Source of the DNA: an alpha proteobacterium IMCC14465
Lineage (GTDB): Bacteria; Pseudomonadota; Alphaproteobacteria; RS24
Length of the DNA stretch: 64,000 nucleotides
Assembly: GCA_000293845.2 (NCBI GenBank)
Contig: ALYF01000001.1
Location: forward strand, 1-64,000
Direction: 5' to 3'
Position numbers and translations under genes: made by a program. Every line of letters begins with the position of its first letter. Within the stretch, counting starts at the first letter, position 1. Under the pieces are notes generated by a model that saw nothing but the letters and a program-made list of their open reading frames with translations, was not told the DNA's origin and ran no database searches. This document shows, piece by piece, positions 1 to 64,000 of the stretch.

Positions 1-655
1 CTTCGCCCCCGACAGAAAATGCATAGATTGTATCGCGCATAATCATCGGTGGTTCAGCAGGATTAAGAATAATAATCGCTTTGCCTTTTTCCGCGCCACC
101 AATCACCTCGACGCCGCGCGCCGTAGTTTCAGTAAATTCATCAATATTGGCGCGCGTTCCGGGACCAGCAGAGCGCGATGAAACAGAAGCCACAATTTCC
201 GCATAAGGCACGCTGTCACTCACACGGGTCACAGCATAAACCATTGGGATTGTCGCCTGCCCGCCACATGTCACCATATTCACATTTTGTTTATCAACAT
301 GCTCATCGGCATTCACAGGAGGAATACAAAACGGGCCAATCGCCGCCGGGGTTAAATCAACCATCAGCTTGCCGTCGCGAATACAAATTTCATTATGGAT
401 TTTATGCGCACCTGCCGAGGTCGCATCAAAGCAAATCGCAATCTCTGACCAAATATCAGATGCCACTGCGCCCTCAATACCCTCATGAGTGGTGGCCACA
501 CCGCGTTCGCGCGCAATACGCAGACCATCAGACTCGGCATCAACACCAATCACAAGTGCCGCCTCCAGAATTTCTGAGGTTTCCTGAATTTTAATTAATA
601 AGTCGGTTCCGATATTGCCTGAACCGATAAGAGCACATTTTATTTTGGACATCAT
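1..655 (-). CDS. mhpF: Acetaldehyde dehydrogenase (acylating), N-terminal part, cut by window edge
   Basis: The enzyme oxidises acetaldehyde to acetyl-CoA with NAD+ and CoA, normally as a channelled complex with 4-hydroxy-2-oxovalerate aldolase, the last step of meta-cleavage of aromatics. About 218 of the usual ~300-315 residues are present; the C-terminus lies left of base 1. Seen: an N-terminal Rossmann motif ([12 protein letters not shown]) and the catalytic cysteine in [10 protein letters not shown] at about residue 130, matching Cys132 of DmpF. Two in-frame ATG codons (655 and 652) are possible starts; the second gives [10 protein letters not shown]. It follows the hydratase gene by about 50 bp on the same strand, so the two are likely cotranscribed; the aldolase gene is expected just outside. 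Identification is firm; the pathway substrate is not determined. Confidence 0.93.
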
Positions 656-704
656 TCTTTCTTTTCATCTTGATTTGGAAAGCTCAAAAATTTTAGGCTT
701 AACT

Positions 705-1493
705 TTAAGCTGTGAAATCGGCACGTACGGAGCCGAGACCTTCGATTTTCATTTCATAGACTTGACCGCTTTCAACTTGCGTTAACGGCCCGAGCGCACC
801 AGATAAAATCAAATCACCCGCCTTTAATGGGCGACCATATTTAATCATCATTTGCGCCAACCACAAACACGCATTAAGCGGATTACCGAGACAGGCCGCA
901 CCTTGCCCCGAACAAACGCTCTCGCCATTATTCTCAATCACCATGCCACAATTTAGATGGTCAAACGCATCCAGCTTAACAGGGCGCGAACCAAGCACAT
1001 ACAGACCAGAAGACGCATTATCCGCAATCGTGTCAGTGATTTGAATATCCCAATTGGCAATGCGACTATCGACGACTTCAATCGCGGCAACGGCATATTC
1101 TATGGAGGACAAGACTTCCGCCAGCGTGATGCCGGGGCTATCGAGATCTTTACCAAGATAAAACGCAATTTCGCCCTCAATACGCGGCTGAAGCAAATGC
1201 GACATGGATATTTCCTGCCCATCGGCAAAGGCCATATCCGAAAACAACATCCCAAAATCCGGCTGGTCAACACCAAGCTGGCTTTGAACGGCATGCGAGG
1301 TCACACCAATCTTCCGCCCGCTGAGAAGACGCCCTTGTTCGAGCCAATGCTTGGTGTTTGCTTCCTGCACGGCATAGGCATCGTCAATGTCCATACCATA
1401 ACTGTTGCGTAAAGCGTCAATTGGCGCTTTGGCATCATAGGCACCGCGAATGGATGCCGCCGCAGACATTATTTGCTTTTTATCTAATGACAT
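705..1493 (-). CDS. mhpD: 2-keto-4-pentenoate hydratase (meta-cleavage pathway)
   Basis: The enzyme hydrates 2-hydroxypenta-2,4-dienoate to 4-hydroxy-2-oxovalerate, the substrate of the aldolase/acetaldehyde dehydrogenase pair. 262 residues from the chosen start, normal for the MhpD/DmpE/fumarylacetoacetase-related family. Seen: the metal-binding PRIEGEIAFYLG motif near residue 100 and AIEVVDSRIANWDI near residue 135. An in-frame start at 1517 adds eight residues, but the ATG at 1493 (MSLDKKQ) is preceded by a GAGGGGA Shine-Dalgarno and is preferred. It is first of the two catabolic genes at this end; its promoter should lie in 1494-1734, shared divergently with the next gene. A related decarboxylase (DmpH type) cannot be fully excluded, but the acetaldehyde dehydrogenase neighbour favours the hydratase. 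Confidence 0.88.
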   Translation of the reverse strand: MSLDKKQIMSAAASIRGAYDAKAPIDALRNSYGMDIDDAYAVQEANTKHWLEQGRLLSGRKIGVTSHAVQSQLGVDQPDFGMLFSDMAFADGQEISMSHLLQPRIEGEIAFYLGKDLDSPGITLAEVLSSIEYAVAAIEVVDSRIANWDIQITDTIADNASSGLYVLGSRPVKLDAFDHLNCGMVIENNGESVCSGQGAACLGNPLNACLWLAQMMIKYGRPLKAGDLILSGALGPLTQVESGQVYEMKIEGLGSVRADFTA

Positions 1494-1734
1494 TATTGTC
1501 CCCTCAAAACGTCCCACAATAGGTACAATACTGCGTTATGTTCATCAAGCCCTAGCCCATTATTCTCTAATCGGGCAAAATTATGAAACCTTGAGAAACC
1601 CTTGATGTGGGAACTTTCAGACAATATCGCGATGGACCTGCTAACTGGCTAAAATTGTCACACATTCAAAAAAGCTGAAGCAATCTCTGTACTCAAATAA
1701 TCCTCTTATGGTATATACATTTTGAGGTTTAGTT

Positions 1735-2442
1735 ATGAGTGAAAATGCGTCAATGGATGAAGAAGAGCTTGAGAATCTTCTTGAGAATTTCTTCTTCAAA
1801 AAAAATACAGAGTTAATGAGTTACAGTGACTCTTTCGAGTCGCGTATGCGAGACCGTTTCATTACCTATGTCAAAGAAATCCGCGAAGCTGGTACCTCTG
1901 AGGAAAACAATCAAATCCTCCGTAATGCTAAGATTATTGTCAAAAAGAAATCCCGTCGCGCTATGGACTTGGTGAATGTTCAAGCATTTATAGACCGGAT
2001 TGAACTGCGCTCTAGCGATGCTGAAGCACGGACTGCCGTTATTAAAATTCTTAAAGAAGAAAAGAATTTTAAGCAGATTGACGAAAATGTGGATGATGGC
2101 CTTATTACCGTTAAACTGCCCAAAATGGATTTAGAAAAAAGATTTGAACTGGCTGACTTTATCGAAAGCAAGTTCAAGAATTACCAGAAAAACGTCATGA
2201 TGGTGAAAAACCAATCCATGCAACAAATCAGAGCCGGTTTGCAAAATGAGTTTATCTTCGGTCCGGATGCGGCGAAAGCCTCCAAGGAAATCGAGAAAAT
2301 CATCGCTCACTATATTAAAACAGCAAAACTGATTTTCTTTGTTAAGCACAAAAGTATTCTTCGAAACCAGTTCAAGCTGACCGACGAAGATGACATTATT
2401 TTGGCGCGAAAAATGTCTACGGTCGCGCATATCCTTGATTAA
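1735..2442 (+). CDS. Divergent ribosome recycling factor-like protein, function unknown
   Basis: A 235-residue soluble, charged protein with no signal peptide. From about residue 100 on it lines up almost without gaps with the C-terminal half of the Frr encoded at 47502-48056: DGLITVKLPKMDLEKRFEL here against [20 protein letters not shown] in Frr, then the long helix (KASKEIEKIIAHYIK against [17 protein letters not shown]). The N-terminal ~95 residues are longer than in RRF and the beta-domain is not recognisable. The functionally important Arg pair of RRF (RNVRRDG) is replaced (MMVKNQS), so ordinary ribosome recycling is unlikely. This homology is my own alignment by eye. It precedes the cyclic-nucleotide-binding gene by 124 bp on the same strand and may be coexpressed. 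The start is an ATG after an AT-rich leader with a weak GAGGTTTAG site. Confidence 0.6.
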   Translation: MSENASMDEEELENLLENFFFKKNTELMSYSDSFESRMRDRFITYVKEIREAGTSEENNQILRNAKIIVKKKSRRAMDLVNVQAFIDRIELRSSDAEARTAVIKILKEEKNFKQIDENVDDGLITVKLPKMDLEKRFELADFIESKFKNYQKNVMMVKNQSMQQIRAGLQNEFIFGPDAAKASKEIEKIIAHYIKTAKLIFFVKHKSILRNQFKLTDEDDIILARKMSTVAHILD

Positions 2443-2533
2443 GGGACTTAAACCTTTCTTAAGAAATATATTTTATTGTTATTTTGAACGTAATCAGACT
2501 AATCGGTCTGAAATTTGCAATAAAGTATTATTT

Positions 2534-2548
2534 GTCATTTAAAATGAC
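2534..2548. promoter_or_regulatory. 15-bp perfect palindrome upstream of the cNMP-binding gene
   Basis: GTCATTTAAAATGAC has 7-bp arms around one central A and lies 19 bp before the ATG at 2567. Position and symmetry suit an operator or a short RNA hairpin overlapping the leader. No regulator is identified; a chance AT-rich palindrome is possible. Confidence 0.3.
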
Positions 2549-2566
2549 TGCTGCGAGTAGGTTGAG

Positions 2567-3922
2567 ATGCAAAGAACAGTAGACGACATTAAAGAAAGAG
2601 CGAAATATCTGCGTGATATGTTGGCTGAATATGCTGACGATGAATCCGTGTGGGCTGATAATGAAGAAGATATTGATTATTTCGCGGATGAGCCGGCACC
2701 CGAAATAGCGCCTGAGGTTTCTGAGGTTTCTGATGTTTATGAGGTTTCTAAAGTTATTGAAGAAAACCTCGCCCCCCAACAAGATGCAGACATATCAGAC
2801 CAAGTTGATGAAGCCCCAAAACAGGCAACACACCCGCTGGTCACAGGCTATCAAGAAGCAGAAGCACAAAAATCTCCAAACACACCGCCTCACGATAATC
2901 AAAACGTCGGAACTGATATTGAAAACAAAGACGAAGTTGAAAACAATAACGCAGTTGAAAACGAAGACGATATTGATAAGAGATTGGCCAATATTCTTGC
3001 CGAGGTACCAAGCCGCAATGATGATAATCAAAAATCGGCAGCACCCGACACAAAACAATCAGAAGCTAACAACCCCTCTGACCGTTTTGAAAAAATCGCA
3101 AAAGTTATTGCAGATAGTGAGAATTCCCCTTCCATACTGCCAACAGAAATGTCCAAATCGCCCGATGTCGACGAAAAGGGACGCAAGATTTTCAAATCGA
3201 AAGAAACTCTTAAAATTCTTAACGAGATGGGTCGGGAAATTGAAATCGGCAAACTTAATGACAGCATGATTAGCAAAGGCGCACCGCTTAGCGCCTGTTA
3301 CTGCATTCTTGAGGGCCGCGTTCGATATTACGATGCACATACCAATGAATATTTACTCGGTGAGGGCAGTATTATTGGCGCGGCTGAGGTGCTTGCCCCG
3401 AATAAAGTACATTTTGATTATCGTACAGAAGGTTATGTCAAAGTCGCCATTATTGACTTTGGACTTATCAAATCCGCGATTGATAATTTACGCCCCCTCA
3501 CCCGTGGCATCATTAAATTTACGCATGATCGGGTTATGGGGCAAAAAGAACGCTCCTCCCATCATCTCGTTGATGACCAGTTTATCAATCAGCTTGACCG
3601 TTATAACCACTTCACGGTGAAAGAAGGTGAAGTCCTTTTTGATATTGGTGATAAAAGCAACACGTTTTTCTATATTTCAAAAGGTTCGATGAATGTGGTT
3701 GATGAAAATGGCAAAGTCCTCGCCAATCTCGTATCTGGGCAGTCATTTGGCGAAATCGCCGCGCTCACAGGTGTGCCACGAACTGCCAGACTCGTTGCCA
3801 AAACTGATACGGATTTATTTGAAGTCCGGGCGAATGATGTGGCGCGTGAATTATCTTTCGAGCCCCCCATCATTAAGCTTATTGTGCGTGGCATTATTAA
3901 TCAGCTTATCATTAACAATTAG
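2567..3922 (+). CDS. Protein with two cyclic-nucleotide-binding domains and a long acidic N-terminus
   Basis: 451 residues, no signal peptide or membrane segment. Residues 1-~200 are acidic, low-complexity and probably disordered, with short EVSEVSDVYEVSKV repeats encoded by near-identical GAGGTTTCT units. Two cNMP-binding folds follow. The first (about 215-320) is degenerate, without the phosphate-binding-cassette arginine. The second (about 335-435) has a canonical cassette, GQSFGEIAALTGVPRTARLV near residue 393, with the FGE glutamate and the arginine that contact ribose and phosphate, so cAMP or cGMP binding is plausible. There is no helix-turn-helix after the second domain, so it is not a CRP/FNR regulator; it resembles PKA regulatory-subunit or scaffold architecture. 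The partner is unknown; the upstream RRF-like gene is a candidate. ATG start preceded by a purine-rich GAGTAGGTTGAG stretch. Confidence 0.8.
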   Translation: MQRTVDDIKERAKYLRDMLAEYADDESVWADNEEDIDYFADEPAPEIAPEVSEVSDVYEVSKVIEENLAPQQDADISDQVDEAPKQATHPLVTGYQEAEAQKSPNTPPHDNQNVGTDIENKDEVENNNAVENEDDIDKRLANILAEVPSRNDDNQKSAAPDTKQSEANNPSDRFEKIAKVIADSENSPSILPTEMSKSPDVDEKGRKIFKSKETLKILNEMGREIEIGKLNDSMISKGAPLSACYCILEGRVRYYDAHTNEYLLGEGSIIGAAEVLAPNKVHFDYRTEGYVKVAIIDFGLIKSAIDNLRPLTRGIIKFTHDRVMGQKERSSHHLVDDQFINQLDRYNHFTVKEGEVLFDIGDKSNTFFYISKGSMNVVDENGKVLANLVSGQSFGEIAALTGVPRTARLVAKTDTDLFEVRANDVARELSFEPPIIKLIVRGIINQLIINN

Positions 3923-4006
3923 TCGCATGTTTAGTATTTGAATAAGCATACACTCTTTTGTAGGCTATTCTCATAATGTGAGGTTACGGGCCAGCAGGAG
4001 GTGAAT

Positions 4007-5149
4007 ATGTTATCTACCCACGCACGAAAATTTTACCAAGAAGAACATAACATGTTCCGCGACACGGTTCGCAAAGTCTTCGATAAGGAGATGATACCGC
4101 ATCTCGAAAAGCACGAAGAAGAAGGCGTTGTAGGCCGCGAGGCTTGGAAAGCCATGGGCGATGCTGGGCTTCTGGGTATGACTGTCCCCGAAGAAATGGG
4201 CGGTCTCGGGCTGGACTTTTCCTTTAACGCCGTGTTTTCAGAAGAACTTGCCTATATGGGCTCATCTGCGGGCTTCACCCTGCAAAATGATATTACGGCA
4301 GATTATTTTGTCCATTACGGCACACAGGATCAAATTGAAAAATATGTGCCTGGTATTATCTCTGGCGATATTATCACCGCTATAGCCATGACTGAACCGG
4401 GCACCGGTTCTGACCTGCAAGGTGTCCGCACAACAGCCATAAAAGACGGCAATGAATATGTCCTGAATGGCTCCAAGACCTACATCACAAATGGGCAAAA
4501 TGCCGACGTCATTATTGTCGTCGCGAAAACAGACCCGTCCCTTGGTGGCAAAGGTATTTCTCTCATTCTGGTCGATGCCGATACGGAAGGCTTTGAGCGC
4601 GGGCGTAATCTTGACAAGGTCGGGCAACACAGCGCCGATACATCCGAGCTGTTTTTTAACGATGTCCGCGTCCCGATTACAAATATTCTCGGCGAGGAAG
4701 GCATGGGCTTTGTGTATCTTATGACGCAATTGCCGCAAGAACGCCTCTCAATCGCCGTCTCTGCCATGGGCATGGCACAACGCGGTTTTGATGAAGCCGT
4801 CAAATTCGTAAAAGACCGCCCTGCTTTCGGCAAAACGGTTTTTGATTTCCAAAACACACGCTTCACGCTGGCTGATTTACAATCCAAACTTCAGGTAGGC
4901 TGGGCGCATCTGGACTGGTGTATTGAACGCCATGTTGAGGGCAAACTGACCAATAGCGAAGCCTCAGTTTGTAAATTATGGCACACAGAAACGGCTTGCG
5001 AGATAATTGACGCCGCCCTCCAGCTTCATGGTGGTGCAGGCTATATGAATGAATATCCGATTGCCAGAATGTGGCGTGATGCCCGTGTGATGCGGATTTA
5101 TGGCGGCACTTCAGAGATTATGAAAGAGCTTATCGGGCGTTCAATCTAA
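4007..5149 (+). CDS. Acyl-CoA dehydrogenase, long-chain/LCAD type
   Basis: FAD flavoenzyme introducing the alpha-beta double bond into acyl-CoA, passing electrons to ETF. 380 residues, standard length. Seen: the FAD/substrate segment TAIAMTEPGTGSDLQG, ITNG, and the C-terminal GGAGYMNEYPIARMWRD. The C-terminal loop reads RIYGGTSEI instead of IYEGT, so the catalytic base is not at the medium-chain position. A Glu in LPQERLSIA (about residue 245) matches the base position of long-chain and isovaleryl enzymes, hence the LCAD call; the exact chain length is inferred. A GTG at 4001 lies in frame but abuts the AGGAG at 3996-4000, which is instead spaced 6 nt from the ATG at 4007. It converges on the thioesterase gene with 2 bp between stops. 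Confidence 0.9.
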   Translation: MLSTHARKFYQEEHNMFRDTVRKVFDKEMIPHLEKHEEEGVVGREAWKAMGDAGLLGMTVPEEMGGLGLDFSFNAVFSEELAYMGSSAGFTLQNDITADYFVHYGTQDQIEKYVPGIISGDIITAIAMTEPGTGSDLQGVRTTAIKDGNEYVLNGSKTYITNGQNADVIIVVAKTDPSLGGKGISLILVDADTEGFERGRNLDKVGQHSADTSELFFNDVRVPITNILGEEGMGFVYLMTQLPQERLSIAVSAMGMAQRGFDEAVKFVKDRPAFGKTVFDFQNTRFTLADLQSKLQVGWAHLDWCIERHVEGKLTNSEASVCKLWHTETACEIIDAALQLHGGAGYMNEYPIARMWRDARVMRIYGGTSEIMKELIGRSI

Positions 5150-5151
5150 TC

Positions 5152-5553
5152 TTATGAAAGAATTTTAAAGCTGGTTGTTGCCTTGGCGAGCAGTCTGTCT
5201 TGCGCGTCATAAAGCATGCTTTCCACAAAACCAATCGTGCGCCCCATGCGTTCCACCTGCCCAATCCCCCAAAGCGGTCCGGCAGTTACCGGGCGCATGA
5301 AACGCACATTCAAATCTAGCGTCACCTGCTCTGGCGTCGTGAATTTCCCGCGCTTATAAGCCAAGGCGACCCCACAAAGTTGGTCAAGCATGGTGGCGAC
5401 AATGCCGCCATGAATAATACCTTGGAGATTATTCAACTCATCCGAAATATTGAAAGAACATTTTACATGCCCAGTTTCGGCATCACAGGAAACAATTTCA
5501 ACGCCGAGCATCCTGTTTAAAGGGGAGTCAGCAATTGGAGGGAAATCAGCCAT
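5152..5553 (-). CDS. PaaI-family hotdog thioesterase
   Basis: 133-residue single hotdog-fold protein, typical length. The family signature HGGIVATMLDQ is at residues 48-58, with the probable catalytic Asp57, followed by VRFMRPVTAGPL. Such enzymes hydrolyse acyl-CoA thioesters (phenylacetyl-CoA, short or medium acyl-CoAs); the substrate is not predictable here. It lies tail to tail with the acyl-CoA dehydrogenase and just downstream of the GST gene (38-bp gap, same strand), so it probably shares the GST transcript. Confidence 0.85.
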   Translation of the reverse strand: MADFPPIADSPLNRMLGVEIVSCDAETGHVKCSFNISDELNNLQGIIHGGIVATMLDQLCGVALAYKRGKFTTPEQVTLDLNVRFMRPVTAGPLWGIGQVERMGRTIGFVESMLYDAQDRLLAKATTSFKILS

Positions 5554-5591
5554 ATTATTATTTTCTCTTTTTTGAGCCAGAAGTTTTAACC

Positions 5592-6212
5592 TTAAACTGT
5601 TTTTTGGACTGATGGCCGCTCTGCGATTGAATCGAGCACATGCGTTAGATGCACCAGACCACTTTCAACCTTCTGACCTGTTTTTTTGAAATAATCGGTG
5701 TAACAATAAAGCATAATATCGCCATAGGTCATGCGGTCACCACATAAAAACTGCTTACCGGCGAGGACATTATCAAGCCAGACAAGCCCATCTTGCGCCT
5801 TGTTTTTCATACTCTCAGCCGCTTCGGGATAGACTGTAATTCGCTTTTCGAAATAATTTTTCCCGATGCCATATTTGAAAGCCATGGACATTGGCTCCAT
5901 CACTGCCAAATCAACTCGCCGCGCCCACATACGTGCTTCAGCGCGCTCCTTTGCCGTCGCACCCACCAGAAACGGATCAGGGCAGACTTCTTCAAAATAT
6001 TCAATAATCGCCGTAACCTCGGAGATAATTGTCCCGTCATCCAGTTCTAAAACAGGAATTTGTCCCGCCGGATTTTTTTCGAGAAACTCACTCTCCCGAT
6101 TTTCTCCCTCAAGGAAGTCGACAATGACTCGCTCAAGTTTGAGGTTTTTTTCATACATGGCAACATCGACAATTCTGGGGTTTGGAATACCATCTGCTGT
6201 GAAGAGTTTCAT
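5592..6212 (-). CDS. Glutathione S-transferase family protein
   Basis: 206 residues with an N-terminal thioredoxin-fold domain (about 1-80, beginning MKLFTADGIPNPRIV) containing the cis-Pro/glutathione-binding NPAGQIPVLELDDG and the following SEVTAIIEYFEE, then an all-helical C-terminal domain (about 88-200) with the buried GDRMTYGDIMLYCYTDY capping motif. It would conjugate or reduce electrophiles with glutathione; the specific substrate is unknown. A catalytic Ser/Tyr/Cys cannot be assigned with certainty from the N-terminus. It lies divergent to hspQ across a 122-bp gap. Confidence 0.85.
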   Translation of the reverse strand: MKLFTADGIPNPRIVDVAMYEKNLKLERVIVDFLEGENRESEFLEKNPAGQIPVLELDDGTIISEVTAIIEYFEEVCPDPFLVGATAKERAEARMWARRVDLAVMEPMSMAFKYGIGKNYFEKRITVYPEAAESMKNKAQDGLVWLDNVLAGKQFLCGDRMTYGDIMLYCYTDYFKKTGQKVESGLVHLTHVLDSIAERPSVQKTV

Positions 6213-6334
6213 AACGCACTACCTGTGTTTAATGGGAACAACTAAATCAATTTTGAGGTTAGTCTGTTAGATAAATTTTAACAATTAGCATTTCGTGATA
6301 TCGACAAATTTTACAGTCATGCTAAGTTTATACT

Positions 6335-6676
6335 ATGACCGATACATTCACACTCAAAAAAGCCAAATTCACCATCGGACAAGTCGTTAAACACCGGCTT
6401 TTCCCGTTCCGTGGTGTCATTTTTGATGTAGATCCGATTTTCGACAATACAGATGAATGGTGGGAGTCAATTCCTGAAGATATTCGCCCTCATAAAAACC
6501 AGCCGTTTTACCATTTACTCGCTGAAAATGAGGAAACTGAATATATTGCCTATGTTTCCGAGCAAAATTTGCTGGTAGATGACCTCGATTTGCCGGTTAA
6601 TCACCCGCAAATTGATGAAATCTTCGGTGCTTATGACCGCGGGCAGTATCAGGTTCTTACCAACAACACACATTGA
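6335..6676 (+). CDS. hspQ: Heat shock protein HspQ / hemimethylated DNA-binding (YccV) family
   Basis: 113 residues, the usual size for HspQ. Seen: the N-terminal FTIGQVVKHRLFPFRGVIFDVDP strand region, with NTDEWWESIP and QPFYHLLAENEETEYIAYVSEQNL, the family's diagnostic core. In E. coli HspQ binds hemimethylated DNA and acts as a substrate and specificity enhancer of the Lon protease; this role is transferred by family. It is followed 12 bp later by the C92 peptidase gene on the same strand. There is no clear Shine-Dalgarno before the ATG. Confidence 0.88.
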   Translation: MTDTFTLKKAKFTIGQVVKHRLFPFRGVIFDVDPIFDNTDEWWESIPEDIRPHKNQPFYHLLAENEETEYIAYVSEQNLLVDDLDLPVNHPQIDEIFGAYDRGQYQVLTNNTH

Positions 6677-6688
6677 GTAGCAATTTAG

Positions 6689-7444
6689 ATGTTCAGTAAA
6701 TTATTTCACTGGTTCGGGCGTCGACTGGTGCAGTATCTGGATGAACCTATTCTTGGCTATCATAGCTTCTCATCCACCACAGCCGCGGATTTAAGACCTT
6801 GCATTCAGCCCGGCGATGTTTTGCTGGTGGACGGTAATCTGCGCATCTCACTCGCGATTAAATATCTTACCCAATCAACATGGTCACATGCAGCAATCTA
6901 TGTCGGGCCAGAGGCTGGGCTGACGGATGAATATGGCAATCCCGCCGAACTGATTGAGGCTGATGCTGGCAAAGGCGTGATTGCAGTGTCTTTGAATAAA
7001 TATGACGGGTTTAATACCCGCTTGTGCCGCGCTGTTAAGCTCACTAAGGCCGATACTCAGACATTAATAGCCAGCCTGGTTGCCTCAATTGGTCGTCAAT
7101 ATGACACGAAGAATGTTATTGATTTAATCCGCTTCACATTCCCGCAACCACCCGTACCGCAAAAATGGCGCCGGCGTATGCTGGCATTGGGAAGTGGCGA
7201 ACCGACACGTGCAATATGCTCAACGCTGATTGCCGAGGCTTTTGAGCAAATCCGATACCCGATATTGCCGACTGTCACTCGCGACAACGCCAAGGAACTT
7301 TTTCACATCCGGCATCACTCACTCTACACGCCGCGCGATTTTGATATTTCGCCTTATTTTGAAATTGTAAAACCAACCCTTGCAAAAGATTTTAATTATC
7401 GCAATATCGAGTGGTCTAAACACAACCAGCCTACAGATTTTTAA
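6689..7444 (+). CDS. Permuted papain-like amidase/peptidase, YaeF/YiiX (C92) family
   Basis: 251-residue protein of the permuted NlpC/P60-like superfamily, in which the catalytic His precedes the Cys. Seen: WSHAAIYVG with His67, an acidic ELIEADAG near 87-94, and the nucleophile in RAICSTLIAEAF (Cys177). The PGDVLLVDG strand near 41 is typical of YiiX-like proteins. No clear signal peptide, although the N-terminus (MFSKLFHWFGRR) is amphipathic. Substrate unknown; family members are proposed amidases acting on cell-wall or lipid-linked amides. Its TAA overlaps the next gene's ATG by one base, so it is translationally coupled to the peptide-binding protein. Confidence 0.8.
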   Translation: MFSKLFHWFGRRLVQYLDEPILGYHSFSSTTAADLRPCIQPGDVLLVDGNLRISLAIKYLTQSTWSHAAIYVGPEAGLTDEYGNPAELIEADAGKGVIAVSLNKYDGFNTRLCRAVKLTKADTQTLIASLVASIGRQYDTKNVIDLIRFTFPQPPVPQKWRRRMLALGSGEPTRAICSTLIAEAFEQIRYPILPTVTRDNAKELFHIRHHSLYTPRDFDISPYFEIVKPTLAKDFNYRNIEWSKHNQPTDF

Positions 7445-9300
7445 TGCCGTTTAAAATTCACAAAACACGTGCCTTTGGGCTTTTACTTGCCAGTATTATG
7501 ACCGGCATTTTACTGCTGGGCATGCCAACAAGTTCGGCTCAAACCACGCAGGATATTTCTCATGGTATTTCTCATGGGATTTCTCATGGCATTTCAATGC
7601 ACGGATCGCCTAAGCTGCCGCCAGATTACAAGAAGTTCTCTTTTGCTGATAGCCGAACAATTATCGGTGGCAAACTTACCCGCGCTGAAATTGGGAGTTT
7701 TGACAGCCTAAATCCTTTTTTAGTGCGCGGCACAGCGCCTGAAGGTCTGCGTGAGCTCGTCTTTGAAAGCCTGATGATACGCCATAATGATGAGCCCTTC
7801 TCACTTTACGGCTTGCTCGCAGAACGACTTGAAACCACGCCTGACAGAAGTGCCGTGACCTTCACCCTCCGCAAGGAAGCCAAATTTTCAGACGGCCAAC
7901 CCGTGCGCGTGGAAGATGTTGTTTTTTCCTACGAAACTCTGAAAGCGCGTGGGCGCCCCAATCATCGCTATTATTACGGGCAGATCCGTGCAATCGAATT
8001 TCCGGCGCCGAGACAGATAAAATTTATTTTTGATACTGAAAAACCCGACCGTGAACTGCCGTTGATTATTGGTCTCATGCCGATACTGCCCGAACATATT
8101 TATCAAGGCGCGGCATTTGAAGATGTCTCCATGAAACTCCCCGTTGGAAGCGGTCCTTATAGCGTTGAGACCGTTGAGCCCGGGCGGCGCATCACCTATC
8201 GGCGTGATAAAAATTATTGGGGGCGGAACATGCCCTTCAATAAGGGGCGTCATAATATTGAGCGCCTCGATTATGAATATTTCCGCGACGAGAACTCTGC
8301 TTTTGAAGCCTTTAAAGCGGGGTTAATTGATTTATGGTATGAGAACGACCCCAAGCGCTGGAAGGCTGGCTATAATTTCCCGGCGGCACGCGACGGGCGC
8401 ATTATCAAAAAAGAAATTGAAACCGGCATCCCTTCCGGCTTGCGTGGTTTTGTCTTTAACACCAGAAAAGAATATTTCGCAGACCCGCAACTCCGCATGG
8501 CCTTGTCTATGGTTTTTAACTTTGACTGGATTAACAAATCTCTTTTCAGCGACGCTTATCAACGCACAGAGAGTTATTTCCAAAACTCTGATCTCAGCGC
8601 GAAAGGCCAACCCGCTTCTCCCGCAGAGATGAAACTTTTGCGCGGCGCGCGCCTGGCTCAGAATATTCTTCAAAATGGTTATGCGGCGCCGGCAGGTGAC
8701 CCTAAAGGTCATAATCGTCAAATCCGTCAAACGGCTTTGGAGCTGCTTAAAAAATCCGGCTATGTCGTCACCAATGGGCGGCTTGTTCACAAGCGAAGTG
8801 GCGACGCGCTGGCATTTGAAATTCTGGTTCAAACCCGCGAGGATGAACGCCTTGCCCTCACCTATAGCCGCATGCTCAACAGTATTGGTGTCGCCGCACA
8901 AGTGCGATATGTCGACGCCACACAATATCAAAACCGTCTTCAAACATTTGATTATGATATGATTATCAATGATTGGTATGCCTCTTTGTCACCGGGCAAT
9001 GAACAGGCCTTTTACTGGGGGTCAGAAGCGGCTGACCAAAATGGTAGCCGCAATTATCCCGGCATTAAAAGCAAGCAAGTCGACCGCGCCATTCAAGCCC
9101 TCACAAAGGCGCGCAACCGGCAAGATTTTGTGACCGCCGCGCGCGCATTGGACCGCCTTTTGATGGGCGGTCATTACGTCGTGCCGTTATATCACCTGCC
9201 GCGACAATGGATTGCTGTCTGGAGTCAAGTGGAGCATAGCTGGAAACACGCGCTCTATGGCGCACAGATTGATAGCTGGTGGATTAATCCGCAGAACTAA
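7444..9300 (+). CDS. Extracellular solute-binding protein, family 5 (oligopeptide-type)
   Basis: 618 residues. An N-terminal signal peptide (hydrophobic 11-28, cleavage probably after SSA near residue 32) leads into an (ISHG)3 repeat, then the SBP_bac_5 fold: GSFDSLNPFLVRG, FTLRKEAKFSDGQPVRVEDVVFS, and the C-terminal NYPGIKSKQVDRAIQAL. The protein would bind peptides or peptide-like ligands in the periplasm for an ABC importer, as in YejA/OppA relatives. No permease or ATPase genes adjoin it, so it is an orphan component or works with a distant importer. Coupling to the C92 amidase suggests a murein- or peptide-processing role, but that is inference. It converges on ntrC with a 6-bp gap. Confidence 0.87.
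   Translation: MPFKIHKTRAFGLLLASIMTGILLLGMPTSSAQTTQDISHGISHGISHGISMHGSPKLPPDYKKFSFADSRTIIGGKLTRAEIGSFDSLNPFLVRGTAPEGLRELVFESLMIRHNDEPFSLYGLLAERLETTPDRSAVTFTLRKEAKFSDGQPVRVEDVVFSYETLKARGRPNHRYYYGQIRAIEFPAPRQIKFIFDTEKPDRELPLIIGLMPILPEHIYQGAAFEDVSMKLPVGSGPYSVETVEPGRRITYRRDKNYWGRNMPFNKGRHNIERLDYEYFRDENSAFEAFKAGLIDLWYENDPKRWKAGYNFPAARDGRIIKKEIETGIPSGLRGFVFNTRKEYFADPQLRMALSMVFNFDWINKSLFSDAYQRTESYFQNSDLSAKGQPASPAEMKLLRGARLAQNILQNGYAAPAGDPKGHNRQIRQTALELLKKSGYVVTNGRLVHKRSGDALAFEILVQTREDERLALTYSRMLNSIGVAAQVRYVDATQYQNRLQTFDYDMIINDWYASLSPGNEQAFYWGSEAADQNGSRNYPGIKSKQVDRAIQALTKARNRQDFVTAARALDRLLMGGHYVVPLYHLPRQWIAVWSQVEHSWKHALYGAQIDSWWINPQN
7555..7590 (+). repeat. Three tandem copies of a 12-bp repeat encoding ISHG
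   Basis: The units ATTTCTCATGGT, ATTTCTCATGGG and ATTTCTCATGGC differ only at the last (wobble) base and are followed by a partial fourth. They encode (ISHG)3 just after the predicted signal-peptide cleavage site of the solute-binding protein. Copy-number change would stay in frame. Confidence 0.9.
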
Positions 9301-9306
9301 AGTGTT

Positions 9307-10755
9307 CTAATTCTTTCCGGGCACTCGAATAACATCAATATCCAAATCGCGGATTTTCTTTCGAAGTGTATTACGGTTTAGCCCCAGTAAATCCGCAGCC
9401 TTAATTTGATTGCCATTGGTCGCAGCCAGAGATTGGCGTATCAACGGCTCCTCAACTTCACGCAACACGCGGTCATAAAGCCCATTGGGAGGCAACCCAT
9501 CCTTATGGTCGGAAAAATAGCGCGTCAGATGCATGTCGAGACTTTCAGATAGCGATTTACCACTCCCCTCACCCTGATTAGGGAAGGAAACCTGATTAAC
9601 CCCAAGCTCTTGTTTGAGGACAGACACATCAATAACTTCGTCATTATAAAGCGCCGCCACACGCTGCATTAAATTTTCAAGTTCGCGCACATTGCCCGGC
9701 CAGTGCCAGTCTTTCAAAAACTCAAGCCCTCCCTTCGAAACTGAACGCGCAGGCAGTCCCTCGCCTTCTGCTTGATTCAAGAAATGCCGACATAAATCCG
9801 GCACGTCCTCAACCCGGTTTCTCAAGGGCGGTAAACGTAAAGGCACAACATTCAACCGATAATAAAGATCTTCTCTGAACAGCCCCTGGTTGATCATCTG
9901 GCTCAAATCGCGGTTTGTCGCGGCAACAATACGCACATTTGTCTTAATCGCTTTGCGCCCACCAACCGTTGTATACTCACCCTCTTGAAGCACACGCAAT
10001 AATCGGGTTTGGGTTTCCATCGGCATATCACCAATTTCATCAAGGAATAATGTGCCGCCTTCGGCTTGTGCAAACCGACCTTCGACACGCTGGTCAGCGC
10101 CGGTAAACGAGCCTTTTTCGTGACCGAATAATTCACTTTCAATAAGCTCTCTTGGTATCGCCGCCATATTAATTGGCACAAATTGATTAAGTTTGCGTGA
10201 CGAGAAATCATGCAAGGCACGCGCGACAAGTTCCTTGCCCGTGCCGCTTTCCCCAAAAATCATGACGGTTAAATCATTTTGCGTCATCCGCGCCAAACCG
10301 CGGTAAATCTCCTGCATCGCAGCCGACCTACCGATAAGCGGCATATCTTCCTCAGCCTTATCCTCTTCTTTTTCAACGCTGGGCTTTTCAGTTGAGGCTA
10401 TCGCTTGCCCCGCAAAAGCCACAAGCTCTGTCAAATCAAAAGGCTTTGGCAAATACTCAAACACGCCAAGCTCAGCAGCCGTCATAGCAGTTGAAAATGT
10501 GTTCTGTGCGCTCATCACAATAATGGGCAAATCGGGTCTAATTCTTTTAATGCGCGGAATAAGGTCGAATGCATTTTCATCCGGCATGACAACATCGGTA
10601 ATCACAAGCACGCCCTCGCCATTACTCACCCATTGCCAAAGCATAGAGGCGTTTGAACTCGCCAGAACCTCATAGCCTGCCCTGACGAGCGCCTGTGTCA
10701 CAACTGTCCGAATGGCCTTGTCATCATCTGCGACAAGCACGACTCCTTTACTCAT
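9307..10755 (-). CDS. ntrC: Nitrogen regulation response regulator NtrC
   Basis: 482 residues. Receiver domain 1-~120 with the acidic pocket DDD at 10-12, phospho-acceptor Asp54 (ITDVVMP) and Lys near 104 (YLPKPFDL). Sigma-54 AAA+ domain ~145-375 with Walker A GESGTGKE, Walker [14 protein letters not shown] and the sigma-54-contacting loop, here GSFTGA instead of the usual GAFTGA. C-terminal Fis-type HTH ([20 protein letters not shown]). Phosphorylated by NtrB, it activates nitrogen-scavenging promoters. It overlaps ntrB by 8 bp in a dusB-ntrB-ntrC operon. The ntrY-ntrX pair that often follows in alphaproteobacteria is absent; the next gene is convergent. Confidence 0.97.
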
Positions 10756-11929
10756 TATTCGTCTCCTGCGTGCCAGATATTTTAGAAGATGATGTTTTCG
10801 AAGACGATGTTTTTGAAGACATTGGCATTAAAACTCTAAAAATTGTTTGCCCCGCCTCGGTATCACATTCAATAATGCCGCCATGGTCACCGATAATCTT
10901 AGCCACTAAAGCCAAACCAAGACCCGACCCGCCTTGCTTACCGGTTACGAATGGCTCAAAAATAATATGCCTTAAATCCTCATCAATGCCCGAACCATTA
11001 TCTATCACGCTGAATTCCAACGGCAGGCTGACACGCTTTCCCTTGCCCGGCACGGCAAGTCGGACACCGGGGCGAAAAGCGGTTATCAATGTAATCTCCC
11101 CCTTTTTGCTATCGCAAGCCTCGGCAGCATTCTTAACCAGATTCAAAAATACCTGAATAAGCTGGTCACGATTGCCCCGTAATGGCGGCAAAGATGGGTC
11201 ATAGACTTCGTTAATTTTAAGTTTTTTCGCAAAGCCCGCCCGCGCCAATTGAATCACATGATTGAGAATGGAGTGAATATTAAGGTTTTCATCAAACTCT
11301 TTCGGGCTGTCCGTAAATACCTCAAACTCATCAACCAGCCCGGCAATCCTATCGGCTTCAGTGCAGATTAACGAGGTGAGACTTTTATCGGCTTCACTGA
11401 GATCACTTTCGAGCAATTGCGCCGCGCCGCGAATACCTGAAAGCGGGTTTTTAATTTCATGCGCGAGCATCGCCGCCATCCCACTTACCGACCGTACCGC
11501 CCCGCGATGGGTTAATTGTTGGTCAATTTTAGATGCAATAGATCTTTGCTGAATAATCACAATCACATTTTCAAGGTCATCAATATCATTGAATGACCCA
11601 ACTGACTCCGATGCATCAGGCGACACCGGCGCAACCAGCACATCTACCGGCTTCTTTCTTCCGTTTCGCGGCGTCCCGAGATCAATATTATATTCATTCA
11701 CCGAATGACCGGTTTTAAAAACCTGGTCAATCAAAGACAAAATCGGACTGCCAAACGGCACAAAAGAACTAAAAGTCTTACCAATCATCAGATTACGACC
11801 GGCGGCAAAAAACTCCTCGGCAGCAAGATTGAGATATATCAGCTGACCTTCACGATTAAGCGCCAGAAAGGGCTGAGGAATAGCGGCGAGCAGATTAAGC
11901 TCATCATTTTTTGTGATTGTTTTACCCAA
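10748..11929 (-). CDS. ntrB: Nitrogen regulation sensor kinase NtrB, TTG start caused by a duplication
   Basis: 393 residues. PAS domain ~10-125, DHp helix with phospho-His157 ([15 protein letters not shown]), and HATPase with N-box [10 protein letters not shown] and G-box VIDNGSGID. It phosphorylates or dephosphorylates NtrC under PII control. The only in-frame start is TTG at 11929; the first internal ATG is near residue 48, inside the PAS domain. A perfect 13-bp tandem duplication has pushed the original ATG (11942) out of frame: reading from that ATG now gives MGKTIG and a stop. Translation therefore needs the TTG, or reinitiation after the mini-ORF. The C-terminus carries a repetitive [13 protein letters not shown] tail from 15-bp repeats, overlapping ntrC by 8 bp. 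Confidence 0.93.
10785..10814 (-). repeat. 15-bp tandem repeat at the 3' end of ntrB
   Basis: Plus-strand units GAAGATGATGTTTTC and GAAGACGATGTTTTT are followed by a partial third beginning GAAGACATTGG. They encode the Ser/Lys-rich SSKTS tail of NtrB beyond the ATPase domain, a region where length variation should be tolerated. Confidence 0.8.
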
Positions 11930-11941
11930 TTGTTTTACCCA
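11916..11941 (-). repeat. Perfect 13-bp tandem duplication spanning the ntrB start
   Basis: Plus-strand ATTGTTTTACCCA occurs twice in direct succession (11916-11928, 11929-11941). On the coding strand this gives ATGGGTAAAACAAT followed by TGGGTAAAACAATC, so the ancestral ATG and the current reading frame are separated by 13 nt. Removing one copy restores an in-frame ATG-GGT-AAA-ACA start. Confidence 0.95.
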
Positions 11942-11951
11942 TGTGGTCTTT

Positions 11952-13031
11952 CTACGCAGCTACCATATTTCTGAAAATATCTGGCTTTCTCAAGAATAGT
12001 GTTTCAAGCTCATGTAATACCTCACGCGAGGTCTCAATCTGACAAAGCTTTGACTTATAATATTTAATGTCTTTTTCCTGAGCCTCATTTTCTTCAAGCC
12101 CTCTGGAAAGTTCAGTATCGACAAATCCCGCCAAATGCTTACGCGCCATTCGATTGCCTAACCTGTCCCCATATAGAGCCAGCATATCGGTATACCAAGT
12201 CTGCACCTGCTCACAACGTTGTTCAGCAGAAACGCGGCGCGGCTTTTTTTGCATAAGAAAACACGCCACCTCATTGAGCAACCACGGATTGCCCATGGCA
12301 GCACGTCCAATCATCACCGCCGCGGCACCTGATAGCTCTAAAGCTGTTTGTGCGTGCTTGGCAGTTGTAATGTCGCCATTCACAATAACGGGGAGTGAAA
12401 CGGCATCGACAACATTTTTGACAGCTTTCCAATCCGCCTGCCCCTTATAAAACTGACATCTCGTTCGCCCGTGAACCGTAATGAAATACACACCGAGCTG
12501 TTCAGCCTTTGCCGCAATCTCCGGCGCATTCAGCGAGTCATGATCCCAGCCTAATCTCATTTTGAGTGTCACAGGAATGCTTACCGCATCCACCGTGGCT
12601 TTAATGATATCCATGGCCAAATCTTCTTCGCGCATCAGGGCCGAGCCAGACAGCCCACCCGTCACCTGACGCGATGGGCATCCCATATTGATATCGACCA
12701 TATCAGCGCCCGCTTCTTGAGCCAGCTTCGCGCCCAGCCCCATCCAATAAGGGTCACGCCCAGCAAGTTGAATGATGAACAGCTTTTTACCGCCTGCACC
12801 AGTATTGTCAGTTATCTCAGTATCGTCGTCAAAACCCGCCATGCGACGCACTACATCGGGCCGCACCTGAACAAGCGGTTCGCTGGCAACCATCTCAGTT
12901 ACAACCCAATCACATCCAGCTTTAAGAGATAGTTTTCGGAACGGTAAATCCGTAACACCTGACATCGGGGCAAGCGCAACAAGTCCTGGTAGCAGAGAAT
13001 TTTCAGAAAAACGAGGAGGTGATGTGTTCAT
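11952..13031 (-). CDS. dusB: tRNA-dihydrouridine synthase DusB (NifR3)
   Basis: FMN enzyme reducing specific uridines in the tRNA D-loop. 359 residues with an N-terminal TIM barrel ([16 protein letters not shown] at 18-32), the catalytic Cys118 in [17 protein letters not shown]-phosphate motifs VNGDI and [11 protein letters not shown], and a helical C-terminal RNA-binding domain. A short Asp/Gly-rich loop ([15 protein letters not shown], 67-81) is inserted relative to typical DusB. It is the first gene of dusB-ntrB-ntrC, the classic nifR3-ntrBC arrangement; ntrB starts 10-23 nt after its stop, depending on the start used. Its promoter lies in the 117-bp gap divergent to ispDF. Confidence 0.95.
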
Positions 13032-13148
13032 AAAGCGGTCACAATTTATGATTGCCTAAATTTTAAGCATTAGGCAATTCCTTCAAAAAGAGCAAGCGGA
13101 TAATATAAATTCTATCGCCTTTATAGGCGGGGCATATTAAGTTGGGCT

Positions 13149-14330
13149 ATGCCAAAGGGTTCAGAAAATCAAAATATTGCACTTATTGTTGCAGCCGGTC
13201 GTGGGCAGCGCTTTTCAACGCCCGCAAAACCGACACAATCCCCCCTTCCAAAGCAATATCATTCTCTTAATGGGGAACCCGTCTTACGACATGTGCTGAA
13301 AGCTTTTGAAAATCACCCTCTTATCAGCCATATCCAGACGGTAATTCACCCGGATGATGCCGATTTATATGCCGCCGCCGCGCAAAACCTCACAAAATGC
13401 CTGCCGCCTGTGATGGGTGGGGCGGAAAGACAGGCCTCTGTATTTGAAGGTCTCAAAGCCCTAAATGATATGAAGCCAAAGCATGTTTTGGTGCATGACG
13501 CGGCGCGGCCTTATTTATCAGCGGATTTAATATCCAGAATTCTTGCCGCGCTGGACACATCATCCGCATCTATCCCCGTTTTGCCTGTCGTAGACACCGT
13601 AAAACTGTTTGAAGATGATCAAACATCCCAAACCCTGCCGCGAGACCGCCTAAAGCGCGTGCAGACGCCGCAAGGCTTTGACTATGCCGCACTGCTTGAA
13701 GCGCATGAAAAAGCCTCAACTATGGAGACTATGTTTACAGATGACGCATCTCTTATTGAGCATTTTGGCGCAGAAGTGGTATGTGTTGAGGGTGAAGAGA
13801 AGAATATCAAGTTGACAATAGAGAGTGACTTGATGGAACGCCTTGAATACAGAACTGGCTCAGGCTTTGACGCGCATCGCTTTACCGAGGGCGACCATGT
13901 GATGCTCTGCGGGGTGCCTATTCCCCATGACCGTCAACTTGAGGGGCATTCAGACGCTGATGTTGCCCTTCATGCCCTAACCGATGCACTGATGGGCGCG
14001 CTTGCGGCGGGGGATATCGGCCAGCACTTCCCAATGTCTGACGACACCAATAAAAACCGGAATTCAGCAGATTTTCTCAACTATGCGGTTAATCTGGCAA
14101 CCCAACAAAATGCGTATATTGTGAATATTGACCTGACAATCATCTGCGAAAGCCCGAAAATTGGCCCTTATCGGGAAAAAATGGTGCAAAGGCTTGCGGA
14201 GATACTCGATATGCCCGAAAGCCGCATCAGCGTGAAGGCCACAACAACCGAAAAAATGGGCTTTACAGGGCGTTCAGAAGGTATTGCCGCCCAAGCAGTG
14301 ACCTCCATCGCCTTGCCGGCTAGTTTTTAA
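13149..14330 (+). CDS. ispDF: Bifunctional IspD/IspF (MEP cytidylyltransferase / MECDP synthase)
   Basis: A fusion of two non-consecutive steps of the non-mevalonate isoprenoid pathway. 393 residues. IspD domain 1-~230 with the CTP-binding LIVAAGRGQRF, VHDAARPYLS and LPRDRLKRVQTPQGF. IspF domain from ~235 with RTGSGFDAHRF, GVPIPHDRQLEGHSDADVALHALTDA (metal-binding DxH and His) and the C-terminal KATTTEKMGFTGRSEGIAA. Fusion is usual in alphaproteobacteria. It is followed 9 bp later by pgpA, then cinA, an apparent three-gene operon. The dxr gene of the same pathway is at 44677-45828. Confidence 0.97.
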   Translation: MPKGSENQNIALIVAAGRGQRFSTPAKPTQSPLPKQYHSLNGEPVLRHVLKAFENHPLISHIQTVIHPDDADLYAAAAQNLTKCLPPVMGGAERQASVFEGLKALNDMKPKHVLVHDAARPYLSADLISRILAALDTSSASIPVLPVVDTVKLFEDDQTSQTLPRDRLKRVQTPQGFDYAALLEAHEKASTMETMFTDDASLIEHFGAEVVCVEGEEKNIKLTIESDLMERLEYRTGSGFDAHRFTEGDHVMLCGVPIPHDRQLEGHSDADVALHALTDALMGALAAGDIGQHFPMSDDTNKNRNSADFLNYAVNLATQQNAYIVNIDLTIICESPKIGPYREKMVQRLAEILDMPESRISVKATTTEKMGFTGRSEGIAAQAVTSIALPASF

Positions 14331-14339
14331 GGGGGATAC

Positions 14340-14834
14340 ATGCTGAAACTCAAGACGCCGCCCCAACAACTCTCATCATTCTCACTCGTGACACTTCTCG
14401 CCAGTTTTGGTGGTAGCGGCTTTATTGCCCCCGCTTCAGGCACATGGGGCAGCCTCGCAGCCCTTCCTCTGTATTCATATATATTATTTAATTACAACGC
14501 CTTATACCTTATACCCTTAAGTATCGCTTTATTTATAGGCGGTTTATGGGCTAGTCATAAATGGTTGCAGGCAGCTCAGGAGCAAGATAACGACCCGTCC
14601 ATGATTGTGATTGATGAAGCCGCCGGCCTTAGCCTCACCCTCGCTTTCGCAGAAATGACCCTTTTCAGTGTATTTTTAGGGTTTGTGTTGTTTCGCTTTT
14701 TCGATATCGCCAAGCCTTGGCCTGTCTCATGGCTGGAAAAGCGCTTTTCCGGTGCTTTTGGCATTATGATTGATGATATAGCCGCAGGCCTCATGGCGGG
14801 TATTCTCTTATTTTTAATTCAAATATACGGATAA
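14340..14834 (+). CDS. pgpA: Phosphatidylglycerophosphatase A
   Basis: Integral membrane phosphatase converting phosphatidylglycerophosphate to phosphatidylglycerol. 164 residues. Seen: the N-terminal FGGSGFIAPASGTWGSLAALP loop, about four membrane spans, and the acidic VIDEAAG and FFDIAKPWPVSWLEKR and MIDDIAAG motifs of the PgpA family. A GGGGGATAC stretch precedes the ATG. Its stop is immediately followed by the cinA ATG, implying translational coupling. Confidence 0.95.
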   Translation: MLKLKTPPQQLSSFSLVTLLASFGGSGFIAPASGTWGSLAALPLYSYILFNYNALYLIPLSIALFIGGLWASHKWLQAAQEQDNDPSMIVIDEAAGLSLTLAFAEMTLFSVFLGFVLFRFFDIAKPWPVSWLEKRFSGAFGIMIDDIAAGLMAGILLFLIQIYG

Positions 14835-15329
14835 ATGATGTTTAAAACGGCTCTTATCGACAAAACGAGTGATTTGCTGGAGACCTGCAAACGCCTTGAT
14901 ATTTCTCTAACAACAGCAGAATCATGCACGGGCGGTATGATTTCTGCACTTTTAACTGAAATTCCGGGTTCCTCGGCAGTTATCCACCAAAGCTATGTCA
15001 CCTACGCCAATACAGCCAAACACACCATTTTGGGCGTTCCAACCAAGATATTGCAAGATAATGGCGCGGTTAGCGAAGAAACCGTCCGGGCCATGGCAGA
15101 AGGCGCGGTAATTATCAGCGGCGCAGATATCAGCATTGCCGTTTCAGGCATTGCCGGACCGGGCGGCGGCACAGTAGATAAACCCGTCGGGACGGTTCAT
15201 TTCGCCACACATTACCAAGGCAAGACAGCCCATAACTGCCAACAATTTGAAGAAATTGGGCGCCATGAGGTTCGTATGGCAACGGTTGCACATGCTATTG
15301 ATATGCTCGTTAAGCACTTGAATGAGTAA
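14835..15329 (+). CDS. CinA C-terminal-domain protein (NMN amidohydrolase PncC type)
   Basis: 164 residues: the stand-alone CinA C-terminal domain without the molybdopterin-binding-like N-terminal domain. Seen: TAESCTGGMISALLTEIPGSSAV with the conserved ESCTGG, VSEETVRAMAEG and SGIAGPGGGT. Homologues deamidate nicotinamide mononucleotide in NAD recycling. Two adjacent ATG codons (14835, 14838) are possible starts directly after pgpA. It converges on ratA with 8 bp between stops. Confidence 0.92.
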   Translation: MMFKTALIDKTSDLLETCKRLDISLTTAESCTGGMISALLTEIPGSSAVIHQSYVTYANTAKHTILGVPTKILQDNGAVSEETVRAMAEGAVIISGADISIAVSGIAGPGGGTVDKPVGTVHFATHYQGKTAHNCQQFEEIGRHEVRMATVAHAIDMLVKHLNE

Positions 15330-15337
15330 AGAATTCT

Positions 15338-15784
15338 TTAGCTGTAAATTGTGAGGGCGCGTTCCTCAAAAGCAGAAACGAATTTTTCGACCACGCGCCC
15401 CATCATAGGCTGAATAATTTGGCGTAAAAGCGGTACACCAAACTCAAAATCCAGATAAAAATGAATATCGGAGCCTTCGGCAGTATCGGTGAACGTCCAG
15501 CGATTATCCAGCTTTCGAAACGGCCCATTTGCCTGTGAAACATGAATAGTGAGCGCGTCATTATCAAGTGCAATCTTGCTGGTATAAGTCTCGCGTAGCA
15601 TTTTATAAGCAACGCGCAGATCCGCCATCATAACGGTCTGCCCCTCTTCTTCAGTAACAGAAGTCACCCGCGAGGCCGTGCAATAAGGCACAAATTTGCT
15701 GTAATTATCTATATCGCGCACAAGATCACACATTTGCTGTGCAGAAAATGGGCTATGCCGGATGAGTGAAACAGCTTCCGTCAC
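15338..15784 (-). CDS. ratA: RatA / Coq10-type START-domain protein
   Basis: 148 residues from a GTG start at 15784 (MTEAVSLIRHSPFSAQQM). An upstream in-frame ATG at 15850 lies inside lipA and would encode unconserved basic sequence, so I reject it. The polyketide cyclase/START fold is shown by DIDNYSKFVPYC, RVAYKMLRETYTSKI, FRKLDNRWTF and the C-terminal MMGRVVEKFVSAFEERA helix. The family binds lipids or ubiquinone (Coq10) and is named for a ribosome-associated toxin in E. coli; in alphaproteobacteria, adjacent to lipA, a quinone or membrane role is more likely. It follows the lipA stop by about 7 nt and is probably translationally coupled. Confidence 0.88.
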   Translation of the reverse strand: MTEAVSLIRHSPFSAQQMCDLVRDIDNYSKFVPYCTASRVTSVTEEEGQTVMMADLRVAYKMLRETYTSKIALDNDALTIHVSQANGPFRKLDNRWTFTDTAEGSDIHFYLDFEFGVPLLRQIIQPMMGRVVEKFVSAFEERALTIYS

Positions 15785-15791
15785 GCTGACG

Positions 15792-16775
15792 TCACACCTG
15801 TCGCGCTTGTTGCGCCTCTCTTGCCGCTTTAAGCTTGGCAAAGTCCTCATCTGCGTGATGTGACGAGCGCGTTAACGGTGTTGCAGAAACCATCAAAAAC
15901 CCTTTCGCCCGCGCCATTGTCGCATAGGACTCGAATTCATCTGGCGTCACAAACCTATCAATGGGCGCATGTTTTCGGGTTGGCTGGAGATATTGCCCGA
16001 TTGTGATGAAATCAATATCAGCCGCGCGCATATCATCCATCACCTGCATGACTTCCTCGCGGCTTTCGCCCAAACCGACCATAATGCCGGATTTCGTGAA
16101 AATCGTCGGGTCTATTTCTTTCACACGCTGTAACAGCCGCATAGAGTGGAAATAACGCGCGCCAGGGCGGATACTCAGATAAAGCCGCGGGGTGGTTTCG
16201 AGATTATGATTAAAGACGTCAGGCCGTGCTTCAACGACAATCTCTAACGCCCCTTCTTTTCTAAGAAAATCAGGCGTCAGGATTTCAATGCTCGTCTCCG
16301 GCGAGGTGGCGCGAATGGCGTAAATCGTATCGGCAAAATGTTGTGCCCCCCCATCATCGAGGTCATCTCTATCAACCGAGGTTATAACGATATGACGTAA
16401 GCCAAGCTTGGCGACGGCATCGGCAACACGAGAAGGCTCGTCTGTATCTAGTGGCAAGGGCATGCCTGTGCTGACATTACAAAACGCGCAAGCACGGGTG
16501 CAAATCTCGCCCATAATCATCATGGTTGCGTGGCGTTGTGACCAGCATTCGCCAATATTGGGACAGGCGGCTTCTTCGCATACGGTAACAAGATTATTAT
16601 CTTTGATGATTTTCTTGGTTTCCGCATAGACGCCAGCCTCCGGCCCAGCGCCCGGCGCTTTGGCACGAATCCAAGACGGCTTGCGCAATACCTCACTATC
16701 CGGACGATTAGCCTTTTCCGGATGTCGGGGACGCTTATCAGGCGATACATTGTCTATAAGAACGGTCATAGACAC
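15792..16775 (-). CDS. lipA: Lipoyl synthase
   Basis: Radical-SAM enzyme inserting two sulfurs into octanoyl groups on lipoyl domains. 327 residues. Auxiliary cluster cysteines are C66, C71 and C77 ([12 protein letters not shown]), radical-SAM cysteines C92, C96 and C99 (CTRACAFC), with [13 protein letters not shown] and the C-terminal [10 protein letters not shown] (the serine that ligates the auxiliary cluster). In many alphaproteobacteria lipA follows pdhA-pdhB-pdhC-lpd; here ftsB precedes it directly (50-bp gap) and no pdh genes are present. It overlaps no neighbour; ratA follows. Confidence 0.97.
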
Positions 16776-16824
16776 TTATATATATCAATTTCTTGGGAAT
16801 TTTAAGATTAATCGGCTTGAAAAA

Positions 16825-17178
16825 TTAATCTGCTGGCGGGATTAAAATGACTGTTTCCCCCGCCGCGGAGAATCCCAGCACATCGCGCACACGTTCATCC
16901 AGATAATCCGGATCAGGCGTTGGACCTGAAAGCAAAGCAATACGCTCCAATAATTCGGCATTGGCTGACTGAATAGCCTGCAATTCTCTCTCTTTTTCAG
17001 CCCGTTGCTTGCTTAACTCACCCCACGCGAAATAACCGCGCTCACCCTGCAGGGCATGATAGGTAAGATAACTGCCCAAAAGCGCCATGCAAAAGGGCAT
17101 GACGAGAAGCCGCAACCTTAAGGGCTTACGACCGACCGTATGGGGTGTCACCGGAGATGTTGAAAAACGAATCACCAT
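16825..17178 (-). CDS. ftsB: Septum formation initiator FtsB/DivIC
   Basis: 117 residues. Short cytoplasmic basic N-terminus, one membrane span at ~25-43 (LLVMPFCMALLGSYLTYHAL), then a coiled coil (~55-85: LSKQRAEKERELQAIQSANAEL) and a small C-terminal segment with DYLDERVRDVLGFS. FtsB joins FtsL and FtsQ in the divisome and relays activation to FtsWI. It lies 79 bp after eno, as in most alphaproteobacteria. Its start region carries four GANTC sites (see that feature), suggesting methylation-linked cell-cycle control. Confidence 0.9.
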   Translation of the reverse strand: MVIRFSTSPVTPHTVGRKPLRLRLLVMPFCMALLGSYLTYHALQGERGYFAWGELSKQRAEKERELQAIQSANAELLERIALLSGPTPDPDYLDERVRDVLGFSAAGETVILIPPAD

Positions 17179-17231
17179 AATGACCTCAGAGAATCACAAA
17201 GTGATTCGTTTGGTCAAGGTGAAACTGATTC
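17169..17231. promoter_or_regulatory. Cluster of four GANTC (CcrM) sites, including a GAATCAC palindrome, at the ftsB start
   Basis: GANTC occurs at 17169 (GAATC, inside ftsB codons), 17191 (GAATC), 17203 (GATTC) and 17227 (GATTC). The middle two form a perfect 17-bp palindrome, GAATCAC-AAA-GTGATTC (17191-17207). Random expectation is about one GANTC per 256 bp. CcrM methylates GANTC in alphaproteobacteria and its methylation state controls division-gene promoters. The palindrome could also be an operator. It lies between eno and ftsB. Confidence 0.55.
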
Positions 17232-17257
17232 GACCCTTAAGAAAGTCTCATGGGAGC

Positions 17258-18535
<1,278 letters not shown>

Positions 18536-18628
18536 TTACCTAGTGGGTGTGTCTTACCGAAAATTTAAAAAATGTGCAAATACATCCAGAGTTATTGACC
18601 TGTCTCGCCGCACTGCTAGTAATGAAGC

Positions 18629-19336
18629 ATGACAGATTCTCGAAGGGCATTGGTGCTGTTTTCCGGTGGGCAAGATTCCACCGTTTGTCTGGCGCATGCG
18701 CTGGCGACCTATAGCCATGTGGAGACAGTCGGCTTTGACTATGGGCAGACGCACCGTATCGAATTGGATTGCCGGCTGGATGTGCTGGCGCAATTTCGCA
18801 CTGCCTTCCCCGATTGGGCGTCAAAGTTGGGTGATGACCATATACTCGCCCTGCCAGCCTTGGCAGAGATTGGCGGCACGGCATTGACAGGGGATGGGGA
18901 AATCCGTGTTTTGGAAAACGGCCTCCCCTCTACTTTCGTGCCGGGGCGTAATTTGCTGTTCCTGACCTATGCGGCGGCGATAGGCTATCGGCGCGGGCTG
19001 TCAGTTTTAATTGGCGGCATGTGTGAGACAGATTATTCAGGCTATCCTGATTGCCGCCGTGACACGCTCGACCATCTTGCCCAAGCGATATCGGCAGGAA
19101 TGGACGCCCCCCTTGAGATTGAAACCCCGCTTATGTATCTCGACAAAGCCGCGACATGGGCTATGTCAGAAATATTAGGCGGGGAAACGCTGGTTGAGCT
19201 TATCCGCGAGGCCACCCATAGCTGTTATCGCGGTGATCGCACGACCCGTCATGAGTGGGGTTATGGCTGTAATGACTGCCCGGCCTGTGAGCTTCGGTCA
19301 AAGGGATATGAAAAATGGATAAAACCGGAAATATAA
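18629..19336 (+). CDS. queC: 7-cyano-7-deazaguanine (preQ0) synthase QueC
   Basis: ATP-dependent enzyme converting 7-carboxy-7-deazaguanine to preQ0. 235 residues. PP-loop [16 protein letters not shown] at 10-25; C-terminal zinc ligands in [17 protein letters not shown] and NDCPACELR. First gene of queC-queE-queD-queF, which supplies preQ1 for queuosine in tRNA. The cluster is on the plus strand while both flanking genes (kdsA, eno) are on the minus strand, and it looks slightly richer in GC than the surroundings, suggesting insertion into a conserved block. I see no convincing preQ1 riboswitch in the 105-bp leader. Confidence 0.96.
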
Positions 19337-19339
19337 AAC

Positions 19340-19987
19340 ATGACCTATAGTGTGAAAGAGATTTATTACACCTTACAAGGCGAAGGCGCGCAATCGGGGC
19401 GTCCGGCAGTGTTTTGCCGCTTTGCCGGATGCAATCTCTGGTCGGGTCTTGAAGCTGACCGTGCCGATGCGGCGTGCACTTTTTGCGATACGGACTTCAT
19501 CGGCACAGATGGCGAGAATGGCGGCAAATTCACCACAGCTGAAGAGCTTGCCGATAAAATCGCCACGCTTTGGCCGGATAAAGACGCATTGGCTGATGCT
19601 TATGTTGTGTTTACGGGGGGTGAGCCGCTTCTTCAACTGGATACGACACTTTTAGAAGCGTGCAAGGCGCATGGTTTTGAGACAGGCGTTGAGACCAATG
19701 GCACGCAAATCGCCCCTGCCAATTTGGATTGGATATGCGTCAGCCCCAAGCCGAACAGCCCGCTGGCGCAAGACAGAGGGCATGAGCTGAAATTCGTTTA
19801 CCCGCAGGATACGCTCTCCCCTTATGAATTTGCTGATTATGATTTCGAGCATTTCTTCATTCAGCCCATGGAAGTTGCGGATGAAGAGGCCTATCACCAT
19901 AATATTCAGGCGAGCATTGTGTTTTGTTTGCAGAACCCGCAATGGCGGTTGAGCCTGCAGACACATAAAATTATCGGCATTTCATAG
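19340..19987 (+). CDS. queE: 7-carboxy-7-deazaguanine synthase QueE
   Basis: Radical-SAM enzyme contracting 6-carboxytetrahydropterin to 7-carboxy-7-deazaguanine. 215 residues. The cluster-binding cysteines C31, C46 and C49 have the QueE-specific CX14CX2C spacing (AGCNLWSGLEADRADAACTFCD). YYTLQGEGAQSGRPAVFCRF, FTGGEPLLQLD, ETNGT and SPKP are all as in the family. It begins 3 bp after queC and is followed by a 71-bp gap to queD. Confidence 0.96.
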   Translation: MTYSVKEIYYTLQGEGAQSGRPAVFCRFAGCNLWSGLEADRADAACTFCDTDFIGTDGENGGKFTTAEELADKIATLWPDKDALADAYVVFTGGEPLLQLDTTLLEACKAHGFETGVETNGTQIAPANLDWICVSPKPNSPLAQDRGHELKFVYPQDTLSPYEFADYDFEHFFIQPMEVADEEAYHHNIQASIVFCLQNPQWRLSLQTHKIIGIS

Positions 19988-20058
19988 CATGTGTCTTTAT
20001 TGACGATTTCGCACGGATGGGGCATAAGCCGTGAACACCCGTTTTGTTTGGGGAAAAA

Positions 20059-20430
20059 ATGCAACTGACACGTGAATTTTGTTTTGACGCGGCGCACTGC
20101 CTCGAGAATTATGACCCCGGCCATCCGAACCGCCGGATACATGGTCATTCATTTCGTGTGCGCGTGACCCTAACGGGCATGCCGGACGACACTACCGGAC
20201 AAATTGTTGACCTTTCTGAATTCGGCACGATTTTGGAGCATCTGCGCGAGCAGCTTGACCATCATATGCTGAACGAGATTGACGGGCTGGAAACCCCGAC
20301 GCTGGAGAATATCTGTCTCTGGCTGTGGGAACATCTGTCGCCGGACCTGCCGGATTTGAGTGCGGTGGAAGTTTTCCGCGATAGCCTCGGTCAGTCCTGC
20401 CTTTATCAGGGAAGTCGCCATGTCAATTAA
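20059..20430 (+). CDS. queD: QueD-family protein lacking the catalytic cysteine
   Basis: 123-residue COG0720 (6-carboxytetrahydropterin synthase/PTPS) protein. Zinc ligands are intact: His13 (FDAAH), His28 and His30 (IHGH), and the DHH at 67-69. The QueD signature CxxxHGH reads NRRIHGH, so Asn24 stands where the catalytic Cys belongs; a PTPS-type Cys two residues earlier is also absent (His22). The Glu of the active site (E110 in E. coli) aligns with Asp108. Cys14, next to the zinc His13, is the only nearby thiol. It sits in an otherwise complete cluster, so it either works by a variant mechanism or supplies another COG0720 activity. ATG chosen at 20059 after TTTGGGGAAAAA; a TTG at 20044 is less likely. 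The 3' end overlaps queF by 11 bp. Confidence 0.85.
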
Positions 20431-20905
20431 TGAGGGGTCAACTAAAGAGGGAAGCGACACAACCGGCAGCACCATGCTTGGGCAGCAAACGCCCATGCCC
20501 AATTCCCCCGACGAGGCGGTGCTGGAGCGTGTGCAGAACCCGCATCCCGACACATTATATGTTGCGCGCTTTGCCGTGCCGGAATTCACCTCGATTTGCC
20601 CGAAAACAGGCCAGCCGGATTTTGCCCGCCTGATTATCGACTATGTGCCGGAAAAATATTTGGTCGAAAGTAAAAGTTTTAAGCTCTTTATGGGCAGTTT
20701 TCGCAACCATGGCGCGTTTCATGAAGACTGCACCATTGAGATTGCCAAACGCCTAATAACCTGCATGGAACCGCGCTGGCTGCGGATTGGCGGCTACTGG
20801 TATCCGCGTGGCGGCATCCCGATTGATGTGTTTTACCAGACTGGCGACCCACCTGCCGAGCTTTACATCCCCGCGCAGGATGTTGCGCCCTATACGGGGC
20901 GTTAA
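20420..20905 (+). CDS. queF: NADPH-dependent preQ0 reductase QueF (unimodular type)
   Basis: Reduces the nitrile of preQ0 to the aminomethyl group of preQ1. 161 residues from ATG 20420, which overlaps the queD stop by 11 bp and has GGGAAG upstream. Catalytic Cys60 and Asp67 in [14 protein letters not shown] match Cys55/Asp62 of the Bacillus enzyme; the substrate-binding HEDC (101-104), [13 protein letters not shown] and RGGIPIDVF are present. The first ~40 residues (Ser/Thr/Gly-rich) precede the conserved core, and a later start at MLGQQTPMP is possible. Confidence 0.94.
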
Positions 20906-20975
20906 GTTTACCGTAGAAAAACAACCAGAGCGCAAAGAGACCCGCACCAAATGTAAGTCCGTCTAGGAGAAGCAT
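20688..20975 (-). CDS. Possible small membrane protein antisense to the queF 3' end (speculative)
   Basis: A 95-codon frame begins at ATG 20975 with a good AAGGAGAA Shine-Dalgarno 7-8 nt upstream. It opens with a hydrophobic segment (residues 2-23, [20 protein letters not shown]) outside queF, then runs antisense through the queF 3' end with Arg/Gln/Ser-rich sequence that looks like a coding shadow. The signal-anchor and ribosome-binding site are the only support. I do not recognise the family. It might be a shorter, recently extended or decaying gene, or chance. Confidence 0.25.
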
Positions 20976-21063
20976 AATGTTCTCCTTATCTTTAAAGAAA
21001 CAAAAAAATTTTTCCATTCTTCCCTCACGCTTATTGATGTGCGTGTTTGGGAAGACCTTAGGG

Positions 21064-21924
21064 CTAACTCACTGCGTCGTGCAACAGTTTAAGCTGAGAG
21101 AGCAAATCGCGCGCGCCGCTAAGGGGCAAGCAACTCGGCGCGTCGCAAAGCGCGCTATCTGGCTCGGGGTGGAATTCTAAAAATACGCCATTCGCGCCGG
21201 CCGCCACCGCCGCTTTTGCCAGCACTGGCACACCCTCGCGCCGCCCACCGGTTGAAGCACTGCCCCCCTGAGCATTGGTCGTGCGCGGGTCAGCACCAGG
21301 AAGCTGAACCGCATGGGTGGCATCCATCGTCACCGGCACGCCAAGCTTTTTCATCTCGGCAATGCCCAGCATATCGACAATCAAATTATTATAGCCAAAA
21401 CTCGTGCCGCGCTCGCACAGGATAATCTGAATATCGGGCGCAACCTCGCGGGCTTTGGTGATGATATTCGCGCAATCCCACGGCGCCAAAAACTGCGCCT
21501 TCTTAACATGCAACCACCCTTGTTGTGCACCCACGGCCTCTGCCGCCGCGACAACCAAATCTGTCTGGCGAACCAAAAATGCCGGCAGTTGCACCACATC
21601 GGCAATCGCCGCAACGGGTTCGGCTTGCTCGGGCGTGTGCAGGTCGGTCACAATCGGCACATTATGCGTGGCCTTGACCTTGGTGAGCATGGCGAGACCA
21701 TCCGCCTGCCCCGGCCCGCGATAGCTGGTCACGGAGGAGCGATTGGCTTTGTCAAAACTCGCCTTGAAAATATACGGCAAGCCCAAATCGGCGCAGATGG
21801 ATTTCAACTCGGCACAGACCTCAAGCGCCAGCGTCTCATCCTCCAGCACATTCAGCCCTGCCATCACAACCAAAGGCGCGCCGTCACCAATCGCGATATT
21901 CCATTTATCAAGTTTCATTTGCAT
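21064..21924 (-). CDS. kdsA: 3-deoxy-8-phosphooctulonate (KDO-8-P) synthase
   Basis: Condenses phosphoenolpyruvate with arabinose 5-phosphate, the first committed step to KDO of lipopolysaccharide. 286 residues from ATG 21924; an ATG at 21918 and a GTG at 21927 are alternatives. Seen: FKASFDKANRSSVTSYRGPG, TDLHTPEQ, CERGTSFGYNNLIVDM, MDATHAVQLPG and EFHPEPDSALCDAPS. The N-terminal MAGLNVLEDE has Asn where metal-dependent enzymes have Cys, indicating the metal-independent class. It follows pyrG by 12 bp on the same strand. Confidence 0.96.
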   Translation of the reverse strand: MQMKLDKWNIAIGDGAPLVVMAGLNVLEDETLALEVCAELKSICADLGLPYIFKASFDKANRSSVTSYRGPGQADGLAMLTKVKATHNVPIVTDLHTPEQAEPVAAIADVVQLPAFLVRQTDLVVAAAEAVGAQQGWLHVKKAQFLAPWDCANIITKAREVAPDIQIILCERGTSFGYNNLIVDMLGIAEMKKLGVPVTMDATHAVQLPGADPRTTNAQGGSASTGGRREGVPVLAKAAVAAGANGVFLEFHPEPDSALCDAPSCLPLSGARDLLSQLKLLHDAVS

Positions 21925-21936
21925 CACGACTCTATC

Positions 21937-23565
21937 CTATACAAGACGGCTCTGCTTAAGCGCCGCCTCAATAAATGACGAAAATAACGGGTGCGGTTCA
22001 AAAGGCCGCGACTTTAACTCCGGGTGATACTGAACACCAATATACCATGGGTGATCTTTAAACTCGACAATCTCCGGCAATAAGCCATCCGGCGAGACAC
22101 CCGAAAACACCAGCCCCGTCGCCTCAAGCTGGTCGCGATACGCCATATTCACCTCATAACGGTGACGGTGACGTTCAGATATCATCTCACTGCCGTAAAT
22201 ATCAGCGACCTTACTGCCCGCCGTCAGCCGCGCCTGATACGCACCAAGCCGCATTGTGCCACCCATATCAACATTAATGCCACGGGTCTCAAGCTGGTCG
22301 TCCTTCATCCATTCGGTCATCAGACCAATCAAAGGCGTGCCTTTGCCGCCAAACTCGGTAGAGCTGGCATCCTCAACCCCGGCGAGATTGCGCGCGGCTT
22401 CCAAAACCGCCATCTGCATGCCAAAGCAAATCCCGAAATATGGCACATTGCGCGTGCGGGCAAAGTGAGCGGCGGCAATCTTGCCCTCCGCCCCGCGCTC
22501 ACCAAAACCGCCCGGCACCAAAATGCCGTTCACCTTCTCCAAATAAGCCGCGGCATCCTCGCGCTCAAAAACTTCCGCATCCTGCCACTCAAAATTCACC
22601 CGAACACGATTGGCAATGCCACCATGTTGCAGCGCCTCGGTGAGCGATTTATAAGCATCTTTCAATTCGGTATATTTGCCGACAATCGCAATATTCACCT
22701 CGCCCTCAGGCGCGCGAACCGGCTCAACAACCCGCCGCCAACGCGTCAGGTCAGGTGCGGGGGCATCGCTCATACCGAATGATTCCAACACCTCAGTATC
22801 CAGCCCCTCCATATGATACGCTTCCGGCACGGCATAAATCGTATCAACATCCTGCGCCATAATCACAGCACTTTCACGGACATTACAAAACAGCGCGATT
22901 TTGCGCTTCTCGCCTTCAGGTATCGGGCGGTCACACCGGCACAGCAAAATATCAGGCTGAATACCGATGGAGCGCAATTCCTTAACCGAGTGTTGCGTCG
23001 GTTTGGTTTTCATCTCACCCGCCGCCGGAATATACGGCAGGAGGGTCAGGTGAATATAAATACAATGACTGCGCGGCAGGTCGTTCCCAAGCTGGCGAAT
23101 GGCCTCAAAAAACGGCAGGCCTTCAATGTCGCCAACCGTGCCGCCAATTTCACAAAGGACAAAATCAACATCATCCGTTTCCGAGCGAACAAAAGCCTTA
23201 ATCGCATCCGTCACATGCGGGATAACTTGCACCGTGCCACCAAGATAATCCCCCCGACGCTCGCTGGCGATAATCTGCTGGTAAATCTGTCCGGTGGTGA
23301 CGTTATCGCCCTTACTGGCCGGAACGCCCGTAAAGCGTTCATAGTGACCAAGGTCAAGATCCGTCTCGGCGCCATCATCGGTGACAAAGACCTCGCCGTG
23401 TTGATAGGGACTCATCGTCCCGGGATCAACATTAAGATAAGGGTCGAGTTTCCGCAGTTTTACAGAATAACCACGCGCTTGAAGCAAAGCCCCAAGTGCT
23501 GCTGATGCCAGGCCTTTTCCGAGTGAGGAAACCACGCCGCCAGTGATGAAGATAAATCGCGCCAT
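21937..23565 (-). CDS. pyrG: CTP synthase
   Basis: Converts UTP to CTP with glutamine nitrogen. 542 residues. Amidoligase domain 1-~270 beginning [27 protein letters not shown], with the [13 protein letters not shown] magnesium/ATP region. Glutaminase domain ~290-540 with the nucleophile in [21 protein letters not shown] and the terminal YHPELKSRP. Situated secG-pyrG-kdsA, the usual alphaproteobacterial order, with a 71-bp gap after secG. Confidence 0.98.
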
Positions 23566-23636
23566 GGGTGGATAGAATACATAGTCCTATTGAGTCATGC
23601 GAGAGGAAAATGCGTCGAAATGAAAATTTTTGGTGT

Positions 23637-24005
23637 TTATTCCGATGCAGGCGGCAAAGGTATATCTGACAGCGTGTCAGTTGTGCCTGCTGGCGGGTCA
23701 ATTTCAGGCATAAGCGGTGCCGGCGCTGTTTGCTCATCAACCTCTGTCGGGACAAAGCCCTCCAAAATAGAGTCGCGACCGGACATGCTACCCAAAACTG
23801 TGAGGCCGATACTGGTCAGGAAAAAAACAAAGGCCAGTATCGTCGTCATTTTAGTCAGCGCATTGCCAACACCACGGCTGGAGAACATGTTACCGCCACC
23901 ACCGCCACCAATACCAAGCGCACCGCCCTCAGAACGCTGCAACAGCACGAGAACAATCATGGCAAGTGTGATAATCAGATGGATGACCAAAAGGGTCGCA
24001 GACAT
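23637..24005 (-). CDS. secG: Preprotein translocase subunit SecG
   Basis: 122 residues. Two membrane spans (5-22 LLVIHLIITLAMIVLVLLQ; 55-75) separated by the conserved cytoplasmic loop RSEGGALGIGGGGGGNMFSSRGVGNALTKMT, followed by an acidic Pro-rich tail. SecG assists SecYE in protein export. It follows tpiA (75-bp gap), the standard tpiA-secG-pyrG order. Confidence 0.95.
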   Translation of the reverse strand: MSATLLVIHLIITLAMIVLVLLQRSEGGALGIGGGGGGNMFSSRGVGNALTKMTTILAFVFFLTSIGLTVLGSMSGRDSILEGFVPTEVDEQTAPAPLMPEIDPPAGTTDTLSDIPLPPASE

Positions 24006-24080
24006 GTTTAACTCCTGAAATTTGCTTGGATTTACCCTAAATAGGCGACAATGAAAAGAAAAAACTGCGGGTTAAGGCTT

Positions 24081-24827
24081 TTATACTGACTTGAGAATAG
24101 CCGTAAAATCCTTAAATGACAGGCTTGCCCCACCAACCAGCGCGCCATTGACGTTTTCCAAGGCAAGAATTTCCGCAGCATTCACCGCTGACACTGAACC
24201 ACCATAAAGAATTTTATACTGCGCTCCCGCTTTAGAATTAAGTTTAATCAGGGTTTGACGCAAATGCGCATGCGTCTTGATGATATCAGCTGGCTTTGGT
24301 GTGCGCCCCGACCCAATCGCCCAAACTGGTTCATAGGCAATGAGCGTATTTTGCGGTGTCGCGGCCGAAGGTAAAGACCCACGTAATTGGCGCCCAACAA
24401 CCTGCAAGGTCTGCCCCTTATTGAATTGCTGACGCGTCTCACCCAAACAGATAATCGCCAGTAACCCCTGCGAAATAGCCGTTTCGGCTTTTTGGCGAAC
24501 CTGTTTATCGGTTTCACCATATCTGGCCCGTCGTTCAGAATGGCCGACAATAACCGCCTTCCCTCCAGCATCTTTCACCATGGCGGCACTCACATCACCT
24601 GTAAATGCTCCTGACATCTCAATGTGGCAGTCTTGCGCCCCAATTTTAAGCTTTGTGCCTTTTGACGCAATCGCTGCCCGATTAATCAGTGTCGGTGGCG
24701 GGCAAATCATCACATCTGCGGCAATTTTTTGGGCATTCAGAAAATCAGCAAAGCGGCTCACCAGCTTCACATCCCTACCGGTGCCGTTCATCTTCCAGTT
24801 TCCGATAATTGCCGGTTTTATCGACAT
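24081..24827 (-). CDS. tpiA: Triosephosphate isomerase
   Basis: Interconverts dihydroxyacetone phosphate and glyceraldehyde 3-phosphate. 248 residues. Seen: IGNWKMNG (catalytic Lys), GHSERR (catalytic His), AYEPVWAIGSG (catalytic Glu and loop 6) and ILYGGSVSAVNA/GALVGGASL phosphate-binding loops. The ATG at 24827 (MSIKPAIIG) has AGGGGG at a good distance; a GTG two codons upstream is too close to it. Divergent to ppiD across 185 bp. Confidence 0.97.
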   Translation of the reverse strand: MSIKPAIIGNWKMNGTGRDVKLVSRFADFLNAQKIAADVMICPPPTLINRAAIASKGTKLKIGAQDCHIEMSGAFTGDVSAAMVKDAGGKAVIVGHSERRARYGETDKQVRQKAETAISQGLLAIICLGETRQQFNKGQTLQVVGRQLRGSLPSAATPQNTLIAYEPVWAIGSGRTPKPADIIKTHAHLRQTLIKLNSKAGAQYKILYGGSVSAVNAAEILALENVNGALVGGASLSFKDFTAILKSV

Positions 24828-25012
24828 AAACACGCCCCCTGCTATCTGTTATGAGCTGTCTGATTCAAATTTAGATTTAACCATGTCATCTTTTTCTATG
24901 ATTCATCAACATTGAAACCACAATTAGAACCATAGACGCGCTATCCTTTGCTTGTTTTTACCTATCGCAAACTTTATGATGCGGCAAAATTCTGGCGTCC
25001 CAAGGAGTTATC

Positions 25013-26905
25013 ATGCTGACACAAATTAGAAAAATATTTAGCGGAGTGCTCGGCTTTGCACTTATCGGCTTGCTCGTGATTGCCTTCGCCGCATGGGGCG
25101 TTGCGGACATGTTTGACATGGTCGGTCGAGGCAGTGTTGCCAAGGTCGGCAGTCAGAAAATCCCGACCAATGAGTATCGTTTTCGCCTGGCGCAACAAAT
25201 GGATCAAATCTCACGCGAGCTAAATGAACCTTTGACCATCGAACAGGCGCGAACATTTGGTGTCGACCAGCAAGTTCTCGGCAGAATGATTACCCTCGCC
25301 ACACTGAATGAAGCTACCGATAAACTCGGGCTGGATGTCAGCGATGACTATGTCAGAAGTGAGATTATTAATGACCCTAGCTTTGCAGGCCCATCTGGTG
25401 GTTTTGATGCGCCAACATTCCGACGTCTGCTTTCCTTAAATGGTCTCACAGAAAAGGTATTTGTGCGCGACAGACGAAATAATAAAACACGCGAGCAAAT
25501 GCTCAGTGCGATTTCCTATGCCACAGTGTTTCCAGCCAAGTTGAACGAGATTATTTACACACATTCACTAGAAACTCGAAAAGTGGAATATATTCTCATC
25601 CAGCCGGACATGGCAGGCGTGATTGGTGACCCGTCTGAAGATGAATTGCGCACACTCTATCAGCAAGTGCCAAACATCTTCACCGAGCCAGAACGCCGTA
25701 CCGCAACAATATTGAACCTCTCACCAAGCAATCTGGTGGATTCAATCACCGTGACAGATGACGAATTGCGCGAAGAATATGAGATTCTCCAAGATGAATA
25801 TATCAATGCAGAAACCCGCGAAGTAAGCCAACTCGTTCTCACAGATGAAACTGAAGCCCAGAAGGCAGCAGATATTCTGGCGGCGGGCAAAGATTTTGAG
25901 GATGTAGCCAAAGCACTTAATCAAAAAACTTCAGATACCGACCTTGGTGAAGTGTCCCGCGGCGACTTTATCGCCGAAGAACTTGCTGACCTTGCTTTCA
26001 GCCTTGAAGAAGGCCAGACAAGTGAGATTGTTGATGGCCCGCTTGGTAAAGTCATTATGAAAGTACGGAAAATTAACGAACAAACCGTACGCTCTTTTGA
26101 AGACATTAAAGAGGAAATCAGACTCAAGCTGGCGCAAGACAAAGCCGAAGATGATTTGATTGTTCTCTCTGAAAATATTTACGACAGCCTATCAGGTGGC
26201 AGTTCACTAGAAGCCCTTTCTGAAGAAAGTAATCTCGAATTATTGCGCGTGGAAAATATTGCACGCGACGGTACGCTCGAAAATGGCGCGGTCAATGAGC
26301 TTGTCGGCAAAAAAGAAAAAGTGATGAGCCGTATTTTTGAGTCTGATATGGGACAAGAAGCCAGTGCAGTTGAACTGACAGATGGAAGTCTGCTCTGGAT
26401 TCGTGTGGACGGTATTATACCCGAGCGCGTTAGCCCATTTGAAGATGTGCGTGAAAAAGCGACCCAACAATGGAAATCCAGAGAGCGTCGCGCTTTGTTG
26501 GAAGGCCTTGCCGAACATATTGTCAGCGAAGGTAATAAAGGTAAGAAATTTTCCGACCTTGCTGATGAAGTTGGAAAATCCCCCATCACCTCCCCTGCGG
26601 TTAATCGCCAAACTGATGATGAAACCTTTTCCCGACAAGCGGTCAGAAAACTCTTTGTCGCCGAAGAGGGTGATTTCACATGGAGCCAAGTCGGCTTCGG
26701 GGAAAGCCTAATTGTTATGCGTGTGGCTGAAATCGCGAAGCCGGATCTCAACAATAATGTAATGCTCAATGCTTTCATGGCATCTGCCAATCAGTCGGTT
26801 AATGATGCGGTACTCACCCAGCTTATCCGTGATTTTCAAAATGAATTTGGTGTGAGTATTGATAATCAGACATTGGAAGCTCAGCTTGGTAACTTCCAGC
26901 AATGA
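25013..26905 (+). CDS. ppiD: Periplasmic folding chaperone PpiD (SurA N/parvulin-type)
   Basis: 630 residues: short cytoplasmic N-terminus, one membrane anchor (~13-33, VLGFALIGLLVIAFAAWGV), a SurA_N-like chaperone region ~40-190 (GSQKIPTNEYRFRLAQQMDQ), a central parvulin-like domain ~260-370 (VSQLVLTDETEAQKAADIL, LGEVSRGDF, VDGPLGKVIMKV), and a second extended C-terminal chaperone region. It assists folding of exported proteins at the SecYEG exit. AAGGAG lies 6 nt before the ATG. It overlaps trpE by 4 bp (ATGA), the conserved ppiD-trpE coupling in alphaproteobacteria. Confidence 0.93.
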   Translation: MLTQIRKIFSGVLGFALIGLLVIAFAAWGVADMFDMVGRGSVAKVGSQKIPTNEYRFRLAQQMDQISRELNEPLTIEQARTFGVDQQVLGRMITLATLNEATDKLGLDVSDDYVRSEIINDPSFAGPSGGFDAPTFRRLLSLNGLTEKVFVRDRRNNKTREQMLSAISYATVFPAKLNEIIYTHSLETRKVEYILIQPDMAGVIGDPSEDELRTLYQQVPNIFTEPERRTATILNLSPSNLVDSITVTDDELREEYEILQDEYINAETREVSQLVLTDETEAQKAADILAAGKDFEDVAKALNQKTSDTDLGEVSRGDFIAEELADLAFSLEEGQTSEIVDGPLGKVIMKVRKINEQTVRSFEDIKEEIRLKLAQDKAEDDLIVLSENIYDSLSGGSSLEALSEESNLELLRVENIARDGTLENGAVNELVGKKEKVMSRIFESDMGQEASAVELTDGSLLWIRVDGIIPERVSPFEDVREKATQQWKSRERRALLEGLAEHIVSEGNKGKKFSDLADEVGKSPITSPAVNRQTDDETFSRQAVRKLFVAEEGDFTWSQVGFGESLIVMRVAEIAKPDLNNNVMLNAFMASANQSVNDAVLTQLIRDFQNEFGVSIDNQTLEAQLGNFQQ

Positions 26906-28407
26906 CGGACAAACAACATCCCGCGCGGGCAGATTTTGAAAAAGTCTATAATGACGGGAAAGCCCAGCTTGTTAGTCAAAAGCTAAGCAGCGATCTTGAA
27001 ACACCTGTATCGGCTTATTTGAAACTTTGTCAGGATGAGACCTATAGTTTTTTGATGGAGTCCGTTCAGGACGGCGAAATCAGAGGGCGCTATTCCATGA
27101 TTGGTTTCGCGCCGGAAATGAGCATCAAAGTAGTCGACGGTACGGCTTATCTTAATGAAGACGCGCTAAATGACCCGACTGCCTTTAAAGCCCTGCCCGG
27201 CAATCCGATTGAGGAATTAAGCGCGCTCTTGCAACAAAATCAGATTGATATGCCAGAGGGCATGCCATCCATGGCGGCGGGCTGGTTCGGCTATATGGCC
27301 TATGACATGGTTCGCTATATGGAGACTTTGCCCTCGCAAAACCCGGATATACTTGGCCTGCCGGAAAGCATTTTCATCCGCCCATCTATTGTCGTCGTAT
27401 TTGATGATGCGACAGACACTATGCAAATCGTAACGCCCGTATATCCGCGCAAAAACATATCTGCCGAGGTGGCCTATGCGCAAGCCGCGCAAAGACTGAG
27501 CAACATATATGACCAGCTTCAGATAGCCCCGCCTCAACAAGATGTTAAAAGCATGTCGTCTTTAGAAGAGCCTAAATCCAATATGAGCCGCGCCGCATAT
27601 TTGGAAATGGTTGAGAAAGTTAAAGACTATATTGTAGCAGGCGATATTTTTCAGGGCGTAGTCAGCCAGCGCTTCAGCACGCCTTTTTCTCTGCCACCAT
27701 TTGAGCTGTATCGCTCCTTGCGGCGGGTGAACCCATCGCCCTATTTGTTTTATCTGAAAATGGATGATTTCTCTTTGGTTGGCTCCAGCCCTGAAGTGCT
27801 AGTTGGCCTCACGGGTAAGCAAGTCAATATCCGCCCGATTGCCGGCACACGAAAAATCGGTAAAAACCGCGAAGAAAACGCCCTAATTGCCGCCGATTTA
27901 CTCGCTGATGAAAAAGAACGCGCTGAACATTTAATGTTGCTTGATTTGGGCCGCAATGATGTCGGACGGGTCAGCGAAAAAGGCTCCGTTGAGGTCACAG
28001 AAGCATTTTCAATACTCCAGGCCTCGCATGTCATTCACATTATCTCCAATGTTGTCGGGACACTGGCAGAAGATAGCGACTTTATTGATGCGCTTATGGC
28101 TGGTTTTCCGGCAGGAACAGTCTCTGGTGCGCCAAAAATCAGAGCCATGGAAATCATTGACGAGCTAGAAGCTGAAAAAAGAGGTGTCTATGCGGGCTGT
28201 GTCGGTTATTTTTCAGCTAATGGGGATATGGATACATGCATTACACTCCGGACGGGGATTGTGAAAGACGACAAACTTTACGTTCAAGCCGGCGCGGGTG
28301 TCGTTTATGACTCCGTTCCTGAAATGGAATATGAAGAAACCGTCAATAAAGCGATGGCCCTTTTCAGGGCGGCGGAAGCGGCCATTGAACAGAACAGGCC
28401 TGATTGA
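26902..28407 (+). CDS. trpE: Anthranilate synthase component I
   Basis: Chorismate-utilising large subunit making anthranilate with TrpG-derived ammonia. 501 residues. N-terminal regulatory region with KLCQDETYSFLMESV (tryptophan-binding LLES-like element), then the catalytic domain: FQGVVSQRFSTPF, SPYLFYLKMDDFSLVGSSPEVLV, RPIAGTRKIG, ERAEHLMLLDLGRNDVGRV and GFPAGTVSGAPKIRAMEII. Translationally coupled to ppiD through a 4-bp overlap, which leaves no room for a leader-peptide attenuator. Confidence 0.98.
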   Translation: MTDKQHPARADFEKVYNDGKAQLVSQKLSSDLETPVSAYLKLCQDETYSFLMESVQDGEIRGRYSMIGFAPEMSIKVVDGTAYLNEDALNDPTAFKALPGNPIEELSALLQQNQIDMPEGMPSMAAGWFGYMAYDMVRYMETLPSQNPDILGLPESIFIRPSIVVVFDDATDTMQIVTPVYPRKNISAEVAYAQAAQRLSNIYDQLQIAPPQQDVKSMSSLEEPKSNMSRAAYLEMVEKVKDYIVAGDIFQGVVSQRFSTPFSLPPFELYRSLRRVNPSPYLFYLKMDDFSLVGSSPEVLVGLTGKQVNIRPIAGTRKIGKNREENALIAADLLADEKERAEHLMLLDLGRNDVGRVSEKGSVEVTEAFSILQASHVIHIISNVVGTLAEDSDFIDALMAGFPAGTVSGAPKIRAMEIIDELEAEKRGVYAGCVGYFSANGDMDTCITLRTGIVKDDKLYVQAGAGVVYDSVPEMEYEETVNKAMALFRAAEAAIEQNRPD

Positions 28408-28415
28408 TTAGAAAA

Positions 28416-29048
28416 ATGATATTACTCATTGATAACTATGACAGTTTTACATTTAATATTGTTCATTTCCTGAGTGATTTGGGCATGGATACCCATGTCG
28501 TGCGTAATGATAAAATCACACCTCAAGAGGCGCTTGATATGTCGCCTGACGCCATTGTTATCTCACCTGGCCCTTGCACCCCGAATGAAGCGGGTATTTG
28601 CCTTGCCCTCATAAAAGCAGCCGCAGAGGCTGATAAACCTGTGCCGGTATTTGGCATTTGTTTGGGGCATCAATCCATTGGTCAAGCATTTGGGGGAGAC
28701 GTTATCTCCTGTCACGAGATTAAGCACGGCAAGCTCAGCAAGATTACACATGATGGAAAAGGCTTGTTTGAAGGTCTACCCAATCCGTTAAATGTGACGC
28801 GTTATCATTCGCTGGTCGTATCACCCGACAATCTGCCGGATTGCCTTGAGATCACAGCGCAAACAGATGATGGGATTATTATGGGCATATCTCATAAAAC
28901 CCTGCCTATTCACAGCGTTCAATTTCATCCAGAAAGCATTGCAACGCAACAGGGGCACGACTTATTAGCGAATTTCCTGACCGCGGCTGGATGCACCCCT
29001 TCTGCACCGCCACCTGCCCATAATCTTGAATTGGAAAATCTCTCATGA
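28416..29048 (+). CDS. trpG: Anthranilate synthase component II (glutamine amidotransferase)
   Basis: Class I glutaminase supplying ammonia to TrpE. 210 residues. Seen: MILLIDNYDSFTFN, SPGPCTPNEAG, the nucleophile in VFGICLGHQ and the His/Glu pair in QFHPESIATQQG. The ATG at 28416, 8 nt after the trpE stop, matches family N-termini; an upstream TTG at 28404 overlapping trpE adds four unconserved residues. It overlaps trpD by 4 bp (ATGA). Confidence 0.97.
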   Translation: MILLIDNYDSFTFNIVHFLSDLGMDTHVVRNDKITPQEALDMSPDAIVISPGPCTPNEAGICLALIKAAAEADKPVPVFGICLGHQSIGQAFGGDVISCHEIKHGKLSKITHDGKGLFEGLPNPLNVTRYHSLVVSPDNLPDCLEITAQTDDGIIMGISHKTLPIHSVQFHPESIATQQGHDLLANFLTAAGCTPSAPPPAHNLELENLS

Positions 29049-30082
29049 GCGATACCGATACAATGAAACCCTTTATGTCCATTCTGGCCTCCGGTAAAAG
29101 CCTTACCAAAGCCGAAGCGGGAGACGCCTTCAAAACCATCTTAAGCGGGGCGGCAACACCCGGACAAATCGGAGCGTTTTTGATGGCATTAAGCCAGCGC
29201 GGCGAAACACTTGATGAATTGCTGGCAGGGGCTGAACTCATGCGCGAGCTCGTCGTGAGCGTGGATGCGCCAGAGAATGCTATCGACACATGCGGCACGG
29301 GCGGCGATGCGGGTAGCGCAGGTGGTGGGACATATAACATCTCAACTGCTGTCGCATTTGTTCTGGCAGGATGCGGTGTTCCCGTCGCCAAGCACGGCAA
29401 TCGTTCGCTTAGTTCAAAATCTGGATCATCAGAAGTATTGGAGCAAATGGGCGTGAATCTCGCGCTCAGCCCAGAACGCATCAGCACTTGCATTCATGAA
29501 GCCGGTATGGGCTTTATGTTCGCCCCGGCGCATCACAGTGCCATGAAACATGTTGGCCCCGTCCGCGCAGAGCTGGGGATACGCACGATTTTTAATCTGC
29601 TCGGCCCGATGTCCAATCCGGCGGCGGCAAAATATCAACTCATGGGTGTGTTTGATAATAAATGGCTCACCCCATTGGCAGAAACCCTCAAAGGACTTGG
29701 CTCCCAAAAAGCATGGGTCGTTCACGGCTCTGACGGGCTGGACGAGATAACCACCACAGGGCCCACTTCGGTTGCAGCACTGGAGAATGGCGAGGTACAC
29801 CGCTTTGAAGTATCACCGGAGGACGCCAAGCTCCCAATCGCCATGCCGGAAGACTTGCGTGGCGGCACGCCAGAGGAAAACGCAACCGCTATGAAGTCCC
29901 TCCTTGCAGGTAAACAATCAGCCTATCGGGACATTGTGGTGCTGAACAGCGCGGCTGGGCTAATTGTTGCCGGTCAAGCCGATAATCTTGAAAGCGGGGC
30001 GCGCATGGCAGAACAAGCCATTGACGCCGGCAAGGCACAAAACGCGCTCGACAAACTCGTCGAGATTTCGCAACAGGGCTAA
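29045..30082 (+). CDS. trpD: Anthranilate phosphoribosyltransferase
   Basis: Transfers the phosphoribosyl group of PRPP to anthranilate. 345 residues. Seen: the diagnostic [24 protein letters not shown] loop region, [52 protein letters not shown] and [16 protein letters not shown]. Start overlaps the trpG stop by 4 bp. One base separates its stop from trpC. Confidence 0.98.
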
Positions 30083-30083
30083 C

Positions 30084-30872
30084 ATGACTGATATTCTGCA
30101 AAAAATTTCTGATTATAAAAAACTGGAAATTGCAGCCGCAAAATCTGCATTACCTCTTGATGCGCTGACCACCAAAGCAGAAGCCGCCGACAATGTGCGC
30201 GGCTTTGAAGCCGCCTTACGCGCGAAACGCAGTCAGGGTAAAACAGGACTGATAGCCGAAATTAAAAAAGCCAGCCCATCCAAAGGTCTTATCCGTGAGG
30301 ATTTTAACCCACCCCTTCTCGCGCAAGCTTATGAAGAAGGTGGCGCGGCTTGTCTGTCGGTTCTGACAGACACACCAAGCTTTCAAGGCGCGCCAGAATT
30401 TTTGGGTCAGGCGCGCAATGCTTGCGCCCTGCCCGTCTTACGCAAGGACTTTATGTTCGACACCTATCAGGTCGCTGAGGCGCGCGCATGGGGTGGCGAT
30501 TGCATCCTTATCATCATGGCAGCTGTGACAGATGCCGAAGCGCGTGATCTGCAAGTCGCCGCTCACGATTGGAAAATGGATGTGCTGTTTGAGGTCCATG
30601 ATGAGGCCGAGCTCACCCGCGCCCTCGCCCTTAATCCGACCATGTTGGGAATTAACAACCGTAATCTGAGAGATTTTTCGGTCAGCCTGGATACCACCTT
30701 TCAACTTTGTGCGGCGGTGCCGGATGACTGTCTGGTTGTGAGCGAAAGTGGGATTTATACCCCCCAAGACGTGCACCTGCTCGCCTCGGCTGACGTCACG
30801 ACCATACTGGTCGGCGAGAGCTTAATGCGCCAACAAAATCTTAGTGACGCGACAAAAACACTTCTTTCTTAA
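30084..30872 (+). CDS. trpC: Indole-3-glycerol phosphate synthase
   Basis: Closes the indole ring from CdRP. 262 residues, a stand-alone TrpC (no TrpF fusion). Seen: [18 protein letters not shown], the catalytic [40 protein letters not shown] and [13 protein letters not shown]. The ATG at 30084 fits the [13 protein letters not shown]-terminus. In related genomes moaC and moeA follow; here lexA is next with only a 114-bp promoter region. Confidence 0.97.
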
Positions 30873-30881
30873 AATTCGTGC

Positions 30882-30932
30882 TTGACAGATTCGCATGAAC
30901 CAAACTAGAACATTCATGTTGATGTTTTGTTC
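30882..30932 (+). promoter_or_regulatory. lexA promoter with near-consensus SOS box
   Basis: A -35 TTGACA (30882-30887) and a -10-like TAGAAC (30906-30911) with an 18-bp spacer precede GTTG-ATGTTTT-GTTC (30918-30932). This differs by one base from the alphaproteobacterial LexA site GTTC-N7-GTTC and covers the predicted transcription start, so autorepression is expected. Placement supports it; the mismatch lowers certainty. Confidence 0.6.
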
Positions 30933-30986
30933 TGTTTGCTGGTGATGTTCACTGCTTTGACGGATTTTGCATTTAAGGAGCTGATT

Positions 30987-31667
30987 ATGCTTACCAATAA
31001 ACAACATGAATTGCTTATGTTTATTAGTGAACGCCTCAAAGAGAAAGGCGTTGCGCCTTCTTTTGACGAAATGAAGGAAGCCCTGAATCTGCGCTCCAAA
31101 TCCGGCATTCACAGACTAATCACAGCATTGGAAGAGCGCGGTTTTATCCGCAGACTCGCGCACCGTGCCCGTGCTCTCGAAATTATTAAAATGCCGGATG
31201 CCGCATCTCCGAGTCTGGCAATCTCCAATCATACCCCTGCTCCAATGCCAGCTTCTATGGATGTTGACGCCTCCAATGACAATAATTCCGTCAGCCTATG
31301 CGTCATGGGTCGGATTGCGGCAGGCACGCCAATCGAGGCCATTCAAGAAGAAACACATCGCATCAGCGTCCCCCTCGAAATTATGCGCAGTGGTGAGCAT
31401 TACGCGCTCGAAGTTAATGGCGACTCCATGATTGATGCCGGTATTCTTGACGGTGACACGGCGATTATTCAACGCAGTGACTCAGCGGAAAGCGGAGACA
31501 TTGTGGTGGCGCTGGTTGAGGAGCATGAAGCAACGCTTAAAAGATTGCGCCGCAAAGGTGATATGATTGCTCTGGAAGCCGCAAACCCTGCCTATGAAAC
31601 CCGCTTGTTCAAATCCAATCAAGTGCGCGTTCAAGGTCGGCTTGTCGGTATCATCCGTAAATATTAA
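30987..31667 (+). CDS. lexA: LexA SOS repressor
   Basis: Represses DNA-damage genes and self-cleaves with RecA filaments. 226 residues from ATG 30987, which has AAGGAG 7 nt upstream; a longer in-frame start at 30927 is inside the operator region and is rejected. Winged HTH 1-~65 ([33 protein letters not shown]). Cleavage site Ala112-Gly113 in [11 protein letters not shown]; catalytic dyad Ser147 (GDSMIDAG) and Lys185 (EATLKRL). Convergent with comEC (3 bp between stops). A perfect target site occurs at 54715-54729 upstream of a tiny gene. Confidence 0.98.
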
Positions 31668-31670
31668 GGC

Positions 31671-33734
31671 TTAATCCAGCCATATTCTTTTGTTGGTTTT
31701 GCGCCCACCTGCAAAATGGATTGGCGCCTCGTCACCAGTATTAAAATCATAAAATAATGTCTCCCCCGGCTTTGACATTTTGTGGTGGAACACCACAGGA
31801 CAAGCAAACGTCTTTTTGCTTGCTGTCGCCAAAAGAACAATATCCGCCTTGGTACAAGCCTCAGCCATGCCTGATGTTTTATAAATAACAGCCAGCTTCT
31901 TGTCTTTTAGAGGCAAATAACAAACAGGCCGATCGCAAATCTTTTGTACATCTCTGGCCTTGCGGTCATCACCGTCACTTAGCAACCAGCGTGATGGCAC
32001 AAAACTATTTTTTGTTTTGGACATAATCGCGAGTGAACCGTCCAATTGTCGCGCTGCTACATGACTGGCATTCCCATTAATTATCAAATCCGGCTTCTTG
32101 CCCTGCCCCATTAAGAGCGTTGCCAGCAGAAGCACCGGCCATGCAGCATATCGTAATTTGCTTTTAACAAAACACAGCCAAATCAAGCCAATACCAAAAA
32201 GCGGTAAGGCAATCTTAGGCGAAGCCGCAATATAGGTTACCGGAGATGGAAGCGTGAGACACCAATTTGCTGCCAGAAGTGTCTGCTCAATCCCCCACTG
32301 CATAATCATAAGTGGTATTTTTTCAGCACCAAATGGCATGGCAATAAGAGCCGCCATAGCCGCAGGCATAATCACCACGCCCAATATTGGCATAGCCAAA
32401 AGATTGGCGTGCAGACCATAGATGCCAATAAGGTTGAAATGGATAATCCCGACATAACCCGTTGTTAAACCCGCAATAATGCTGGTCATAAACAGAGCGA
32501 TAAAATATAGACAAATAAGCCGTAGGTTTTTCTCGACGGCCCCAATCTTACGTTTCGGCCATGGCATTAACCGGCCTCTTCCATAGACTTCATAAAAAGC
32601 CACAAGCGCCACCACAGCCGAAAATGACATTTGAAAACTTGCCTGCATCACAGATTGCGGGTCGATAAGCAAAACCCCTAAAGCGGCAAGCGCCACATTG
32701 CGCATGGTCAGTGCCGCACGCCCCAAAATAATAGCGAGAAACACCAGAGACATCATCATGAAAGCGCGCTGTGTCGCCACCATTCCACCTGAGATAAACA
32801 GATAAAAAAGCCCAAATGACCACGCAACAATAACCCGGGCAATGCGCGTATTATGGGATTGTACCAGCACCGGAAAAAAGGCCAGCAAGAGCCCCAACAA
32901 GGCGTAGATAGTTCCCGCAAACATCGCCATATGCATGCCGGAAATTGCCAGCATATGCGCAAGCCCGGTATGACGCAGCGTTTCCCTATCGGCGGGTTTA
33001 ATCTGCCCGCGCACACCTGTAATCAATGCTGCCGCAATACCACCTGCCGAAGGTGACATGCCAGATGTGATGCGGTCAGATAAAGCCAATCTTTTTTGGG
33101 CGAGCCAAAATGAAAAACGCTCCCGAAACGAAACATCACGATCCGATTTATCTATATTCCCGCACGTAATAGATTTAAATTCTCTAACGAAACCAACCGC
33201 ACCTTCTTGGCGAAAATGCGCCACAAAGCGCGGCTCATATCCTGCGGGCCAGATAGCGAATTCCCCCGGCCTGAGTTGCAGACGAACAGAAACCTCACAA
33301 CCAGGCGCTGTGTTTTCCATATGAGCATGTGTGCCATAAACCCTGACACGGTGCGGGCGGTAACGCGGATGAATTTTCTCAGCCTGCAAAACCTTCAAGA
33401 TAAACAAGCTGCCATTCACACGTTTTTCTTGCCATTCAATCCGCGCTTCAATATCGGCTGTAACAGGATATTTCAAAAACGGGCTATCAGCGCGAAGTGT
33501 GGTGAATTGGGCAAACAGAAAACCGATTGCCGCAATCATCAGCGTTAAGCCAATATATCGAAATCTTTGATTAGGCTGACGCACACTTATTATCAGACCC
33601 AATCCGAGCAAAAGAAGAAAGGGAATTGCAGAGGGTTCAAAAGGCAGGCTGAAATAAGTGATTATACCCAAGGAGAAAATCACCGGTGTCCATAAAAAGA
33701 ACTGCCCTTTAAAACCATCATAAAAAAGGGACAT
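31671..33734 (-). CDS. comEC: ComEC/Rec2-family DNA-uptake channel
   Basis: 687-residue polytopic membrane protein. N-terminal DUF4131-like region with OB fold (about 40-180: VTADIEARIEWQEKRVNGS, RVRVYG), then the Competence domain with LAHMLAISGMHMAMFAGTIY and QRAFMMMSLVFLAIILGR. The C-terminal ~130 residues are soluble and lack metallo-beta-lactamase His/Asp motifs, as in many alphaproteobacterial versions. It would carry single-stranded DNA across the inner membrane. Other competence genes are not in this window, so natural transformation cannot be concluded. Divergent to gltX over 158 bp. Confidence 0.9.
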   Translation of the reverse strand: MSLFYDGFKGQFFLWTPVIFSLGIITYFSLPFEPSAIPFLLLLGLGLIISVRQPNQRFRYIGLTLMIAAIGFLFAQFTTLRADSPFLKYPVTADIEARIEWQEKRVNGSLFILKVLQAEKIHPRYRPHRVRVYGTHAHMENTAPGCEVSVRLQLRPGEFAIWPAGYEPRFVAHFRQEGAVGFVREFKSITCGNIDKSDRDVSFRERFSFWLAQKRLALSDRITSGMSPSAGGIAAALITGVRGQIKPADRETLRHTGLAHMLAISGMHMAMFAGTIYALLGLLLAFFPVLVQSHNTRIARVIVAWSFGLFYLFISGGMVATQRAFMMMSLVFLAIILGRAALTMRNVALAALGVLLIDPQSVMQASFQMSFSAVVALVAFYEVYGRGRLMPWPKRKIGAVEKNLRLICLYFIALFMTSIIAGLTTGYVGIIHFNLIGIYGLHANLLAMPILGVVIMPAAMAALIAMPFGAEKIPLMIMQWGIEQTLLAANWCLTLPSPVTYIAASPKIALPLFGIGLIWLCFVKSKLRYAAWPVLLLATLLMGQGKKPDLIINGNASHVAARQLDGSLAIMSKTKNSFVPSRWLLSDGDDRKARDVQKICDRPVCYLPLKDKKLAVIYKTSGMAEACTKADIVLLATASKKTFACPVVFHHKMSKPGETLFYDFNTGDEAPIHFAGGRKTNKRIWLD

Positions 33735-33892
33735 CAGCGTATTATTATTTGTTTTGATGACTGACGAACTCCTTGCGCTATGATATGAACGCAGAATTAA
33801 CGAACTGGTACGTTACTGTTCTGAAGAGTTTCTACTATTAGAGATGACGTCACCAGCAACTAAGGCGAGTATTCAGGAGAACTACAATCAAA

Positions 33893-35287
33893 ATGACCAG
33901 CTCTGAGACCCATATCATCACTCGATTTGCCCCCTCGCCGACTGGCTATCTACATATTGGCGGCGCACGTACGGCATTGTTCAGCTGGGCTTTTGCGCGC
34001 AAGCATCAAGGAACTTTTCTGCTCCGTATCGAAGATACGGATAGAGAGCGCTCAACCGATGATGCCATCCAAGCCATTCTTGACGGGCTGGATTGGCTTG
34101 AGCTAACGCCGGATGCCCCGCCCATTTTTCAACATCAAAATATTGAGCGCCATTGTGAGATTGTGAACCAGATGCTGGCTTCAGGCATCGCCTATAAATG
34201 CACTTGTACCAAAGAAGCACTGGACGACATGCGTGAAAAAGCCAAAGCAGGGGGTAAACCTATACGTTATGACGGCACATGCCGGAACAAAGAAACTGTG
34301 TCGGGTGATTTGCCTTTTACAGTTAGGTTCAAAGCACCACTTGAAGGCTTCACCCTATTAACAGATCTTGTGCAGGGTGACGTCCGCGTTGAAAACAATC
34401 AACTTGATGACCTTATTCTGCTGCGCTCGGACGGCACGCCAACCTATAATCTTTCAGTGGTGGTAGATGATCATGATATGAACATCACCCATGTTATTCG
34501 CGGTGATGACCATCTGACTAATGCAGTGCGGCAAAGCCAAATATTTGATGCGCTGTCATGGGCCCGCCCGGCCTATGCGCATATTCCGCTTATCCACGGG
34601 TCTGATGGGGCAAAGCTTTCCAAACGCCACGGCGCGCTGGGTGTCGAGGCCTACAAAGATATGGGTTTTCTGCCCGAGGCGATGCGTAACTATCTAGCAC
34701 GGCTCGGCTGGAGCCATGGCGATGATGAACTGTTTTCAACAGCAGAACTTGTCGACTGGTTTGATATTAGCGGGATTGGCAAATCTCCAGCTCGGCTGGA
34801 TATGGAAAAAATGCACGCCACCAATATTCATCATATTCAACAGGGCGATGAGGATGTGCTAGCGGATATCATTATGGATAAGCTTGCTCTTCCACTAACC
34901 GATAAAGAAAAGCTTTTGACGGCTTTGCCGCTGATGAAGAAAACCGCCAAAAGTCTGGATAATCTTGCCGATAATCTTCGGTTTTTATTCCTGACACGTC
35001 CCGTGCAACTGAATGAAAAAGCAGTTCAAAGCCTGACAGATGAGAAAATGGACAATGTTCGAAAAATCTTTCCCGCGCTACAAAATCTCGACATATGGGA
35101 CGAAGATGGCATTGCTGGTTTATTTGGTCAATTTATGGAAGAAAATGATGTGAAAATGGGGCAATTCGGCCCTGCCATGCGTAACATGCTCACAGGCGCA
35201 GGATCACCTCTAGGGGTCTATGATCTTCTGCTTTTACTCGGTAAGGACGAAAGCCTGGCAAGGTTGGAAGATATCCTTACAAAATAA
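33893..35287 (+). CDS. gltX: Glutamyl-tRNA synthetase
   Basis: Class I synthetase, 464 residues. HIGH motif region RFAPSPTGYLHIGGARTALF at 11-30 and KMSKS-like AKLSKRHGALG near 243; C-terminal helical anticodon-binding domain. Alphaproteobacteria commonly carry a second, non-discriminating paralogue; which type this is cannot be read from sequence by eye. AGGAG lies about 13 nt before the ATG, a longer spacing than usual. Upstream of gltA in the same direction. Confidence 0.96.
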   Translation: MTSSETHIITRFAPSPTGYLHIGGARTALFSWAFARKHQGTFLLRIEDTDRERSTDDAIQAILDGLDWLELTPDAPPIFQHQNIERHCEIVNQMLASGIAYKCTCTKEALDDMREKAKAGGKPIRYDGTCRNKETVSGDLPFTVRFKAPLEGFTLLTDLVQGDVRVENNQLDDLILLRSDGTPTYNLSVVVDDHDMNITHVIRGDDHLTNAVRQSQIFDALSWARPAYAHIPLIHGSDGAKLSKRHGALGVEAYKDMGFLPEAMRNYLARLGWSHGDDELFSTAELVDWFDISGIGKSPARLDMEKMHATNIHHIQQGDEDVLADIIMDKLALPLTDKEKLLTALPLMKKTAKSLDNLADNLRFLFLTRPVQLNEKAVQSLTDEKMDNVRKIFPALQNLDIWDEDGIAGLFGQFMEENDVKMGQFGPAMRNMLTGAGSPLGVYDLLLLLGKDESLARLEDILTK

Positions 35288-35367
35288 AGAAAAAACGCCT
35301 CTCCCTATGGTATTTTTGCTTCAGTTTAATTATATTGCCCACAATCACTCACGCTTAAGGAGTTCAA

Positions 35368-36669
35368 ATGAGCGAGTCTAAAGATGCGCCAGCCGCCAAG
35401 CTTGAATCTAATGGAAATGACTACAACCTTGACATCCATGACGGGAGCATAGGCCCCAGCGTTATTGACGTTTCAGGCTTATATGGCTCATCTGGTCAAT
35501 TTACTTATGACCCCGGCTTCACCTCTACGGCGAGTTGTAAATCTTCCATTACCTATATTGATGGCGAGGAAGGTACGCTTCTGCATCGCGGATACCCGAT
35601 TGAGCAATTGGCTGAAAAAGGTAATTTTATTGAAACCTGCTATTTGCTGATGCATGGCGAATTGCCGAATAGTGCCGAATTGCTGGAGTTTGAGCAAGCC
35701 ATAACCATGCACACTATGGTTCATGAGCAGCTACAGAAATTTTATTCAGGCTTTAGACGCGACGCCCACCCAATGGCCATTATGGTGGGTGTGGTTGGCG
35801 CGCTCTCCGCTTTCTATCATGACAGCACTGATATTAATGACCCTGAACAACGCAAAATTGCCAGTCGGCGTCTGATTGCCAAAATCCCAACAATCGCGGC
35901 TATGGCTTATAAATACCATATTGGTCAGCCCTTTGCATATCCGCAAAATAATCTCAGCTACGCGGCTAACTTCCTGCATATGTGCTTCTCTGTGCCAAGT
36001 GAACAAAGAGAAGTGAACCCTATTCTCGCGCGCGCAATGGACAGAATTTTCATTTTGCACGCCGACCATGAGCAAAATGCGTCCACTTCGACTGTCCGCC
36101 TCGCAGGGTCATCTGGTGCCAATCCGTTTGCTTGTATTGCTGCCGGCATTGCTTGCCTATGGGGACCAGCACATGGCGGAGCCAATGAAGCTGCATTGGA
36201 TATGCTCGCCGAGATTGGTTCTGTTGACCGCATTCCTGAATTTGTCAAACGCGCCAAGGATAAGAACGATCCGTTCCGTCTGATGGGTTTTGGTCATCGG
36301 GTTTATAAAAATTACGATCCGCGCGCACGCGTCATGCACAAAACCTGTCACGAGGTTTTAGGCGAGCTTGGCATTAAAGACGACCCACTACTGGACGTCG
36401 CAATGGAACTCGAACGCATCGCGCTCAGCGATGATTATTTTATCGAGAAAAAACTCTATCCGAATATCGATTTTTATTCCGGCATCACCTTGAAAGCGAT
36501 GGGCTTCCCAACAACCATGTTTACTGTGTTGTTTGCCCTTGCCAGAACAGTCGGTTGGGTATCCCAGTGGAATGAGATGATTGAAGACCCAAGCCAGCGA
36601 ATAGGGCGTCCACGCCAACTCTATATCGGCGCAACACAACGCGACTATGTCCCCGTTGAGAAACGCTAA
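35368..36669 (+). CDS. gltA: Citrate synthase (type II)
   Basis: Condenses acetyl-CoA and oxaloacetate; TCA entry. 433 residues, the length of the hexameric Gram-negative NADH-sensitive type. Seen: [18 protein letters not shown], catalytic His regions [12 protein letters not shown] and [24 protein letters not shown], and catalytic Asp in [14 protein letters not shown] is 6 nt before the ATG. Its stop abuts the convergent lpxB stop with no intervening base. Confidence 0.98.
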
Positions 36670-37836
36670 TTAGTTTAAACAATCCAAAATCTGTCTGGCT
36701 GTTTCCGAACTTGGATCGCCGGCTTCCGGCATCATGATATCATTGAGCGTTTTAAAAGCCTCAATCTGATGTAGTCGCGCACTACTTGTTTCATCAAGTA
36801 ATGGTGCCAATGCAACTGACAGGTTTTCAGCTGCACATCGTTTAAGAAGAAATTCAGGAATAATCGGCGCGTCCAATATAAGATTAGGGATAACAACTGA
36901 AGGCGCTTTAGCTCTTCTCATGGCAAGATAGCCCATCCAGCGTTCAATATCATATCCTATGACAGTCGGCACACCAGCCAAGGCCAGTTCAAGAGACACC
37001 GTACCCGAAGCGGCAAGTGCAGCCGTCGCGCTCCCAAAAAGACCCAGCTTATCTTCTTCACCATCAATTAGAGTAATGTGAAACTTCTCAACAATGCTTG
37101 GTTTATGATTTAACGCGCTTTCAATTTTATCTCGCACATGCGGGACCGCAGGAATAAACACGCGGAGTTTTTCTTCATTTTTCAGTAGCTGAAGTGTCTC
37201 CAAAAAAGGGGCGCTATGCCGATTGACCTCACTTAAACGGCTTCCCGGCAAGACAGCTAAAACACGCTCATCCTTAGCGATATTGTATTTCTTTTTAAAC
37301 TTACTTACATGCGCCTTTGAAGGAAGGTTCGTAACAGCAGGATGACCGACATATCGGCATTCAGGCCCATCCAGTTTTTTAAAAACACGAGGTTCAAACG
37401 GTAGCAGCCCCAAGATAAGGTTATAATAAGGCTTGATGGCCTTGGCCCGCTCTTGCCGCCAACCCCACACAGTCGGCGCACCATATTTAATCATGTTTAT
37501 ATCGGGACGTTGACTGCGAACCCGTTTCGCAACGCGAATTGCAAATTCCGGGCTATCAATAAAAACAACGGCATCTGTATCAGATTTGAGAATTGCGGCG
37601 GCAGTTTCTTCAATCCGACGATTAATCAATTTAATCCGCGGGAGAATCTGAAACACCCCCATTACAGCAATATCTTCCATAGGAAAAATAGAATTGAGAC
37701 CCGCCTTTGTCATCTCAACCCCGCCAACCCCAGAGAAAATAATATTAGGAATTTCTTGCTTAAGAGCAGCCATTAATCTGGCGCCGAGAAGATCACCAGA
37801 AGTTTCACCCGCAATAATCGTTAGCTGTAAACCCAT
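36670..37836 (-). CDS. lpxB: Lipid-A-disaccharide synthase
   Basis: Membrane-associated GT19 glycosyltransferase joining UDP-2,3-diacylglucosamine and lipid X. 388 residues. Seen: IIAGETSGDLLGARLMAAL, FSGVGGVEMTKAG, VFIDSPEFAIRVAKRV, YVGHPAVTNLP, VLPGSRLSEVNRH and ASGTVSLELALAGVPTVIGYD. Last gene of the leftward skp-lpxD-lpxA-lpxI-lpxB block; overlaps the lpxI stop by one base. Confidence 0.97.
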   Translation of the reverse strand: MGLQLTIIAGETSGDLLGARLMAALKQEIPNIIFSGVGGVEMTKAGLNSIFPMEDIAVMGVFQILPRIKLINRRIEETAAAILKSDTDAVVFIDSPEFAIRVAKRVRSQRPDINMIKYGAPTVWGWRQERAKAIKPYYNLILGLLPFEPRVFKKLDGPECRYVGHPAVTNLPSKAHVSKFKKKYNIAKDERVLAVLPGSRLSEVNRHSAPFLETLQLLKNEEKLRVFIPAVPHVRDKIESALNHKPSIVEKFHITLIDGEEDKLGLFGSATAALAASGTVSLELALAGVPTVIGYDIERWMGYLAMRRAKAPSVVIPNLILDAPIIPEFLLKRCAAENLSVALAPLLDETSSARLHQIEAFKTLNDIMMPEAGDPSSETARQILDCLN

Positions 37837-38681
37837 TAGGACTCTAAACCGATTAAGAAAACACCCAACTCATTCGCCCGCTTAATACATGCGTCAATAT
37901 CCACCAATTGCGTTTCTTCCCTGGCAAAGGCGATGCCGGCAAGACCAGCGAAAGATGCATTTTCAACAGTTGAAAGGCCTATAGTCGGCATATCTATGCG
38001 GCGATCTTGACCTGGCTTGGGTAGCTTAACCAAAACGCCTGCACGCTTATTCACACTTCCTCGTAAACTATGAGGTAGATTTGCGACACGCCCAAGCATT
38101 TCATCAGTTCCTTCAGGCCCCTCAATGGCGAGAACCTGTCCACGGCAAACGACACAACATTGACCAATATCCAAACGACCTATTGCTTCGGTAACAACAC
38201 GCCCTGTTTTAATGTCAGCCTCATTCATTTTAGAAGGCTTGGACTTAGAAAGAACACCTGATGGCGCGATAATATCAGTTAAAAATTCTCGCGCCTCATG
38301 AATGGTCACGCCGTGCTCTTCAAAAACACCTAGGAGGATCCGTAAAACTGCGTCATCACCAATACCACTGCGTTGCGCCTTTAATGCAGCGCGAGCAAGA
38401 AATTTCATTGTTTGCAAATCGGGCACAAAACTAAAAAGATTAGGCCTTGTCACGCCACCAATAATCACAACGTCTTTACATTTATATCTTTTAAGAGCTT
38501 TAAGTACCTGACTGACTCTCAGTAAGTGAAATTTACTATCAGTTCTAAGGTTTTGATCACAGGCGCCTATAATGCCGAAGACACAGACTTCATAACCTTG
38601 ATTGCGCGCAGCCTCAGCCACCAACCCTGGTAAAACACCTGCCCCGGCTATGACACCCAATCTTTTAGCGGTGCTTAACAT
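37836..38681 (-). CDS. lpxI: UDP-2,3-diacylglucosamine pyrophosphatase LpxI
   Basis: 281-residue DUF1009-family protein, the alphaproteobacterial replacement for LpxH, hydrolysing UDP-2,3-diacyl-GlcN to lipid X and UMP. Seen: LGVIAGAGVLPGLVAEAARNQGYEV, the VVIIGGVTRPN domain linker region, IGDDAVLRILLGVFEEHG, GQCCVVCRGQVLAIEGPEGTDEML and the C-terminal KRANELGVFLIGL. Located between lpxA (20-bp gap) and lpxB, its standard place. Confidence 0.95.
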   Translation of the reverse strand: MLSTAKRLGVIAGAGVLPGLVAEAARNQGYEVCVFGIIGACDQNLRTDSKFHLLRVSQVLKALKRYKCKDVVIIGGVTRPNLFSFVPDLQTMKFLARAALKAQRSGIGDDAVLRILLGVFEEHGVTIHEAREFLTDIIAPSGVLSKSKPSKMNEADIKTGRVVTEAIGRLDIGQCCVVCRGQVLAIEGPEGTDEMLGRVANLPHSLRGSVNKRAGVLVKLPKPGQDRRIDMPTIGLSTVENASFAGLAGIAFAREETQLVDIDACIKRANELGVFLIGLES

Positions 38682-38701
38682 GAATATTCACTTATAAATT
38701 T

Positions 38702-39499
38702 TTAGTTTTGCTGTGGCAAACATATGCCTCGCTTGTCGATAGATTTAATGAAATTTATTAAATCGTCAACCAGTGGCGTTCCACCAAACTGTTCTTCTGC
38801 TTGTTGCACACGCGCTGTAAAAAAATCTGCATCAGATGATGATTGTATTAATTTATAGGCGTTTCTTAAATCATGAATATCTTCACGTTTAAAATTTGCA
38901 CGTTTAAGACCAACAAGATTTAACCCAGAAAGAATTGCTCTATCGCCAAGCACTGTGCCAAAGGGGATAACATTACCAGTAACCATTGAACCGGCGCCAA
39001 TAAATGAATATTTTCCGGCTTTGCAAAATTGATGAATAGCACTATGGCCACCAAATATAACATTATTTGCAACCTCAACATGCCCACCAAGAGTTGAATA
39101 ATTCGCCATAACGACATTATCTTCAATCAAGCAGTCATGCGCAATATGAGTGCCAATCATAAATAAGCAGTTATTACCCACGCGGGTCAGTCCACCTCCA
39201 CCCTCAGTACCAGGATTGATAGTAACAGCTTCACGAATACGATTATGATCACCAATCTCAAGATAGCTTAGCTCATTATTAAACTTTAAATCTTGGGGTT
39301 TATGTCCAATAGAAGCATATGGGAAAATCTCATTTCCAACACCAATCGTTGTATATCCTGCAACACTTACATGAGAATGCAAAACTGTGTTGTCACCAAT
39401 TTTAACATTTGGGCCAACAACACAAAAAGGGCCTATTTGAACGCCCTCACCAATTTCTGCAGATTTATCCACCACTGAAGTCGGATGTATAATACTCAT
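38702..39499 (-). CDS. lpxA: UDP-N-acetylglucosamine acyltransferase
   Basis: First step of lipid A synthesis. 265 residues. Left-handed beta-helix of hexapeptide repeats across ~1-190 (IGEGVQIGPFCVVGPNVKIG), with the catalytic-His segment LFMIGTHIAHDCLIEDNVVM and GGHSAIHQFCKAGKYSFIGAGSMV, and the C-terminal helical GLNLVGLKRANFKREDI. A 70-bp gap separates it from lpxD. The fabZ gene that normally sits there in proteobacteria is absent. Confidence 0.97.
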   Translation of the reverse strand: MSIIHPTSVVDKSAEIGEGVQIGPFCVVGPNVKIGDNTVLHSHVSVAGYTTIGVGNEIFPYASIGHKPQDLKFNNELSYLEIGDHNRIREAVTINPGTEGGGGLTRVGNNCLFMIGTHIAHDCLIEDNVVMANYSTLGGHVEVANNVIFGGHSAIHQFCKAGKYSFIGAGSMVTGNVIPFGTVLGDRAILSGLNLVGLKRANFKREDIHDLRNAYKLIQSSSDADFFTARVQQAEEQFGGTPLVDDLINFIKSIDKRGICLPQQN

Positions 39500-39569
39500 G
39501 TTACGATTACCTTTATCAGAGATTGGAAGGTATATTGCGTTAGATTCTATGCTGTGAAAACAAATTATT

Positions 39570-40610
39570 TCACTTACTTTTCATTGGCTTCCGGATTTTA
39601 AGCAATCTACTCAATAAAGCTATCTCCTTGCGCCACTCAGATGCAGCTTGCGCAGGATAACCCGCAACTTCCTGACCCGCGGGAACATTTTTAACAACTG
39701 TTGAAGCACCAAGAATACGCGCCCCTTTACCAACATGTATATGCCCGTTAAATGCTACCTGACCGCCGCACATAACATAATCCTCAATAATTGAGCTTCC
39801 GGCAAAACCAACCTGTCCCGCAATCAAGCAATGCCGACCAATCCTTACATTATGACCAACATGTACCTGATTATCGAGTTTTGTTCCCTCACCGATAACC
39901 GTGTCTTCAAGTGTTCCACGATCAATATCACTTCCCGCGCCGATATTGACATCGCTTTGAATAATCACCCGGCCAAGTTGAGGAATTTTAACATGGCCAG
40001 ATAAATCCGGGGCATACCCAAAACCATCCTGCCCAATAGACACATTCGGGTGAATATGAACATCATCACCAATAAGGGCATATTGAACGACACTATTAGC
40101 CCCGATAACTGACCGACGACCCACGACACAGCCAGGACCGATAACGACATTGGCACCAATCGTCGTTCCATCGCCAATTTCAACCCCTGCACAAATCACG
40201 GTACCATAACCAATATCAACACCATCGCCGATAACAGAATCAGGAGATATTGGTTCTTTCTGAATACCAGCCACCGGCTTGGCAAGCGCCTGCTCAGGGA
40301 AGATTTTTTGCGCCATTAGCGCATAAGATTTATAGGGATTTTCAACATGAAGAATAGCAGACGGGCAATCAGATATATCCACATCTTGCTTAGGAGAAAT
40401 CAATAATGCCCCGGCTTTAGTCGCCGATAAGTCATTTTTGTATTTCGCATCATTGTAAAAAGCGATGTCATGCAGAGCTGCATCCGCCAAGCTTGAGACA
40501 CCATTAATTGAAGCGTCTCCATCCCCATGTTTGATTTCTGCATTCAGAAACCCGGCTAATTCAGCAATCGAAAAATTCCGACCAGGGGGATAGAAACGAC
40601 TATCAACCAT
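39570..40610 (-). CDS. lpxD: UDP-3-O-acylglucosamine N-acyltransferase
   Basis: Third step of lipid A synthesis, adding the N-linked hydroxyacyl chain from ACP. 346 residues. N-terminal uridine-binding domain ~1-110, hexapeptide-repeat helix ~115-300 (SIGQDGFGYAPD, NQVHVGHNVRIGRHCLIAGQVGFAGS with the catalytic His region), and a C-terminal helical extension (ASEWRKEIALLSRLLK). Its ATG is immediately downstream of the skp stop. Confidence 0.97.
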   Translation of the reverse strand: MVDSRFYPPGRNFSIAELAGFLNAEIKHGDGDASINGVSSLADAALHDIAFYNDAKYKNDLSATKAGALLISPKQDVDISDCPSAILHVENPYKSYALMAQKIFPEQALAKPVAGIQKEPISPDSVIGDGVDIGYGTVICAGVEIGDGTTIGANVVIGPGCVVGRRSVIGANSVVQYALIGDDVHIHPNVSIGQDGFGYAPDLSGHVKIPQLGRVIIQSDVNIGAGSDIDRGTLEDTVIGEGTKLDNQVHVGHNVRIGRHCLIAGQVGFAGSSIIEDYVMCGGQVAFNGHIHVGKGARILGASTVVKNVPAGQEVAGYPAQAASEWRKEIALLSRLLKIRKPMKSK

Positions 40611-41150
40611 TTATTTTGCAGGTGCCTCGACCTTCACAGAACTCAGAACACCATCAAGGCGTTTTGTAGCCGTGTCTGTGATATCAACATCAGGGCTACC
40701 GATAAGGACGGCACTGCGCTCGAGAATGGCAATAGCGCCCTTCTCGTTCATGATATCTTTAAGGATTGGGCTGAGACTTTTGAGAATTTCTGCTCTTGCA
40801 GAAGCAAGACCGGCATCAATCTTGCGCAATTCTTGTTGCAACTCCTGATTTTTGGCAATTTCTTCAAGCTTCAACTCATCGGCTTTAGCTTGCAACGCAT
40901 CAGGCGCCATCATTGCCTTCTGGGAGTCGAGTTTCTGAACTTTGTCAGAAAGCTCTTTTTGGGCTTTATCTCTTTGAGACTTGATTGCTTCTTGTTTCTT
41001 TTGAACCTGAGAAATCATGCTCTTACCTGCTTTAGAGTCAGCAAAGAGTTTCTCAATATTCAAAATCAGAACATTAGACTGAGCGAAAGCCTGTTGAGGT
41101 ACACCAAGTAAAAACAGTGCGAACGAAAATATTACGAATTTTTTAAGCAT
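40611..41150 (-). CDS. skp: OmpH/Skp-family periplasmic chaperone
   Basis: 179 residues with a signal peptide (hydrophobic 4-22, cleavage after QQAFA near 24), a beta-strand start (SNVLILNIEKLF), a long coiled-coil (~40-125, rich in Lys/Gln/Glu) and the closing strand IAILERSAVLIGSPDVDITD. Skp trimers hold unfolded outer-membrane proteins for BamA. It sits directly between bamA (11-bp gap) and lpxD, as usual. Confidence 0.9.
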   Translation of the reverse strand: MLKKFVIFSFALFLLGVPQQAFAQSNVLILNIEKLFADSKAGKSMISQVQKKQEAIKSQRDKAQKELSDKVQKLDSQKAMMAPDALQAKADELKLEEIAKNQELQQELRKIDAGLASARAEILKSLSPILKDIMNEKGAIAILERSAVLIGSPDVDITDTATKRLDGVLSSVKVEAPAK

Positions 41151-41161
41151 TAATCCCTCTC

Positions 41162-43453
41162 TTAAAAACGTGTTCCTGCAGTGAAACGGAAAAACTGAGC
41201 ACTATCATAGTCCTCTTCCGCTATGGGTCTGGCCAGATCGAAACGAACGGGGCCAAATGGTGATTTCCAGTTGAAAGTTACACCGTAACTCGCCCGGAAG
41301 GCCAACTCATCACGAACTTCACTGGCGGCAACATCTGTGTCACCAATAACACCAAAATCCGTGAAAATGTAAGTTTTAATTCCAAAATCTTTCGGGATAC
41401 CGAGTGGGACTTTGGTTTCCAATGTGCCGACAAGATACTGCTTGGCACCCAGAACATAATCGGTTGTCAGATCTCGTGGGCCAATACCCGACCTTTTGAA
41501 ACCTCTAATGATTGAACCACCAACGAAGAAATTATCATTATAAGAAACGCCTTCATCCTCATAGTCATAAATATGACCACCGCTTAATTTGGCGTGGAAA
41601 ATCCATTCTTCAAAAAACGGTCTATAGTAATCCGCGACCAGTGTTGTTCTAAGATAGGTCACGTCTCCTAATGGCGTGGCGATGTTCTGAGAAAAAATAA
41701 AATCCCAACCTTCTGTCGGGTCAATCACATCATCACGCTTATCGATTGTATAGCTATAGCCAAGCTGAACTTTTAACTCAGTATATGGTTCAAGATATGC
41801 CCCGAATTGAGGTGTGTAAGCATCATTAATCAGTTCATTCTCAGAGAGGCGAACAAAAACATTCAAGCGTGCATCTTCCGCAACAGGAAACCCGATTGAC
41901 CCACCAAGGCCAGTCTCGGATGTCTCCAGCGCGGCTTCTGTGTCATAATCAGTGGTCGTCCGGAAAACATCGACACTCGTAAACAAATCTCGACTAAGGA
42001 AATAGGGCTCTGCAAAACGTAAGTTCAAAAATGTACGCTGGGAACTCAAAGAAGTTGAAAGGCTCAGCAACTGACCACGACCCAGTAGATTACGTTCCAC
42101 GATAGAAAACTGAGTAGATAAATCTTCAACAGAAGAGTAACCGATACCAAAAGCTAATTCGCCCGTGGATTGCTCTTCAACATCAATATCCAAAATAACT
42201 GAATCTTCATCGTCACCGGGTGTTTCGGTTATTTCAACTTCACCAAAATAATTCAGCGCCTTGATGTTTCTCTCAGATTTATTGAGCAGAGCGCGGTTAA
42301 AGGCATCCCCTTCCCGCAGATACATTTCACGGCGAATAACACGGTCTTGGGTACGCACATTATTGTTCACATTAATGCGTTCAACATAAACACGCGGACC
42401 TTCTTGAATACGGTAAGTAATATTTACAATCAAATCTTTGCGATTCCGGCGCACACGCGGGCGCACATCAGCAAAAGCATACCCCTTAGCCCCAAGCGCC
42501 TCGGTCAAGTCGTCAACAGTATCGTCAACTTTTTGGGAGTTATAGACACGCCCTGATTGATGACGAATAAGCTGCTCCAATTCGCTGATATTCACATCCT
42601 TCAGGCTGGTATCAATAAGAGAGTCACCAAATTGATATCTTTCACCCTCCTCAACATTGAAGGTTACGAAAAATTCTTTACCGTCACGCGTAAGCTCGGC
42701 GAAAGATGAAATCACACGAAAATCTGCATAGCCTTTACTCAGATAGAACCTGCGTAATAAGTCGCTATCATAGGCAATACGATCCGGGTCATATTTGTCA
42801 TTAGAGGACAGGAAGCGCCACCAGCGTGACTCCGATGTCGACACTTCTTCACGCAAACGGTCATCATCAAACCTTTCATTGCCAATGAAATTGATTGAGC
42901 GAACGCGGGTGGTTTCCCCCTCCTCAATCTCAAAAACAACATCCACACGATTTTGTGGTAATTGAATAACTTTAGGCTCAACCTTGGCGGAAAAACGCCC
43001 AGAACGTCGATAGAGTTCAACGAATTTCTCGACATCATTTTGAATTTTGGAGCGTGTATAAACCTGACGCGGGCGCAATGAGGACTCTTCATAGAGGGCA
43101 TCATCATCCAGCTTATCATTTCCCTCGAAAATAACGCGGTTGATAATCGGGTTCTCAACAACTGTGACGACCAGACCCCCGCGCTCACGTCTTATCGTAA
43201 CATCGGCAAAAAGGCCTGAGGCAAACATAGACTTTAACGACTGATCGAGTAATACCGGATCTGCCGTCATGCCAGGTCTTAAAATCATATACGACCGGAC
43301 TGTCTCTGCTTCAACACGTTGGCTGCCTTCAACCTCAATGAACTGAATGCGCAAATCTTCAGTATTTTGTGTGTCTTCTTGAGCCGTCAAAGGCGTTGCC
43401 ATGAGTATCACGGCAAAGAAAGTGATGAAGGCTAAAGGTCTATAATGTATCAT
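41162..43453 (-). CDS. bamA: Outer membrane protein assembly factor BamA
   Basis: 763 residues. Signal peptide 1-~24 (cleaved after PLTA), five POTRA domains (~30-420; e.g. IQFIEVEGSQRVEAETVRSY, GGLVVTVVENPIINRVIFEG, RVRSINFIGNERFDD), and a C-terminal 16-stranded barrel ending in FRFTAGTRF, an outer-membrane insertion signal with terminal Phe. The conserved loop-6 VRGF-type motif appears as IIRGFKRSGIGPRD. BamA folds and inserts outer-membrane proteins. It lies between rseP (12-bp gap) and skp. Confidence 0.97.
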   Translation of the reverse strand: MIHYRPLAFITFFAVILMATPLTAQEDTQNTEDLRIQFIEVEGSQRVEAETVRSYMILRPGMTADPVLLDQSLKSMFASGLFADVTIRRERGGLVVTVVENPIINRVIFEGNDKLDDDALYEESSLRPRQVYTRSKIQNDVEKFVELYRRSGRFSAKVEPKVIQLPQNRVDVVFEIEEGETTRVRSINFIGNERFDDDRLREEVSTSESRWWRFLSSNDKYDPDRIAYDSDLLRRFYLSKGYADFRVISSFAELTRDGKEFFVTFNVEEGERYQFGDSLIDTSLKDVNISELEQLIRHQSGRVYNSQKVDDTVDDLTEALGAKGYAFADVRPRVRRNRKDLIVNITYRIQEGPRVYVERINVNNNVRTQDRVIRREMYLREGDAFNRALLNKSERNIKALNYFGEVEITETPGDDEDSVILDIDVEEQSTGELAFGIGYSSVEDLSTQFSIVERNLLGRGQLLSLSTSLSSQRTFLNLRFAEPYFLSRDLFTSVDVFRTTTDYDTEAALETSETGLGGSIGFPVAEDARLNVFVRLSENELINDAYTPQFGAYLEPYTELKVQLGYSYTIDKRDDVIDPTEGWDFIFSQNIATPLGDVTYLRTTLVADYYRPFFEEWIFHAKLSGGHIYDYEDEGVSYNDNFFVGGSIIRGFKRSGIGPRDLTTDYVLGAKQYLVGTLETKVPLGIPKDFGIKTYIFTDFGVIGDTDVAASEVRDELAFRASYGVTFNWKSPFGPVRFDLARPIAEEDYDSAQFFRFTAGTRF

Positions 43454-43465
43454 ATTGTTATGGCC

Positions 43466-44608
43466 TCAATTAAACAGGCTTATTTTGGAAACATCATTCC
43501 ACGTCACGAAAACGAAGAGCATAATGACTATGGCAAGGCCGGCACGCATTCCGTATTCCTGAACTTTTTCAGGCATCGGTTTGCCAATAACGGCTTCATA
43601 GGAATAGAACAACAAATGCCCACCATCAAGCATTGGAATCGGAAACAAGTTAATCAGTCCGATACTCACGGAAATAAGCGCAATCCAATTAAAAATCGCA
43701 ACCCAGCCGAGAGAGGCCATCTGCCCTGATATTTGGGCAATTTTAACCGGTCCGCCAAGGGCATCAGCACTTTCACGACCAGAAATAATACCGCCAAGCG
43801 ACCTGAAAGTTTGCGTGATGATAAAAGTGGTTTCCGACACACCTTTACCAATTGCCGTAATCGGATCGTAATAAACCTTACTTACGCGCGTTTGGTCTGG
43901 TCGGCTGGTAATACCGAGACGCCCAAGGCGGTATCGGTTACCAAAATTATCAACATCCTCGACCAATTCAGGACGTGCAATCAGCTCTATCTCCATGCCA
44001 CCACGATTAACAACAAACACCAAATCGCGCTCAGGGTTCACAGATACGGTGCGCGCAACATCGTTGAAGCTTTCAACCGCAGTCCCGTCAATGGAAAGGA
44101 TGAGGTCGCCAGGAATAAAACCCGCCTGTTCAGCCGCGCTGTTCTCGCCAATAGTGTCGACAATCGGCAGAGAAATTTGCTTACCAACAAAAGTGAAAAG
44201 ACAGGCATAAATGACAATGGCAAGAATGAAATTAGCCACAGGCCCCGCCGCCACAACTGCCGAGCGTTGCCATAGCGGTTTAAAATGGAAAACATCTTTT
44301 TGATCGTCTTCAGTAAGTTCTTTTAGTTTTTCGCTGTCAGGACTACTGGCAGCGTCTTCATCACCATAGAACTTTACATACCCCCCGAGTGGGAGGAGCC
44401 CGATTTTCCATTGCGTGCCTTTTTTGTCCATCCATGAGTAGAGTGTCTTGCCAAAACCTACAGAAAAGGTTTCAACCCGCACACCACATCTTCTAGCAAC
44501 CCAGAAATGTCCCAATTCGTGGAAGAAAACCACAATCATAATGACAAAAAGAAAGGGAACAATAACTCCAAATACGGCGTTAAAGATAATATCCAAAACA
44601 GTCTCCAT
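43466..44608 (-). CDS. rseP: Site-2 zinc metalloprotease RseP
   Basis: Intramembrane protease cleaving anti-sigma factors and signal-peptide remnants. 380 residues. HELGH zinc motif in the first membrane segment (VVFFHELGHFWVARRCGV, ~28-45), a PDZ domain ~125-215 (AAEQAGFIPGDLILSIDG), the third zinc ligand region INLFPIPMLDGGHL, and four membrane spans. It follows dxr by 68 bp in the conserved uppS-cdsA-dxr-rseP-bamA order. Confidence 0.96.
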   Translation of the reverse strand: METVLDIIFNAVFGVIVPFLFVIMIVVFFHELGHFWVARRCGVRVETFSVGFGKTLYSWMDKKGTQWKIGLLPLGGYVKFYGDEDAASSPDSEKLKELTEDDQKDVFHFKPLWQRSAVVAAGPVANFILAIVIYACLFTFVGKQISLPIVDTIGENSAAEQAGFIPGDLILSIDGTAVESFNDVARTVSVNPERDLVFVVNRGGMEIELIARPELVEDVDNFGNRYRLGRLGITSRPDQTRVSKVYYDPITAIGKGVSETTFIITQTFRSLGGIISGRESADALGGPVKIAQISGQMASLGWVAIFNWIALISVSIGLINLFPIPMLDGGHLLFYSYEAVIGKPMPEKVQEYGMRAGLAIVIMLFVFVTWNDVSKISLFN

Positions 44609-44676
44609 TAATCGGCAACAATGAATGCATTTATTAACATGGTTTTAGCATCCGTGTTTGTTTTTTTTACTCATTT

Positions 44677-45828
44677 TTACAGTGGGATACTGTCTAAAGC
44701 TTGGCGTCTGGCTGCCTCATTAATGGCAAAAACATCCTCTAAATCAGAAATATCAGCATCCATCATTTTACTCATCGTCACCTGAATAAGATTTGCAATA
44801 TCCATAAAGCCAATTTGCGCTTTGCGGAAGGCTTCAACAGCGACTTCATTTGCCGCATTCATCACCGTCGGCATACCCCGCCCCGCATGCATCGCTTCAT
44901 AAGCAAGCTCAAGACAGGGATAGCGATTGAAATCGGGAGCAAGAAAACTCAACTCACCCTCTGCCGCGAGGTCAAGCCCGGCAATATCCGCATTCAGGCG
45001 TTCAGGCCAGCCCATACAATACGCTATAGGGATTTGCATGTCAGGCGTCCCCATATGCGCCATAACCGACCCATCATGCATGGTCAGCAACCCATGCATA
45101 ATAGACTGAGGATGTATCAAAACTTTAAGCTTATCCGCTGGCACCGAAAACAGATGCTGCGCTTCAATGAGCTCGAGCCCTTTATTTAGCATGGTTGCGG
45201 AATCAATAGATATCTTCTCACCCATCGGCCAGACAGGATGTTTTATTGCCATTTCCGGCGTCACCTCACCAATTTTATCCAATGGCATGTTTAAAAAAGG
45301 CCCGCCCGAGGCTGTCAGCGTCAGATGCCTGACATCATCAATTGATTTCGCAACAAGCAACTGGTGCAACGCATTATGCTCAGAATCGACAGGCAACACA
45401 GTCGTGTTGTGCTTGGCGGCAATATCCATAAAAACTGAACCAGCCGCCACCAGACATTCTTTATTAGCGAGCATAACGATTGGACAGTTTTCCAGAGCGG
45501 TCAAGGTCGGTCTTAAGCCGGAAAATCCGGTGATTGCGGCCATGACGCGATCAGCCGGATAAGCCGCCGCCGCCAGCACCCCCGCCTCACCACAGGCTGT
45601 TTCTATATCCAGCCCCGCTACCGCCATTTTAAAAGCATCGTAAGATGCTGCATCGGCAATCGCGGCAAAACTTGGTTTAAAGCGATGACAAATTTCAGCG
45701 AGAAGCTCGACATTATGACCTGCCGTCACAGCAGAAACACTAAATTCGGTCGGATGAGAAGCAATGACCTGAAGGGTGCTGTCACCTATAGACCCTGTCG
45801 CGCCCAAAATTGAAATCTTCTGTACCAT
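44677..45828 (-). CDS. dxr: 1-deoxy-D-xylulose 5-phosphate reductoisomerase
   Basis: First committed step of the MEP pathway, using NADPH and a divalent metal. 383 residues. Seen: ISILGATGSIGDSTLQVIASHP (NADPH loop), LANKECLVAAG, PVDSEHNALHQLL with the metal ligands, LTASGGPFLN, MGEKISIDSATMLNKGLELIEA and HPQSIMHGLL. It lies 4 bp after cdsA. With ispDF at 13149-14330 it supplies the isoprenoid precursor used by uppS nearby. Confidence 0.97.
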   Translation of the reverse strand: MVQKISILGATGSIGDSTLQVIASHPTEFSVSAVTAGHNVELLAEICHRFKPSFAAIADAASYDAFKMAVAGLDIETACGEAGVLAAAAYPADRVMAAITGFSGLRPTLTALENCPIVMLANKECLVAAGSVFMDIAAKHNTTVLPVDSEHNALHQLLVAKSIDDVRHLTLTASGGPFLNMPLDKIGEVTPEMAIKHPVWPMGEKISIDSATMLNKGLELIEAQHLFSVPADKLKVLIHPQSIMHGLLTMHDGSVMAHMGTPDMQIPIAYCMGWPERLNADIAGLDLAAEGELSFLAPDFNRYPCLELAYEAMHAGRGMPTVMNAANEVAVEAFRKAQIGFMDIANLIQVTMSKMMDADISDLEDVFAINEAARRQALDSIPL

Positions 45829-45832
45829 ATGC

Positions 45833-46678
45833 TTACCAGACCAGAACAGCGCTCGCTGTCATCCCTTTGTCATAACTTCTTACAATCAGCAGAATGAAAA
45901 CAGCAATCGCAGCAGCAAGCATGCCATCCATTCTATCCAGCATACCGCCATGGCCGGGAAGAATGCCGCCAGAGTCTTTAACGTTATATTTCCGCTTCAG
46001 AGACGACTCGAATAAATCGCCAATTTGAGAAATCACCGCCAAGAAAGCACTAAAAATAACCAGAAAAGTTAACGACGATGCATGGATGAAAAAACTCACA
46101 GCCCCCCCGATAATAACTGCGCCCAAAACACCGCCCAAAAGCCCTGCCCACGTTTTATTGGGGGAAATAACCGGCGCTAATTTTGGACCACCAATGGTTT
46201 TACCAAAAACATAGGCCATCACATCCGTCGCCCAAACGGCCCAAAAAATATAGAAGACCAGCAAAAAACCACCATCTATATTTCGAAGAAGAACGAGTGA
46301 CAGTGCCGCCGCGCCAATATAGGCAAACCCTCCGCTCACGAGAGACAGCTTCATTCCCAATAAAAGGGATAAGCCTAGAGAGATTAAAATACCAAAGCCA
46401 TAAAAGGCCAATCCCGTGCCAAATCCGTCATGACCTGCTAGAGCAAGTAGGAAAATCATTCCGCTCAATAAAATTTGAGCCAGCCTGTCCTCTTTAGAAA
46501 TGATGTTAATCCACTCAATCCCCATAATCACACAGGTAATGGCAACTAAAATGGCAAACGGCAAACCGCCCTGCCATAAAATAATCAAGATGACAGGCAA
46601 TCCCAAAATGGCTGTGATAAATCGCGACTTAAGGCTACCACTCACTGGCTCATCAGGCTGAGCGGCTTGTTGACTCAT
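45833..46678 (-). CDS. cdsA: Phosphatidate cytidylyltransferase
   Basis: Makes CDP-diacylglycerol, the phospholipid precursor. 281 residues, about eight membrane spans. The CdsA signature is at the C-terminus: FESSLKRKYNVKDSGGILPG followed by HGGMLDRMDG. The middle has WATDVMAYVFGKTIGGPKLAPVISPNKTWAG. Its ATG overlaps the uppS stop by 4 bp. Confidence 0.96.
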   Translation of the reverse strand: MSQQAAQPDEPVSGSLKSRFITAILGLPVILIILWQGGLPFAILVAITCVIMGIEWINIISKEDRLAQILLSGMIFLLALAGHDGFGTGLAFYGFGILISLGLSLLLGMKLSLVSGGFAYIGAAALSLVLLRNIDGGFLLVFYIFWAVWATDVMAYVFGKTIGGPKLAPVISPNKTWAGLLGGVLGAVIIGGAVSFFIHASSLTFLVIFSAFLAVISQIGDLFESSLKRKYNVKDSGGILPGHGGMLDRMDGMLAAAIAVFILLIVRSYDKGMTASAVLVW

Positions 46679-47478
46679 TTCGTCGCCTTTTTAAGCGTAA
46701 GTTTTTCAAGAAGGTTTTTATCCTGCTTAGCTGCAGAAGCGTCATCCTCTAAAATGCGACCAAAGCGGCGGTCACGGCTTGCGTATTCTTTTAGAGCAAG
46801 GTCGAGATCGTGTTCATTAAAATCAGGCCAGTAGACATCCGTAAAATAAAGTTCTGAATAGGCCGCTTGCCAGAGCATAAAATTACTAAGCCTGTATTCG
46901 CCGCTGGTGCGTATAATTAAATCAGGGTTAGGCAGGCCAAAGGTTCTGAGATGCCCTTCTAACGTTTCTTTTGTGATATCGGAAGGCGCCAGCTTATTAT
47001 CACTAACTGCTTCAGCAATAGATTTAATGGCATGAACAATTTCTTCTTGGGAACCATAATTGAAAGCAACCTGAAGTATCATTTTATGGTTATGGCATGC
47101 CTCATTTTCTACATGCTCAATAAGTTTTAGCGTGGCCTTGGGAAGCCCATCAACTTCGCCAATGATTTTAATAAAAACACCTTCTTCAACAAGCTCTTCC
47201 AAATGCTCATTAAAAAAACTATGCATGAGATTGAACAGAAAATTTACTTCACTTTTCGGCCTGAAGCGGTTTTCTGATGAAAAAGCAAACAGCGTTAATA
47301 TTGGTAAATTGCGTGTAATCGCCGCCTTCACGACCCTCTTAATGGCATTGACACCAGCCAAATGACCTTCCGGTCTGGTCAGTCCCTGAGACTTCGCCCA
47401 ACGCCCATTACCATCCATGATGATAGCTACATGAGGGAGCAATCCAGTTCTTTCGGTAATTTCATGTGGAGATGTCAT
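46675..47478 (-). CDS. uppS: Undecaprenyl diphosphate synthase
   Basis: cis-Prenyltransferase making the lipid carrier for peptidoglycan and O-antigen. 267 residues. Seen: HVAIIMDGNGRWAKSQG with catalytic Asp22, LTLFAFSSENRFRP, and DLIIRTSGEYRLSNFMLWQAAYSELYF. The C-terminal ~25 residues are a Lys-rich extension. It lies between frr (23-bp gap) and cdsA. Confidence 0.97.
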   Translation of the reverse strand: MTSPHEITERTGLLPHVAIIMDGNGRWAKSQGLTRPEGHLAGVNAIKRVVKAAITRNLPILTLFAFSSENRFRPKSEVNFLFNLMHSFFNEHLEELVEEGVFIKIIGEVDGLPKATLKLIEHVENEACHNHKMILQVAFNYGSQEEIVHAIKSIAEAVSDNKLAPSDITKETLEGHLRTFGLPNPDLIIRTSGEYRLSNFMLWQAAYSELYFTDVYWPDFNEHDLDLALKEYASRDRRFGRILEDDASAAKQDKNLLEKLTLKKATK

Positions 47479-47501
47479 TAATCAACCGTTTTATATTGCG
47501 A

Positions 47502-48056
47502 TTAAACTTGCCTTATTTCAGCTTCTTTTTGCGAAAGGGCTTCATCAATCTTGGCAACATAATCATCAGTTAATTTTTGCACATCGTCAGAAAGTGCTTT
47601 TTGCTCATCCTGACTAATTTCGCCGTCTTTCTCGCCTTTCTTAAGCTGGTCCATGCCGTCGCGCCTGACATTACGGACAGCGACACGCCCCTGCTCTGCA
47701 TATTTACCGGCAATTTTGACGAGCTCCTCACGGCGTTCTTCATTAAGTTCAGGCAATGGCACACGAACCATCTGCCCGTCTGCCATCGGGTTGAGACCAA
47801 GACCGGCCTCACGTATGGCTTTTTCAACAAAGGAAACCGTCCCTTTATCCCAAACTTGAACAGACAAAAGTCTTGGTTCGGGCGCGGAAATTGTGCCGAC
47901 CTGAGACATTGGCATTTGCTGACCATAAGCCTCCACCATAATAGGCTCAAGAAGGCTGGTACTGGCACGGCCTGTTCTCAGACCTCCAAAATCACTTTTC
48001 AGGGTATTTAAAGCCCCCTCCATTCGTCTATTTAAATCGTCCATATCAGCAGACAT
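47502..48056 (-). CDS. frr: Ribosome recycling factor
   Basis: Releases ribosomes after termination together with EF-G. 184 residues, canonical length: three-helix bundle (1-30, 105-184) and beta domain (31-104). Seen: [34 protein letters not shown] and [16 protein letters not shown], with the functionally important arginines intact, followed by [20 protein letters not shown]. This is the bona fide copy; the protein at 1735-2442 is a divergent relative. It follows pyrH by 18 bp. Confidence 0.98.
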
Positions 48057-48074
48057 TTTTATATCCCTATTTTA

Positions 48075-48797
48075 TTAAGTTCCCGAGATTATTGTACAAT
48101 TTCCATTATCTTCAAGGACTTTCAACAATGCACCATTTGACTGAATAGAAAACACAACTATTGGTATATTATTTTCTCTCGAAAGGCTGACAGCAGAAGC
48201 ATCCATGACCTTCAAGTCTTTAGATAATACATCCATATAACTTAACGCATCATAACGAGTCGCGGAACTGTCTTTTCGCGGATCGGCAGAGTAAACCCCA
48301 TCCACATTTGTTCCCTTCATCAGCGCATCACAATTCATTTCAGCCGCGCGCAGAGCCGCTGCCGTATCCGTCGTGAAAAACGGGTTGCCCGTTCCCGCTG
48401 CAAAAATAACCACCCGCCCCTTTTCCATATGGCGAATGGCGCGGCGGCGGATATAAGGCTCACAGACTGTGGTCATCGGAATGGCTGAAAGCACACGGGT
48501 TTGAATATCTTGACGCTCAAGCGCGTTTTGCATCGCAAGCGCATTCATGACCGTTGCCAGCATGCCCATATAATCCGCACTGGAACGATCCATTCCCCCG
48601 GCTGCACCGGACAAACCACGGAAGATATTCCCGCCACCAATGACAAGACATATTTCAACGCCGGATTGGCGCGCCTGACTAATTTCGGAAGCTATTCTGT
48701 CAACAGTGCCAACATCAATACCATATTGGCCGTCACCCATAAGGGCTTCACCAGAAATTTTCAGAAGAACGCGTTTAAAGTCTCGTTTTTCTGTCAT
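48075..48797 (-). CDS. pyrH: UMP kinase
   Basis: Hexameric amino-acid-kinase-fold enzyme phosphorylating UMP. 240 residues from ATG 48797 ([16 protein letters not shown]), which has GAGGG 8 nt upstream; a GTG at 48812 is less likely. Seen: [57 protein letters not shown] and [13 protein letters not shown]. Standard rpsB-tsf-pyrH-frr order. Confidence 0.97.
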
Positions 48798-48843
48798 CTC
48801 CAGCACCCTCACCCGTTATTTTCGGTCTGTTATTTTGGTTGTC

Positions 48844-49776
48844 TTAGGAACTACCTACAGCAGCAGCCACCTCAGAAGCAAAATCCTCTTCGGGGCCTTT
48901 GTCAATACCTTCGCCAAGTCCAAAGCGAACAAAGCCAGCGAGTTTGACCTCACTACCAATATCTGACGCTGCATTTTGCAGAACTTTCTCAATGGTAGTT
49001 TCACCGTCAATCACGAAAACCTGCTTAAGCAGCACGACTTCTTCGTAGAATTTACGCAGACGCCCCTCGACCATTTTTTCGATAATCTCTTCCGGCTTGC
49101 CGCTTTCACGCGCTTCAGTAATCAGAACCTCACGTTCACGATTAACCTCGTCTTGCGATAAATCATCCGTCGAAAGCGCTAATGGGTTCGTTGCCGCAAC
49201 ATGCATCGCGATTTGCTTACCCAAAGCTGCCAGCTTATCGGCATCACCGGCAGATTCCAGCGCAACAAGCACCCCAATCTTACCCTGACCGTCAACAACC
49301 TGACCGTGCAGATAGGACGTCACAATACCTTGCGCGACAGAAAGACCTGCAGACCGTCTAACGGACATGTTTTCACCAATCGTACCAACCATTTCAGCAA
49401 CATGATCCTGAATGGATTTGCCAGCACCGGGATAGTCTGTAGCGATAAGTTTATCAAAATCACCATCAACACTCAGCGCGACATTGGCAATATCAGCGAC
49501 CATGTTCTGAAACTGGTCATTCCGCGCAACAAAGTCTGTTTCAGAGTTCACTTCAACAACAGCGCCTTTTTGACCATCCGTAATAGTTGAGACAAGACCT
49601 TCCGCGGCAACACGGTCGGCTTTCTTGGCGGCTTTAGAGAGCCCTTTGGTTCTCAGCCAATCAACTGCCGCTTCCAGATCACCATTGGTTTCAGAAAGCG
49701 CCGTTTTGCAATCCATCATGCCTGCGCCGGTTTGTTCCCGCAATTCTTTAACCATTGAAACAGTAATATCAGCCAT
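48844..49776 (-). CDS. tsf: Elongation factor Ts
   Basis: Nucleotide exchange factor for EF-Tu. 310 residues. N-terminal UBA-like domain ([21 protein letters not shown]), the EF-Tu-contacting [16 protein letters not shown], and two core subdomains, with [15 protein letters not shown] near the end. It follows rpsB by about 40 bp and shares its promoter and leader. Confidence 0.98.
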
Positions 49777-49816
49777 ATTCGCTCCATTTCCTTATAGAGT
49801 TGGTAAAGTTTGTGAC

Positions 49817-50704
49817 CTAATCAGTTTTTTCTTCTGTCACAGCTTCGTCGACAGGTGCTTCTTCGGCAGGTGCCTCTTCAGCAACTTCGGCAACAGGAGC
49901 TTCCTCAGCAACAGCTTCTGCTGCTGGTTCCGGCGTTTCCTCTGTTGGGGCTGAAAGCGCCTCTTCCTTAGCAGGTTCAGCTTGTGCGCCAATATCCACA
50001 CCTGATGAAACCGCACCTTGCTCGATGCCGTCAATCACAGCACCTGAGAAAAGTGAGCAATAAAGCTCAATCGCACGTGTTGCATCATCATTGCCTGGTA
50101 CCGGATAGGAAATACCGTCCGGGTTGCAATTACTGTCGAGAATAGCAATCACAGGAATGCCAAGCTTATGCGCTTCAGCAATTGCGATGGATTCCTTATT
50201 GGTATCAATCACAATCATTAAATCCGGCAGACCGCCCATATCCTTAATACCACCAATCGCCAGCTCAAGCTTATTACGCTCACGGGTCAGGTTAAGGATT
50301 TCTTTTTTGGTGAAGCCAGTAGAAGCTTCATCTTCCAGCATATTTTCAAGTTCGCGCAGACGCTTAATAGAATTTGAAATTGTTTTCCAATTCGTCAACG
50401 TGCCACCCAACCAACGTGTGTTCATGTAATATTGAGCACATTGTTGCGCGGTGCGCGCAATTACTTCGGTTGCCTGACGTTTTGTCCCGACAAACAGAAC
50501 ACGACCGCCAGCAGCAACCGTGTCACGAACCGCGACAAGCGCCTGATGCAATAGCGGCACTGTCTGTGCCAAATCAATAATATGAATGCCGTTTCTGTCC
50601 CCAAAAATATAAGGGGCCATTTTAGGATTCCAGCGATGTGTTTGGTGACCAAAGTGAACACCAGCCTCTAATAGCTGGCGCATATTGTAATCCGGTAGAG
50701 CCAT
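49817..50704 (-). CDS. rpsB: 30S ribosomal protein S2 with acidic C-terminal tail
   Basis: 295 residues. The S2 core (1-~235) has [58 protein letters not shown] and [16 protein letters not shown]. The last ~55 residues are an Ala/Glu/Pro-rich acidic tail of repeated EEAP units ([19 protein letters not shown]), longer than in enterobacterial S2. Acidic tails of this kind are seen in other alphaproteobacterial S2 proteins. A structured leader and promoter lie upstream. Confidence 0.97.
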
Positions 50705-50734
50705 AACTCTTTATCCTTTCTCCGGTTAATCCGC

Positions 50735-50803
50735 CATGAGGAAGTGGGCCGAAGATTTCGGCACCGGAGGGGCTTTGCAATTTCGGCAAAACCAATCCTC
50801 ATG
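50735..50803 (-). ncRNA. Structured rpsB leader (three-way junction), candidate S2 autoregulatory element
   Basis: In the 168-bp gap before rpsB, 8-bp arms CATGAGGA (50735-50742) and TCCTCATG (50796-50803) close a junction with two inner hairpins: GCCGAA-GAT-TTCGGC (50748-50762) and TTTGC-aatttcg-GCAAA (50774-50790). The predicted promoter at 50818-50846 would start RNA near 50811, so the outer stem begins about 8 nt into the transcript. In gammaproteobacteria S2 represses its own operon through the rpsB leader; an analogous role is inferred here. Confidence 0.5.
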
Positions 50804-50817
50804 TGTGTGATGCGGCG

Positions 50818-50846
50818 GGTATAGGACAGGTTGGGCAGGAAAACAA
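50818..50846 (-). promoter_or_regulatory. Predicted sigma-70 promoter of rpsB-tsf
   Basis: On the minus strand, TTGTTT (50846-50841), a 17-bp spacer and TATACC (50823-50818). It lies between the dnaE stop and the rpsB leader structure. Confidence 0.5.
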
Positions 50847-50872
50847 GCCCCAATTATCAATGAAACAGGCTT

Positions 50873-53800
50873 TTAAATATCTTCAACATGCAACACGCCG
50901 TTCAAAGCCTTGATAGCCCCTGAAATACGAGGGTTTATCTGATATTTACCTGGCAAACGCAATTCAACCTCATGACGCTCATTTTGCATAATGAGGGTAA
51001 CAATACCGCCCTTTGCAGGATTAAGTTTAATATCGCTGTCATCATTCCCGCGACCTTCATCAAGCTGTTTCCTGATAAAGGGCAAGGCCGTTTTGTTTTC
51101 AACGAAAACCCGAAGGCTCGTATCATTGCCCGATGCGACAACCTCGTCGAGGGAACGGATATTCTCAGCCTGTAATCTTATCGTGTCATCCTCACGCGAA
51201 ACCTTTGCGCTAATAATCACAGATTGCCCGACACTTAAAATCTCGCGCTTATTGTTTAAAACCTCAGAAAACACAATTGCTTCAAACTGCCCTGTCGGGT
51301 CGGACAGCCCAAGATAAGCAAAAGGATTGCCCTGTTTGGATTTGCGCTCATCCATCTTAGCAATTGTGCCAGCCAATAAGACATTATTTTCAACCGAACT
51401 GGCGAGGTCTTCAAAACTCAACACATTCATCCGGCGTAACACCGTGCGGTAATCATCCAAGGGATGACCGGAGAGATAAAATCCGATGGCATCAAATTCA
51501 CGGGTCAGGCGTTCGACAGGTGACCAAGGCGCAACCTCGCGCAATGTGCGACTTTCGGAAATTTCTTCTTCGCCGAAAAGATTGCTTTGCCCTTCTTTTC
51601 TTTCATTTTGGGCAATATTAGCTTCTGAAAGGAGCATTTTCACAGCTTCGAACAAACGGGCACGGTCGGTTTCAAGGCAATCAAACGCCCCAGCGGAAAT
51701 CAGATTTTCCAATAATTTACTGTTAATGCCAACAGCGCCAACGCGCTTGGCAAAATCAAAAATATCTTTGTAAGGTCCGTTTTGTCCGCGCTCTGCAACC
51801 AAATCAATCATGGACTGACGCCCAACATTTTTAATAGCCGACAGCGCATAAATGATTTCCTGCTCGCCGGTTTCAAACATCACATCAGAACGGTTAATAT
51901 CAGGTGCGGAAACTTTGATGTCATGCGCCAGCGCATCCTGCACAAAGATTTGCAGCTTGTCGGTGTTTTCATAATCCAACGACATAGAAGCTGCATAAAA
52001 CGCAACAGGATAATTCGCTTTGATAAAAGCAGTTTGATATGCCACCAGCGCATAAGCGGCGGCGTGACTTTTGTTAAAGCCATAACCGGCAAATCTATTC
52101 ACCTGGTCGAAAACTGCACTGGCATTTATCTGGTCGACACCGTTTTCGGTTGCCCCTTCCAGAAACCTGCTTTTTTGCGCCTGCATTTCTTCTTTGATTT
52201 TCTTACCCATGGCGCGGCGAAGCAAATCCGCTTCACCCAGCGAATAGCCCGACATCACCTGGGCAATCTGCATGACTTGTTCCTGATAAATCGGCACGCC
52301 GTAAGTTTCTTCGAGCAACGGTTTTAACATGTCATGCATATAATCAGGTTCTTCTTCTCCCTTTTTGCAAGCAATATAGCGCGGAATATTGTCCATCGGC
52401 CCGGGACGATAAAGTGCCACAAGCGCGATAATATCTTCAAAGCAGTCCGGTTGCATTTTACGCAATACATCCCGCATGCCGGCACTTTCCAGCTGAAAAA
52501 CACCCACCGTATCGCCGCTACCCAGCATGGTGAATGTCTTTTCATCATCTAACGCCAACTTGGTGAGATCAATTTCAACACCCGTCTTGGCGAGAAGCTC
52601 TACAGCACGCTCCAGCACGGTCAGCGTTTTCAGGCCAAGAAAATCAAACTTAACAAGCCCGGCAATTTCCACCCATTTCATATTAAACTGTGTCACCGGC
52701 ATATCGGACTTTGGATCACGGTAAAGCGGGACAAGTTTTTCCAGCGGCCTGTCACCAATCACCACACCGGCGGCATGGGTCGAGGCGTGGCGGTAAAGGC
52801 CTTCCAGCTTGAGACTAATCTCAATCAGCTGAGCAATTGCGGGGTCATTGTCTCTTTCTTCTTGCAGGCGTTGTTCGCTGTCTATCGCTTCTTGCAGCGT
52901 CACAGGTGCGGCAGGATTATTGGGCACCATTTTACACAGCCTATCGACCTGACCGTAAGGAATTTGCAGCACGCGCCCCACATCGCGCAAAACGGCACGC
53001 GCTTGAAGCTTTCCGAATGTGATGATTTGCGCCACTTGATCTACGCCGTATTTCTGCTGAACATAGCGGATGACCTCATCACGCCGCGTCTGGCAGAAAT
53101 CAATATCAAAGTCAGGCATGGACACACGTTCAGGATTCAAAAATCGTTCAAACAGCAAACCGAAACGCAACGGATCCAAATCCGTAATTGTCAAAGCCCA
53201 CGCAACCACCGACCCAGCACCTGACCCACGTCCAGGGCCGACAGAAATCCCGTTTTGTTTCGACCATTGGATAAAATCGGCAACAATCAGAAAATAACCT
53301 GGAAAGCCCATGCCATTAATGACCTCAAGCTCATAATCAAGCCGCTTGAAATAGGTTTCTCTATCTGTAGTTGGGCTATCTGTAGATGAGCTATCTGGGG
53401 CAGGAGGGGTTTCCGCAAGGCGTTTTTCCAGCCCTGCCCGCGCCTGCCGCGCTAATTCATCTGCCTCGCCCTGCCCGCCATCTCCGGCAACAAAATCCGG
53501 CAATATTGGCGCATGTTTTTGCGGACGAAACGCACATCTTTTAGCTATCTCGACTGTGTTCTCAATCGCTTCCGGCAAATCGGCAAATAGTGAAACCATT
53601 TCTTGCGGGGTTTTCAGGCGATGGTTCGGCGTGAGCTGGCGACGGTCAGCCTCACGCACATAGGTCCCCTCAGCAATGCATATCAAGGCATCATGCGCCT
53701 CAAAATCTTCCTCAGACTCGAAGAAACTCTGATTGGTCGCGACAAGCGGAATATCTTGCCCATAAGCAAACTCTATCAGCCCGGTCTCAATCTCATCATC

Positions 53801-54409
53801 TTCCTGATGCCCATAGCGTTGCAATTCGATATAGAGATTATCACCAAAAATATCACGCAGACGATGAAGGATTTTTTCCGCTTCTTTTTTATTTTGTGCG
53901 CCCAGAAGCCTATCAATCGGGCCCTCACGCCCACCTGTAAGACAAATAATACCTGCGCCAGCAGTCGCAATATTTTCAAGCGTCACACCGGGAGGTTCAA
54001 TGCCGTCCCCCTCAAGATGGGCGCGGCTGACGATAGAAAGCAGATTCAGATAGCCCGTTTCATTTTGGGCGAAAAGCGCCAAAGACGGTAAGTCATGACG
54101 GTCACGCCCGGGTAAGTCCAATCCACGTAAAGACAAGGTCACCCCGATAATCGGCTGCACACCAATACCAGAGAGTTTTTCTGAAATCTCAAGCGCACCG
54201 AAAAGATTATTACGGTCGGTCACTGCAATGGCAGGAGCTTCAAAACGAAGCGCCGCATTTGCCAATGCTTCAGGCTTTAACGCCCCTTCCAGCAATGAAT
54301 AGGCACTATGCGCCCGTAAATGGATAAATTTAACGGGAACAGTATCGATACCCGCCGGCATGTCAGTCTGAATATTTTCGTTATTTGCGTTTTCTGTCGT
54401 GGTCATCAT
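50873..54409 (-). CDS. dnaE: DNA polymerase III alpha subunit
   Basis: Replicative polymerase, 1178 residues. PHP domain ~28-300 (FIHLRAHSAYSLLEGALKPE), then palm with catalytic aspartates in VSMPDFDIDFCQTRRDEVI, fingers (VGPGRGSGAGSVVAWAL, GYGFNKSHAAAYALVAY), helix-hairpin-helix and a C-terminal OB fold (LAGTIAKMDERKSKQGNPFAYLGL). A short low-complexity insert, DSSSTDSPTTDRET (~336-352), comes from 15-bp repeats. The N-terminus MMTTTENANNE allows ATG 54409 or 54406. A SOS-box promoter and tiny ORF lie upstream, so dnaE may be partly damage-inducible. Confidence 0.98.
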   Translation of the reverse strand: MMTTTENANNENIQTDMPAGIDTVPVKFIHLRAHSAYSLLEGALKPEALANAALRFEAPAIAVTDRNNLFGALEISEKLSGIGVQPIIGVTLSLRGLDLPGRDRHDLPSLALFAQNETGYLNLLSIVSRAHLEGDGIEPPGVTLENIATAGAGIICLTGGREGPIDRLLGAQNKKEAEKILHRLRDIFGDNLYIELQRYGHQEDDEIETGLIEFAYGQDIPLVATNQSFFESEEDFEAHDALICIAEGTYVREADRRQLTPNHRLKTPQEMVSLFADLPEAIENTVEIAKRCAFRPQKHAPILPDFVAGDGGQGEADELARQARAGLEKRLAETPPAPDSSSTDSPTTDRETYFKRLDYELEVINGMGFPGYFLIVADFIQWSKQNGISVGPGRGSGAGSVVAWALTITDLDPLRFGLLFERFLNPERVSMPDFDIDFCQTRRDEVIRYVQQKYGVDQVAQIITFGKLQARAVLRDVGRVLQIPYGQVDRLCKMVPNNPAAPVTLQEAIDSEQRLQEERDNDPAIAQLIEISLKLEGLYRHASTHAAGVVIGDRPLEKLVPLYRDPKSDMPVTQFNMKWVEIAGLVKFDFLGLKTLTVLERAVELLAKTGVEIDLTKLALDDEKTFTMLGSGDTVGVFQLESAGMRDVLRKMQPDCFEDIIALVALYRPGPMDNIPRYIACKKGEEEPDYMHDMLKPLLEETYGVPIYQEQVMQIAQVMSGYSLGEADLLRRAMGKKIKEEMQAQKSRFLEGATENGVDQINASAVFDQVNRFAGYGFNKSHAAAYALVAYQTAFIKANYPVAFYAASMSLDYENTDKLQIFVQDALAHDIKVSAPDINRSDVMFETGEQEIIYALSAIKNVGRQSMIDLVAERGQNGPYKDIFDFAKRVGAVGINSKLLENLISAGAFDCLETDRARLFEAVKMLLSEANIAQNERKEGQSNLFGEEEISESRTLREVAPWSPVERLTREFDAIGFYLSGHPLDDYRTVLRRMNVLSFEDLASSVENNVLLAGTIAKMDERKSKQGNPFAYLGLSDPTGQFEAIVFSEVLNNKREILSVGQSVIISAKVSREDDTIRLQAENIRSLDEVVASGNDTSLRVFVENKTALPFIRKQLDEGRGNDDSDIKLNPAKGGIVTLIMQNERHEVELRLPGKYQINPRISGAIKALNGVLHVEDI
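53361..53405 (-). repeat. Three 15-bp tandem repeats inside dnaE
   Basis: Plus-strand units CTATCTGTAGTTGGG, CTATCTGTAGATGAG and CTATCTGGGGCAGGA encode a Ser/Thr/Asp-rich linker of DnaE before the conserved TYFKRLDYEL segment. In-frame, apparently lineage-specific expansion. Confidence 0.8.
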
Positions 54410-54526
54410 TTTTACTCTTTACGCAATGTGACACCAGTTCTGAGTCTTGTCAGTTGCTGGATGATGATTTTCACGTCAAAGAAGGTATTCGATTGTGGGT
54501 AAGTCTTTATTCAGACCGTAAAGCCC

Positions 54527-54570
54527 AGTAGTAAACTAGTGGTAAACTAGTGGTAAACTAGTGGTAAACT
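54527..54570. repeat. Four tandem copies of an 11-bp repeat between dnaE and the tiny ORF
   Basis: AGTAGTAAACT followed by three perfect AGTGGTAAACT units (54527-54537, 54538-54548, 54549-54559, 54560-54570). The 11-bp period equals about one helical turn, so bound proteins would line up on one face. Non-coding. It lies in the 185-bp stretch between the tiny gene stop and dnaE; the rest of that stretch (54410-54526) shows nothing recognisable. Confidence 0.9.
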
Positions 54571-54589
54571 GAGAGCGCGTCGCGCCTCA
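54570..54589. other. GC-rich hairpin just after the tiny ORF
   Basis: TGAG-a-GCGC...GCGC-CTCA folds into an 8-bp stem with one bulged A and a 3-nt loop, 5 nt downstream of the tiny ORF stop in the leftward direction. No U-tract follows, so it is not a textbook terminator. It could stabilise the short mRNA or attenuate read-through into dnaE. Confidence 0.4.
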
Positions 54590-54594
54590 ATTCG

Positions 54595-54675
54595 TTAAAG
54601 AAAACTTCCAATCATAAGAACAAAATACCCAAAGGAAATAAGCGATATTAGCGCAATCAAATCTTTCACAATCAT
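54595..54675 (-). CDS. 26-residue SOS-controlled inner-membrane protein, SidA-like candidate
   Basis: A complete 26-codon frame, ATG 54675 to TAA 54595: MIVKDL, then an unbroken hydrophobic span (residues 5-26, containing ALISLISFGYFVLMIGSF). An AAGGA Shine-Dalgarno lies 8 nt upstream (54684-54688). Upstream are TTGACA (54740-54735) and a perfect LexA box (54715-54729) in the repression position. Size, single membrane span, SOS control and location beside dnaE match the Caulobacter division inhibitor SidA (29 residues, acting on FtsW/FtsN); the neighbour relation in Caulobacter is from memory. Function is inferred from architecture, since 26 residues are too few for a firm homology call. Alternatives are a small toxin-like peptide or a leader peptide for dnaE. 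Confidence 0.7.
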   Translation of the reverse strand: MIVKDLIALISLISFGYFVLMIGSFL

Positions 54676-54703
54676 CTATCCTGTCCTTAAACCATAATTA
54701 ACA

Positions 54704-54740
54704 GAACATATAATGTTCATTATTTGTTCTAATATGTCAA
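54704..54740 (-). promoter_or_regulatory. SOS promoter: -35 TTGACA plus perfect LexA box
   Basis: Minus strand TTGACA (54740-54735) is followed by GAAC-AAATAAT-GAAC (54729-54715), i.e. GTTC-ATTATTT-GTTC on the plus strand, an exact alphaproteobacterial LexA site. A third half-site in inverted orientation (GAAC 54704-54707) continues the 11-bp spacing. A -10-like CATTAT (54715-54710, 19-bp spacer) overlaps the box, so LexA would block polymerase. It drives the tiny ORF and possibly dnaE. Confidence 0.75.
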
Positions 54741-54788
54741 GAGATATAAATACTATATATTTCAATAGCTTATGAGATTTAGAGAAGA

Positions 54789-55472
54789 TTACGGATGAAT
54801 CAAGCCGTCCGTGAGGGTTATTTGACGATCCATAAGTCCAGCAAGCTCAGGATTATGCGTTGCAACCAAAGCAGCACTCCCCTGTTCATTTGCAGTTTCG
54901 AGCAAAAGCTCAAACACCATCCTGCCAGAAGTGGGGTCAAGATTACCCGTCGGCTCATCGGCAAGCAGTAAAACAGGGTCATTTGCCAGCGCACGGGCAA
55001 TCGCTACACGTTGCTGCTCTCCTCCTGATAACTGCCCGGGGTAATGCTGATGACGTTCAGTTAAATTCAACCGCTTCAACAGTGCCGCAGCCTTATCCCG
55101 CGCTTCTTGCGTCTGCGTTCCTGCCAGACGCATTGGCAGCATAACATTTTCAAGTGCTGTGAACTCAGCCAGCAAATTATGAAACTGGTAAACAAAACCG
55201 ATAGACTGGCGACGCAATAAGGTTTGCTCAGCATCCGAACACCCCGCCACATCTTGGCCTAGAAGTTTGATGTCACCTTGATGTGCGCTTTCAAGCAAAC
55301 CGACGAGATGCAGAAATGTTGACTTCCCTGCACCTGACGGCCCCAACAAAGCAACACTCTCCCCGCGATACAGAGAAAAATTAACCCCATTCAGCACCTT
55401 TACCAGCTTATCCGTGTCACCATAGTGATGATGCAAGTCGGTGATTTCCAGAACCGTGTCACGCTCAGTCAT
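54789..55472 (-). CDS. lolD: Lipoprotein-releasing ABC transporter ATPase LolD
   Basis: 227 residues. Walker A LLGPSGAGKSTFLHLVGLLE, Q-loop FVYQFHNLLAEFTALENVMLP, signature QLSGGEQQRVAIARALANDP, Walker B VLLLADEPTGNLD and H-loop ALVATHNPEL. With LolC/E it extracts outer-membrane lipoproteins from the inner membrane and hands them to LolA. It overlaps lolC by 8 bp, so the subunits are coupled. Confidence 0.96.
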   Translation of the reverse strand: MTERDTVLEITDLHHHYGDTDKLVKVLNGVNFSLYRGESVALLGPSGAGKSTFLHLVGLLESAHQGDIKLLGQDVAGCSDAEQTLLRRQSIGFVYQFHNLLAEFTALENVMLPMRLAGTQTQEARDKAAALLKRLNLTERHQHYPGQLSGGEQQRVAIARALANDPVLLLADEPTGNLDPTSGRMVFELLLETANEQGSAALVATHNPELAGLMDRQITLTDGLIHP

Positions 55473-56730
55473 TTCGCAACACCTCTACTGGCGCCAGCGA
55501 TGCAGCCCGCCAGGACGGATAAAGCGTTGACAGAAAGGACAGCACCAGAGACAACCCCGCCACAATCACCACATCTTCAACAATAATTTTAGCCGGAAGC
55601 TCGTTTAGGAAGTAGATTTCTGAAGGAAACAGTTCAGCCCCCGTCAGAGCGGTAATGAGTTGTCTAATCGTTTCAATATTTTGGCAAAACACAACGCCGA
55701 CGATAACTCCGACCAGCGTGCCGACAACGCCAATAGAGGCGCCAGTGATGAAAAACACCCGCAAAATCGCCCCTCGCCTCATACCCATGGTGCGTAAAAT
55801 AGCAATATCACGGCTTTTATCTTTCACCAGCATCACCAGACCCGAGACAATATTCAACGAGGCCACCAGCAAAATCATCGTCAAAATAAGGAACATGACA
55901 TTTCGCTCAACCTTCAACGCACCTGAAAGTGCCGCATTGGTTTGTTGCCAATCCCGCACCCAACCGGCTTCCCCAACCGCGCGGTCAATATCCGGTCTCA
56001 ACGCCTGAATTTTATCCGGTTGCGCGACAATAATCTCCAGTGCCGCCATATCAGTGCTGGTGCCGGTTAAGGCCGCAACAGTATTCATATCCGTATAGAT
56101 AAATGTCGCGTCATAATCAGACAGACCGACCTCAAAAATCGTCTCCACCGCATATTGCCGGACACGCGGCGCCGTGCCGAAAGGTGTTTTTGCACCCTTC
56201 GGGGCAATCAATGAAATCGGCATGCCAATTTCAAGACCGTAAATTTCCGCCATACGCTGACCGATTGCAATACCGGCAGGCGCACCTTCCCTTTGCCCCA
56301 CACGGGACAAATCACCCAGTAGTTTATTATCCGTCAAAACAGGAAGCTGTTGAATGATATCCTTCTCAACACCGCGCAAAATCGCGCCCCGTGCCGTGGC
56401 GCCAACCGAGACCATAACCTGCGCCTCAAGAACAGGCGTCACACGCTGAACCCCATCGAGTTGAGCAAGACGGTCAACCACATCTTTTTGTGACTGAAAC
56501 GCCCCGCCATAGGGACGCACCACCGCATGCCCGCCAACACCAAGAATACGCTCAAGTAAATCTGCACGAAAGCCGTTCATGACCGCCATGACAATAATCA
56601 ACGTCGCAACACCAATCATAATGCCTAGAAATGACGCCCAAGCGATGAGCGATATCACCCCTTCGCGGCGGCGAGATCTGATATATCTGCCGGCAATCTG
56701 CCATTCAAATCGATTGAAAAAACCTGTCAT
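55465..56730 (-). CDS. lolC: Lipoprotein-releasing ABC transporter permease LolC/E type
   Basis: 421 residues, four membrane spans: one near 25-48 and three in the C-terminal third (FLILTMILLVASLNIVSGLVML onwards), with a large periplasmic domain between. Seen: N-terminal RYIRSRRREGVISLIAWASFLGIMIG, KDKSRDIAILRTMGMRRGAI (coupling helix) and the C-terminal LYPSWRAASLAPVEVLRND. Only one permease gene adjoins lolD, so it probably forms a homodimeric LolC/E hybrid, as usual in alphaproteobacteria. Confidence 0.95.
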   Translation of the reverse strand: MTGFFNRFEWQIAGRYIRSRRREGVISLIAWASFLGIMIGVATLIIVMAVMNGFRADLLERILGVGGHAVVRPYGGAFQSQKDVVDRLAQLDGVQRVTPVLEAQVMVSVGATARGAILRGVEKDIIQQLPVLTDNKLLGDLSRVGQREGAPAGIAIGQRMAEIYGLEIGMPISLIAPKGAKTPFGTAPRVRQYAVETIFEVGLSDYDATFIYTDMNTVAALTGTSTDMAALEIIVAQPDKIQALRPDIDRAVGEAGWVRDWQQTNAALSGALKVERNVMFLILTMILLVASLNIVSGLVMLVKDKSRDIAILRTMGMRRGAILRVFFITGASIGVVGTLVGVIVGVVFCQNIETIRQLITALTGAELFPSEIYFLNELPAKIIVEDVVIVAGLSLVLSFLSTLYPSWRAASLAPVEVLRND

Positions 56731-56736
56731 TTTTTC

Positions 56737-56766
56737 TTATCAGCCATTAGTTTTTATCAGCCATTA
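56737..56766 (-). repeat. 13-bp direct repeat at the proS/lolC junction
   Basis: TTATCAGCCATTA occurs at 56737-56749 and 56754-56766. The distal copy contains the proS stop; the proximal copy lies in the 26-bp gap before lolC. It looks like a local 17-bp duplication of the proS 3' end. Confidence 0.85.
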
Positions 56767-58100
56767 CTTCTTATCATGGGGGGAGATGCCAATTTTTCTA
56801 TAGCGGCCTCCAGTGGCAGGGTTTCTTTTTCCCCGGTCGCGCGGTTTTTAATTTCAACCTCGCCAGCCTCAACCCCGCGTGGGCCAATAACCGCCTGCCA
56901 AGGGCAACCAATTAAATCCATATCTGAAAACTTACCGCCTGCGCGTTCATCACGGTCATCGTATAAAACATCAATGCCTTGCGTAGTCAGGCGCGCATAA
57001 ATATCTTCGCAAACGGCATTGCACCCCTCATCTGTAATTTTCAGATTAATTAAGCCAATCTGAAACGGTGCAACATGCCACGGCCAGATAATCCCGTCAT
57101 CATCATGGGATGCCTCGATAATCGCCCCAACCAGGCGCGACACACCAATGCCATAAGAGCCGCAATGCAGAGTAACATTTTGTCCATCCGGCGAGGCAAC
57201 GGACGCATTCATCGCCTCACTATATTTTGTGGCAAAATAGAAAATATGCCCGACTTCAATGCCGCGCGCTTCCACTCTTTTATCTGCTGGAACCTCTGCC
57301 TCAAAACGAGCTTGGTCGTGCTTTTCATCTGTCGCGGCATAACCGGAAATATAAGGTTCAATCACCGGCGTCAGATCATCATTATAACTCACCGCGGCAC
57401 CAGGTGCAGGGAGTTCAATTAAATCACGGTGACAATAAACCGCCGACTCGCCCGTCTCGGCAAGGATGATAAATTCATGGCTCATATCGCCACCAATCGG
57501 CCCCGTATCAGCCGCCATGGGAAGCGCTTTCAGGCCCAGTCTTTCAAATGTGCGTAGATAGGCGACAAACATTTTACGGTAAGCAATCCGCGCATCTTCA
57601 ACATTGACATCAAAGCTGTAAGCATCTTTCATCAAAAACTCACGACCACGCATCACACCAAAACGCGGGCGTATCTCGTCTCTAAACTTCCATTGAATAT
57701 GATAAAGGTTCAGCGGCAAATCTTTATAACTCCGCACATTATCGCGGACTATCTGTGTGATTTGCTCCTCATTTGTCGGGCCATAAAGCATAGGACGGTC
57801 ATGGCGGTCCGTAATGCGGAGCATCTCCTTGCCATAGCCATCATATCTACCAGACTCTTCCCAAAGCTCCGCAGACTGAATTGTGGGCATGAGCATCTCA
57901 AGCGCGCCCGCACGGTTTTGTTCTTCTCTTACAATATCGGCAATTTTGTTTAGCACACGGTGACCAAGAGGTAACCAGCTATATATACCTGCGCTTGCCT
58001 GACGTACCAGCCCGGCGCGTAACATTAATCTGTGCGATGCAATCTGCGCCTCAGCAGGGTTTTCTTTCAGAGTCGGCAAAAAATAAGCAGATAGACGCAT
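56757..58100 (-). CDS. proS: Prolyl-tRNA synthetase, short form without editing domain
   Basis: Class II synthetase, 447 residues. Motif 2 region [28 protein letters not shown], motif 3 [31 protein letters not shown], and a C-terminal anticodon-binding domain ([23 protein letters not shown]). The ~180-residue INS editing domain of the long bacterial type is missing, as usual in alphaproteobacteria, so Ala-tRNAPro must be cleared in trans (YbaK/ProX) or tolerated. It lies between DUF1467 and lolC. Confidence 0.96.
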
Positions 58101-58134
58101 TCAATTTCCTTTATTTATCATACGTCGAATGCCG

Positions 58135-58383
58135 CTAAATGCCGACAAGAATATCCGAGGTAAGAAGCCAGTATGTGATAATAAACAAAACGCTTGCAAC
58201 AAGTGTTGTGATAAGCAACTTGCGCCCGATAAGCAGATTGGCAGGGGCGCTACCCGGCGAGCCCGGCTCAACATCCCCAGCCTCATCCTGAGTGACAACG
58301 CCAAAAGGCAAAACCATAAACAGCGTCACAAACCAAATCATGCCATATATGGCAATACCAAACGTAAAACCAATATCAATCAT
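58135..58383 (-). CDS. DUF1467 family small membrane protein
   Basis: 82 residues with two membrane spans (~8-30 and ~57-76) flanking an acidic/Pro-Gly loop (VTQDEAGDVEPGSPGSAPANLLIGRK). The family is found almost only in alphaproteobacteria, typically between mce and proS as here. Function unknown. Its ATG overlaps the mce stop by one base. Confidence 0.9.
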   Translation of the reverse strand: MIDIGFTFGIAIYGMIWFVTLFMVLPFGVVTQDEAGDVEPGSPGSAPANLLIGRKLLITTLVASVLFIITYWLLTSDILVGI

Positions 58384-58787
58384 TAAACCTGTTCCAACTC
58401 AATCAGCGTCCCGCAAAAATCTTTTGGATGCATGAACAGAACCGGCTTGTTATGTGCGCCATTTTTTGGCTCATCGCTACCGGCGAAATGCGCGCCCTCG
58501 GCGATAAGCTTATCGCGAGCTTCCATAATATCCTCAACCTCAAGGCAAATATGATGCATGCCGCCTTTTGGATTACGTTCGACAAATCCGGCAATCGGAG
58601 AGTCGTCCCCTAAAGCTTCCAGCAATTCAATTTTCGTATTTGGTAATTCCACAAAAACAGTCGTCACGCCATGTTCGGGCAAGGCGACTGGATCCGTAAC
58701 CTTGGCACCCAGAATATTCCGATAAACATTGGCGGCCTCTTCCAAATTAGGAACGGCAATCGCAATGTGATTTAACTGACCAATCAT
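58383..58787 (-). CDS. mce: Methylmalonyl-CoA (ethylmalonyl-CoA) epimerase
   Basis: 134-residue vicinal-oxygen-chelate protein. Seen: GQLNHIAIAVPNLEEAANVYR (first metal His), VFVELPNTKIELLEALGDDSPI (metal Glu), GGMHHICLEVEDIMEA (metal His) and the closing FCGTLIELEQ. It racemises methylmalonyl-CoA in propionate breakdown; in alphaproteobacteria it can also act on ethylmalonyl-CoA. Located between rnj and DUF1467 on one transcript. Confidence 0.93.
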   Translation of the reverse strand: MIGQLNHIAIAVPNLEEAANVYRNILGAKVTDPVALPEHGVTTVFVELPNTKIELLEALGDDSPIAGFVERNPKGGMHHICLEVEDIMEARDKLIAEGAHFAGSDEPKNGAHNKPVLFMHPKDFCGTLIELEQV

Positions 58788-58815
58788 AATGAACTCCTTA
58801 AGTCTTATCTCTTAT

Positions 58816-60477
58816 TTATACCGTGATGAAAGTCACTGCAACTTCCGGCTTTTTACCACACCGCCGGCGCATTTCCGAACGTACCTGTTTGGAGATTTCT
58901 TGCTCGGCACGCTTGGGCGTAATTTTACCGTTTTCAGGAATAACACGCTCCAGCGCGTCAAACACCCAATCCTCAAGGCTCACCCCCAGACCGTCATCAT
59001 CCGGCAACCCCATGAGAACCACGCCTGGCGCTCCTGCCAGACGACTGGCCTTATCCAACGCCAAACTCACGCCGATAAAGCCATTAAAAGAAAGCCGCCG
59101 CCTCTCACGAGATGGGCATTCATCTGCAGGCATAAACACATCGCCATCAAGATGCAGCCTTCCTGAATAGACACGATCAACAATCTCAGTATCGCCAGGG
59201 GCGAGCCTGACCATATCCCCATTGCGCACACAAACAGGTTGCGGCACTTGCAATTCTTTTGCCAGCTTTTGATGCGCCAGCAAATGCCTAAACTCACCAT
59301 GCACCGGCACAGACGCTTTAGGCTTAGCCCAGCCATACATTTCGATTAGCTCATCGCGGTTCGGATGTCCTGACACATGCAATAATCCGTCACTGCCCGT
59401 TAGCACCTCAACACCAATCGCGGCGAGACGGTTTTGCAAATCCATCACAGATGTTTCATTGCCGGGTATCATTTTCGAGGAAAAAATAACCGTATCCCCC
59501 GGCTCTAGCACCAGATTAGAATTCTGCCCTGCCGCCAAACGTGACAGCGCGGCGCGCATCTCGCCCTGACTACCCGTACAGACAATCAATGTTTTATCGG
59601 GCGGCAGATAGCCTGCTTCCGTCTCATCAACAAGTTTTGGGAAATCTTTTAGATAGCCGGTTTTTTGTGCCGCATTAAAGATGCGGAACATGCCGCGTCC
59701 CAACATAGTCAGATGCCGGTCGTTTTTACTGGCGGCTTTCCCGATAGCCGATAGCCGCGCCACATTGGAAGCAAATGTCGTAATCACAACACGCCCCTTA
59801 CAATGCTTAACTGTTTCGGCAAGAGTTTCAGCAACCAGAGCCTCAGAGCCGGATGTGCCGGGGGATAAAACATTGGTCGAGTCGCAAATAATTGCGTCGA
59901 TACCTTCTTCCCCGAAGGCTTTCAGTTTTTCAACATCCGTAACCTTGCCAATTTGCGGGTCAGGATCAATTTTCCAATCGCCGGTATGAAGGAGATTGCC
60001 AACAGGCGTCCGAATTGCAAGCGCGCAGGGTTCGGCAATAGAATGGGTGAGGCCGATTAAATCAATCTCAAATGAACCAAGCGTTATCTGGCTATTTAAT
60101 GGCAGAATATTCAACGCGACCTGATCTTCAATACCCGCTTCAAGAAGTTTCCCGCGCACCAGTTCAGCTGTAAATGGCGTCGCATAGACCGGACAACGCA
60201 AACGCGGCCAGAGATAAGCCACAGCCCCAATATGGTCTTCATGCCCATGCGTCAATACCAGACCTTTTAGGCGTTTCTTATGTTGTTCGATAAAGCGTGT
60301 ATCGGGAAGAATAACATCAATACCCGGCTCACCTTCACCCCCAAACATGACACCCGCATCGACCATAATCCAATCACGGTTTCCAGGCAGGCCATAGCCA
60401 TAGAGATTCATATTCATCCCTATTTCCCCCGTCCCGCCTAGAGGGACGAACACCACATCTTCTTGTCGTTCAGTCAT
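58816..60477 (-). CDS. rnj: Ribonuclease J
   Basis: Metallo-beta-lactamase/beta-CASP ribonuclease with 5'-3' exo and endo activities. 553 residues. Seen: VFVPLGGTGEIGMNMNLYGYG, the zinc motif LTHGHEDHIGAVAYLWP, LIGLTHSIAEP, LHTGDWKIDPDP, CDSTNV, the beta-CASP CTGSQGEMRAALSRLA and HVSGHPNRDEL. It starts within the birA 3' end (8-bp overlap). Alphaproteobacteria use RNase J for rRNA and mRNA maturation. Confidence 0.96.
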   Translation of the reverse strand: MTERQEDVVFVPLGGTGEIGMNMNLYGYGLPGNRDWIMVDAGVMFGGEGEPGIDVILPDTRFIEQHKKRLKGLVLTHGHEDHIGAVAYLWPRLRCPVYATPFTAELVRGKLLEAGIEDQVALNILPLNSQITLGSFEIDLIGLTHSIAEPCALAIRTPVGNLLHTGDWKIDPDPQIGKVTDVEKLKAFGEEGIDAIICDSTNVLSPGTSGSEALVAETLAETVKHCKGRVVITTFASNVARLSAIGKAASKNDRHLTMLGRGMFRIFNAAQKTGYLKDFPKLVDETEAGYLPPDKTLIVCTGSQGEMRAALSRLAAGQNSNLVLEPGDTVIFSSKMIPGNETSVMDLQNRLAAIGVEVLTGSDGLLHVSGHPNRDELIEMYGWAKPKASVPVHGEFRHLLAHQKLAKELQVPQPVCVRNGDMVRLAPGDTEIVDRVYSGRLHLDGDVFMPADECPSRERRRLSFNGFIGVSLALDKASRLAGAPGVVLMGLPDDDGLGVSLEDWVFDALERVIPENGKITPKRAEQEISKQVRSEMRRRCGKKPEVAVTFITV

Positions 60478-61297
60478 TTATCAAGTCCTTGGTTGCGCCA
60501 AAGAAAATATCTCCGGCTGCAATGAGGTGGATGCTGCCATCGCTTTTTTCAAGTAAAAGTCTGCCCTCTGCGTCAATATCTTTGAACGTTCCTGTCTGGC
60601 GCTCGCGCGTCAATACTGCAGTTATCTCTTCCCCTACGCCATAAGCTTGTTCCAGCCACAACAATCGAATGCCAGAAAAGCCATCGCGCATCCAGAGCCC
60701 ATATAGACGATTAAAATGACGTGCGAGAACGGTTATCATCTCCCGAGGTGAAGGCGAGACCCCCGCCGCGCCAGTCAACGAAATCGCCGGATAAGGCGTG
60801 TCCGTCGGATGATGCTGTAAATTGACGCCAATCCCGATAGCAAGGCCAATTTCCTGCGCGCTCTTAGATGCATTGGATAAATTGGATACATCGGATAGGG
60901 TTTCAAGAAGAATACCCGCACATTTTGCCCCCTCAATTAAAACATCATTCGGCCATTTCAGTTTTGCCGGAAGAGATGTCATTTCTTGAATACTTGCCTG
61001 CACCGCCAGTCCGGCAACGAAACCAAGTTGACCCATCGTCGCAAGATCACAGCTTGGCTTGCACATTAGGCTTGTCATCAGATTACCTTCTGGTGAGGAC
61101 CAGTTTCGTCCCATGCGTCCGCGCCCCGATACCTGCCTATCCGTCATAATCCAAACAAATGGCGCATCCCCTTCGGTTCGGGCAGCAAATAAACGCCGCG
61201 CCTCATCATTGGTGCTTCCGGTTTGCGTTAAATGAATAAGGGCTGTGGCTTCGGGAAAATCAGGTGGAAAAGCCACCGGAAATTCAGCCATGGTCAT
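60470..61297 (-). CDS. birA: Biotin-[acetyl-CoA-carboxylase] ligase
   Basis: 275 residues, catalytic plus C-terminal SH3-like domain, without the N-terminal HTH of E. coli BirA, so it does not repress DNA. Seen: [33 protein letters not shown] (biotinyl-AMP loop), [29 protein letters not shown] and the C-terminal [15 protein letters not shown]. It starts within nuoN's last codons (4-bp overlap) and overlaps rnj, giving the conserved nuoN-birA-rnj arrangement. Confidence 0.96.
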
Positions 61298-62787
61298 TTA
61301 GGTGTACCCTGATAATGCACATAGCCAGGTTGAACATCCACCCCGAGAAAAGCATCGGCCGCATTATCAACGACAGTCACCAATGGCTTGGGATAGATGA
61401 AAAACAACAACATCAAAAAGGTCGAAGCGCCCGCCAAAAGACTGAGATTGCGCGGCATTGGCAAATTCACCTCATCATCAGGCGCATCAAGATACATGAT
61501 TTTAACAATACGAAGGTAATAATAAGCCCCAATCACACTGGTCAAAACACCCAGCACGGCAAGCGTATAAAGCTCCGCATTAATAGCAGCGCGGAAAACA
61601 TAAAACTTGCCGAAAAAACCTGCAAGCGGCGGAATACCTGCCATGGAAAACATGAAAACCGCCAGACAAAAAGCCATAAAAGGACGCGTCTGACTAAGGC
61701 CAGACAAATCATCAATATTTTCAACCATGCCTTGTGAACGGCGCATGGACAAAATACATGCAAAAGTCCCCAGCGTCATAATCGCATAGATGATAATATA
61801 AATAATCACACCGCTAACACCTTCGGCGCTATTCTCGCCCGCAATGGCGGCAAAACCGACCAGCGCAAACCCGATATGACCGATTGAAGAATACGCCATC
61901 AGGCGTTTAATGCTTTGCTGTCCAATCGCCGCCAACGCACCCAGTGCCATGCTCGCAAGCGACATGAAGATGATAATTTGTTGCCACGCATCTTGTGCCT
62001 GCGGGAAAATGGTAATCACCGCGCGCATAAAGAGCGCCATTGCAGCCAGCTTTGGCGCAACCGCCAGAAAAGCTGTTACTGGCGTTGGCGCCCCCTCATA
62101 AACATCAGGCGTCCACATATGAAAGGGTACAGCAGATATTTTAAAGGCCAGACCCGCCATTAAAAATACCATGCCGAAAATCAGACCAATGTCATTTCCC
62201 GTAAAGCCGAGGCTTGCCAGTTCCTGAAAGTTAACTGTGCCGGAGAAACCGTAAATCAGCGAGACACCATAAAGCAACATGCCTGAGCTTAACGCCCCTA
62301 AAACAAAATATTTCAGCCCAGCCTCGGTTGATCTAACAGAGTCGCGATTAATAGACGCGACAACATAAAGCGCAAGGCTTTGAAGCTCCAGCCCCATATA
62401 GACAGCGATTAAGTCATTGGCAGAAATCATAATCGACATGCCACAACTGGCGAGCAGAACAAGAACCGGATATTCGAACCGTTCTATTTTTTCTTGGTGC
62501 ATAAAATCATGAGATAGGACAAGCGATCCGGCGACAGCAATAAAGGTCATTGCCTTCATCAAAGCCGTAAAATCATTCATCAACAAAGCGCCATTAAACG
62601 CAAAATACGCTTGTCCAGGCTGGAAAAGAACAACAGTAGCAGCGACCAGCAGGATAATAATTGCACCCCAGCTAATCGGGCGGCTCAGATTAGATGTGTT
62701 AAACACGCCTACCATCAACAATCCCATGGCGCCAAAAAAGAGGATAAGCTCAGGCAATATGGCCATTATGTCTGTTTGTAGCATCAT
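61294..62787 (-). CDS. nuoN: NADH-quinone oxidoreductase subunit N
   Basis: Proton-pumping antiporter-like membrane subunit of complex I. 497 residues, about 14 membrane spans. Conserved Lys/Glu: [54 protein letters not shown] and [22 protein letters not shown] at 62799 overlapping the nuoM stop is in frame, but the tandem ATGs at 62787/62784 are preferred. Last nuo gene of the usual operon, followed by birA. Confidence 0.97.
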
Positions 62788-62788
62788 A

Positions 62789-64000
62789 TTAATTGCCAAC
62801 CCCTGTTAGTGCGTCATGGTAATTTACGAGAAGCGCTTCTACGGAAGCAGAAACAAGATCCAGAATAGGCGCCGGCCAAATACCAAAAATAATCGTCGCG
62901 GCTACCGGTGCTGCAATCACTGCAATTTCACGACCATTCATATCTGTGATGGATTGCAGCGCCTCGTTCTCCAACGCGCCAAAACTAATTTTTCGATAAA
63001 GGGTCAACGCATAACAAGCAGAGAGAATAACCCCTGTCGCGGCGAGTAATGCCGTCCATGTACTCACTTGGAACGTGCCGATAATGGTCAAAAACTCGCC
63101 AACAAAGCCCGAGGTTCCCGGTAATCCGACATTTGCCATGGTAAACAGCATAAAGACAGCCGCATAAATCGGCATACGATTAGCCAGCCCGCCATAGGCC
63201 GCTATTTCCCGCGTATGCATGCGGTCATAAATCACCCCGACACATAAAAACAGCGCGCCTGAAATCCAACCATGTGACAACATTTGGAAAATAGCACCCT
63301 GCACACCCTGCTGAGTTGCCGCAAAAATACCCATAGTCACAAACCCCATATGGGCAACGGATGAATAGGCAATCAGCTTTTTCATATCTTCCTGCGCCAG
63401 CGCAACGAGCGAGGTGTAGATAATGGCAATCACACTCAAAGCAAAAACCAGTTCCGTGAACATATCACTCGCCAATGGGAACATAGGCAGAGAGAATCTC
63501 AAAAAGCCATACCCCCCCATTTTCAACAAGACACCTGCCAAAATGACTGACCCTGCTGTCGGGGCTTCAACATGCGCATCGGGCAACCACGTATGAACGG
63601 GCCACATAGGCATTTTAACGGCGAAACTCGCAAAGAAAGCCAGCCAGAGCCATGTCTGCTCGGTGCTGGTAAATTGGAAATTCGCCAGTTCGGTCATATT
63701 GGTCGTTCCGACTTGCCAATACATATAAATCAGCGCCAACAGCATCAGCACCGACCCAAGCAGCGTATAAAGGAAGAATTTGAAACTCGCATAAACGCGG
63801 CGCGCGCCCCCCCATATGCCAATAATCATGAACATAGGAATCAGGCCGGCTTCAAAGAAAAGATAGAAAAGAAGTAAATCTTGCGCGCAGAACACGCCAA
63901 TCATCAGAGTTTCCAGCACAAGAAAAGCGACCATATATTCGCGCACGCGCGTTTTAATGGACTCCCAAGAGGCCAGAATACAAAGCGGCATTAAAGAGGT
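62789..64000 (-). CDS. nuoM: NADH-quinone oxidoreductase subunit M, N-terminus beyond window
   Basis: Proton-pumping subunit of complex I. About 403 of ~500 residues are in the window; the frame stays open to base 64000 ([12 protein letters not shown]), so the start lies to the right. Seen: [76 protein letters not shown] and the catalytic-half antiporter segment [13 protein letters not shown]. It ends 2 nt after (and overlaps by 3 nt) the possible TTG region of nuoN. Confidence 0.97.

Follow-up and report, generated by a model that had tools for sequence, protein, structure and literature searches.

A divergent family of ribosome recycling factor-like proteins associated with flagellar genes in marine Alphaproteobacteria

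What does a second protein resembling ribosome recycling factor (RRF) do in a genome that keeps a normal housekeeping copy, Frr? The question is raised by the gene at 1735–2442 of the window (the whole stretch of 64,000 nucleotides analyzed here), whose RRF-like product we call RRFL. To our knowledge, the translation factor RRF, which is nearly universal, has a known role in ribosome recycling alone. The features that bear on this question are the following:

1650–1662, plus strand: 13-bp block TAAAATTGTCACA 5′ of the RRFL gene, the same in five aligned congener sequences
1735–2442, plus strand: RRFL gene, 235 amino acids and a stop codon (ATG-start open reading frame; Pfam, AlphaFold2/Foldseek, purifying selection)
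1819–1887, plus strand: helix 1 of RRF domain I, residues 29–51, with conserved Tyr30 (DSSP on the model; conservation)
1915–2124, plus strand: equivalent of RRF domain II, residues 61–130 (predicted structure, structural alignment, conservation)
1954–1968, plus strand: new conserved Arg74/Arg75...Asp78 motif in the domain II equivalent (conservation)
2131–2370, plus strand: long helices 2 and 3 of RRF domain I, residues 133–170 and 176–212 (DSSP; conservation)
2206–2208, plus strand: Lys158, in place of E. coli Arg132 (alignment)
2371–2439, plus strand: C-terminal tail beyond RRF, residues 213–235, found in most RRFL proteins and not in Frr (alignment)
2567–3922, plus strand: 451-amino acid protein whose long N-terminal part is of low complexity, with two cyclic-nucleotide-binding-type (cNMP) domains (Pfam cNMP_binding E 1.1e-21, two stretches)
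47502–48056, minus strand: housekeeping Frr, in the order pyrH-frr-uppS (Pfam RRF 215.7 bits; flanking pyrH-like and uppS-like open reading frames)

Homology of RRFL to ribosome recycling factor

The open reading frame is a real gene under strong purifying selection: its orthologues are 87–93% identical in four congeners and 52–58% identical in a second genus, with dN/dS values of 0.025–0.035 between congeners. The 13-bp block TAAAATTGTCACA lies about 75 bp before the RRFL start and occurs once in the window; it is possibly a regulatory site.

The initial annotation proposed a divergent RRF-domain protein apart from Frr, whose C-terminal half aligns almost without gaps to the Frr of the same window at about one identical residue in five. 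We recovered this alignment (19 of 91 residues identical, 21%, ungapped). Its local score was matched by 1 of 2000 shuffles, and BLASTP aligned the two proteins at 22% identity over 76 ungapped residues with a non-significant E-value of 2.7. Since the pair alone is insufficient proof, we settled homology with profiles. The Pfam RRF model aligns to residues 54–209 of the window protein (E 2.2e-6) with a score of 28 bits, just below the curated cut-off of 29.7, which the relatives L009 (46.1 bits) and L006 (31.3 bits) pass. A profile made from an alignment of 44 RRF-like proteins finds RRF structures in the PDB with E-values down to 3.8e-14, and matches a set of 25 Frr proteins in hhalign over 175 columns (98.1%, E 1.2e-13). 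Because the profile alignment spans both RRF domains, we rejected a match restricted to the C-terminal half. This corrects the earlier description of the N-terminal half as different and longer: both domains align, and relative to RRF the protein carries additions of about 25 residues at its N-terminus and about 23 at its C-terminus.

Structure prediction agrees with the profiles. The AlphaFold2 model of the window protein (pLDDT 88.2) comprises a helix, a beta/alpha domain and two long helices, and all 25 of its Foldseek matches at E < 0.001 are RRF structures, the outcome that the initial annotation had named as support for its claim. VIA-align superimposes the model on Bacillus anthracis RRF (4gfq) with a Z-score of 14.1 and an r.m.s.d. 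of 3.0 over 184 residues; middling Z-scores may mislead for helical bundles, but this superposition extends over the beta domain and the sequence profiles concur. A second AlphaFold2 model, of a distant RRFL protein encoded in a flagellar gene cluster, gave a pLDDT of 89.9 and a Foldseek match to RRF at E 8.7e-13. RRFL therefore has both hallmarks of the RRF superfamily (PF01765), namely profile homology and, as predicted, a three-helix domain I with a beta/alpha domain II. Overall, profiles and models identify the window protein as a homologue of RRF over its full length, including both domains. A separate FliD-like protein with a weak RRF match (genome G000, C3:771886; 13.9 bits) was set aside as a chance similarity.

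Loss of ribosome-contact arginines in a separate clade

In a tree of 44 RRFL and 15 Frr proteins, all RRFL sequences fall on one side of a branch with 100/100 support and a length of about 2.8 changes per site. RRFL is thus a clade separate from housekeeping Frr and represents an old paralogue family; together with the profiles and the predicted structure, the tree bears out the original distinction between the two proteins. In the genomes examined with the Pfam model, RRFL carriers also keep a normal Frr, with, for instance, two RRF matches in G000 and three each in G035, G238 and G266.

We compared nine arginines that are invariant in 46 alphaproteobacterial Frr proteins with the corresponding positions of the 44 RRFL sequences. 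R28, R31, R129 and R132 are kept in none of the 44, and R133 in 2%. Position R31 is acidic in 70% of RRFL proteins and position R132 is lysine in 95%, confirming across the family that the Arg motif reported for the window protein has been replaced. RRFL has near-invariant residues of its own (Tyr30, Arg74, Asp78, Lys158 and Glu172 in window numbering), along with Ile174, which is common to Frr. The window protein scores 22.3 bits against the TIGR00496 equivalog model, short of its cut-off of 149.1. R132 is essential for ribosome recycling, and the structure of an R132G mutant (1ise) is among the Foldseek matches of the RRFL model. The loss of the ribosome-contact arginines strongly suggests, short of proof, that RRFL no longer recycles ribosomes.

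RRFL thus resembles Frr (PF01765, TIGR00496) in its full-length homology, its predicted two-domain fold and its conserved equivalents of Pro103 and Ile148, but differs in its low identity (17–19%), its new set of Tyr, Arg, Asp, Lys and Glu residues, its lost contact arginines, its additional C-terminal tail and its separate clade. By homology and predicted fold it belongs to the RRF superfamily; by the residues that define a ribosome recycling factor it is not one. The low identity could suggest that RRFL is what is left of an frr duplicate, still diverging and lacking a function of its own. The purifying selection on the gene already contradicts this idea, and both the new near-invariant residues, which hold over 44 sequences and three families, and the conserved synteny described below weigh further against it, making a relic extremely improbable.

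A different alternative is that RRFL still binds ribosomes, in hibernation, in rescue or in recycling alongside a special EF-G, and perhaps modulates the synthesis of flagellar proteins. The RRF fold and full-length homology would fit such a role, as would the near-invariant Lys158, which retains a positive charge at the R132 position, and the net charge of the RRFL core, which equals that of the Frr core. This reading is weakened because the contact arginines are gone: R28, R31, R129 and, in all but 2% of sequences, R133 are missing, with an acidic residue commonly replacing R31. The gene neighborhoods, to which we return below, also speak against it.

A search of 385 genomes of the class found RRFL, at scores of at least 196 bits, only in families f1, f9 and f109; the matches at or below about 72 bits were all housekeeping Frr and were discarded. 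No further RRFL was found in a sample of 398 genomes from the phylum. Family f1, to which the window belongs, is the PS1 clade according to the names of its relatives, and we take f109 to be SAR116, with its member G238 presumably Ca. Puniceispirillum marinum IMCC1322. As sampled, RRFL is therefore restricted to three families of marine Alphaproteobacteria: PS1, SAR116 and f9. The PS1 RRFL proteins fall inside a group shared with the SAR116 genera g232 and g234 (98/99), which makes lateral transfer or an old duplication likely. We rejected a phage origin, as our searches returned neither a viral relative nor a PHROG family.

Two further observations concern the distribution of the family. Some f9 genomes carry a second, more divergent RRFL copy away from flagellar genes (L045:9537–10145, L051:9701–10300 and L049:6–596), which in L045 and L051 lies near genes for cupredoxin-like and DnaJ-domain proteins. 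A contig titled Opitutia (L093, NZKY01000075.1) bears an RRF-like gene 89% identical to the PS1 protein, and is probably mis-binned.

Gene neighborhoods and co-occurrence with FlhA

In f9, RRFL is the last gene of an apparent operon that runs from the fliK-L-M-N-O-P-Q-R-flhB side through genes for two membrane proteins, one with a coiled coil (COIL) and one of PDZ/TM type (PDZTM), to RRFL, and faces motA-motB. The PDZ label is our reading of the sequence; Pfam gives a weak DUF2628 match for PDZTM, and neither COIL nor PDZTM has a Pfam family above cut-off. At locus L044, RRFL starts 9 bp past the PDZTM stop codon on the same strand. In f9, all first-copy loci that extend as far as these genes show the order motB-RRFL-PDZTM-COIL-flhB, which recurs in SAR116 genus g231 (L162, L163). 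In a further SAR116 genome, G238, a fusion of RRFL with a BLUF domain makes up a 415-amino acid protein (L047:8569–9813, minus strand; BLUF at residues 256–344, E 2.9e-24), encoded a few kb from flhA-flhF-flhG-fliA-flgF; an unfused copy in the same genome lies away from flagellar genes. RRFL thus sits in flagellar clusters in several lineages (the f9 genera, SAR116 g231 and the G238 fusion), the window's genome not being among them. There, motA-motB, PDZTM, COIL and flhB are together on contig C3, and RRFL is elsewhere, at the start of the window, with the cNMP protein and an acyl-CoA dehydrogenase as neighbors. No translation gene directly adjoins RRFL at the loci examined. Taken with the lost arginines, this linkage to motility rather than translation genes makes continued ribosome binding improbable, and argues against the ribosome-associated regulator, hibernation factor or rescue factor offered by the initial annotation; of the options listed there, a repurposed scaffold fits best.

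As observations in their own right, COIL and PDZTM lie between flhB and motB in three marine families (for example L218:2098–3648, about 791.6–793.1 kb on contig C3 of the window's genome, and L044:9580–11110), and a family of small secreted proteins (L046:9683–10141, L170:10054–10500, L172:10196–10630 and L215:19279–19797) adjoins RRFL in g188, g229 and g232 and lies within the flagellar cluster of g230.

At the level of genera, RRFL follows FlhA: across 29 genera, 18 have both, none has RRFL only, two have FlhA only and nine have neither (Fisher p 5.5e-6, a test that treats genera as independent samples, which they are not). The two FlhA-only genera are known from genomes 56–66% complete. 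Within f1, FlhA is found in g1 and g3, exactly the genera with RRFL, and in none of g2, g4, g5 and g6. The link is weaker when counted by genome, with 25/6/15/15 in SAR116 (p 0.012) and 5/3/2/18 in f1 (p 0.009), in the same order. Among the RRFL carriers in which we found no FlhA are G321 and G334 (SAR116, at least 90% complete) and G007 (f1); their congeners have it, and these cases are likely assembly gaps. Conversely, several FlhA-bearing SAR116 genomes yielded no RRFL, including G135, G316 and G317, which are 96–99% complete. Since RRFL went undetected in nearly complete flagellated genomes, it is dispensable for the flagellum, an accessory rather than one of the core parts.

The pairing with a cyclic-nucleotide-binding protein noted at the outset is correct for the window, where the neighbor occupies 2567–3922. 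This protein has two domains of the kind found in CRP/FNR-type proteins (PF00027), the second with an FGE...PRTA-like cassette, but unlike the CRP/FNR type it has no detected DNA-binding domain. The expected co-occurrence in other genomes stood in part: the cNMP gene adjoins RRFL in five genomes of the window's genus, g1, and is missing from the rest of the family. Among RRFL proteins, the closest outside relative is that of SAR116 g232. Two cNMP-domain genes are located some 0.7–1.5 kb from its gene on the other strand, and their likeness to the window protein is generic, at the level of the domain. We therefore rejected the cNMP protein as a general companion of RRFL. In view of the g232 genes the pairing may nevertheless be meaningful, and given the BLUF fusion elsewhere, a sensor partner for RRFL is an attractive but unproven idea.

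The variety of these contexts raises the alternative that RRFL is a general signaling scaffold, serving motility in some lineages and other outputs elsewhere, with a partial flagellar link. The second f9 copies fit such a role, as do the RRFL copies of SAR116 g230 that adjoin Hsp20-like and alanine-dehydrogenase-like genes, the cNMP neighbor in the window, the cNMP pair near the g232 gene and the BLUF fusion. Against it, no RRFL lineage lacks FlhA at the genus level, and we consider a scaffold of such general use rather unlikely.

A proposed role beside the flagellar stator

From sequence and genomic context, we somewhat favor a model in which RRFL is an RRF fold exapted as a motility-linked, non-recycling protein. 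RRFL would no longer split ribosomes and would instead serve the flagellum, as a cytoplasmic adaptor near the stator. A sensor would set the three-helix rod and the swivelling domain II; in one SAR116 genome this would be the blue-light-sensing BLUF domain, and in the window perhaps the neighboring cNMP-binding protein. RRFL could then act on stator-adjacent membrane proteins (MotB, PDZTM and COIL) to tune motor output or assembly. More tentatively, and with appreciable doubt, RRFL might constitute a distinct class of flagellar signal transduction, in which blue light or cyclic nucleotides change the geometry of the two domains and thereby gate a stator/PDZ/coiled-coil complex of marine alphaproteobacteria.

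Two known systems offer comparisons. The YcgR/PilZ flagellar brake is a stator-interacting regulator, and the mode proposed for RRFL would resemble it in using a small, cytoplasmic, signal-responsive protein near MotAB; RRFL differs in its unrelated fold and lack of a PilZ domain, and its own interaction with the stator is a proposal. The G238 protein carries a clear BLUF domain like that of BLUF photoreceptors (PF04940). Most RRFL proteins differ from these in having none: the Pfam scan of the window protein found RRF only, and BLUF was seen only in the G238 member.

A literature search of partial coverage found no report of an RRF-fold family outside translation, of an RRF-BLUF fusion or of such an RRF paralogue family. 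We know of no RRF-fold family that works outside translation, and RRFL, if our model is true, would be the first. For annotation, the scores of many RRFL proteins lie just about at the Pfam RRF threshold, and such proteins could be mislabeled as a second ribosome recycling factor. If the model holds, the RRFL clade would be an example of a core translation factor put to new use, with its fold kept, its contact arginines lost, invariant residues of its own and a place in flagellar operons. Moreover, in the SAR116 and PS1 clades, whose bacteria are abundant in the ocean, RRFL may reveal a switch of motility controlled by light or nucleotides.
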